Assembly (NCBI GenBank): GCA_024401895.1
Contig: JAKSKE010000017.1
Span: forward strand, 1 to 34,583
Direction: 5' to 3'
Origin: Bacteroidales bacterium
Lineage (GTDB): Bacteria; Bacteroidota; Bacteroidia; Bacteroidales; UBA932
DNA: 34,583 bases
Positions 1 through 34,583 of the stretch are shown piece after piece. Every line of letters begins with the position of its first letter. Within the stretch, counting starts at the first letter, position 1. The notes beneath the pieces were generated by a model. It was not told the DNA's origin and did not search any database. It saw only the letters and a list, made by a program, of their open reading frames with translations. The position numbers and the translations under genes were made by a program.

Positions 1-135
1 GTGGAATAAATTAGTTGCGAGCCCCTTCAATGACCAGATATGACTAAGCCGCCTATCGCTGTAAGTTTTGAAAGAACCTATCGCTATCGCAAAATATTTT
101 AATACCCAACTATGTTTTGGGCAGCCCGACGTTAG

Positions 136-149
136 GGCAAAATTTTGCC
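136..149. repeat. Perfect 14-bp palindrome
   Basis: GGCAAAATTTTGCC reads identically on both strands. It could be an operator half-site pair or chance in AT-rich DNA. No known consensus was recognised. Confidence 0.5.
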
Positions 150-245
150 GGAAAATTGCTCAAATCACCCATTGAAAGCAATATAACGTCGTTTCTTTGC
201 TTTTTCCTTAGAATTTCTTTCGAAAGAGCAATTATCTGTCTGAAT

Positions 246-273
246 ATTGCCCGTAAGGCATCAAACGGGCAAT
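246..273. repeat. Inverted repeat, 9-bp perfect arms
   Basis: ATTGCCCGT (246-254) and ACGGGCAAT (265-273) are exact reverse complements around a 10-nt loop. A weak AT-rich stretch with a T run follows on the plus strand, so it could be an inefficient terminator for something upstream of the window. Confidence 0.45.
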
Positions 274-302
274 TATATACCATTATTTTGCTCTGGCAAA
301 TG

Positions 303-351
303 TTGCGCGGACGCGAGTGACTCGCGTTTTGCGCAACTCGCGTTTTGCGCA
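303..351. repeat. Hairpin overlapping a 16-bp tandem duplication
   Basis: CGCGAGT (312-318) and ACTCGCG (320-326) pair around a single base. The stem extends, after an internal loop, through TTGCGC (303-308) and GCGCAA (331-336). The right half, ACTCGCGTTTTGCGCA, is then repeated exactly in tandem (320-335 and 336-351). The two right arms could pair alternatively with the one left arm. Confidence 0.6.
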
Positions 352-471
352 ATCTTTCGCTGTTAACGCCCCAAAGTCTATACGGTCATCCCTGTGTTAG
401 TCCCGTAAAATGTATATGGATAGCGAATGTTATAGCATCTGTTCTTGATTCATCCATCTGCACAAATGATT

Positions 472-506
472 TTCGTACAAACGCGAATGATTTGCGTCTG
501 TACGAA
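472..506. promoter_or_regulatory. 13-bp inverted repeat, candidate operator of the efflux operon
   Basis: Arms at 472-484 (TTCGTACAAACGC) and 494-506 (GCGTCTGTACGAA) are complementary except for one G-T position, with a 9-nt loop. It lies about 60 bp upstream of the -33 box of the efflux promoter. No regulator gene is adjacent, so its role as a repressor or activator site is inferred from position and symmetry only. Confidence 0.4.
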
Positions 507-565
507 TGAAACTTATGTGGAAGGATGGAGTGACGAGTGGAAGACCGGACGCGGTATGCGGCAGA

Positions 566-597
566 TTTTCAACTATCAGGATTTATGGTTAACTTTG
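566..597 (+). promoter_or_regulatory. Bacteroidota-type promoter of the efflux operon
   Basis: A TAACTTTG -7 box (590-597) matches the TAnnTTTG consensus. A T-rich TTTTC (566-570) sits 19 bp upstream at the -33 position. Transcription would start near 604, about 20 nt before the adaptor start codon at 625. Confidence 0.6.
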
Positions 598-624
598 TTA
601 TTTATTATCATTCATTTTAAAAAA

Positions 625-1731
625 ATGCAATCGTCCCGAATTATTTTATCTGCGGCCCTGATGATGGCCATCGTTTCCTGTGTCAACGTTCCAAAAGAAC
701 AGCACACGTCATTTGAAACCATTACTCTCGCACCAGAGAACGTTACTATTCCCAGCCGCTGGAGCACTTCTATAACGGGACGCAAGGACGTCACCATCAT
801 TCCTCAGACCGAGGGGCAGCTCACAAGGGTATGCGTCGTTGAAGGAGAACGCGTCAGTAAAGGAAAGGTGCTTTTCGAGATAGACAGCCGCCAGGCCCAG
901 ATCGACCTCTCAACGGCCAAATCCAACCTGCTTGCGGCAGAGGCTCAGAGGAACAGCGCAGAACTCGAATACAAGAGCAGCCAGAATCTGTATGCCAAAA
1001 AAATTATCAGCGATTATATGCTCCAGAGGGCACACAACGACTTGATGCTTGCCCAGGCTTCCGTATCACAGGCCAAGTCTGCCGTATCTGCAGCCGAGCT
1101 GAAACTTAGTTACTGCACAATCAAGTCTCCTGTTGACGGAATAATCGGGAGCCTTCCCTACAATCCCGGAGATTTGGTTTCGACCTTCACTTCACTCACA
1201 ACCGTTGCCGGAAGTTCCGAGATGTCTGCGAAATTTTCTTTGACCGAAACTCAGATTGAGGAACTCACCAAAGAATACGGCCCCGTCGAGAAAGTGATTT
1301 CACTCCTTCCGCCAGTAACCCTTACTCTCAAGGATGGGACAGAGTACGCTCACAAAGGAGAGGTTAAATCTGTATCCGGCGTCGTTGACAACGCCACAGG
1401 TTCAGTTACCTGCACCGCGATATTCCCCAATCCCGACGGCCTTCTCTATTCGGGAATCCAGGGTAACGTATCAATGAATTTCGACTACGAAGATGTGATT
1501 GTTGTCCCGCTGACAGCTATAGTGAGACTCCAGGACAAGTCTTTGGTTTACAGGGTTAAAGACAATTGCGCAGAAAGCGTGATTATCAAAATCGAAGAGT
1601 TGGGCAACGGTAAGGATGCAATAGTACTCGAAGGAATAGCCGCCGGAGAGGTCATCGTAGCCAAAGGAGCCGGAAATGTCTATGAAGGACAGCAGGTTAT
1701 TTTCCCGGAAGAATCATTTGAGAAGAAGTAG
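625..1731 (+). CDS. RND efflux periplasmic adaptor lipoprotein (membrane fusion protein)
   Basis: This 368-residue protein is the AcrA/MexA-type adaptor that bridges the inner-membrane pump and outer-membrane channel encoded just downstream. I chose the ATG at 625 because it gives a lipoprotein signal ending in IVSC with the lipidated Cys at residue 19, and because it follows the promoter; the frame stays open upstream to 445, but that extension has no signal and crosses the promoter. The biotinyl-lipoyl-like half-motifs (around EGQLTRVCVVEGERVSKG and YCTIKSPVDGIIG) flank an alpha-helical hairpin with coiled-coil character, followed by beta-barrel and membrane-proximal domains. Length is normal for the family. 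It is 4 bp upstream of the pump gene, so the two are surely co-transcribed. Substrate cannot be inferred. Confidence 0.93.
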   Translation: MQSSRIILSAALMMAIVSCVNVPKEQHTSFETITLAPENVTIPSRWSTSITGRKDVTIIPQTEGQLTRVCVVEGERVSKGKVLFEIDSRQAQIDLSTAKSNLLAAEAQRNSAELEYKSSQNLYAKKIISDYMLQRAHNDLMLAQASVSQAKSAVSAAELKLSYCTIKSPVDGIIGSLPYNPGDLVSTFTSLTTVAGSSEMSAKFSLTETQIEELTKEYGPVEKVISLLPPVTLTLKDGTEYAHKGEVKSVSGVVDNATGSVTCTAIFPNPDGLLYSGIQGNVSMNFDYEDVIVVPLTAIVRLQDKSLVYRVKDNCAESVIIKIEELGNGKDAIVLEGIAAGEVIVAKGAGNVYEGQQVIFPEESFEKK

Positions 1732-1735
1732 CACT

Positions 1736-4700
1736 ATGGCAAAAGGGAATATTTTTGTAAAGCGCAAAGTGATGGCGTGCGCCATAGCGATAATCATCGC
1801 CCTGGTAGGTTTCATATCCCTGGGCACGCTGTCTGTGGAGCAGTACCCGGACATAGCTCCCCCGACAATCGTGGTTGTGACCGAATATCCCGGCGCCGAT
1901 GCCGCAACCGTAATGAAATCGGTCATAATGCCGTTGGAAGAAGCCATAAACGGAGTACAGGATATGTACTACATATCGAGTGAGGCCGCATCCAACGGAC
2001 AGGCAACAATCAACGTCTTCTTCAAGCAGGGCACCGACCCCAATATGGCGGCTGTGAACGTACAGAACAGCGTTTCTAAAGCAATGGGCCTGCTGCCCGC
2101 AGAGGTTGCGAAAATCGGTGTCACAGTGGAGAAGAGGCAGAACAGTATGCTCCAGATGTCGGCTCTGGTCAGCAGGGACGGCAAATTCGACAACGAATTC
2201 ATCAACAATTATCTCGACATAAACGTCAAACCCCGGCTCCAGCGAATTCAGGGAGTTGGTTCCGTACAGTTGCTCGGAAACACCTATTCCCTGAGAATAT
2301 GGATGAAGCCGGACGTGATGGCACAGTATAAACTCGTGCCTGAAGACATCTTCACCGCCATCGGCTCGCAGAACCTTGTCGCGGCGGCAGGATCATTCGG
2401 CGACCAGTCGGACAATACATATAATTATACACTGGAATACAAAGGACGTCTGACATCGATTCAGGAATTCGAAAACATTGTAATCAGAGCCAACACAGAC
2501 GGTCACGTGATGCATTTGAGCGACGTTGCCGACATCGAACTGGGCTCCCTCTATTACAGTTATTCTTCTTCCGTAGACCAGGAACCCGGAGTCGTGTTCA
2601 TTATCTATCAATCTGCAGGAGCCAACGCGACTGAGGTCAACGCCCAGATATCGGAACTCTACAAGAGTCTCGAGAAACAGCTTCCTCCCGGACTGGAGTT
2701 CACCACTCTCCTCACTTCGGACGACTTCCTTTATGCCGCCATACACAACGTCGTGGAGACACTCATAATAGCTATTCTGCTCGTAATCCTCGTAGTGTAT
2801 TTCTTCCTCCAGAATTTCAAGGCCACGCTTGTTCCTTCGATATCCATAATCGTATCGCTGCTCGGAACGTTCGCCGTAGTCAAGCTGGCAGGATTCTCCC
2901 TTAACATTCTAACCCTCTTCGCTCTGGTTCTCGCCATTGGAACCGTGGTGGACGATGCCATCGTAGTGGTGGAAGCGGTGATGGCGAAAATGGAGGCAGG
3001 ATACACCAGCGCACACAAGGCCACCAGAGATGCCCTCAGCGAGGTTTCGGTTGCCGTAATAAGCTGTACTCTGGTCTTTATGGCAGTGTTCATTCCCGTG
3101 ACGTTTATACCCGGGACTTCTGGAACGTTCTTCACGCAGTTCGGTATAACCATTGCTTCGTCCGTCGGTCTGTCCTGCATTTGTGCCCTTACCCTCTGCC
3201 CGGCCCTCTGTGCTATACTGATGCAGCCTTCAAAGAATTCGGGCAAGGAAAGAAAAGGACTGAACTATTACACAAAAATGGCTTATGCGGCATCCTATAA
3301 CGCCATAGCCCAAAAATACAACGGTGCAGTAAGCAAATTCATCAAGAGACCCAAAGTGGCCTGGATTCTTCTGGCCGGGGCGGCCGTCCTTATGGTTTAC
3401 TGTATGAAGACTCTCCCCTCCGGGCTTGTACCCCAGGAAGACCAGGGTGTAATTCTTGTTGACGTTGCCGCTCCCTCCGGTTCAACACTCAAGGAGACAG
3501 AATCCATAGTGAGCAAGGTTGAAGACAAACTCAAGGACATTCCCGAAGTCGAGAGCTATGCAAAGATCTCCGGATTCGGCATCATCTCCGGAAACGGTTC
3601 AAGTTACGGAACCATTGTCATAAGGCTCAAGAACTGGGATGAAAGAAAGGGGCTGGAACACAATATAAATATGGTCATTGCAAAACTGTATTATGCCTGC
3701 GAAGACATCAAGGAAGCAGTGGTTATGCCGTTCCAGATGCCCCAGATACCCGGCTATGGAAATGCCAACGGTATCGAGCTCCTGCTCGAAGACCTTCAGG
3801 GCGGAGATATGTCCGTGTTCAACGAAAACGCCAATGCATTTCTCGCTGAGCTGCAGAAAAGGCCTGAAATACAGATGGCTGTTTCCACATATTCCGAAAG
3901 TTTCCCCAAATACAAGGTTGACGTAAACGCGGCTCAGTGCAACCGAGCCGGAATATCTCCCGCAGAAGTGCTCAATACCTTGAGCTCTTACTGTGGAAGC
4001 GCATATGTTGGCAGTTACAACCAATATGGAAAAGTTTACCGCGTAATGGCCAGCGCATCTCCGGAATATCGCCTGGACCCTTCTTCTCTCAACAATATAT
4101 TCATAAAGGTTGGAGACAGGATGGCGCCGATTGCACAGTTCGTCACGCTCAAACCAGCCATCGGCTCTGCTATCCAGAAGCGTTTCAACCTGTACCAGAG
4201 CATCAGCTGTCAGGTGACACCGGCCCAAGGATATGCCGCCGGCGATGCCCTGAAAGCGATAGAGGAAGTGGCATCGCAGCATCTTCCCCAGGGCTACAGC
4301 TACGAATTCGGAGGTATGTCCCGGGAACTTGAGGCAAACTCCAAGAGCAATGCCACCGTTTTGATATATCTCATCTGCGTGCTTTTGATTTATCTCATTC
4401 TCGGATGTCTGTATGAATCCTGGTTCATTCCATTCGCGGTTCTGCTCTCTGTGCCTTTCGGCCTGATGGGTTCATTCCTTTTCTCCGGACTGCTCGGACT
4501 CGAGAACAATATCTACCTGCAAACCGGTGTAATTATGCTCATCGGACTTCTTGCAAAGACGGCAATCCTCATAACGGAATTTGCCGTAGATAAGCACAAG
4601 AACGGAATGTCCATTACCGAAGCGGCCCTCGAGGCATGCAAGGACAGGCTCCGTCCTATTCTTATGACCGTATTCACGATGATTGTGGGAATGATTCCCC

Positions 4701-4873
4701 TTATTATCGAAGGTGGAGCGGGTGCAAACGGAAACCGGTCCCTCGCCATAGGCGTGGTGGGAGGTATGTCTATAGGAATTGTGGCCATACTCTTCGTGGT
4801 ACCGGCATTCTACATCATATTCCAGAAACTCCACGACAAATTCCAGACAGAAGACAATCTTGAAGAAGAATAG
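1736..4873 (+). CDS. RND-family (HAE1-type) proton-driven multidrug efflux pump
   Basis: The 1045-residue inner-membrane protein has the AcrB/MexB architecture: N-terminal TM1 (about 10-32), a large periplasmic loop, TM2-6, a second periplasmic loop and TM7-12. The proton-relay pair is present as Asp406-Asp407 in the TM4 motif GTVVDDAIVVVE, and the TM10 lysine appears in GLLAKTAILITEFA. The early VEQYPDIAPP and EYPGADAATV motifs are typical of HAE1 pumps. The start at 1736 follows the adaptor stop by 4 bp; an upstream in-frame ATG at 1676 would overlap the adaptor and lacks the canonical N-terminus. Hydrophobic and amphiphilic drugs or bile salts are the usual substrates of the family, but the substrate here is unknown. 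Confidence 0.95.
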   Translation: MAKGNIFVKRKVMACAIAIIIALVGFISLGTLSVEQYPDIAPPTIVVVTEYPGADAATVMKSVIMPLEEAINGVQDMYYISSEAASNGQATINVFFKQGTDPNMAAVNVQNSVSKAMGLLPAEVAKIGVTVEKRQNSMLQMSALVSRDGKFDNEFINNYLDINVKPRLQRIQGVGSVQLLGNTYSLRIWMKPDVMAQYKLVPEDIFTAIGSQNLVAAAGSFGDQSDNTYNYTLEYKGRLTSIQEFENIVIRANTDGHVMHLSDVADIELGSLYYSYSSSVDQEPGVVFIIYQSAGANATEVNAQISELYKSLEKQLPPGLEFTTLLTSDDFLYAAIHNVVETLIIAILLVILVVYFFLQNFKATLVPSISIIVSLLGTFAVVKLAGFSLNILTLFALVLAIGTVVDDAIVVVEAVMAKMEAGYTSAHKATRDALSEVSVAVISCTLVFMAVFIPVTFIPGTSGTFFTQFGITIASSVGLSCICALTLCPALCAILMQPSKNSGKERKGLNYYTKMAYAASYNAIAQKYNGAVSKFIKRPKVAWILLAGAAVLMVYCMKTLPSGLVPQEDQGVILVDVAAPSGSTLKETESIVSKVEDKLKDIPEVESYAKISGFGIISGNGSSYGTIVIRLKNWDERKGLEHNINMVIAKLYYACEDIKEAVVMPFQMPQIPGYGNANGIELLLEDLQGGDMSVFNENANAFLAELQKRPEIQMAVSTYSESFPKYKVDVNAAQCNRAGISPAEVLNTLSSYCGSAYVGSYNQYGKVYRVMASASPEYRLDPSSLNNIFIKVGDRMAPIAQFVTLKPAIGSAIQKRFNLYQSISCQVTPAQGYAAGDALKAIEEVASQHLPQGYSYEFGGMSRELEANSKSNATVLIYLICVLLIYLILGCLYESWFIPFAVLLSVPFGLMGSFLFSGLLGLENNIYLQTGVIMLIGLLAKTAILITEFAVDKHKNGMSITEAALEACKDRLRPILMTVFTMIVGMIPLIIEGGAGANGNRSLAIGVVGGMSIGIVAILFVVPAFYIIFQKLHDKFQTEDNLEEE

Positions 4874-4874
4874 A

Positions 4875-6227
4875 ATGAAGACACTCAAACATACTGCACT
4901 GCTGGCAATTGCCATAATAGTTTCTTCCTGCGGAATATTCAGGAAATACGAAGCCGGAAACAACGTTCCCGAGAATCTTTTCGGAAAAGAAGTTGCAATA
5001 TCGGAATTCAGCAACGGAATGGCCGAACCTCTTCCCTGGAAATCATTTTTCACCGACCCTCTGCTGCAGGAACTTATAGACAGCGCTCTGGTGCGTAATC
5101 TTGACCTGGCACTCGCAGGAAAGCGAGTGAAAGAAGCCGAATCCATACTGAATTCAGCTAAATTGGGTTACCTGCCGTCGCTTTCATTATCACCCTCATA
5201 CTCAATAGCTTCAAACGGCTCTTACGATATTCCCCTCACTCTCGATTGGGGTGTTCAGGGTTTCGGAAGCATCACCAACAGACTGCGCGAAACCAAGGCA
5301 CTGGTCCTTCAGGCAACGGATGAAGAAAACGCCGTAAAGTCAAGACTTGTCGCCGGCATTGCCGAAGCCTATTTCAACCTGCAGATGCTTGACAGGCAGT
5401 ATGAGATAATCGAATCTACCGAACAGGTCTGGAATAAACTGCTCGAAACCCAGAAAGCACTGATGCAGAACGGACGTACTTATTCTACCGCTGTAGATCA
5501 AATGGAAGCATCTCTACTCGATGTCAAGATACGGAAGACCGATATCATACGGGACATTGAGGATTCCCAAGCCGCCATTTGTCTGATGCTCGGAATTGTT
5601 CCGGGAAACATCAGAAGAAACGCTTGGGGCGAATATTCGATTCCCGAATCCATCAGCACGGGGCTTCCTGCCCAACTGTTGGAAAATCGCCCCGACGTAA
5701 GGGCCGCAGGACGCAATGTCGAGGCCGCGTACTATGTAACGAACCAGGCTCGCTCTGCGATGTTCCCCTCTCTTTCACTTTCCGGGCTGATTGGATGGGC
5801 AAGCCAGGGAAAAGCAATTTCCAACCCGGCTTCACTCATTTATAATGCTGTCGCGTCTCTCACTCAGCCAATATTTGCCCGCGGAAGACTCAAGTCGAAT
5901 CTGGAAGTCAGCAAACTGAGGCAGGAAGCGGCGGCGGAAGCTTATACACAGACGGTGCTCAAGGCTGGAAATGATGTAAACAGGGCCTTGAGGGAAATCA
6001 ATGCATCCAAGGAAAAGGATGCTCTCTACAAGCGTCAGGTAGAAGTGCTCACAAAAGCGTTCAATGCCACAGAAGAACTTATGCAGAGCGGCAAGGCCAT
6101 CTATCTGGAAGTCCTCATAGCACAGAAAGACCTTCTTGGAGCCCAACTTGGAGAAGCGGTAAACCTGTACAACGGTTCAACAGGACTCATCAACCTTTAC
6201 GTTTCACTCGGAGGAGGAGTCAAATGA
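4875..6227 (+). CDS. TolC/NodT-type outer-membrane efflux channel lipoprotein
   Basis: The 450-residue protein completes the tripartite pump. The ATG at 4875 overlaps nothing and sits one base after the pump stop; it yields a lipoprotein signal ending IVSSC with Cys19. Two OEP repeats of the family are seen, each with long helices (for example around LVAGIAEAYFNLQMLDRQYEI and the C-terminal VLIAQKDLLGAQLGEAVNLYNGSTGLINLYVSLGGG ending). Length matches NodT-family channels. No other gene follows on this strand; the next gene, pspC, is convergent 52 bp away, and no strong terminator is seen between them. Confidence 0.93.
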   Translation: MKTLKHTALLAIAIIVSSCGIFRKYEAGNNVPENLFGKEVAISEFSNGMAEPLPWKSFFTDPLLQELIDSALVRNLDLALAGKRVKEAESILNSAKLGYLPSLSLSPSYSIASNGSYDIPLTLDWGVQGFGSITNRLRETKALVLQATDEENAVKSRLVAGIAEAYFNLQMLDRQYEIIESTEQVWNKLLETQKALMQNGRTYSTAVDQMEASLLDVKIRKTDIIRDIEDSQAAICLMLGIVPGNIRRNAWGEYSIPESISTGLPAQLLENRPDVRAAGRNVEAAYYVTNQARSAMFPSLSLSGLIGWASQGKAISNPASLIYNAVASLTQPIFARGRLKSNLEVSKLRQEAAAEAYTQTVLKAGNDVNRALREINASKEKDALYKRQVEVLTKAFNATEELMQSGKAIYLEVLIAQKDLLGAQLGEAVNLYNGSTGLINLYVSLGGGVK

Positions 6228-6279
6228 CATATCTGAGGCTTATGAAGCAAATCCGGTAGATGACAGTTTCATTATACCT

Positions 6280-6477
6280 TCAATACTGAACCATCGAATT
6301 CTTCTTCGGCATCAGTATCCAGCAAATGAGATATGCCAGCAAACCTACTCCGCACAACAGAGAAACGGCCCACACGATTCTGATAACGGTGGAATCAACC
6401 TCGAAATACTCTGCAATGCCGCCGCATACTCCGGCCAACTTCTTATCGGTATCGGAAAGTGTCAATTTTTTTGTCAT
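6280..6477 (-). CDS. PspC-domain small membrane protein
   Basis: This 65-residue protein is nearly all PspC domain (KKLAGVCGGIAEYFEVDSTVIRI then one hydrophobic helix, about 31-57, ending in ILMPKK). PspC-domain proteins sit in the inner membrane and in enterobacteria modulate envelope-stress signalling; stand-alone short versions are common in Bacteroidota and their job is not established. It lies 11 bp downstream of infB on the same strand and is probably read as the last gene of the rimP-nusA-infB transcript. Confidence 0.9.
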   Translation of the reverse strand: MTKKLTLSDTDKKLAGVCGGIAEYFEVDSTVIRIVWAVSLLCGVGLLAYLICWILMPKKNSMVQY

Positions 6478-6488
6478 AACGGTTTATT

Positions 6489-9260
6489 TTAAAGTGTTCT
6501 CTTGATTTCAATAATATGGAATTCCTCTATGAGGTCTCCCTCCTTAAGGTCGTTGTAGCCGGCTATGCTCATTCCGCATTCCCTTCCGCTTACAACCTCC
6601 TTGGCGGCATCCTTTCCTATCTGCAGGGAGCCCAAGTCTCCCGTGTAGATAACAATGCCGTCGCGGATAAGACGAACCTGGGCCTTAGACACTATCTTGC
6701 CGTCGCGGACAATACATCCGGCAATGGTTCCAACCTTGCTGATCTTGAATGTCTGCTTGATTTCGGCAGTGCCAATAACCTCTTCCTTCTTCTCGGGTTC
6801 GAGCATACCTTCGATACCGTCCTTAACTTCGTCGATGGCGTCGTAGATAATTGAGTAGAGTCGGATTTCAATACCTTCCCTGTCGGCAGCCTTGCGGGCC
6901 TCAACAGTAGGACGCACATTGAATCCAATGATTACGGCATCCGACGCCTCGGCCAGCAGAACGTCCGACTCGGACACTCCACCCACGGCCTTGTGAATTA
7001 CATTCATCTTAACCTCCTCGGTTGAAAGTTTGATGAGAGAGTCTGAGAGGGCCTCGACAGAACCGTCCACGTCGCCCTTCACAATGATATTGAGTTCCTT
7101 GAAGTTGCCTATGGCTATTCTTCGGCCAATCTCTTCGAGAGTCATATGCTTCTGGGTCTTGATGCCCTGGATGCGAAGCAGCTGTTCACGCTTGGAAGCG
7201 ATGCTCTTGGCCTCGCGTTCGTCGGCCATTACGTTGAACTTCTCGCCGGCTGCGGGAGCACCGTTAAGGCCGAGGATGGAAACCGGGGTCGAAGGACCTG
7301 CGGCATCGACCTTCTGCCCGCGTTCGTTGAACATCGACTTTACCTTACCGAAGAAGCTTCCGCAGAGGACAATGTCGCCCTGACGCAAGGTTCCCTCCTG
7401 AACGAGCACCGTTGCAAGGAAACCGCGGCCTTTGTCGAGAGAAGACTCCACAACTGCTCCCAGGGCGGGCTTGTTGGGATTGGCCTTGAGTTCCAAAAGG
7501 TCGGTTTCAAGAAGCACCTTCTCCAGAAGTTTGTCAACGTTCAGACCCTTCTTGGCCGATATCTCCTGGCACTGGTACTTTCCTCCCCAGTCCTCGACCA
7601 GAATATTCATTTCTGAGAGCTGTCGGCGGATAGTGTCGGCATTCGCGCCTTCCTTATCTATCTTGTTGATTGCAAATACCATAGGAACAGATGCGGCCTG
7701 TGCGTGATTGATAGCCTCAACAGTCTGGGGCATCACGGCGTCGTCGGCGGCGACAATGATAATCGCAAGGTCGGTGAGCTGGGCTCCACGGGCTCGCATA
7801 GCGGTAAAGGCTTCGTGACCGGGAGTATCCAGGAATGTAATGCGGCGGCCGTCGGGCATCTTCACATTGTAAGCTCCAATGTGCTGGGTAATTCCACCGG
7901 CCTCGCCCGCAATCACGTTGGTCTTGCGGATATTGTCCAGAAGCGAGGTCTTACCGTGATCTACGTGACCCATAACGGTAATGATAGGCGGTCTGGGCTG
8001 AAGGTCTTCAGGCTTGTCGACCTGCTGGTCGGCGACTATCTCGTTTGTAAGCTCGGCACCCACGAATTCGACTTTGAACCCGAATTCCTCGGCTACCAGA
8101 ACTATAGTCTCGGCATCGAGTCTCTGGTTGATCGAGACCATAAGGCCAAGGCTCATACAAGCTCCTATAATCTTGATTACAGGTATATTCATCATTGTTG
8201 CGAGGTCGTTGGCAGTTACGAACTCGGTAACTTTCAGAATAGACTGCTCGGCTACAATCTGCTGCATCTCCTCCTGAGACTTTGCGGCTGCGGCCTCTCT
8301 CTTTTCCTTGCGGTATTTTGCACCGAAATTGGACTTCTTGCCCTCATTCATTCTGGCATAAGTCTCTTTTACCTGCTTTTGAATCTCCTTCCTCATCTCT
8401 TCCTGCTCGGCTTCGGTAAGTGCAGGTTTGAAGCGGTCTTTGCGCTTCTTGCCACCCTGGCCCTGAGCATTTTGAGACTGAGAATTGTTCTTCTGATTCT
8501 TCTTGGACCTGTCGTGGACCTCAACCTTTGTGACATCCACCTTCTGCGAACCCTTGTTTATGCGCTCGTGCTTCTTGACAGGCTTCTTCTCGAACTGAGA
8601 AAGGTCAATCTTTCCTACCACCTTGAGCTGGCCGCCTTCGGGTTTGGCCTCAACCGCAGGGGCAGGCTTATTCTCGGGCGCAGGGGCTTTCACAGGCTCC
8701 GGCTCGGGTTCCTTAACCTGCTCAACCGCCTTTTCGGGTTCCGGCTCGGACACAGGCTGGGCTGCGGAAACTTGTTCCGGTTCCCTGACGGGCTCGGGTT
8801 CCCTGGCAGGTTCGGGCTCCTTAACGGGCTCCGGTTCCTGAACGGGTTCCGGTTCCTTTACCGGTTCCGGCTCGGGCTGAGGTGCAGGAGCGGGAGCAGG
8901 TGCAGGCTCGGGCGCAGGCTGGGGTGCAGGAGCCGGTGTATCGGGCTGCTTCTTTGCATTGATGAACGTATTGCTCTTTATTACGGTGATGTTTTCGGGT
9001 TCGTCATCGGGCACTTCCTCTTTGACCTTCCGGCCCGACTTCTCCAGAATTTCGTTCATCTTTATATCCACCTTTTCGGCGGCATTCTTCATTTCGAGGT
9101 CCTTGCCAAACTGCTTGGCAATGGCATCCATATATTCGTCGGACACCTTGGCGTTGGGATTCGCCTCAACGTCGGCCCCCTCTTTACGCAGGAAATCGAC
9201 CAAATCCTGCAGGCCAATGTTGTATTGTCTGATAATTCTGTTTAACCTTATATCTGCCAT
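6489..9260 (-). CDS. infB: Translation initiation factor IF-2
   Basis: The 923-residue GTPase delivers initiator fMet-tRNA to the 30S subunit. I start it at the ATG of [16 protein letters not shown] (9260), the conserved Bacteroidota N-terminus; the frame continues 25 codons upstream into the end of nusA but that stretch is not conserved in character. An N-terminal helical domain is followed by a proline/glutamate-rich linker of EPEPVK-like repeats (about 107-205), a lysine-rich segment, and a second IF2_N domain. The G domain begins near residue 425 with GHVDHGKT, then [14 protein letters not shown] and NKID, followed by the beta-barrel and C-terminal fMet-tRNA-binding domains. It lies 16 bp after nusA. 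Confidence 0.97.
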
Positions 9261-9276
9261 ATATAATCTATTGGAA

Positions 9277-10542
9277 TCAGTCTTCGAATTCTGCCTTAAA
9301 GATAGAGAGTATTTCAGCGACGGTTTCGTCTTCAAGGTCGGCGCGTTTGGCTATATCCTCGGCGCTGATTGCAAGCACGTCGCGAGCGGTGTCGCAACCT
9401 ATGGATTTGAGCTTTTCAATAATCCAGTCATCTATAACATCATTGAAATCTTCGATAGCAACGTCATCTTCCTCCTGTTCATCGGCACCATTGGCATATT
9501 CGCGCCAAACCTCGATTTCACGGCCGATAAGCATTCCGGCGAGTTTGATGTTCACACCGCCGTGCCCGATTCCCTTGCTTACTTCGTCGGGATTCATAAA
9601 CACCTTCACCTTGTCTTCGGGGTTCTGTCCCAGATTTACGGAAGATACCTTTGCGGGGGCAAGAGCGCGGCCTATCATAAGAACCGGATTGCTAGTCCAC
9701 TGAATAACGTCTATGTTCTCGTTGTGAAGTTCCCTCACGATTCCGCTAATTCGGCTTCCTTTAACGCCGATGCAGGCTCCGATAGGATCGATTCTGTCGT
9801 CGTAGGATTCTACGGCCACCTTCGAACGCTCACCGGGAACGCGAACCACCTTCTTGACGGTAATGAGCCCGTCGGCGATTTCGGGAACCTCCTGCTCGAA
9901 GAGTTTCTCCAGGAAATCTTCGGATGTACGGCTGAGGGTGATGTAGGGAGTGGTGTTCCTCAACTCTACGCTCTTTATGATTGCGCGCACTTCGTCATTC
10001 TTCTTGAATCGCTCGCCGGGAATCTGTTCATTCTTGGGGATATGCAGTTCGTTTCCGTCCTCGTCCAGAATGAGAATTTCCTTGGCCCAGGTCTGGTAAA
10101 CCTCACCGCGGAAGAGTTCGCCCACTTTCTCGGAATATTTCTTGAAAAGGTTGGCTTTCTCCAAATCCATAATGCGTCCCTGAAGATTCTGACGGATATT
10201 CAGGATTCCACGGCGTCCGAAAGCCGAAAGGGGAAGTTTCTTGGAGTAGCTGTCGCCTATTTCATAGTCGGAATCGCCGCTGTCGGCAGTAACCTGCTCC
10301 AGTGTCATTTGGGAGTTTGGATCCTCTACTTCTTCTACAATCTCGAAGTTCTGGTAGATTTCACAGGTTCCTTTATCGACATTTACAATGACGTCGAAAT
10401 TATTGGAATCGCCATAGGTCTTGGCTATCTGTGAAAGGAATACGTCCTTAAGCACGCCCATCATCACCGGGCGGTCGATGTTCTTTTCCTCCTTAAAGTC
10501 TTTGAAAGCATCAATAAGGGTGTTTGCTTGTTCTTTCTGCAT
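9277..10542 (-). CDS. nusA: Transcription termination/antitermination factor NusA
   Basis: This 421-residue protein has the NusA order: N-terminal RNA polymerase-binding domain (about 1-130), S1 domain (about 135-200), then two KH domains containing [14 protein letters not shown] and the [15 protein letters not shown] motif. A helix-hairpin-helix-like acidic C-terminal tail (about 370-421) follows, shorter than the two AR repeats of E. coli. It starts 6 bp after rimP and precedes infB by 16 bp, the classic rimP-nusA-infB order. Because NusA stimulates hairpin-dependent pausing and termination, the hairpin in the operon leader (10829-10854) may make it autoregulatory; that is inference. Confidence 0.96.
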
Positions 10543-10548
10543 TGTATG

Positions 10549-10824
10549 TTAATCTTTTATTGTTGACAACAGTTCGTCGGCACTGGCGGCATCGATTCCG
10601 CAGGAACCAACTGTGAGAGCATAATCCTCGATGTCCCTGTCGAAAGCAGTGAGGACAGCCCGGTGTACGTGTTCGCACTCGTCCAGCGATACGGCCTGGG
10701 AGTCGGCACGCTCTATGGTTACGTCAAATATGTTATCGTCGTCGTTAAAGTCTATGTCGACAACCCGGCAGCCGCATTCCTGTGCGGCGGCATTTAGAAC
10801 TTTTTCGAATTCTTTTCTGTCCAT
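10549..10824 (-). CDS. rimP: Ribosome maturation factor RimP, N-terminal domain only
   Basis: This 91-residue protein matches the N-terminal alpha/beta domain of RimP, which helps 30S assembly: residues around GCRVVDIDFNDDDNIFDVTIERAD, the VSLDECEHVHRAV helix and DYALTVGSCGID correspond to the conserved SLDDC and LEVSSPGLD regions. Usual RimP is about 150 residues, with a C-terminal SH3-like domain; here the stop comes right after the first domain and nusA begins 6 bp later, so no decayed second domain remains. I start it at the ATG at 10824 (MDRKEFEKV). A longer open frame runs to 10962, but it crosses the promoter, the leader hairpin and part of a repeat, so it is not the true start. Whether the single domain is functional is unknown. 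Confidence 0.85.
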   Translation of the reverse strand: MDRKEFEKVLNAAAQECGCRVVDIDFNDDDNIFDVTIERADSQAVSLDECEHVHRAVLTAFDRDIEDYALTVGSCGIDAASADELLSTIKD

Positions 10825-10828
10825 AACT

Positions 10829-10854
10829 AAAAAAAATAGAAGCCGCCCGGCCTC
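10829..10854 (-). terminator. Terminator-like hairpin in the rimP-nusA-infB leader
   Basis: Reading the minus strand, GAGGCC and GGCTTC (10854-10839, one G-T pair, 4-nt loop GGGC) form a GC-rich stem. TA and then eight T residues (10836-10829) follow. The T run ends 4 bases before the rimP ATG. It lies between the predicted start of transcription (about 10865) and the gene, the position expected for an attenuator rather than an end-of-operon terminator. Confidence 0.6.
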
Positions 10855-10871
10855 TATCTCGTTCACATTTG

Positions 10872-10903
10872 CAAATATAAGTATTTTATTTCGATACTGC
10901 AAA
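10872..10903 (-). promoter_or_regulatory. Promoter of rimP-nusA-infB
   Basis: On the minus strand a TTTG (-33, 10903-10900) is separated by 20 bp from a TATATTTG (-7, 10879-10872), an excellent match to the Bacteroidota primary sigma consensus. Transcription would start near 10865, about 40 nt upstream of rimP. Confidence 0.75.
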
Positions 10904-10913
10904 CACTGCTTGT

Positions 10914-10996
10914 CCACCGGTGCCTTGCAGGCGGACTCGTCAACTACAATTTGCTTCGGCAAATCAATTCCTCCCTTGCCTGCAAGGCGCCGGCGG
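10914..10996. repeat. Structured REP-like repeat, complete copy
   Basis: Outer arms 10914-10932 and 10978-10996 are 19-bp reverse complements with one mismatch and one G-T pair (core GCCTTGCAGGC / GCCTGCAAGGC). Inside, ACTCGTCAACTAC leads into a second hairpin, ATTTGC-TTCG-GCAAAT (10949-10964). The inner core, from CTCGTCAACTACAATTTGC to GCAAATCAATTCCTC, recurs at 34399-34473 with different but still self-complementary outer arms. The element lies just past the end of the eight-gene locus and before the rimP promoter. Confidence 0.75.
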
Positions 10997-10997
10997 G

Positions 10998-11028
10998 CTC
11001 GTCAACTGCAATTTGCTTCGGCAGGTCA
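10998..11028. repeat. Partial second copy of the structured repeat
   Basis: CTCGTCAACT-GCAATTTGCTTCGGCA repeats the inner core of the preceding element in direct orientation, one base different in the spacer, but without its own closing arm. It overlaps the stop codon (11026-11028) of the last gene of the neighbouring locus, so the final codons may have been replaced by the repeat. Confidence 0.65.
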
Positions 11029-12402
11029 GATTTCGATAACGGACTTTATGCCGTCCCGGTTCATCATTATGCGGAAACATTTGTAGCACTCCTTCCCGCC
11101 CTCCTTATACTGGAGAACAATGTTCATAAAATAATCCTTCTCGCAGGGAATCATAGCAATATTCCCGTCCGGTTCCAGATACCCCACCTTCTTCACCGGA
11201 TTGTCGGCCTTGCGCAGGAACCCCTGCACCTGAAGCCGAATGATGTCGTTGATTCCCTCGTGCCTGTAGGTCGAGACTTCCGCCAGAGCCTTACGGTCTA
11301 TTTTAACCATCTCCCGGTAGAGCATAACGCTCTCGTCTTCGGCCAGGCCGATAAAGCCCGAATCGACCTTACGCTCACGCAGTTCCCGCACCTCGCGGGG
11401 CACCTTGCTGCGCTTGACAAAGTCCATACCCTCCTTCATAATGCCTATGGTCCGATTCCGGTGGCGTATCTCGGCTTTATTGTCGAAATATTTGCTCCCC
11501 ACCCTGTGCGAGAAATAAAACCGCATAAGTTCCTTGATGCGGTCCTTAAGCATATAACTTATGATAAGTGCAAGAAAGAGAGGCCAGGTAAGGTTGCCGA
11601 ACTGCCGCTGGAACGCCCAGGCCACAACAGTGGCGAAAAGCATAGCCATACCGGCAGCCACGCTGTAATATGCCTGCTCGGCAAGAAAGCCGTCCCTGGT
11701 CTTGGGAACACTCAAATAAAGCTGTTCCTCGGAATACTTTTTAACCACTCCGTGGCGGAATATATATTCCCTGTTGGATTCGGGATCCCCGGGAACAACG
11801 GTAATATATCCGCGTTTCGCGCGGATGGCAGATATTTCCCCCAGAAGGGCCGAGAGTTCAGAGCGGCACTCCCCCATACGCATAACCTTGAAAACAGCCT
11901 CGGCCGACACATTGCACAGGAACTCACCGCAGAGCCGGTATGCCTCTTCCCACCGGGGTTCGGGATTCAGCGCCTGATACCGGGCGAGTATTGCACTCAG
12001 GCGGGATATGAAATCGAGGCAGCTTTCCCTTCGGGCCGGACCGGGAGCGGTCCGCGCCATTGCCAGATACGCCTCCCGCACCGAACTCTTGACAATGGAA
12101 ACAAACATCTTGAGCTGGTAGTCGTAATCGCCACCGGCATTCAGTAGGCTGTTGAGCGGCAATGCGTCGCCTTCCACTATCTCGCCCAGGTCGAAACGGG
12201 GCGTTATGAGACGGATGTTGGACTTGAAATAGCGGTAAAAGGCTTTCTTGGTATAGGTTTCGGGATTTATGTCCAGACTTGCAGGCACAAAGACCCACAT
12301 TCCCAGAAGGAAGTCGTCCCCGCTGGAAATCTCCTTTGTGACAAAGCCCACCTTAAACTCTACGGTGTACCTGTCGTGAATCTTTGCGTCTATCTCTATC
12401 AT
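11026..12402 (-). CDS. Conserved two-TM protein of unknown function
   Basis: I do not recognise a named family for this 458-residue protein. It has no signal peptide. The N-terminal half (1-240) is soluble and mixed alpha/beta, with an acidic motif DFLLGMWVFVP and an alanine/arginine-rich helical stretch (about 105-195). Two adjacent hydrophobic helices (about 245-264 and 271-286) are followed by the charged motif SYMLKDRIKEL and a soluble C-terminal domain with a possible short-bridged Cys pair (ECYKCF). Both soluble parts would lie on the same side of the membrane, most simply the cytoplasm. It starts 3 bp after the SLC13 carrier stop, so it is very likely translated from the same mRNA; its stop codon lies inside a repeat copy. 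Confidence 0.8.
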   Translation of the reverse strand: MIEIDAKIHDRYTVEFKVGFVTKEISSGDDFLLGMWVFVPASLDINPETYTKKAFYRYFKSNIRLITPRFDLGEIVEGDALPLNSLLNAGGDYDYQLKMFVSIVKSSVREAYLAMARTAPGPARRESCLDFISRLSAILARYQALNPEPRWEEAYRLCGEFLCNVSAEAVFKVMRMGECRSELSALLGEISAIRAKRGYITVVPGDPESNREYIFRHGVVKKYSEEQLYLSVPKTRDGFLAEQAYYSVAAGMAMLFATVVAWAFQRQFGNLTWPLFLALIISYMLKDRIKELMRFYFSHRVGSKYFDNKAEIRHRNRTIGIMKEGMDFVKRSKVPREVRELRERKVDSGFIGLAEDESVMLYREMVKIDRKALAEVSTYRHEGINDIIRLQVQGFLRKADNPVKKVGYLEPDGNIAMIPCEKDYFMNIVLQYKEGGKECYKCFRIMMNRDGIKSVIEI

Positions 12403-12405
12403 ATC

Positions 12406-13998
12406 CTAAAACAGTCCCGGAGTAATTCCCATCCACTTGAGGACAGTCATTCCCCATACCAGAATGAGCAGCCAGGAGAAGGTCATCATAGTGATACCAT
12501 ATTTAAAGGCGTCGGTCTGGCTGTACTGGTTCGTATTGTAAAGCAGAGCCGCCGGCTTGCTGTTGAACGGAAGCACATACACGTGCTCGATAAGCATAGC
12601 CACAGGCAGCGCAATGCTCATTGGAGGGAATCCGAAACGCGTTTCCACACCAAGGGCTATGGGTACGAACACCATTGTGCGTATGGTCTTGCTCTGAAAT
12701 ACCAGTCCCGAATACATCATTAGGAAGGTAAGGATTACATAGAGCACCCAGAACGGTGTGCCGTTGGTTATTCCCATTGCGTCGAACGCGGCATTGACCA
12801 TAGTGTTTGGGAGGTCGGTGGCATTGAGCCCGCTGCCCAGAGTATAGGCACCGGCACTGAAGAGCATAAGGTGCCAGGGAATGTCCACGTCATTCCACTT
12901 CACTACCCCTATTCCCGGAATGAGGGCCAGAACCGCGCCTATGAGAGCGACTATGGTTTCGTCTATGTTATGGAACGTTCCTTTCGTAACCCAGAGCACC
13001 AGCACCAGCACGAAGATTCCCACAGCCTTCCATTCTTCGGCGGTCATCTTCCCCATTGCATCAAGTTCCTGCTTAAGCCTTTCGAGCCCGCCATCTATGC
13101 TGGGCTTCTGCTCTTCCTTTTTCATAGGGAAGAAAACGTACATTCCGAGCAGAAGGCCAACCACCAGAATTATCACGCTCATAGGGCCCACAGAAAAGAG
13201 CCACTGCGAATAACCGAAGTCACAGCTGCCGAGATAACCCATAATGAGGGAAATGGCCAGCAGGTGCGCACCCGAGCCGGTATAGAATGCATTGGCGCCT
13301 ATATTTACCTGGAAAAGATTCTGAATCACGAGGTTGCGCCCAAAATTATTACGGTTGCCGTTGGATGCCCCGTAAATTGCACACACCACCATAAAGATAG
13401 GCAGCATAATGGTAGCCTTCACTGTGGTGGCGGAGATAAAAGCCGAAAGTATGAGGTTTATGAGCAGAAAGCTCCAGAGCACTCCCTTAGCCGACTTCCC
13501 GAACCTGATTACGAAGGCCAGGGCCAGTCTTTTTGCAAACTGAGTCTTCACCAGCATACTCGCAAGTACGAAACTCAGGATATTCAGCCACATTACCGGA
13601 TGTCCAAGCTGAGCGAGGGCTTCCTTCTGCGTGGTGACATTCAGCAGAACTACGGCAAGTATAACCAGAAGCGAGGTGAGATAGTTGGGAATGGCTTCGG
13701 TCATCCAGAGAATGAGGCTGGAGACAAAAATCGCCAGCATAGCGTAGCAGGCACGGGTAAAACCGGCTGCGCCCAGCACGCCCAAACGCTTGGCCGCGGC
13801 CGCGGCAAGTCCGTCGGGATTCATATTGTCTATGAAGTCTATGTGGCTGAACCAGCATATCCACACAAAGACAATCAGGGCAACGGGGCCTCCAAGACGC
13901 GCCATCCAGGTCTCAAAACCAGATTTTTTCATCTTCGGGAGTTTGTCTGCCCTATAGTTGCTCATATCGAGCGGATCGAATGACATTCCTGTAGCCAT
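12406..13998 (-). CDS. SLC13/DASS-family anion:sodium symporter
   Basis: This 530-residue inner-membrane protein has about 12 hydrophobic segments and the two-half inverted arrangement of the divalent anion:sodium symporters. The two substrate/sodium-binding hairpins that usually carry Ser-Asn-Thr are diverged: the first reads ISATTVKATIMLP (Ser189-Thr192), the second VFQSKTIRTMVFVP (Gln435-Thr438). The ATEAIPNYLTSLL-like TEAIPNYLTSLLV motif near residue 100 and the SAGAYTLGSGL stretch near 381 are family-like. DASS members carry dicarboxylates, sulfate or, in yeast Pho87/90/91, phosphate; which anion is used here cannot be read off. It lies 4 bp after the SdiA-regulated-type gene and 3 bp before the two-TM protein. 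Confidence 0.9.
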   Translation of the reverse strand: MATGMSFDPLDMSNYRADKLPKMKKSGFETWMARLGGPVALIVFVWICWFSHIDFIDNMNPDGLAAAAAKRLGVLGAAGFTRACYAMLAIFVSSLILWMTEAIPNYLTSLLVILAVVLLNVTTQKEALAQLGHPVMWLNILSFVLASMLVKTQFAKRLALAFVIRFGKSAKGVLWSFLLINLILSAFISATTVKATIMLPIFMVVCAIYGASNGNRNNFGRNLVIQNLFQVNIGANAFYTGSGAHLLAISLIMGYLGSCDFGYSQWLFSVGPMSVIILVVGLLLGMYVFFPMKKEEQKPSIDGGLERLKQELDAMGKMTAEEWKAVGIFVLVLVLWVTKGTFHNIDETIVALIGAVLALIPGIGVVKWNDVDIPWHLMLFSAGAYTLGSGLNATDLPNTMVNAAFDAMGITNGTPFWVLYVILTFLMMYSGLVFQSKTIRTMVFVPIALGVETRFGFPPMSIALPVAMLIEHVYVLPFNSKPAALLYNTNQYSQTDAFKYGITMMTFSWLLILVWGMTVLKWMGITPGLF

Positions 13999-14002
13999 AG
14001 CA

Positions 14003-14809
14003 CTAAAGTTCTATTTTGATTCTGTACAATTTCGAAGTCTTGTCGCAGCCCACCCAGACCGTTCCCTGTGCGTGGTCAACGGCCAGCCCTTCGGCCTGCT
14101 CTACAAAAGGTATATGGTATGTGGCAATGAGAGTCCCCTCAAGGGTGCAATGGTAAAATGCCGGACCCTTGCTGTCTATCACCCACATAGTGTTGTCGGT
14201 CGAATCATAGCACAGGTCGGAAATGTTCTTGGTCACAAATTTTATGTCAAACCAGCCTTCCGTTTTGTCCTGAGCCATATTGTATTTTACAATGCGCGTG
14301 GGCTGGGCCTGATTGCCTACGTAAACCAGGCTGTTCACACACATTATCCCTTCCGGACCCTTCCCCGAAGCGCCCCCGCCGGGAACATCGATTTTGGCAA
14401 CCTCCGAAAGCCTGTCGCCCGAAAGTTTGTAAATTGTGCTTTCGGTTTCCTCCATAAGGAGAAGGTCGTTGCCGAGGCAGTCCACTCCCTCCCAGTCGTG
14501 TCCGCCTTTTCTCATAAGTGTTTTACGGGTTTTGCCGTCGAAGCCTATTTCATAGACTTCTCCCTCGTCACCCACTGCATACAGGCCGTCCTTCTTCTGA
14601 TTCAGGCACAAACCCGACAACTCCCCCACTTCGGTGGCAAACGATTCGTAAACGGTAACGGTATAGTCTTTTGCCGTCGCAGGGGTTTCCTGCCGCTCCT
14701 GTTCTTCGGGAGTGACGACGTATGCTTTGTCTGCCAGACAGCCGCAGCATACGAACACTGCGGCTGCCATTACAGACAAACAAATGATTTTTGAATTGAT
14801 TATTTCCAA
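14003..14809 (-). CDS. SdiA-regulated-type beta-propeller lipoprotein
   Basis: The 268-residue product shows repeated beta-propeller blades typical of the SdiA-regulated family (GELSGLCLNQKKDGLYAVGD, DWEGVDCLGNDLLLME, GPEGIMCVNSLVYVGNQ, QAEGLAVDHAQGTVWVGCD). These proteins have a fold related to phytase-like propellers; their biochemical role is unproven. A lipoprotein signal ends in VFVCCGC, with Cys22 or Cys24 lipidated. The start is a TTG at 14809, overlapping the CYTH gene by 10 bp; the first ATG (14770) would leave a signal without its basic residue Lys7, so I prefer TTG. It should sit on the outer membrane or be surface exposed. Confidence 0.82.
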   Translation of the reverse strand: MEIINSKIICLSVMAAAVFVCCGCLADKAYVVTPEEQERQETPATAKDYTVTVYESFATEVGELSGLCLNQKKDGLYAVGDEGEVYEIGFDGKTRKTLMRKGGHDWEGVDCLGNDLLLMEETESTIYKLSGDRLSEVAKIDVPGGGASGKGPEGIMCVNSLVYVGNQAQPTRIVKYNMAQDKTEGWFDIKFVTKNISDLCYDSTDNTMWVIDSKGPAFYHCTLEGTLIATYHIPFVEQAEGLAVDHAQGTVWVGCDKTSKLYRIKIEL

Positions 14810-15279
14810 TTCTTGTAAGGATTTTTCATCAACATTGAATTGAAGTACTTGGGATCACCGGTAACCTCCTCGCCAAGCCAGGCAGGTTTGTCGAAAGGCT
14901 CGTTCTCGTCGGTAAGTTCGACCTCGGCAACGGTAAGTCCGTCATTGTCGCCATAGAACTCATCCACCTCCCAGGTGTGAACCCCGTCGGTGTTCTTTAC
15001 AAGATAACGGGTCTTGTCAATGACTCCGGGCTCGGCAATCTCGAGAAGCTGCTGAACCTCTTCTGCGGGTATTTCCTTCTCCCACTCGAAACGGGCCGCG
15101 CCTGAAGCATTGCCGATTCCCTTAATGGTAATGAATCCTTTTTCGCCCTTTACGCGTACACGCACCGTTCTCTCGGGCACCGAACTCAGATAGCCCTGCG
15201 TGATGCGGGTGGCCTTGAAAGCTTCATTCTTGAAGCAGTCGCATTTGACCAAAAATTTCTTTTCTATTTCCTGTGCCAT
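14800..15279 (-). CDS. CYTH-domain (triphosphate tunnel) protein, putative inorganic triphosphatase
   Basis: This 159-residue cytoplasmic protein carries the CYTH signature: ExExK as Glu4-Ile-Glu6-Lys-Lys8, paired arginines Arg40/Arg42 in RTVRVRVKG, Lys54 of FITIKG, Glu65/Glu67 in FEWEKEI, Lys89/Arg91 in IDKTRYLV, Asp106 in EVDEFYG and Glu119/Glu121 in AEVELTDE. Those residues line the tunnel that binds metal-triphosphate. Short stand-alone bacterial CYTH proteins studied so far mostly hydrolyse inorganic tripolyphosphate, and adenylate cyclase activity is rare. Length is normal. It lies 3 bp after a second, more divergent CYTH-like gene and overlaps the propeller lipoprotein gene. Confidence 0.92.
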   Translation of the reverse strand: MAQEIEKKFLVKCDCFKNEAFKATRITQGYLSSVPERTVRVRVKGEKGFITIKGIGNASGAARFEWEKEIPAEEVQQLLEIAEPGVIDKTRYLVKNTDGVHTWEVDEFYGDNDGLTVAEVELTDENEPFDKPAWLGEEVTGDPKYFNSMLMKNPYKNWK

Positions 15280-15282
15280 AGT

Positions 15283-15927
15283 CTATTCGTTTGCAAGGGG
15301 TTTGTCGGACATACCTATCACACGCTTGATGGCCTGGAGGTAATTGATATTTTCCACTCCTTCGAGACCAACGTCGGCGATAGTCTTCTTTATATCTTCA
15401 ATCTCTGTCGATTCAGAGTTAATGGTAACGACCTTTGCACCGTTGATGAGCACGTTGCCCACCTCGCAGATAGTGTCGTTGACCATATAGCCGAAGCGCT
15501 GCTTGTGTACGCGCACTGCGGCCAGGTCGGGATTGGCCTTGACCATAGCTATGAATTCGTCATAAGTGTACTCGTCCTTCGTGAGAGCGGGCATCTCTAC
15601 CATAAATGCAGGGAACACTTCCTTCTCCAGGACCTCGCGGCCGATGGGGAATTCCCCCTTCATAAGAGGATTCCACTGCTCCAGTCCGTCAACTGTCTGA
15701 ACATAGGTCTTTATGTCCATCTTTCCGTTGCGGATTTTGGTGTTGTTGATGTCGTTCTTATTTGAGATGATGTAGATTTCGTCGCTTTCCCTCTCCCAAA
15801 CCTTCTCGGGCACTGGAGCTGAAAGACGTGCCATTCTTTTATGAGCTTCGCAGAAGCACTGGCCGAAACTGCGGAATTCGAAGCGAGGCTTGCTGATCTC
15901 GCCGATTTTCATTTCTTCTTTTGCCAT
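15283..15927 (-). CDS. Divergent CYTH-like protein (probable)
   Basis: This 214-residue cytoplasmic protein has no certain family name, but its strand pattern follows the CYTH tunnel fold: FEFRSFG near residue 16 at the position of ExExK, TKIRNGKMDIKTY (63-75) matching the paired basic and TxK strands, GLEQWNPLMKGEFPI (81-95), VRVHKQRFGYMVNDTICEVGNVLI (138-161) matching the KxR and ExD strands, and SESTEIEDI (171-179) matching the ExE strand, then NINYLQAIKRVIG. The first acidic residues are not a canonical ExExK, so catalysis may differ or be lost. It is 19 bp after the lamin-tail gene and 3 bp before the standard CYTH gene, which supports a paired function. The assignment is by eye and needs a profile search. 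Confidence 0.6.
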   Translation of the reverse strand: MAKEEMKIGEISKPRFEFRSFGQCFCEAHKRMARLSAPVPEKVWERESDEIYIISNKNDINNTKIRNGKMDIKTYVQTVDGLEQWNPLMKGEFPIGREVLEKEVFPAFMVEMPALTKDEYTYDEFIAMVKANPDLAAVRVHKQRFGYMVNDTICEVGNVLINGAKVVTINSESTEIEDIKKTIADVGLEGVENINYLQAIKRVIGMSDKPLANE

Positions 15928-15946
15928 ATTTCTTATTCTAAATCAA

Positions 15947-18172
15947 TTATTCCTGTTCAATGTCTCCGGTCTTCTCGCCGTTTTCGGCTCCCTTGGTAGG
16001 AGCTGCATAAGCCCACTCGCCGGTTCCATTGGGTACGCGACTGAATGAAGCGGTCTTATTCTCGGGAAGAGTTGTCTCACCCCATCCGGCTTCGCCTGCC
16101 TGTCCGCGCTCGAATTTGTCTATTTCGTTGCCGGCAGCATCCTTCAGAATAATTTGGACGCTCTTCTTGGCAGAAATTCCGCCGCTGAAGATTTGTGCTC
16201 CCTCGGGATTGTCGGTATTCTTTGAGCTGAAGAGTACAAGATACTCGCCGGCAGCAAGTTCGATGCCTTCACCGGTCCATACTGCGGCTTCGCCGGCATC
16301 CTTGAACAGAGCATAGCCGTCCAAAGAAATGCTTCCGGTAGTGCCCACATTGAAAAGTTCGATGAATTTGGAATTACCGTCAATCTCGTTCAGGACAATA
16401 GCACAGTCGTTCTGCTCAATCTCTCCGGTCTTCTCGCCGTTCTCGGCTCCGGGTGTGGGAGCGGCATAAGCCCAGTCGCCGGTTCCATTGGGTACGCGGC
16501 TGAATGATGCATCTGCATTTTCAGGAAGTTCGGTTTCTCCCCAGCCTGCTTCGCCGGCCTCGCCACGCTCGAATTTGTCAAGTTCTTTGCCGTCCTTGTC
16601 AAGAAGGATGACCTGAACGGTCTTGCCGGCTGAAAGTCCTGAGCTTACCTGCTTGGGATCCGTTGATTTCTTTACGCAGTCAAGCTTGAGGTACGCGCCT
16701 GCGGCAAGTTTAAGCTGACTTTCGTCGGTTGCCACCCACTTGACTTCGCCGTCCTTCACGATCTGATAGCCGGTAATGTCCGCGTCGGCGTCTCCCGCAT
16801 TGAAAAGCTCGATATATTTGTCGTTGCCGTTAATCTCGTTCAGGACAACCAGGGCTTCGCCCGTCACGGGCTCCTCTCCTTCAACTATTCCTTTGGCATT
16901 GCTCTCGCCTATTGAACCGGTAGAGAACACAACCCACTCGCTGCCACCGTCGGTGCGCAGACCGTAGGTCTTGCCAGTAAGGTCGATCTTTGCAGAATTG
17001 TCGGCGGTATGAACGCTGCCCTTGTCCGATATGAGCTCGATTACAAAACCCTTGGTCTCGGACATTCCGAATGTGGGGCCTGCAACACCGTCGCTCTTGA
17101 CGGGAATTATAATAAAGCCCTTGGCGGCAACCTTGAAACCTTCGTCGGGAACAATCCATTCGTCGGTACCATCTTTTACCATCTTGAGCTTCGCGAGGTC
17201 TATTTCACTGTTTGTAGCATTGTAGATCTCAAATTTCTTGTTGGTTGCATCGCACTCGTTCACAAAAATCTGACCGGCCTCGATCTGAGAACCAACCTCT
17301 GGATCTACGGGGTCTACCGGATCAACGGGATCAACCGGCTGCTCGCCTTCGACCAGGCCGGGAACCAGTTCTGTTCCCTGAACGTTCTCTGTGCCGGGAG
17401 TACCTTCTGCGAAATACCACTTTCCGTCCTTGTTGCGGCTGTATGCTGCAGGAGCGGCGGTCTTGAAATCCTTCAGGTTAAAGTCGTCGATGCTCTTGCC
17501 GCTGGGGTCAAAAAGCTGAACGCGCACAGCTTTACCTGCAGACAGGCCGCTGTCGAAGAGAAGATCTTCGGGCCATCCGGCAGGAATCTTGTCTACTTTC
17601 TCGGAGCTGTACAGCACAACAAACTCACCTGGCTTGATAGAGGTGACAGAGGTGAGGGCAACACTTTCGCGAGGCCAGTTCTTGCCACCGTCTTTCTCGA
17701 TATAAACTCCGTCCAGAGGAATCTCCTCGGTGCCCTTGTTGGCGAGCTCGATATACTTGTCGTTACCGTTGAGCTCACTCAGAATAAGGCCGCTGTAGTT
17801 GATGGGAGTAGCGCCTACGACATACTTCACAACATTTGATCTCACACTGGACGACTCAGTGGCAGCTTCAACGTAGTAGCTCACCTCGGTATCGAGCGGC
17901 TGAGCCGGGATCTTGCCCATCCAGGTTCCGTTTGCCTCAACCATAGGAACAGGGGTCCCCTGTGAGCGGGGATTGGTTGTCCATACAAGTTTAACCTCCT
18001 TGACAGGAACAAGAGCAGATACTTTTGCGGTAACGGTTACCGCGTCGTTGGCAGTGTATGCCACGGTGTTTTTCACCTCGTCAATGGAAGCCCCACCATA
18101 CATCTGGTCCTTTATGCAGGACGTAAAGAGGATGGGCATTGCCATTGCAATTAATGCAAATATCCTTTTCAT
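15947..18172 (-). CDS. Lipoprotein with four lamin-tail domains
   Basis: The 741-residue product begins with a lipoprotein signal (lipobox LFTSC, Cys19). An Ig-like domain follows (about 35-118, ending in VSYYVEAATESSS), then four lamin-tail-type repeats: 125-266, 298-430, 437-588 and 590-741. Repeats 1, 3 and 4 carry the hallmark LNEIxGNxKYIELFN; repeat 2 is more diverged. A VDP-repeat linker (279-292) separates the first two. Such domains in Bacteroidota are extracellular and often accompany nucleases, phosphoesterases or adhesins, but no enzymatic domain is present here. It probably faces the cell surface as a scaffold or ligand binder. It is 24 bp after the porin gene. Confidence 0.9.
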   Translation of the reverse strand: MKRIFALIAMAMPILFTSCIKDQMYGGASIDEVKNTVAYTANDAVTVTAKVSALVPVKEVKLVWTTNPRSQGTPVPMVEANGTWMGKIPAQPLDTEVSYYVEAATESSSVRSNVVKYVVGATPINYSGLILSELNGNDKYIELANKGTEEIPLDGVYIEKDGGKNWPRESVALTSVTSIKPGEFVVLYSSEKVDKIPAGWPEDLLFDSGLSAGKAVRVQLFDPSGKSIDDFNLKDFKTAAPAAYSRNKDGKWYFAEGTPGTENVQGTELVPGLVEGEQPVDPVDPVDPVDPEVGSQIEAGQIFVNECDATNKKFEIYNATNSEIDLAKLKMVKDGTDEWIVPDEGFKVAAKGFIIIPVKSDGVAGPTFGMSETKGFVIELISDKGSVHTADNSAKIDLTGKTYGLRTDGGSEWVVFSTGSIGESNAKGIVEGEEPVTGEALVVLNEINGNDKYIELFNAGDADADITGYQIVKDGEVKWVATDESQLKLAAGAYLKLDCVKKSTDPKQVSSGLSAGKTVQVILLDKDGKELDKFERGEAGEAGWGETELPENADASFSRVPNGTGDWAYAAPTPGAENGEKTGEIEQNDCAIVLNEIDGNSKFIELFNVGTTGSISLDGYALFKDAGEAAVWTGEGIELAAGEYLVLFSSKNTDNPEGAQIFSGGISAKKSVQIILKDAAGNEIDKFERGQAGEAGWGETTLPENKTASFSRVPNGTGEWAYAAPTKGAENGEKTGDIEQE
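15950..16120. repeat. Internal direct repeat, copy encoding end of lamin-tail domain 4
   Basis: This stretch closely matches 16409-16579 at the DNA level. Both encode DKFERG-AGEAGWGET-LPEN followed by SFSRVPNGTG-WAYAAPT and the ENGEKTG-IEQ ending. Confidence 0.8.
16409..16579. repeat. Internal direct repeat, copy encoding end of lamin-tail domain 3
   Basis: Partner of 15950-16120. The high DNA similarity including silent positions indicates a recent duplication or gene conversion within the lamin-tail gene. Confidence 0.8.
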
Positions 18173-18196
18173 ATAAATCGCTGATTAAAATTCATA

Positions 18197-19570
18197 CTAG
18201 AATGCAACCTGGAAACGCATTGCGATCATAGAATAGTCCACTCCACCCTTTCCTGAAGGTTCGGTAGCCTTGGTATAATCCTTTGTAGGCTTGCCCGATG
18301 CATCGGTTCCGATGAAGAGCTTGCCCTTTCCGTTTGCATAGCGGTCGTTGTTATTGTACTGATAGTTGAGCACAATCTTCACGTGCTTGCTGGGATAGTA
18401 GTTGAATCCTATTGAATATGCGTCGCAAGCTCCGCCGAAATAGTTGGCGGTGTTGAGGTCGGCATTTTCATAGCGCAGACAGAGCTCGAGGTCTCCCCAT
18501 TTCTTGCCTGAATCGATACGGGTAGGCTTGGCACCGTCGGAATCGTAGTTCTGGCTTCCGCCGAAGAGCAGATAAGAAGCCTGCACATACCAACCCTTAA
18601 CCCACTGGGGTCCAAGAGGATTAACCTTCTGGTCGAGGAATGCTCCGCGAGCCATATATGCGGCCTCATAACGCAGGCCCTTGTAGAATCCGGCGAGCTC
18701 GGCTGTCCAGGCCAGTTCGTGATGAAGACCGGAAATTCCGTCGGTATCGAGGAACTTCTTACGGTTGATGTTGGTGGTGTTGCGGGTGCTGTAACGGGCA
18801 ACTGCATAGCCGTCGGTACCGGTAAGCTTGGGCTGCCTGTAAGAGAATGCGCCGCCTATGTGAAGCATTGCTTCCTGCGATTTGTAAAGCGGGCGGAAAG
18901 CGATTTTTCCTGTGTAAGACAGACCTTCGCTGCGTCCGAAGTCCTTGTTGTTGTCTTCCATTGCGGTCTGCTCCTCAGAACCCTTGAGTTCGGGACCGAA
19001 AACGCCGGCTGAAACCCAGAACCAGTCTTTTGCATACCTTGCATTGATTCCAAGATGGCGGGAAGGAGCCACTGCACTTACAATCATAGGACGCTCCATA
19101 AACATAAGGTAGCGGGATGTCGTGTTTCTCTGGATAGAGAAAGACTCCTTGAAGTTACCGGCTTTGATCTCGAGTCCCTTCACGCCCGTAAAGGCTACGA
19201 GAGCATCCTTGATTTCACATATACCGCTGGACCAGTCGGTATCGAATTCACCGTACCAGTTCTTGTCCAGCTGAGCCTTTACGGCAAAACGGGCGCGACG
19301 GATGCTGGCACCGTTACCAATGGGGGCGGCATAAGAGGGAGCCCCGAAGAAAACGGCGGCATCGCCCTGAACACGGACGTCAAACCACATCTTATAGTCG
19401 AGCTTCTTGGCCTGGAATACCAGGATTCCATCCTGAATCACAGCCTGGGCCGGAGTGGAAACAACCTCCTGTCCATACTGGTTATACTCAACTTCTGCCT
19501 TGTCGGCAATCTGTGCCGCAAGGGGAAGTGCGAATGCTATCGCAACTGAGAGTAATAATAATTTTTTCAT
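18197..19570 (-). CDS. OprO/OprP-type anion-selective porin
   Basis: The 457-residue protein has a cleaved Sec signal (MKKLLLLSVAIAFALPLAAQ) and ends in the beta-barrel C-terminal signature MRFQVAF. The internal pattern IRRARFAVKAQLDKNWYGEFDTDWSSG, then GLEIKAGNFKESFSIQRNTTSRYLMFMERP and HLGINARY, is characteristic of the phosphate-selective porin OprO/OprP family (16-strand trimers in Pseudomonas). Family members favour phosphate or pyrophosphate, but Bacteroidota homologues vary and the basic-ladder residues cannot be aligned by eye. It lies 32 bp downstream of the PhoU-like regulator gene on the same strand and 24 bp before the lamin-tail gene. Confidence 0.88.
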   Translation of the reverse strand: MKKLLLLSVAIAFALPLAAQIADKAEVEYNQYGQEVVSTPAQAVIQDGILVFQAKKLDYKMWFDVRVQGDAAVFFGAPSYAAPIGNGASIRRARFAVKAQLDKNWYGEFDTDWSSGICEIKDALVAFTGVKGLEIKAGNFKESFSIQRNTTSRYLMFMERPMIVSAVAPSRHLGINARYAKDWFWVSAGVFGPELKGSEEQTAMEDNNKDFGRSEGLSYTGKIAFRPLYKSQEAMLHIGGAFSYRQPKLTGTDGYAVARYSTRNTTNINRKKFLDTDGISGLHHELAWTAELAGFYKGLRYEAAYMARGAFLDQKVNPLGPQWVKGWYVQASYLLFGGSQNYDSDGAKPTRIDSGKKWGDLELCLRYENADLNTANYFGGACDAYSIGFNYYPSKHVKIVLNYQYNNNDRYANGKGKLFIGTDASGKPTKDYTKATEPSGKGGVDYSMIAMRFQVAF

Positions 19571-19602
19571 ACAACCTGAATTAAAAGTTTATAAAATGTT
19601 GC

Positions 19603-21006
19603 CTATATGCTTTTTATGAAATCGGTCAACTTCACGTCCCGGCTGAGGCCCATCTTGGTTCTCATTCTGTGCCGTTCAATTTCCACGCTTTTGGGTGATA
19701 TGTTGAGCAAACCCGCAATGTACTTTGTAGAGAAGTCCAGCCTGAGCAAAGTGGCAAGTTTGCGTTCCTGTGCCGTAAGTTCGGGAAACTTGGCCGCAAG
19801 CCGCACCGAAAAATCCTGATGAAGCTGCTCTACCTGAGCGTAAAAGTCATTCTTTTCGCCGGTGGCGTTGCGTCTGAGGCCCAGCTGCACCTTCAAATCG
19901 TGTAACAGTTTCTCTCTTTCGGCATTGTCGGAAGTAGACTCCGCCTGCAGGATTCCGTCGTAAATGGTATCTATGAACTGCCGCTGCTCGGTGATTTTCT
20001 CAACCACTCCGGTCGTCTCCCGTCGCTTGAGTTCAAGCAGATTCTGAAGATGGTCGTTCTCCATCTTGGTAATCTGCACTTCCATCTCTGACAGTTTGCG
20101 GTTGCTGTTGTTAATCTCGTCTTCCTGAGCCGAAAACCTTCGGCTTGAATCGCGCTGTGCCCTTCGGTTGCGCATCACGTAGATGATAAGCACCGAAAGC
20201 AGAAGCAGGGACAGGACAGAAAGGGCGGCCACCAGACCGAAACCCTTGTCGGAAAAGCCGAAGTGCCCCCGGCCGATGAGCATCACCGGGGCTACTACCA
20301 TCATCGCCACCGCCACTATCTCCAGGGCCGGCAAGAACCATTTTGTCCAAGCCCTTGAAGAGAGGGACTGATACCTGATGTACATTACCGACAACTGGTC
20401 GGCAACTTTCGAAGCCTGAAGAGCAAGCTCCTCGATATGGAGGGCGAAGTATCGCAAATGCACCTTCTCGCTCAGTTTCAGGGAATCCATCTCGTGGAAA
20501 ACCTTTCTTTTCAAGGCTTTTGATTCGCGGTCGGCTTCTTTCTGATAGAAGTAAACGCGACGCACCTTGTCCGGAACCGCTTCTGGAGAACGGAAGAACG
20601 TCTTTGCAGCCGGTATTGTAGTAGCGACAGCCCTGGTCGAAAGATTCATCAGCTTAAGGAAATCGGAATTGAGCTCGGCAGGAACGTTGGGGCGCTCAAT
20701 ATCAAACTGGAAAAGATCTTTGCTGAGCATATCTACAATATGCTGCATTCTCTCAAGAAGTCGCAGCACGTCGGAATTCATATAGATTTCGTTTCTGTAC
20801 AGAGATTCCTCAATGTTCCTCTGAAGCTGAATGGCCTCATTCTCCAGTTTGACCATAGTCTGCAGGCTCTCGCTCACTGCTGCAGTGTTGCGGTGCAGAT
20901 AATTGCGCACGCCCTCTTCGAACACGAGCAGAGACTGGTCTTCAATGTCAAAGAACTTGTCAAGCTTGGCAACAGTCTGCCTTGCCTTGCGGTTTGAAAA
21001 TTTCAT
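19603..21006 (-). CDS. Membrane-anchored LuxR-type regulator with N-terminal PhoU-like/DUF47 domain
   Basis: The 467-residue protein combines four parts. Residues 1-212 form two all-helical repeats that match the PhoU-like DUF47 pattern of phosphate-transport accessory proteins: LENEAIQLQRNIEESLY (54-70), SDVLRLLERMQHIVDMLSKD (78-97), KEADRESKALKRKVF (156-170) and HIEELALQASKVADQL (190-205). Two TM helices follow (about 224-245 and 256-277), then a coiled coil (about 285-345), then a LuxR-type helix-turn-helix (408-465: LTAQERKLATLLRL, STKYIAGLLNISPKSVEIERHRMRTKMGL). Both ends should be cytoplasmic. There is no receiver domain. It is first in the transcript before an OprO/P-type porin, 32 bp away, so it may activate that locus in response to phosphate state. 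The DUF47 call is by eye. Confidence 0.82.
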   Translation of the reverse strand: MKFSNRKARQTVAKLDKFFDIEDQSLLVFEEGVRNYLHRNTAAVSESLQTMVKLENEAIQLQRNIEESLYRNEIYMNSDVLRLLERMQHIVDMLSKDLFQFDIERPNVPAELNSDFLKLMNLSTRAVATTIPAAKTFFRSPEAVPDKVRRVYFYQKEADRESKALKRKVFHEMDSLKLSEKVHLRYFALHIEELALQASKVADQLSVMYIRYQSLSSRAWTKWFLPALEIVAVAMMVVAPVMLIGRGHFGFSDKGFGLVAALSVLSLLLLSVLIIYVMRNRRAQRDSSRRFSAQEDEINNSNRKLSEMEVQITKMENDHLQNLLELKRRETTGVVEKITEQRQFIDTIYDGILQAESTSDNAEREKLLHDLKVQLGLRRNATGEKNDFYAQVEQLHQDFSVRLAAKFPELTAQERKLATLLRLDFSTKYIAGLLNISPKSVEIERHRMRTKMGLSRDVKLTDFIKSI

Positions 21007-21019
21007 AACACTCTTAATG

Positions 21020-21027
21020 CAAATATA
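21020..21027 (-). promoter_or_regulatory. Candidate -7 box of the regulator-porin locus
   Basis: TATATTTG on the minus strand (21027-21020) matches the consensus exactly; a T run about 19 bp upstream (near 21046-21050) could serve as the -33 element. The predicted start of transcription is only about 7 nt before the ATG, giving a nearly leaderless mRNA. Confidence 0.55.
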
Positions 21028-21130
21028 ACTATATGTATGGTCAATAAAAATCCAATGCCTGTAAAGTTATGAATTTAGCATCATATTGTCAAGTTTGTTA
21101 AGTTTAATAATTAATTATTATTCAATAAAA

Positions 21131-21169
21131 TAGAGAAACTCGGTAAAGTTCAGGAAGAATTTTACCGAG
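21131..21169 (-). terminator. Hairpin downstream of wbqC, probable terminator
   Basis: Read on the minus strand, CTCGGTAAA (21169-21161) and TTTACCGAG (21147-21139) form a perfect 9-bp stem with a 13-nt loop, followed by a T-rich tract. It starts 27 bp after the wbqC stop and separates the lpx cluster from the regulator promoter. Confidence 0.55.
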
Positions 21170-21195
21170 CTAATACTAATTTTATGTAAAGTTTT

Positions 21196-21762
21196 TTAAA
21201 ACAGATTTACAGCATTAGGACCTTCGTTGAAGAGCAAATCCATAACAGAAAGACCGGGCACGAAGCCGAATTTATGCGAAAACACCTGATAATACTCCTG
21301 CCCTTTATAAGCCGACTCCACCTTCGGGGAAATGACGTGCTCCTCTCCTATAAATGAAGTGGTAGGCAGGAACTCCACCGCCAGTCCCAGCTTGAGGGCA
21401 AACAGTCTAATGAGCTCCATATTGAGATCCCAGAGTCTCTGGGGATGTGAATCCAGCACGGCGAACACTGCGTCTTTATAGTATTCGAAAAACGGAGAGC
21501 TGTCGTAGGCCGAGCTTATAGCGCGCTGGGTCTTTACAACCCAGGGAGTACTGTAATCGACCTTAATGTCGGTGATGAGAGAACTGCCGTCGTGTATTAT
21601 GGGGAAGTTAAGGTCGAGTTTCCCATTTGCCGACAATATTGTACAGCGGTTGCGATAGGTTTGCTTGCGGTAGCTCTCGTGAGCCTCCAGAAAAACAGTT
21701 GAGTTCTGCGCCGCAATGGCAAAGAACTCAACTGTAGGAAAATATTCTGTGCTTAGAACCAC
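21196..21762 (-). CDS. WbqC-family protein
   Basis: This 188-residue protein matches the WbqC family (YFPTVEFFAIAAQNSTVFLEAHESYRKQTYRNRCTIL near the start, then VKTQRAISSAYDSSPFFEYYKD). The family occurs in O-antigen and glycan clusters and widely in Bacteroidota; its biochemical role is not settled. It starts with GTG, whose G is the last base of the lpxA stop TAG, so translation is probably coupled. It is the last gene of the lpx cluster and is followed by a terminator-like hairpin. Confidence 0.82.
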   Translation of the reverse strand: MVLSTEYFPTVEFFAIAAQNSTVFLEAHESYRKQTYRNRCTILSANGKLDLNFPIIHDGSSLITDIKVDYSTPWVVKTQRAISSAYDSSPFFEYYKDAVFAVLDSHPQRLWDLNMELIRLFALKLGLAVEFLPTTSFIGEEHVISPKVESAYKGQEYYQVFSHKFGFVPGLSVMDLLFNEGPNAVNLF

Positions 21763-22574
21763 TACTCTATTCCACCTTTCTCGTGGGATTCACCGGCACG
21801 CACGATACCTCTCTTGGAATTCTTGATGAACTCAAGGATGGTGCGCTTTTCCTCTGAGTCGGGGAATCCGGCCTCGATACGGCTCAACGCATCGGAGAAA
21901 TTGTATCCACTGAAATATATGTACTCATACATATCCTTGATATTGCGGATAACGTCGGATTCGAAACCGCGACGACGCAGCCCTACCAGATTCACACCGG
22001 CATAGACGATTGGCAAACGGCCGCAAATCGAATACGGAGGAATATCCTTGTTGACAGCGCTGCCGCCGCCCACCATTGCGTGTGTACCGATATGGGTGAA
22101 CTGATGCACCTTGGTACCACCGCCAATAATAGCCCAGTCGTCCACATCTGTCTCTCCGGCAATTCCCACAAAGCTCACAAGAATGCAATGGTTACCCACA
22201 CGGCAGTCGTGAGCCACGTGTACGTATGACATAATGAGCACGTCATTGCCGATTTTTGTCACACCCTTTCCGCTGGCCTTGGTTCCGCGGTTGATAGTGG
22301 CACATTCGCGAATGTTCACGCGGTCGCCAATCTCTACATAAGTAATTTCCCCATTGAACTTAAGGTCCTGAGGAATAGCGCCAATCACTGCTCCGGGGAA
22401 TACGTGGCAGTCTTTACCCATCTTAACATAAGGATAGATGACCGCGTGGGGTTCAATGATTGTGTTGTCGCCAATCTCAACGTTATCTTCTATAACAGCG
22501 AAAGGACCGACCGTAACGTTATTCCCAAGTTTAGCGTTGGGATGCACAATTGCGCTGGGATGAATGTTTACCAT
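21762..22574 (-). CDS. lpxA: UDP-N-acetylglucosamine O-acyltransferase LpxA
   Basis: The 270-residue enzyme catalyses the first step of lipid A synthesis, moving a 3-hydroxyacyl chain from ACP to the 3-OH of UDP-GlcNAc. Left-handed beta-helix hexapeptide repeats fill residues 1-190 (IHPSAIVHPNAKLGNNVTVGPF onward). The catalytic histidine is His122 in SYVHVAHDCRVGNHC, and the C-terminal helical domain begins near NLVGLRRRGF. Length is typical (E. coli 262). The order lpxD-lpxC-lpxA is standard for Bacteroidota; lpxA is 8 bp after lpxC and overlaps wbqC by one base. Confidence 0.97.
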   Translation of the reverse strand: MVNIHPSAIVHPNAKLGNNVTVGPFAVIEDNVEIGDNTIIEPHAVIYPYVKMGKDCHVFPGAVIGAIPQDLKFNGEITYVEIGDRVNIRECATINRGTKASGKGVTKIGNDVLIMSYVHVAHDCRVGNHCILVSFVGIAGETDVDDWAIIGGGTKVHQFTHIGTHAMVGGGSAVNKDIPPYSICGRLPIVYAGVNLVGLRRRGFESDVIRNIKDMYEYIYFSGYNFSDALSRIEAGFPDSEEKRTILEFIKNSKRGIVRAGESHEKGGIE

Positions 22575-22582
22575 ATCTGATT

Positions 22583-23473
22583 CTATTTTTCAAGCACTGC
22601 AAGAGCAGCCCTTGTATTAATACTGTGGCCCGGCTTGTACGCCTTTACGTGAGCGTTCAAATAGCCTCCGGCCAATCTCATATCGCCAATGATGTCCAGA
22701 AGTTTATGTCTTCCGCACTCGTTGGGGAAATAAAGTTCCAAATTATTGAGATATCCTGTCTTGTCCGGACGGATGCCTTCAATGTCAAAAAGCTTGCATA
22801 TTCTGTCGGCCCGTTCTCCGCTCAACGGATGTTCAACAACCACAATGGCGTTGTCGACGTCTCCACCCTTCACCAGCCCGTAGGAGATCAGCTGTTCGAG
22901 TTCGTGAAGGAAACAGAAAGTGCGGCAGGGCGCTATTTGTGTGCAATAGTCCACACTTTCGTCCCAATGGGCAGTCTGCACTCCGAGAACTTCTGAAGAG
23001 AAATCTACCACCACGTCAATGGAAGGTCTGTCGGCCGGAGTAATTTCTATTCTGGAGCCCGACTCGTTTTCAATTACAATTGGTTTCTGAATATCGATGT
23101 ACTTGCGTTCGGCATCCTGGACACAAAGACCGTCGGCCATAATAGCCTTGACATATACCGACGAACTGCCGTCCAGAATTGGCATTTCGGGACCGGAAAC
23201 CTCTACAATGGCATTGTCTATGCCAAGACCCGTGAAAGCAGAGAGAATGTGCTCTACGGTACCGACAACGGCCTCTCCATCACCGATCTGAGTACTGCGG
23301 GCCGTGTTTGTCACCATAGAGGCCCTGGCCGGAATTTCCTTTCCAAGGTCTTTACGTACAAAAAGAATACCGGTATCAATGCCGGCCGGCTTCACGCAAA
23401 CCGAAACCTCAACTCCGGTATGCAGGCTTTTCCCACTGAAATGATATTCTTTTTTGACGGTCTGCTGTTTCAT
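22583..23473 (-). CDS. lpxC: UDP-3-O-acyl-N-acetylglucosamine deacetylase LpxC, without fused FabZ
   Basis: This zinc-dependent deacetylase carries out the committed step of lipid A synthesis. Ligand and catalytic residues are visible: His75 in GTVEHILSAF, His256 and Asp260 in GRHKLLDIIGD, and His283 in YKPGHSINTR; the Glu74-His75 pair is intact. Most Bacteroidota encode LpxC fused to the dehydratase FabZ (about 460 residues). Here the protein ends at residue 296 right where the fusion linker would begin, and lpxA starts 8 bp later, so there is no remnant of FabZ. It is 23 bp after lpxD. A separate fabZ would have to be elsewhere in the genome. Confidence 0.96.
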   Translation of the reverse strand: MKQQTVKKEYHFSGKSLHTGVEVSVCVKPAGIDTGILFVRKDLGKEIPARASMVTNTARSTQIGDGEAVVGTVEHILSAFTGLGIDNAIVEVSGPEMPILDGSSSVYVKAIMADGLCVQDAERKYIDIQKPIVIENESGSRIEITPADRPSIDVVVDFSSEVLGVQTAHWDESVDYCTQIAPCRTFCFLHELEQLISYGLVKGGDVDNAIVVVEHPLSGERADRICKLFDIEGIRPDKTGYLNNLELYFPNECGRHKLLDIIGDMRLAGGYLNAHVKAYKPGHSINTRAALAVLEK

Positions 23474-23496
23474 TAAAATTCAGTTAGCCTGCAAAT

Positions 23497-24477
23497 TTAA
23501 TCATTTTGTTTGAATTTTGCATAAGATTTGAGGTATCTGATATGAGAAATGGCCGGAGACCCCATTAGAACCTGCCCCTTTTCCTTAACATTACCTCCTA
23601 ATCCGGTCTGGGCGCAAAGAGTTGTATTGTCGGCAACGACCAAATGACCTGAGATTCCTACCTGACCAGCAAAAATGCAATTTCTGCCTATCTTGGTAGA
23701 ACCGGCTATACCGGTCTGAGCTGCCATAACGGTATTCTCGCCTATCTCCACATTGTGCGCAATCATACAAAGGTTGTCTATCCTCACACCTTTCCCTATG
23801 ACCGTCGACTCCATCTGCGCCCTGTCTATTGTAGTGTTGGCACCGATTTCGACGTCGTCGTGGATGACCACATTGCCCAGATGCTCGATTTTCTGCCAGG
23901 TACCGTCACTCTGGGGCACATTGCCGAACCCGTCGGAACCAATCACAGCATTTTCGTGAATAATGACGTTGTTCCCTATAACTGTGCCGGGGTAAATCCT
24001 TACTCCGGGATAGATCAGGCAATTCTCCCCTATTCTGACGCCTTCGCCTATGGTGACATTATTTTTGATGACCGTGTCGCGTCCTATGACGCAACGCGCA
24101 CCAATGGTGCAGAAACTGCCGACATAAACCCTGCGTCCGAATCTGGCGCTCCAAGCTATGATACTGAGCCCGCGGTGGAAACGGTGTGCGCGCCTTTCGC
24201 GGGCAGCATACCTGAGCAATTCTGCCACCGCGGCATAAGCATCGGGCACTCGAACCATAGTAGGGGTCACGGCCTGTCTGGGTTTGAAACTATCGTTTAC
24301 CAGAAGAACGGAAGCCTTGCTTGTATATACGTATTTTTCATATTTAGGATTGGCAAAAAAACTAATGCTGCCCGGCTTTCCGTGTTCTATTTTAGCAAAT
24401 GACGAAACCGTTGCCTGAGAATCTCCGTCAACGGTTCCGTGAAGTATTTGAGCGAGTTGTTTTGCAGTTAATTTCAT
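23497..24477 (-). CDS. lpxD: UDP-3-O-acylglucosamine N-acyltransferase LpxD
   Basis: The 326-residue enzyme adds the N-linked hydroxyacyl chain to the LpxC product. It has the LpxD N-terminal uridine-binding domain ([36 protein letters not shown]) and a left-handed beta-helix from about residue 110. The catalytic histidine lies in [24 protein letters not shown]. Length is slightly under the usual 340-350. It starts 5 bp after the OmpP1/FadL gene and precedes lpxC by 23 bp. Confidence 0.96.
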
Positions 24478-24482
24478 TACAG

Positions 24483-26192
24483 TTAAAATCTCCAGCCCAA
24501 AGTAAGGGCGACGTCAAACAAATTGGTTCTGACTTTAATATCCGGTTCACCAATCTCGGAGTATCGGGCATAAGGTGCAAACGAAGATTCGGGATACTTG
24601 TTGAAACGAACCACTGCATCGGCAAAGAAAGAGCCCAGAGAAGCGTATCCCAAACCGGCAGAGAATGAATGCACCGACTGTGAAAAGTCATAAGCCTTGT
24701 TTGACAGAGTCAATTCCCGCGATATATAGCGGTCGTAGTCAATCTCATAGTCGAGCGCATAAACCAAATCTCCCCTGTTGTTTGTATAGTGGCACTCGGG
24801 GCTTGTCTTGAGCGTATAGCCTAATCTCAGGGCAAAGCAGGGTCCCATATTGAATTCGGCTCCCGCCCTCACCTGATGCTCCCTTCCGCAGAAGTTCCTC
24901 ATAACATTATTCACTGTCGAGAAAGTACCGTTGAGCAGACTGCCGTTGTACCCTATCTCCTTGTATTGCATTATGCTGAAATCTGTAATTTCATAGTCGA
25001 GGCTCAAAAGACCGGCTGTGCCGAAGGTGGTGGCGAGTCCAAACGATGCTCTATAGGGAGAAACCATCCTGTACCTGAATTCTCCCCGTGGGCTTACGCC
25101 CGACGACGACAGCCTGCTGTCCTGGAATGTCGAAGAAATCGAGGTGCGATAATTTTCAGTTACGGTCATAGACGTAGGAGTCTGGAATGAAGCTCCCACC
25201 CTCAAACCTTTGACTGGCAGCCATATAAAGCCAACCTTTCCATAAATTCCATCGATTTGCGCAGCATACTCATAGTCATATACCGAACCGGTATAGCAAG
25301 TGGTGACCTCTCCGCTGCCGGTATTGAAAGTTATGGGGAACTGTTCGCAGTCCTCGGGCGTCTCGCGGAAAATTTCGCTGTAGGTATATCTTTGGAACGG
25401 GATCCCAAGGCTTACGCCCAAATAGAAATTATCTTCGTGATTAAAGGCAAAGCTGGCCACGAAATCATTCTTGGACCCGAACCGCTGCCTCTGCGAAGTT
25501 TGCCTGAGCGGGCCCAGCAGGCTTCCGTCGAAAGCTTCGGCAACGCCCCAATAACCTTTATGCTTTGAATCATAGGAAATCATATTCCCCTGATAGGCGC
25601 AGAGTTCATTCCATCCGTAAACAGTATTGGTATAAGCCCCGTCGTTCCCGTAATTCTTAAACACGTCCGGTTCCAGCATATGGCCGGCCCCGTCGGCATT
25701 AAAGTTGGCAGAATAGGCCATTGCACCGGACATAGCGGTGGAGTTGTTTGTTCCCGCCGCCTCGGAAAAGAACAGGTGCTGCTGTGTGGTATTGCACAAC
25801 ACTGCAAAAGTCATAGTCTTGAAGAACCCGCCTTCCAGATAGAAATTGAGGTTCATACCAATGTTGGGCAGGGTAAACCTGGCCTTGTTGGAATTGTACG
25901 GCCCCTGGTACTGGGTTGACCCGTACTGCGACGCAAACGATGACGAGCAGCTGGAAATGCTCACTCCGGGGGTAACCACGAACTGTGAATAATTGGCCAC
26001 CGCGGCCCCGGCAGGATTAATGGAAACAGAGCCCAGATCGCCCCCGAGCGCCGTCATCGCATTTCCGAGGGAAATGGAACGGGCCGTACCGTAATAATTG
26101 TTCTCGCCGTAGGCGATTGCGTCATACATCGACTGGCCGGAAGCGAAAACGCTTACAAGGCAGGATGTAATGATCGATATGTATTTTTTCAT
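24483..26192 (-). CDS. OmpP1/FadL-family outer-membrane protein
   Basis: The 569-residue protein has a Sec signal ([20 protein letters not shown]) and the FadL-family plug region with [36 protein letters not shown], followed by a long beta-barrel ending in ALTLGWRF. FadL-type channels admit hydrophobic molecules such as long-chain fatty acids; Bacteroidota homologues are numerous and mostly unassigned. It sits 5 bp before lpxD, which places a putative lipid channel in the lipid A operon, and 30 bp after a Gly-rich lipoprotein gene. Confidence 0.88.
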
Positions 26193-26222
26193 TTTCTTGT
26201 CTTTTTAATTCATCTCACTTGT

Positions 26223-27086
26223 CTATCTTCTCCCACTGTGTCCGCCGCCTCCGCTGCGCATCGATGAACCGCCTCCGGAGGAACTGCTGCTGCGGCCGGA
26301 ATATGAGCCTCCCGAAGAACGGGAACTGCTTCCGTAACTTGTACTTCCGCCGTAGCTTCCGGTTCTGCCCGAATAGTTGCCGCTTGAACTGCCGCTGCTG
26401 GATTTCTGGGTTCTGCCGGAGTAGTTGCCGTTGTTGGAATTTTTTCCGCTCCAGGAATTGCCGCCGGAACTTTTCTGCGTTGACCTGCCAACGTCCCGGG
26501 TAATGTTGGAGCCGCTGTAATTGGATACCGAACCGCCTCCGCGATAATACCCTCCGCCACCATAGAGGCCTCCGGAGTATGAACCTGCTCCGCCCCTTCT
26601 CACACTGCCGGCTCCGCCGTGACGGGCAGCTCCGCCAATTCCTACCGACGTTCTTGGACCGTAGTAATGCCGGCCTCTGTCAATTATGATTGACCCGGGG
26701 TGATAGGGCCTGTACCAGGGATCATAATAAGGCCTGTGCCAATACCAGGGGTCGCGGTGATACCAGGGATCCCAGCGATACCAAGGGTCCCAGCGATACC
26801 AGGGATCCCAGCGATACCAGGGGTCCCAGTAAAAAGGATCGTTCCACCACCAGTTGCGCCAAACCGGAACACCAAATGCAACAGTGACAGATGGCGTGTA
26901 GAGCACAATATTGGAATCTATCGGCTGAATCTGGAAGGATTCAGTCGATCTGGGCGCTGTTTTTAATCTAGGTTTGTAGTAGATACCGTCTTGAAACTGT
27001 GGTTCGATGGAAGAGATTTGGAGTGTCGTCACGCAGGATACTGCCATCAACCCACTTACAAGCAAAAGAATAATGCTTCGCTTCAT
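26223..27086 (-). CDS. Gly/Ser-rich lipoprotein with WYRWDP tandem repeats
   Basis: No named family is recognised for this 287-residue protein. It has a lipoprotein signal (MAVSC, Cys18) and a short folded-looking region (20-80). A tryptophan/tyrosine-rich stretch follows, with WYRWDP hexapeptides in tandem (about 88-112) and further DPWY/RPYH units. The rest is low-complexity Gly/Ser/Arg sequence with several NYSGRT-like units to the C-terminus. Aromatic and glycine-rich composition of this kind is typical of surface-exposed or secreted structural proteins. The start is supported by a strong Shine-Dalgarno-like AGGAGG 6 bp upstream. It is 30 bp before the OmpP1/FadL gene and probably heads the lpx transcript. 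Confidence 0.75.
   Translation of the reverse strand: MKRSIILLLVSGLMAVSCVTTLQISSIEPQFQDGIYYKPRLKTAPRSTESFQIQPIDSNIVLYTPSVTVAFGVPVWRNWWWNDPFYWDPWYRWDPWYRWDPWYRWDPWYHRDPWYWHRPYYDPWYRPYHPGSIIIDRGRHYYGPRTSVGIGGAARHGGAGSVRRGGAGSYSGGLYGGGGYYRGGGSVSNYSGSNITRDVGRSTQKSSGGNSWSGKNSNNGNYSGRTQKSSSGSSSGNYSGRTGSYGGSTSYGSSSRSSGGSYSGRSSSSSGGGSSMRSGGGGHSGRR
26759..26830. repeat. Four tandem 18-bp units encoding WYRWDP
   Basis: Units at 26759, 26777, 26795 and 26813 read GATACCAGGGATCCCAGC or one- to two-base variants. Each encodes one WYRWDP hexapeptide on the minus strand. Exact repetition makes copy number likely to vary between strains. Confidence 0.85.
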
Positions 27087-27092
27087 AATTAA

Positions 27093-27098
27093 CCTCCT
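27093..27098 (-). promoter_or_regulatory. Shine-Dalgarno sequence of the Gly-rich lipoprotein gene
   Basis: On the minus strand AGGAGG precedes the ATG at 27086 by 6 nt, inside AAAGAGGAGGTTAATT. A near-perfect anti-SD match is rare in Bacteroidota, where most genes, including every other gene in this window, lack one. Confidence 0.65.
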
Positions 27099-27114
27099 CT
27101 TTGAATATTATTTG

Positions 27115-27122
27115 TATCTTTG
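27115..27122 (+). promoter_or_regulatory. Candidate -7 box for proS
   Basis: TATCTTTG matches TAnnTTTG. Transcription would start near 27129, about 50 nt before the proS ATG. No good -33 TTTG at 19-21 bp spacing is seen, so confidence is moderate. Confidence 0.45.
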
Positions 27123-27177
27123 CTACGCAATTAGTATGCCGACGCAATATTAACAATTTAAACTTTATAATACAAAT

Positions 27178-28656
27178 ATGGCAAAAGAGGTAACACAACG
27201 TTCCGACAATTATTCACAATGGTACAATGACCTTGTCGTAAAGGCCGACCTTGCAGAACAGTCCGCCGTTCGCGGCTGTATGGTCATTAAGCCTTACGGA
27301 TACGCAATATGGGAAAAGATGCAGGGAGTTCTGGATGCAGAATTCAAAAAAACCGGCGTCAAGAACGCATATTTCCCTCTTTTCATTCCAAAGTCTTTCT
27401 TCAGCCGCGAAGCCGAGCACGTGAGCGGATTCGCCAAGGAATGCGCAGTGGTCACACACCACAGGCTTATGAACTCGCCCGACGGCAAGGGGGTTGTAGT
27501 TGACCCCGATGCCAAGTTGGAAGAAGAATTGATAGTACGGCCCACTTCGGAAACAATTATATGGAGTGTTTATAAAAACTGGATCAATTCCTGGAGAGAC
27601 CTTCCCATTCTGTGCAACCAGTGGTGTAACGTAGTGCGCTGGGAAATGCGCACACGCCCTTTCCTGCGCACGGCAGAATTCCTCTGGCAGGAAGGGCACA
27701 CCGCACACGCTACCGGCGAAGAGGCTCTGGCAAAAGCCGAACAAATGGTACAGGTCTATGCCGACTTCGCAAGAAACGTTATGGCTCTGCCGGTTATTGT
27801 AGGCCACAAGAGCCCCAACGAGAGGTTCGCCGGAGCGCTTGACACCCTTACCATTGAAGCTATGATGCAGGACGGCAAGGCACTGCAGGCCGGAACGTCC
27901 CACTTCCTTGGACAGAATTTCGCCAAGTCTTTCGACGTCAAGTATGCCGACAAAGAAGGCAAGCTGCAATACGTATGGGCTTCTTCCTGGGGTGTCAGCA
28001 CCCGCCTTATGGGAGCACTCATTATGGCGCACGGCGACGACAACGGTCTAGTTCTGCCTCCGAAGCTTGCACCTATACAGATTGTTATGGTTCCCATCTA
28101 CAAAGGAGACGAAGAGCGCAATGCAGTGCTGGCAAAGATGCATAGCGTAAAAGCAAAGCTCGAGGCCCTTGGCCACAGTGTAGAGATTGACGACAGAGAT
28201 ACTCTCCGCCCCGGATTCAAGTTCGCCGAATGGGAGCTCAAGGGAGTTCCCGTACGCCTTGCTATAGGCGCCCGCGACTTGGCGGCAGGCACTGTGGAAG
28301 TTGCCCGAAGAGATACCCTCACCAAAGTCACGATGCAGCTCGAAGGCATTGAGCAGCACATTCATACCCTGCTGGACGAGATTCAAGACAGCATATACCG
28401 CAAAGCGCTTGAAAAGCGCGATGCAAACATAAGGAAATGCGACAGCTGGGAAGAATTCAAGACCGAAATCCAGAAGGGCGGATTTCTGCTCTGCCACTGG
28501 GACGGCACAGCCGAGACCGAACAGGCAATCAAAGACGAGACAAAGGCTACCATCCGCTGCATTCCTATCGACAGCGTCGTATGCGAAGAGGAAGGCAAGG
28601 ATATATTCTCGGGAAAACCTTCGCACCGCAGGGTCGTATTTGCAATTGCCTATTAA
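27178..28656 (+). CDS. proS: Prolyl-tRNA synthetase, archaeal/eukaryal (type 3) form
   Basis: The 492-residue class II synthetase charges tRNA-Pro with proline. It lacks the roughly 180-residue editing insertion of bacterial-type ProRS. Motif 2 is in [15 protein letters not shown] and [27 protein letters not shown]; motif 3 appears in [25 protein letters not shown]; an anticodon-binding domain follows (about 285-390) and a zinc-binding-like C-terminal domain ends the protein. This type is standard for Bacteroidota. It precedes the DUF3078 gene by 5 bp. Confidence 0.97.
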
Positions 28657-28661
28657 TTGAT

Positions 28662-29711
28662 ATGAAAAAAATTACCGCTATACTTACAGCTATGGTTCTG
28701 GCCTGCACTGTGTGGGCACAGAACAACCCAATGGATGCCCTGAAGCAGGCCGCAGAAGCCATAGACTCCTACAAGCCCGAAGAACAGGAGTCTGAGCCGC
28801 TTCCCAACTATTGGAAGAACTCGGTGCAATTCAACTTGGGAATCAACCAGGTAGGTCTGTTGAACTGGGCTGCCGGCGGATACAACACGTTCACTATGAG
28901 TGCAGGGGTTGACACGCAGTTCAACTTCGAGAAGGACCTGCAGACCTGGAACAACCGGCTCCAGATGGAATTCGGTTTTCTCTACTCGTCGGACCGTCCC
29001 TGGCCCCTTTTCCAAACCAGTCAGGACCGTATCTACCTCGAAAGCAAGTGGGCCTATAAAACCGGCCCCGACTCCAAGTGGAAATACACCGCCGGACTCG
29101 ACTTCCGTTCCCAGTTCGCCCCCGGCTACAAGTACAACACACCTACTGTAGAGAACCCCACCATTGATGACTGGAAAGCGCTGCGGGAACTAAAGTCTGC
29201 CGGATTTTCACCAGCATACACCAATCTCGCCCTGGGTATCGAGTGCGTCCCGGCTTCCTGGCTTACCATTAACATAGCTCCGCTCACCGGAGGTTTCACA
29301 TTCGTTTCCGACCCCCAGTTGAGAAAGACATACGGTATGAAACTGCTGGCTGAGGGTCTGGATGCCGACGTACATACAAATTACCGTCCGTTCGCATTCC
29401 AGTTCGGTGCCCAGATGAAGACCGACGTCAAACTTATTGTCAACGACAAGTTCAAGTTCGAGTCACAGCTGGTACTGTTCACAGACTATCTGCACGAGCC
29501 CTACATTCGTGTAAACTGGGACAACAAGATTGAATGGCAACTCACCAGGCTTTTCAAGATAGGACTTTATACCTGGCTCATCTATGACCCGTGGATAACC
29601 ATTGAGAATGCCGACAAGACACTTAGCAAGCGAGGTGTCCAGTTCAAGGAGAACATAGCTTTGAGCTTCACCTACACGCTTACACCTAAAGGCTTCAGAC
29701 ACAGAAGATGA
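28662..29711 (+). CDS. DUF3078-family outer-membrane beta-barrel protein
   Basis: The 349-residue protein has a Sec signal (MKKITAILTAMVLACTVWAQ) and the DUF3078 pattern: WKNSVQFNLGINQVGLLNWAAGGYNTFTMSAGVD, then LQTWNNRLQMEFGFLYS and YLESKWAYKTG, with alternating beta strands throughout and a closing ENIALSFTYTLTPKGF. Its function is unknown; it is a common Bacteroidota envelope protein. I take the ATG at 28662, 5 bp after proS; the longer open frame to 28437 lies inside proS and lacks a signal. Its last four bases (ATGA) overlap the tilS start, so translation of tilS is likely coupled. Confidence 0.88.
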   Translation: MKKITAILTAMVLACTVWAQNNPMDALKQAAEAIDSYKPEEQESEPLPNYWKNSVQFNLGINQVGLLNWAAGGYNTFTMSAGVDTQFNFEKDLQTWNNRLQMEFGFLYSSDRPWPLFQTSQDRIYLESKWAYKTGPDSKWKYTAGLDFRSQFAPGYKYNTPTVENPTIDDWKALRELKSAGFSPAYTNLALGIECVPASWLTINIAPLTGGFTFVSDPQLRKTYGMKLLAEGLDADVHTNYRPFAFQFGAQMKTDVKLIVNDKFKFESQLVLFTDYLHEPYIRVNWDNKIEWQLTRLFKIGLYTWLIYDPWITIENADKTLSKRGVQFKENIALSFTYTLTPKGFRHRR

Positions 29712-30937
29712 GAATTCTGCTTGCAGTGAGCGGAGGCATAGACTCGATGTATATGCTCAACAGAGCTTCGGAGCTTTTCCCCGAAGCTTTTGTTTGTGTT
29801 GCCCACTGCAATTTCCAACTTCGCGGCCAGGACAGCGAACAGGACCAGGCCTTTGTTGAGGAATGGTGCCGCAAACTCGGATACAAATGCTTTACCATAC
29901 GCTTCGACACGGCGGCGAATGCCCGCGAGAACGGAATCAGCATTGAAATGGCTGCCAGGGAGTTGCGTTACCGATGGTTTGAACAACTCTGTACCCACCA
30001 CGGTATGGACACCCTGGCCATAGCCCACAACTCCAACGACAATGCCGAAACCCTTATGCTGAATCTGCTCCGAGGCACCGGCTCCCGCGGACTCAGAGGC
30101 ATAAGCGCCGACAGAATTTCCAACGGGATTAGGATAATACGTCCCCTGCTTGGAATCAGCCGCAACGAAATTTGCGAATATATGACAGCTCACAATCTGC
30201 CTTGGCGGGAAGACCGCTCCAACGGGTCGCTGGAATACAAACGCAACATCATAAGGAATAATGTCTTTCCACAGTTTGAACAAATAAATCCGTCGTACAT
30301 AAAGACCCTCAACGAAGACATTGCCCGCTTCTGCCAGGTGGATGACATAGCCCGTGAGTATGTGAACGATGCCCGAAACCGGATGGGGCTGGCAGGAGGC
30401 CTCCCCAATAGCATCCCCATTGACCAACTCCTGGAATTCAAGCACTGGGAATACATTCTCTTTAGCCTGCTGCAGGAAAGCGGCATCAATTCCGAACAGT
30501 TGGGCAATCTCACCGCTGCACTGCGGAAACGTGAGGGCATCTCGGGAAAGCGCTTCGGACCCGTTACCGCTTCGGGCCGGGAACTCTTTCTCAAAGCCGG
30601 TGAAAAAAGGACTCCGGTGGTGGAAAGGCTGGACCGCAGGCTCATTACCGAGCTGAAGCAGAAGAGCGGAACGTTGATTATGGATGCCGATTCCCTCCCT
30701 CCGACCCTTATAATCAGGCCCTGGCAGGAAGGAGACTGGATGTGTCCGTTGGGAATGCGGGGACGCAAGAAATTGTCGGACCTGTTCGTGGACCTGAAAT
30801 GGAGCGTGGCGGAAAAGCAGAATGCCCTGGTCGTAGAATTGGACGGCAGTCACGTGGCCGCCCTCTTATGCGAAAGAATCGATAACGCAGTTCGCGTCAC
30901 CGATTCTTGCAAAAACGTCATTAGAATTTCTTTCTAG
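29708..30937 (+). CDS. tilS: tRNA(Ile)-lysidine synthase TilS
   Basis: The 409-residue enzyme converts C34 of tRNA-Ile2 (CAU) to lysidine so that it reads AUA. The N-terminal PP-loop ATP-pyrophosphatase motif is SGGIDS at residues 8-13. Family sequences HCNFQLRG and AHNSNDNAETLMLNLLRGTGSRGLRG follow, then the linker domain and the C-terminal TilS_C domain with RPWQEGDWMCPLGMRGRKKLSDLFVDLK. Length is a little short but complete. Its start overlaps the DUF3078 stop by 4 bp and its stop overlaps that of convergent sppA. Confidence 0.95.
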   Translation: MRILLAVSGGIDSMYMLNRASELFPEAFVCVAHCNFQLRGQDSEQDQAFVEEWCRKLGYKCFTIRFDTAANARENGISIEMAARELRYRWFEQLCTHHGMDTLAIAHNSNDNAETLMLNLLRGTGSRGLRGISADRISNGIRIIRPLLGISRNEICEYMTAHNLPWREDRSNGSLEYKRNIIRNNVFPQFEQINPSYIKTLNEDIARFCQVDDIAREYVNDARNRMGLAGGLPNSIPIDQLLEFKHWEYILFSLLQESGINSEQLGNLTAALRKREGISGKRFGPVTASGRELFLKAGEKRTPVVERLDRRLITELKQKSGTLIMDADSLPPTLIIRPWQEGDWMCPLGMRGRKKLSDLFVDLKWSVAEKQNALVVELDGSHVAALLCERIDNAVRVTDSCKNVIRISF

Positions 30938-32673
30938 CGGATAACCACTTCGTAAGGGAGCCTTGCAAGGATTCTGGGTTTTTCAATCTTTCCGGCCAGA
31001 GAACGGAACTTGACCGAAAATTCGTCCTTGGTGGTTTTGCCGAATGATTCCATTATCTCTTCCATAGGGCTGGCAGACTTGGGATACGAAACTATGTTCC
31101 ATTTCGAGAGATCTTCCTCGCCTCCCAGGCTGGCGGCATATTTTATGGCATCCTCTATTGTGCCAAGTTCGTCAACAAGGCCTATTTCATACGCATTGGC
31201 GCCGGTCCATACCCTGCCCTGGCCTATCTCGTCCACATCTTCACGCGCCATTGAACGGCCCTGTGAAACATTGTCCAGGAAACGCTCATAAACGTCCTCT
31301 ATCCCCTTTTGGATATAGGCGTACTCCTGCTTGTCGAGCGGACGCACCAAAGAATACATATCGGAATGCTGGTGAGAATTGACCGAAGTAACCGTTACGT
31401 GTGCAACATTCTTGAGAGTTCCTGCAAAGTCTGGAACAATTCCGAATACACCTATTGAACCGGTAATGGTAGCCGGATTGGAGAATACCCTTTCGGCATT
31501 GTTGGAAATCCAGTACCCGCCAGATGCCGCATAATCGCCGTACGATGCTACAAGATGCTTACTTGCGGCAAGTGCATCAAGTTCTGCCTTGATTTTTTCA
31601 GAAGCCATCACGCTTCCGCCGGGAGAATTCACCCTCAGCACAACGGCCGTTATGGATGAGTCGGCTCTTACTTTTGCAATGATTTTTGCAAACCGGTCCC
31701 CGGCAACGCCTTCTTTGCCGTTTCCGTCAACAATGTCGCCCTGAGTATATATTATTGCCATTTTCTTGGCACCCTTGAGAGCAGGAACGGCTGCAGCATT
31801 GTAATCGGCAAGGCCTATAGACTTGATATCCTTAAACTTATCTGCCATTGCAAGATCGCACAACTTCTCTTCAAGTTCGATGCGGCCTACCAGTCCATCG
31901 CAAAGCTTATGGTCAACAAAGTCTTGAGGCAAAGCGAGTTTGAGGTTATCTATGGCGTCATTGAGGTCTGCCTCGCTGATTGAGCGCGAAGCAGCTATCT
32001 GGGCCGACATAGATTTCCAAATAGAAGTTATCATCTCTTTGTTCTGCTCGATATTCTCGGGGCTTGCGTTGTTACGGATGAACATTTCGCCCGCAGCCTT
32101 GTATTTTCCGTGTCTTATGAGCTGGATATCTACACCCATCCTGTCCAGCAGGTCCTTTATAAAGAACAGGGTTCCGCTGATTCCTGTAAGCATATAAGTA
32201 GCACCGGTATAAGGCGACATATAAACTTTGTCGGCCACCGATGCAAGGTAATATGATCCTGTAGTGGCGGCATCCATATATGCAATGACAGGCTTGCCGC
32301 TTTCACGGAAATTCGAAAGGGCGGTGCGCAGTTCCTGCAAGTGAGCGGTTCCGCAGGTAATGGTTTCGGGCTTAAGGTATATGAATTTGATGTTGGGATC
32401 CTGGGCCGCGCGGTTGATTGACTGAATTGCATCCCAGATTCCTATAACGGTGTTCTCTTTGAATGAGATTGTATTCCCAATCTCCAGGATTCCGGGAAGC
32501 GACCGGCTCTGCTCGTCTATGGTAAGGCCGCTCAGGGTAAGGACGGCTCCCTTGGGTACAACCGGCTTTGCACTTTGAGATGGGATGAGGGCGGCAAAGA
32601 ACATAACCGAGAGCATACTGCATATGATTATGCCCAGCACTACCGCCAATGTAGTTTTAATAAACTGTTTCAT
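30934..32673 (-). CDS. sppA: Signal peptide peptidase SppA, 67K type
   Basis: The 579-residue membrane-anchored serine protease degrades cleaved signal peptides. It has one N-terminal TM helix (about 7-29) and tandem ClpP-like domains. The catalytic lysine is Lys192 in GKYKAAGEMF of the first half, and the nucleophile Ser384 is in DYAASGGYWIS of the second, matching the Lys/Ser dyad of the E. coli enzyme. Other markers are VNSPGGSV and ITGSIGVFG. It converges with tilS, the two stops sharing CTAG, and diverges from hisS. Confidence 0.96.
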   Translation of the reverse strand: MKQFIKTTLAVVLGIIICSMLSVMFFAALIPSQSAKPVVPKGAVLTLSGLTIDEQSRSLPGILEIGNTISFKENTVIGIWDAIQSINRAAQDPNIKFIYLKPETITCGTAHLQELRTALSNFRESGKPVIAYMDAATTGSYYLASVADKVYMSPYTGATYMLTGISGTLFFIKDLLDRMGVDIQLIRHGKYKAAGEMFIRNNASPENIEQNKEMITSIWKSMSAQIAASRSISEADLNDAIDNLKLALPQDFVDHKLCDGLVGRIELEEKLCDLAMADKFKDIKSIGLADYNAAAVPALKGAKKMAIIYTQGDIVDGNGKEGVAGDRFAKIIAKVRADSSITAVVLRVNSPGGSVMASEKIKAELDALAASKHLVASYGDYAASGGYWISNNAERVFSNPATITGSIGVFGIVPDFAGTLKNVAHVTVTSVNSHQHSDMYSLVRPLDKQEYAYIQKGIEDVYERFLDNVSQGRSMAREDVDEIGQGRVWTGANAYEIGLVDELGTIEDAIKYAASLGGEEDLSKWNIVSYPKSASPMEEIMESFGKTTKDEFSVKFRSLAGKIEKPRILARLPYEVVIR

Positions 32674-32697
32674 AGTCGCTGAATTGTTCTATCCGTG

Positions 32698-32705
32698 CAA
32701 ATATA
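32698..32705 (-). promoter_or_regulatory. Candidate -7 box of sppA
   Basis: TATATTTG on the minus strand (32705-32698) is an exact consensus match, about 25 bp upstream of the sppA ATG at 32673. No TTTG is found at the standard -33 spacing; one lies nearer. Confidence 0.5.
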
Positions 32706-32726
32706 GTAAATTTGAGTTCAAATTCT

Positions 32727-32734
32727 TACCTTTG
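32727..32734 (+). promoter_or_regulatory. Candidate -7 box of hisS
   Basis: TACCTTTG matches TAnnTTTG, 19 bp upstream of the hisS ATG at 32754. The same octamer drives the tRNA-fMet promoter downstream. The divergent sppA -7 box is only about 20 bp away, so the two promoters overlap. Confidence 0.5.
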
Positions 32735-32753
32735 TCCGATTAATTTGAATGCA

Positions 32754-34106
32754 ATGGCACAAAAACCTTCAATACCCAAAGGCACCAGGGATTTCGGCCC
32801 TCAGGAGACCGCCGAACGGAATTATATATTCGATACCATCCGCCGGGTGTTTCTTACACACGGCTATTCTCAGATAGAAACTCCTTCTATGGAGAACCTT
32901 TCCACTCTGCTGGGCAAGTACGGTGAGGAGGGAGACAAGCTTCTGTTCCGGATTCTGAATTCGGGGGATGCCTTCGCCGGGGTGGATTTTGAGAAGCCCC
33001 TTACCTCTCAGGTATGCGAAAAGGGTTTGAGGTACGACCTTACCGTCCCGTTCGCAAGGTTCGTGGTTCAGCATCAGAACGAAATAGGGTTTCCCTTCAA
33101 GAGGTTCCAGATTCAGCCGGTATGGCGTGCCGACAGGCCTCAGAAGGGTCGTTACCGCGAATTCTACCAGTGCGACGCCGACGCCATTGGCTCAAACTCA
33201 CAGCTCTGCGAACTGGAGCTGGTGCAAATTATCGACGAAGTCTTCGACCGGCTGGGAATACGCGTTGCCCTTAAGATCAACAACCGTAAGGTGCTGGCCG
33301 GGCTGGCCGAGATTTGCGGAGCTCCGGACAAAGTGGTGGACATTACCGTTGCCATTGACAAACTCGACAAGATTGGTCTGGATGCGGTAAAAGAGGAACT
33401 TCTGGGCAAAGGTTTGAGCGCACAGGCCATCGCCACCCTTGAACCCATACTGCAGCTGAACGGCAGCAACGAGCAGAAAATTGCGGTTATGCGTTCGCAG
33501 ATGGCCCAGTCCCCTACCGGGCTCAAAGGCTTGGACGAACTCGAAGAACTCGTTGGGTTCATTGGCAAGGCCGGAGTTAAAATCGCCTATGAAATTGACC
33601 TTTCGCTCGCGCGCGGACTGAACTATTATACCGGTGCCATTTTCGAGGTCAAGGCTTTGGATTGGGAGATTGGCAGTATCAGCGGCGGCGGACGGTACGA
33701 CAACCTTACCGGAATCTTCGGGCTCCCCAATATGTCCGGAGTGGGAATCAGTTTCGGGGCCGACCGCATATACGACGTACTCAAGGGTCTTGGCAAGTTT
33801 CCCGGCGATTTAGGCTACAGCGCCCGCATCCTTTTTGCGAATATGGGCATAAGCGAAGTTGAATACCTGTTGCCGGTGGCATCGGCTCTGCGCCGCAAGG
33901 GAGTGGCTGTTGAGATTTATCCCGACCCTGCCAAACTCAAGAAACAGTTCGACTATGCCGACAGGAAAGGTATTGGATTCCTGAGCATTACCGGAGGCGA
34001 TGAGGTTGCTGCCGGAACAGTCCAGTTCAAGAATCTGGCCACCGGAGAACAAAAATCGTTTGCCAAAGATGACCTGGAGAGCATTCTGGCATTTATAAAC
34101 AAATAA
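32754..34106 (+). CDS. hisS: Histidyl-tRNA synthetase
   Basis: The 450-residue class II synthetase charges tRNA-His. The ATG at 32754 gives the canonical start [17 protein letters not shown]; a longer frame from a TTG at 32712 would overlap the promoter. Motif 2 is [29 protein letters not shown], the HisRS-specific loop is [15 protein letters not shown], and motif 3 includes [11 protein letters not shown] and [17 protein letters not shown]-terminal anticodon-binding domain follows. It is upstream of tRNA-fMet but that tRNA has its own promoter. Confidence 0.97.
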
Positions 34107-34108
34107 TT

Positions 34109-34139
34109 TTTGCAAATCCCATAAATTTGCCTACCTTTG
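34109..34139 (+). promoter_or_regulatory. Promoter of tRNA-fMet
   Basis: TTTG (-33, 34109-34112), a 19-bp spacer and TACCTTTG (-7, 34132-34139) fit the Bacteroidota consensus well. Transcription would start near 34146, 8 nt before the mature tRNA. Confidence 0.75.
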
Positions 34140-34153
34140 TAGTCCCTAAACAT

Positions 34154-34222
<69 letters not shown>

Positions 34223-34226
<4 letters not shown>

Positions 34227-34267
34227 CTAAAAAAGAGAAAGTCGCTGACTTTCTCTTTTTTAGTAGC
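34223..34267 (+). terminator. Terminator hairpin reaching into the 3' end of tRNA-fMet
   Basis: Two 21-bp arms (34223-34243 and 34247-34267) are perfectly complementary around a GCT loop. The central part (AAAAAAGAGAAAGTC / GACTTTCTCTTTTTT) acts as a terminator with its own T run on either strand. The first four bases of the left arm, GCTA, are the last four of the mature tRNA, so the hairpin competes with the acceptor stem until the 3' end is processed. Confidence 0.8.
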
Positions 34268-34284
34268 CGCTGCCTGCGGCAGCG
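34268..34284. repeat. Short GC-rich hairpin
   Basis: CGCTGCC and GGCAGCG pair perfectly around TGC, directly after the tRNA terminator. It lacks a T run and may be part of the same processed structure. Confidence 0.5.
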
Positions 34285-34398
34285 CTATTTCGGCTCACGT
34301 GCAAAACCCTGTTTTTGATTAGATGAAAAGGTTTGGTTCGGCAATTGGATAAGATTTGGCGTTTTTCTATCCAGTCACTTCATCTGCGCTTCGCCCGT

Positions 34399-34473
34399 CG
34401 GGACTTTGTAGCCAGACTCGTCAACTACAATTTGCTGCCGCAAATCAATTCCTCGCTAGGCTGCAAAGTCCCG
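34399..34473. repeat. Structured REP-like repeat, second complete copy
   Basis: Outer arms CGGGACTTTGTAGCC (34399-34413) and GGCTGCAAAGTCCCG (34459-34473) pair over 15 bp with one G-T pair. The inner core shares CTCGTCAACTACAATTTGC and GCAAATCAATTCCTC with the copy at 10914-10996, but its tetraloop is TGCC instead of TTCG. The outer arms are unrelated in sequence to those of the first copy yet remain self-complementary. Confidence 0.75.
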
Positions 34474-34534
34474 TCCACAACAGAGGGCCCTGAAAGGGCT
34501 TCGGTAAGGGGGTGTTGTGTACGACCCCCCCCCT

Positions 34535-34562
34535 CAAAAAAATCCGGGCCATAAAGCCCGGA
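34535..34562 (-). terminator. Rho-independent terminator for a minus-strand gene beyond the right edge
   Basis: On the minus strand TCCGGGC (34562-34556) and GCCCGGA (34549-34543) form a 7-bp stem with a 6-nt loop, followed by a run of T (from 34542). It implies a gene on the minus strand ending just outside the window. Confidence 0.75.
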
Positions 34563-34583
34563 CAAAACGTACATCGGTATGGA

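Follow-up and report, generated by a model that had tools for sequence, protein, structure and literature searches.

A Pit transporter and a DUF47 accessory protein make up a two-gene phosphate uptake module. How, then, did a DUF47 domain come to be joined to a DNA-binding domain, and what would such a protein sense and control? The question is raised by a gene in the window analysed here, by which we mean the whole stretch of 34,583 nucleotides from contig JAKSKE010000017.1 of a Bacteroidales bacterium, where a single open reading frame encodes both (Table 1). A sequence-only reading of this DNA had proposed that the product would be a one-component phosphate-state sensor held at the membrane. 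That interpretation holds in its form, but it overlooked a two-gene ancestor, the existence of transporter::LuxR fusions, a transporter that was apparently lost in steps, and a motif upstream of the gene; of wider import is the lineage of transporter::LuxR proteins and their reduction. Its further remark, that no described example was known to it, agrees with the literature searched (most subscription papers and all preprints lie outside it), where no description of a DUF47::LuxR architecture was found among the papers listed.

Domain architecture of the fusion protein

Both ends of the protein are recognised by Pfam. The PF01865 (PhoU_div) match covers residues 9-210 (E 3.2e-8, 33.6 bits against a cut-off of 24.4) and the PF00196 (GerE) match residues 410-462 (E 2.4e-7, 30.7 bits against a cut-off of 23.5). 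Together with the two TM helices predicted between them, these matches bear out the proposed union of DUF47 with a membrane-bound LuxR-type domain, and the profile check of residues 1-212 against PhoU and DUF47 that had been suggested gave a significant PF01865 match rather than none. The gathering cut-off of PF01865 is also passed by two relatives, L072 and L077. Neither an autoinducer-binding domain nor a receiver domain is among the 11 Pfam families matched by the window protein at E <= 1, and the PHO4 domain (PF01384) is absent from its Pfam matches.

The DUF47 domain is a diverged one, as judged by the NCBIfam DUF47-type model TIGR00153, with which the window protein stays below the curated cut-off (26.4 against 104.3 bits). 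The patterns on which the domain had been recognised by eye, KEADRE and HIEELALQASKVADQL, do align with two acidic stretches that generic DUF47 proteins have, although the window protein has diverged at these columns. In an alignment comparison, TPFDREDI, an empirical mark of the generic DUF47 members of the order that was taken from the rows compared, is present in six of seven generic rows as against none of the 13 rows of the operon-type subfamily to which the window protein belongs, so that the ligand of the operon type may differ from that of other DUF47 proteins. A same-genus DUF47 protein encoded outside the operon (L063 in genome G270, about 9018-9677, + strand) has neither TPFDREDI nor the HLRYFALHIE of the operon type. 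When a profile of 15 DUF47 members was searched against the PDB, the top matches were weak (2iiu/2olt, a hypothetical protein, E 0.0075; the PhoU-like 3l39, E 0.019), and the remaining matches among the top ten were designed or unrelated helical proteins.

Table 1. Features of the fusion gene, its upstream region and its operon in the window, and loci with an intact transporter::LuxR protein in relatives (positions without a locus name refer to the window)
Feature	Position	Strand	Basis
DUF47::2TM::helical linker::LuxR fusion protein (P0001), 467 aa, ATG start	19603..21006	-	single ORF, Pfam
DUF47/PhoU_div domain, residues 9-210, diverged operon-type subfamily with HLRYFALHIE	20377..20982	-	Pfam PF01865, subfamily comparison
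Two predicted TM helices, residues 227-245 and 257-275	20182..20328	-	simple hydropathy scan
Conserved polar helical linker, about residues 285-405, presumed dimerising coiled coil	19792..20154	-	conservation with partner proteins
LuxR/GerE HTH, residues 410-462	19621..19779	-	Pfam PF00196
Operator-like motif copy AACTTTACA	21060..21068	-	
Operator-like motif copy AACTTAACA	21096..21104	-	
Operator-like motif copy AACTTTACA	21185..21193	-	
Porin_O_P outer-membrane porin, next operon gene, order kept in relatives	18197..19570	-	PF07396 E 1.4e-36
Secreted/lipoprotein-like protein with lamin tail domains	15947..18172	-	PF00932 E 1.2e-41
214-aa conserved protein, operon marker	15283..15927	-	no Pfam match under E 0.1
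CYTH-domain protein	14800..15279	-	PF01928 E 4.6e-14
SdiA-regulated/phytase-like protein, in some relatives	14003..14809	-	PF06977 E 1.1e-14; PF13449 below cut-off
DASS-family Na+-coupled divalent anion symporter	12406..13998	-	PF00939 E 6e-54; TIGR00785 over cut-off
458-aa conserved protein, last of conserved block in many relatives	11026..12402	-	no Pfam match at E <= 0.001
Intact PHO4/Pit-type transporter and LuxR HTH, single ORF beside DUF47	L122:10278-12029		
Intact PHO4/Pit-type transporter and LuxR HTH, single ORF beside DUF47	L140:10652-12403		
Intact PHO4/Pit-type transporter and LuxR HTH, single ORF beside DUF47	L143:10637-12385		
Intact PHO4/Pit-type transporter and LuxR HTH, single ORF beside DUF47	L144:10651-12390		
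Intact PHO4/Pit-type transporter and LuxR HTH, single ORF beside DUF47	L065:9915-11663		BLAST
Intact PHO4/Pit-type transporter and LuxR HTH, single ORF beside DUF47	L070:7754-9499	-	BLAST

The other genes of the operon are listed in Table 1. The 214-aa protein is 86-98% identical across the same-genus neighbourhoods that hold it, as against only 46-63% for the DUF47 protein of the same operon; in genome G079 a diverged paralogue adjoins it (L048:6129-6785, - strand, 39.5% over 197 aa). A relationship of the 214-aa or the 458-aa protein to the CYTH protein was considered, and profile comparison gave no link.

The fusion and the gene pair in other genomes

A search of 400 genomes of the genus with the window protein gave matches in 137 at E <= 0.001 and in 93 at 1e-50 or better; among the matches listed, the similarity in the weaker-matching genomes lies in the LuxR part. 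The full-length fusion is also found in G310 (L072, 89% identity) and in G407 (L077, 57-59%), the copy in G274 (L054) is truncated where its contig begins, and a shorter fusion is present in G043 (L033/L080). Because other assemblies hold the same fusion, it is neither a product of chance nor an assembly error. Five genomes thus carry it, and the porin is the next gene in all four whose contig extends that far. In the DUF47 plus C-terminus tree, built with a quick method, the five fusions (window, L072, L077, L080 and L054) form one group with an SH-aLRT of 97, L054 being represented by a short DUF47 stretch only and L080 by a long branch. In the G043 gene (L033:9180-10148, L080:9965-10933) a DUF47 domain is joined to the HTH in 322 aa that contain no predicted TM helix, and this protein is probably a soluble member of the fusion clade.

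Such shortening could mean that a broken transporter::LuxR gene is decaying here and that the fusion regulates nothing. The membrane part is indeed less constrained, with a dN/dS of 0.24 between the window and L072, and one member is without any predicted TM helix. However, the ratios for the DUF47 domain (0.026), the linker (residues 290-405; 0.035) and the HTH (residues 406-467; 0.012), rough as they are with dS at about 0.9-1.9 and near saturation, indicate that purifying selection acts strongly on DUF47 and HTH, and the recurrence of the fusion beside its porin also speaks against decay, which makes a functionless relic very improbable.

The fusions are accompanied by a two-gene form. Among 40 stretches retrieved, 33 hold an operon-type DUF47 (28 gene pairs, four fusions and one stand-alone transporter) and seven do not, and the partner in the 28 paired stretches is a protein of 414-590 aa whose C-terminus consists of the same linker and LuxR domain. 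When named genomes were scanned, the yield was 485 pattern matches and 337 relatives; of the latter, the best 80 by likeness to the window were kept: 73 are gene pairs, three are fused, and four are without a recognised partner, their contigs stopping 224-827 bp past DUF47. In each of the 73 pairs the DUF47 gene is followed, in the same operon slot, by a membrane protein with a C-terminal LuxR domain, at a spacing of -74 to +52 bp. The survey of other Bacteroidota that the sequence-only reading had called for has therefore yielded the fusion itself in further assemblies and, in most of the best 80 loci, a gene pair of DUF47 and LuxR proteins. The nearest names among these 80 of the 337 are Candidatus Cryptobacteroides fimicaballi (93% over DUF47) and horse-faecal Bacteroidales, and the system is also present in Bacteroidales bacterium CF, in Cloacibacterium rupense and in one Chitinophagales MAG.

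A possible route from a Pit-type transporter to a remnant

The partner proteins can be arranged in a series with a transporter at one end. In another family of the order (L047), the slot after DUF47 is occupied by a stand-alone Pit-type transporter, and at six loci an intact transporter and a LuxR HTH share one open reading frame (Table 1). Four of these proteins (L122, L140, L143 and L144) pass the Pfam cut-offs of both PHO4 (PF01384; 177-224 bits) and LuxR. Of the other partner proteins, set against the PHO4 cut-off of 33.7 bits, L127 (43.2; the diverged Pit-type::LuxR protein that Cloacibacterium rupense carries with its DUF47) and L103 (36.4) still score above, P0002 (23.1) and P0008 (9.3) fall below, and PHO4 is not among the Pfam matches of L089 at E <= 0.001 or of P0004-P0007 at E <= 1.

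At the level of profiles, 6L85, a phosphate transporter of solved structure, is matched by the six intact transporter::LuxR proteins at E 3.5e-34 and by 30 partners, four of them intact, at 8e-18; the degenerate sister clade alone gives the same match at E 0.0088, and the 7-TM forms alone gave no transporter match in the PDB profile search. Profile comparisons that span the shared C-terminus were set aside, and only membrane-only runs bear on the transporter part. In these hhalign runs, one link is found between the degenerate clade and the intact forms (97.5%, E 5e-12) and a second between the degenerate clade and the 7-TM forms (96%, E 5e-9), whereas the direct comparison of the 7-TM forms with the intact forms is not significant (1.7%), so that the kinship of the 7-TM forms to transporters runs through the degenerate clade. 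By hydropathy, 8-11 TM helices are predicted in most partners, seven in L081, L084, L086 and L092, two in the fusions of the window, L072 and L054, and none in L080; L077 has three, one of which is a marginal segment within DUF47. In an alignment read by eye, the two helices of the window protein fall on the final helix of the transporter and on the anchor helix in the transporter::LuxR relatives.

The transporter part is degenerate in Candidatus Cryptobacteroides and in some other groups. In Candidatus Cryptobacteroides it has apparently also been shortened afterwards, and one clade, to which the window belongs, has its DUF47 fused to the LuxR part; as read from the tree, the order of loss would have been decay, shortening and fusion. 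We lean slightly towards regarding the whole series as a class of Bacteroidota proteins in which a transporter has become a one-component transcription factor: a PHO4-family anion transporter fused to LuxR, with DUF47 as its signalling partner, would have been lost step by step in one Cryptobacteroides clade, where DUF47 became joined to the output domain. What is left there would be a minimal transcription factor for anion status, soluble in one member.

An operator-like motif upstream of the operon

Three copies of an operator-like motif precede the fusion gene (Table 1), and similar words recur in relatives. Within at most 300 bp before DUF47 at 76 loci (five of 81 with too little upstream sequence were omitted), CTCTACA is present at 55 loci where dinucleotide shuffles predict 1.2, and CTTWACA has 34 forward sites against 5.5 expected (six against 3.5 on the opposite strand); these words were chosen post hoc among the most enriched, and the counts are not independent since many of the loci are close kin. 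Most copies lie on one strand, frequently 11 or about 44 bp apart. The -7 promoter consensus of Bacteroidales is TAnnTTTG, and TATATTTG, located just before the start codon (window 21020-21027, - strand), fits it; as a -7 element, it would place the motif copies upstream of the promoter. Scans for promoter-like and terminator-like sequences over 12300-21400 stayed at chance level or slightly above it (9 against 7.9 and 13 against 9.0 expected, respectively).

Pho boxes are direct repeats, and dimers of the LuxR type usually bind inverted repeats. The spacing of the copies on one strand is like that of Pho boxes, and a different regulator, for instance a PhoB-type response regulator, may be the one that uses the motif, with the fused LuxR protein acting elsewhere in the genome. 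The PhoRB system of B. fragilis is reported to affect Porin_O genes (PMC3547664), which would fit such an assignment. AACTTWACA occurs 35 times in the window's genome against 22 times for a reversed control pattern, and sites elsewhere in this genome are therefore possible. However, three of the 35 sites lie within 134 bp upstream of the fusion gene, and no second such cluster is found among the 35. The perfect 11-bp CTCTACA tandem also points to the operon, as its one copy in seven operon-bearing genomes is upstream of the operon in G016, a weak test given that the other six have no perfect tandem even at their own operon.

A further argument for the fused protein as the binder comes from the recognition helix, where the loci carry His or Tyr at a position that corresponds to a base-contacting residue of NarL. 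In 72 loci, CTTW and CTC sites number 28 and two with His, against six and 113 with Tyr. The 57 Tyr loci include four with only CTT or CTA forms and three without the motif, and the 15 His loci two with CTC beside a CTT copy, one with only a CTA form and one without the motif. This match of an HTH residue to a motif base is suggestive only, because the residue changes just twice on the tree, and a test of independence of the covariation was not significant. We consider another regulator of these sites unlikely, and the fused LuxR protein itself is preferred as the one that would bind them.

Phosphate or sulfate as the presumed anion signal

Phosphate is the likely signal, ahead of sulfate, and is favoured because DUF47, Porin_O_P, CYTH and the phytase-like protein all point to phosphorus. 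In Flavobacterium, nucleases with lamin tail domains have been reported to be up on phosphate depletion and OprP not (PMC8115612). Judged by profile score, few genomes of the genus seem to have the classical Pst uptake system: PstB exceeds its cut-off (343.2 bits) in 4 of 121 genomes, with four more at 297-316 bits, and among the matches listed none of the four positive genomes has an operon-type DUF47. In the window's own genome, which is 76% complete, the best PstB match reaches 239.9 bits against the same cut-off, no PHO4 match was found, and a 571-aa protein with a PhoU domain is present.

The same architecture might instead sense sulfate or another divalent oxyanion, the ancestral transporter half being a CysP-like member of the PiT family. 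The operon encodes a DASS symporter, and sulfate carriers are counted among DASS members (PMC5840216). The seven operon transporters all score higher with the NCBIfam CysP model (47-87 bits, cut-off 400) than with PitA (at most 26 bits), unlike the five transporters beside generic DUF47 genes (PitA 96-138, CysP 58-76 bits), but the CysP scores are far under the cut-off and overlap those of the generic transporters, and it is only the low PitA score that distinguishes the operon type. In all six intact fusions aligned, the second Asp of the GANDVANA signature, which is reported to be essential for phosphate transport, is replaced by Asn; the first Asp is nevertheless kept in all six, whereas CysP of B. 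subtilis is reported to have lost both (PMC5840216). The suggestion of phosphorus given by the neighbouring genes, and the absence of any match to a sulfur assimilation enzyme among the window genes scanned, also weigh against sulfate, which we regard as an improbable ligand, and phosphate is retained in what follows.

A proposed mechanism and its known counterparts

In our preferred reading, to which we give a probability of roughly 0.58 from the comparative evidence above, the fusion protein would be a one-component regulator of its own anion-uptake operon that derives from a transporter-based two-gene module and senses an oxyanion, most likely phosphate. Its cytoplasmic DUF47 domain would sense the intracellular state of the inorganic oxyanion, the hairpin of two membrane helices would anchor the protein at the inner membrane, and the helical linker, presumably dimerising, would relay the signal from DUF47 to the HTH. 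The LuxR-type HTH would in turn bind the AACTTWACA repeats in front of its own gene and thereby set, in one direction or the other, the expression of the porin, the DASS anion symporter and the associated proteins. The ancestor would have been a two-gene module in which a DUF47 protein was paired with a Pit-type transporter that carried a LuxR domain. Along the Cryptobacteroides lineage, this transporter would first have decayed to a sensor or scaffold, presumably incapable of transport, most of which would then have been deleted, joining DUF47 directly to the LuxR part.

Several known systems resemble this protein in part. Pit/DUF47 modules likewise place a DUF47 gene beside the gene of a PHO4-family transporter, both in the generic form present here and in the operon form of L047; they differ in that the transporter slot of the operon form mostly includes a LuxR HTH, and in that the window has no such transporter, the HTH being carried by the DUF47 protein itself. 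The BT3442 family (NCBIfam NF053779) resembles residues 262-455 of the window protein at 27 bits, but this is far under its 940-bit cut-off and covers only those residues. In CbrA and the SLC5-histidine kinases, a transporter domain is also fused to a signalling output, with a debate on transport versus sensing, but CbrA combines SLC5 with a histidine kinase output, whereas PHO4 is combined here with a DNA-binding domain (PMC8871633). CadC with LysP, and the ToxR family, offer the example of a transcription factor held in the membrane and of sensing through a transporter partner; CadC has an N-terminal winged HTH and a periplasmic sensor, whereas the LuxR HTH here is C-terminal and the DUF47 domain presumably cytoplasmic (PMC5936718).

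Significance

Intact transporter::LuxR proteins, degenerate and shortened forms, two-helix fusions and a membrane-less fusion all persist at one and the same operon position. Transporters turned sensors are known mostly as endpoints; here all stages persist in related genomes, and the route from a transporter to a transcription factor can therefore be reconstructed and tested step by step. The fusion also offers a way into the question of DUF47/PhoU-type sensing, as the output of the DUF47 domain would be transcription and could be read with a reporter. Gut Bacteroidales without a recognised Pst system may track the supply of phosphate or sulfate by means of such a regulator.
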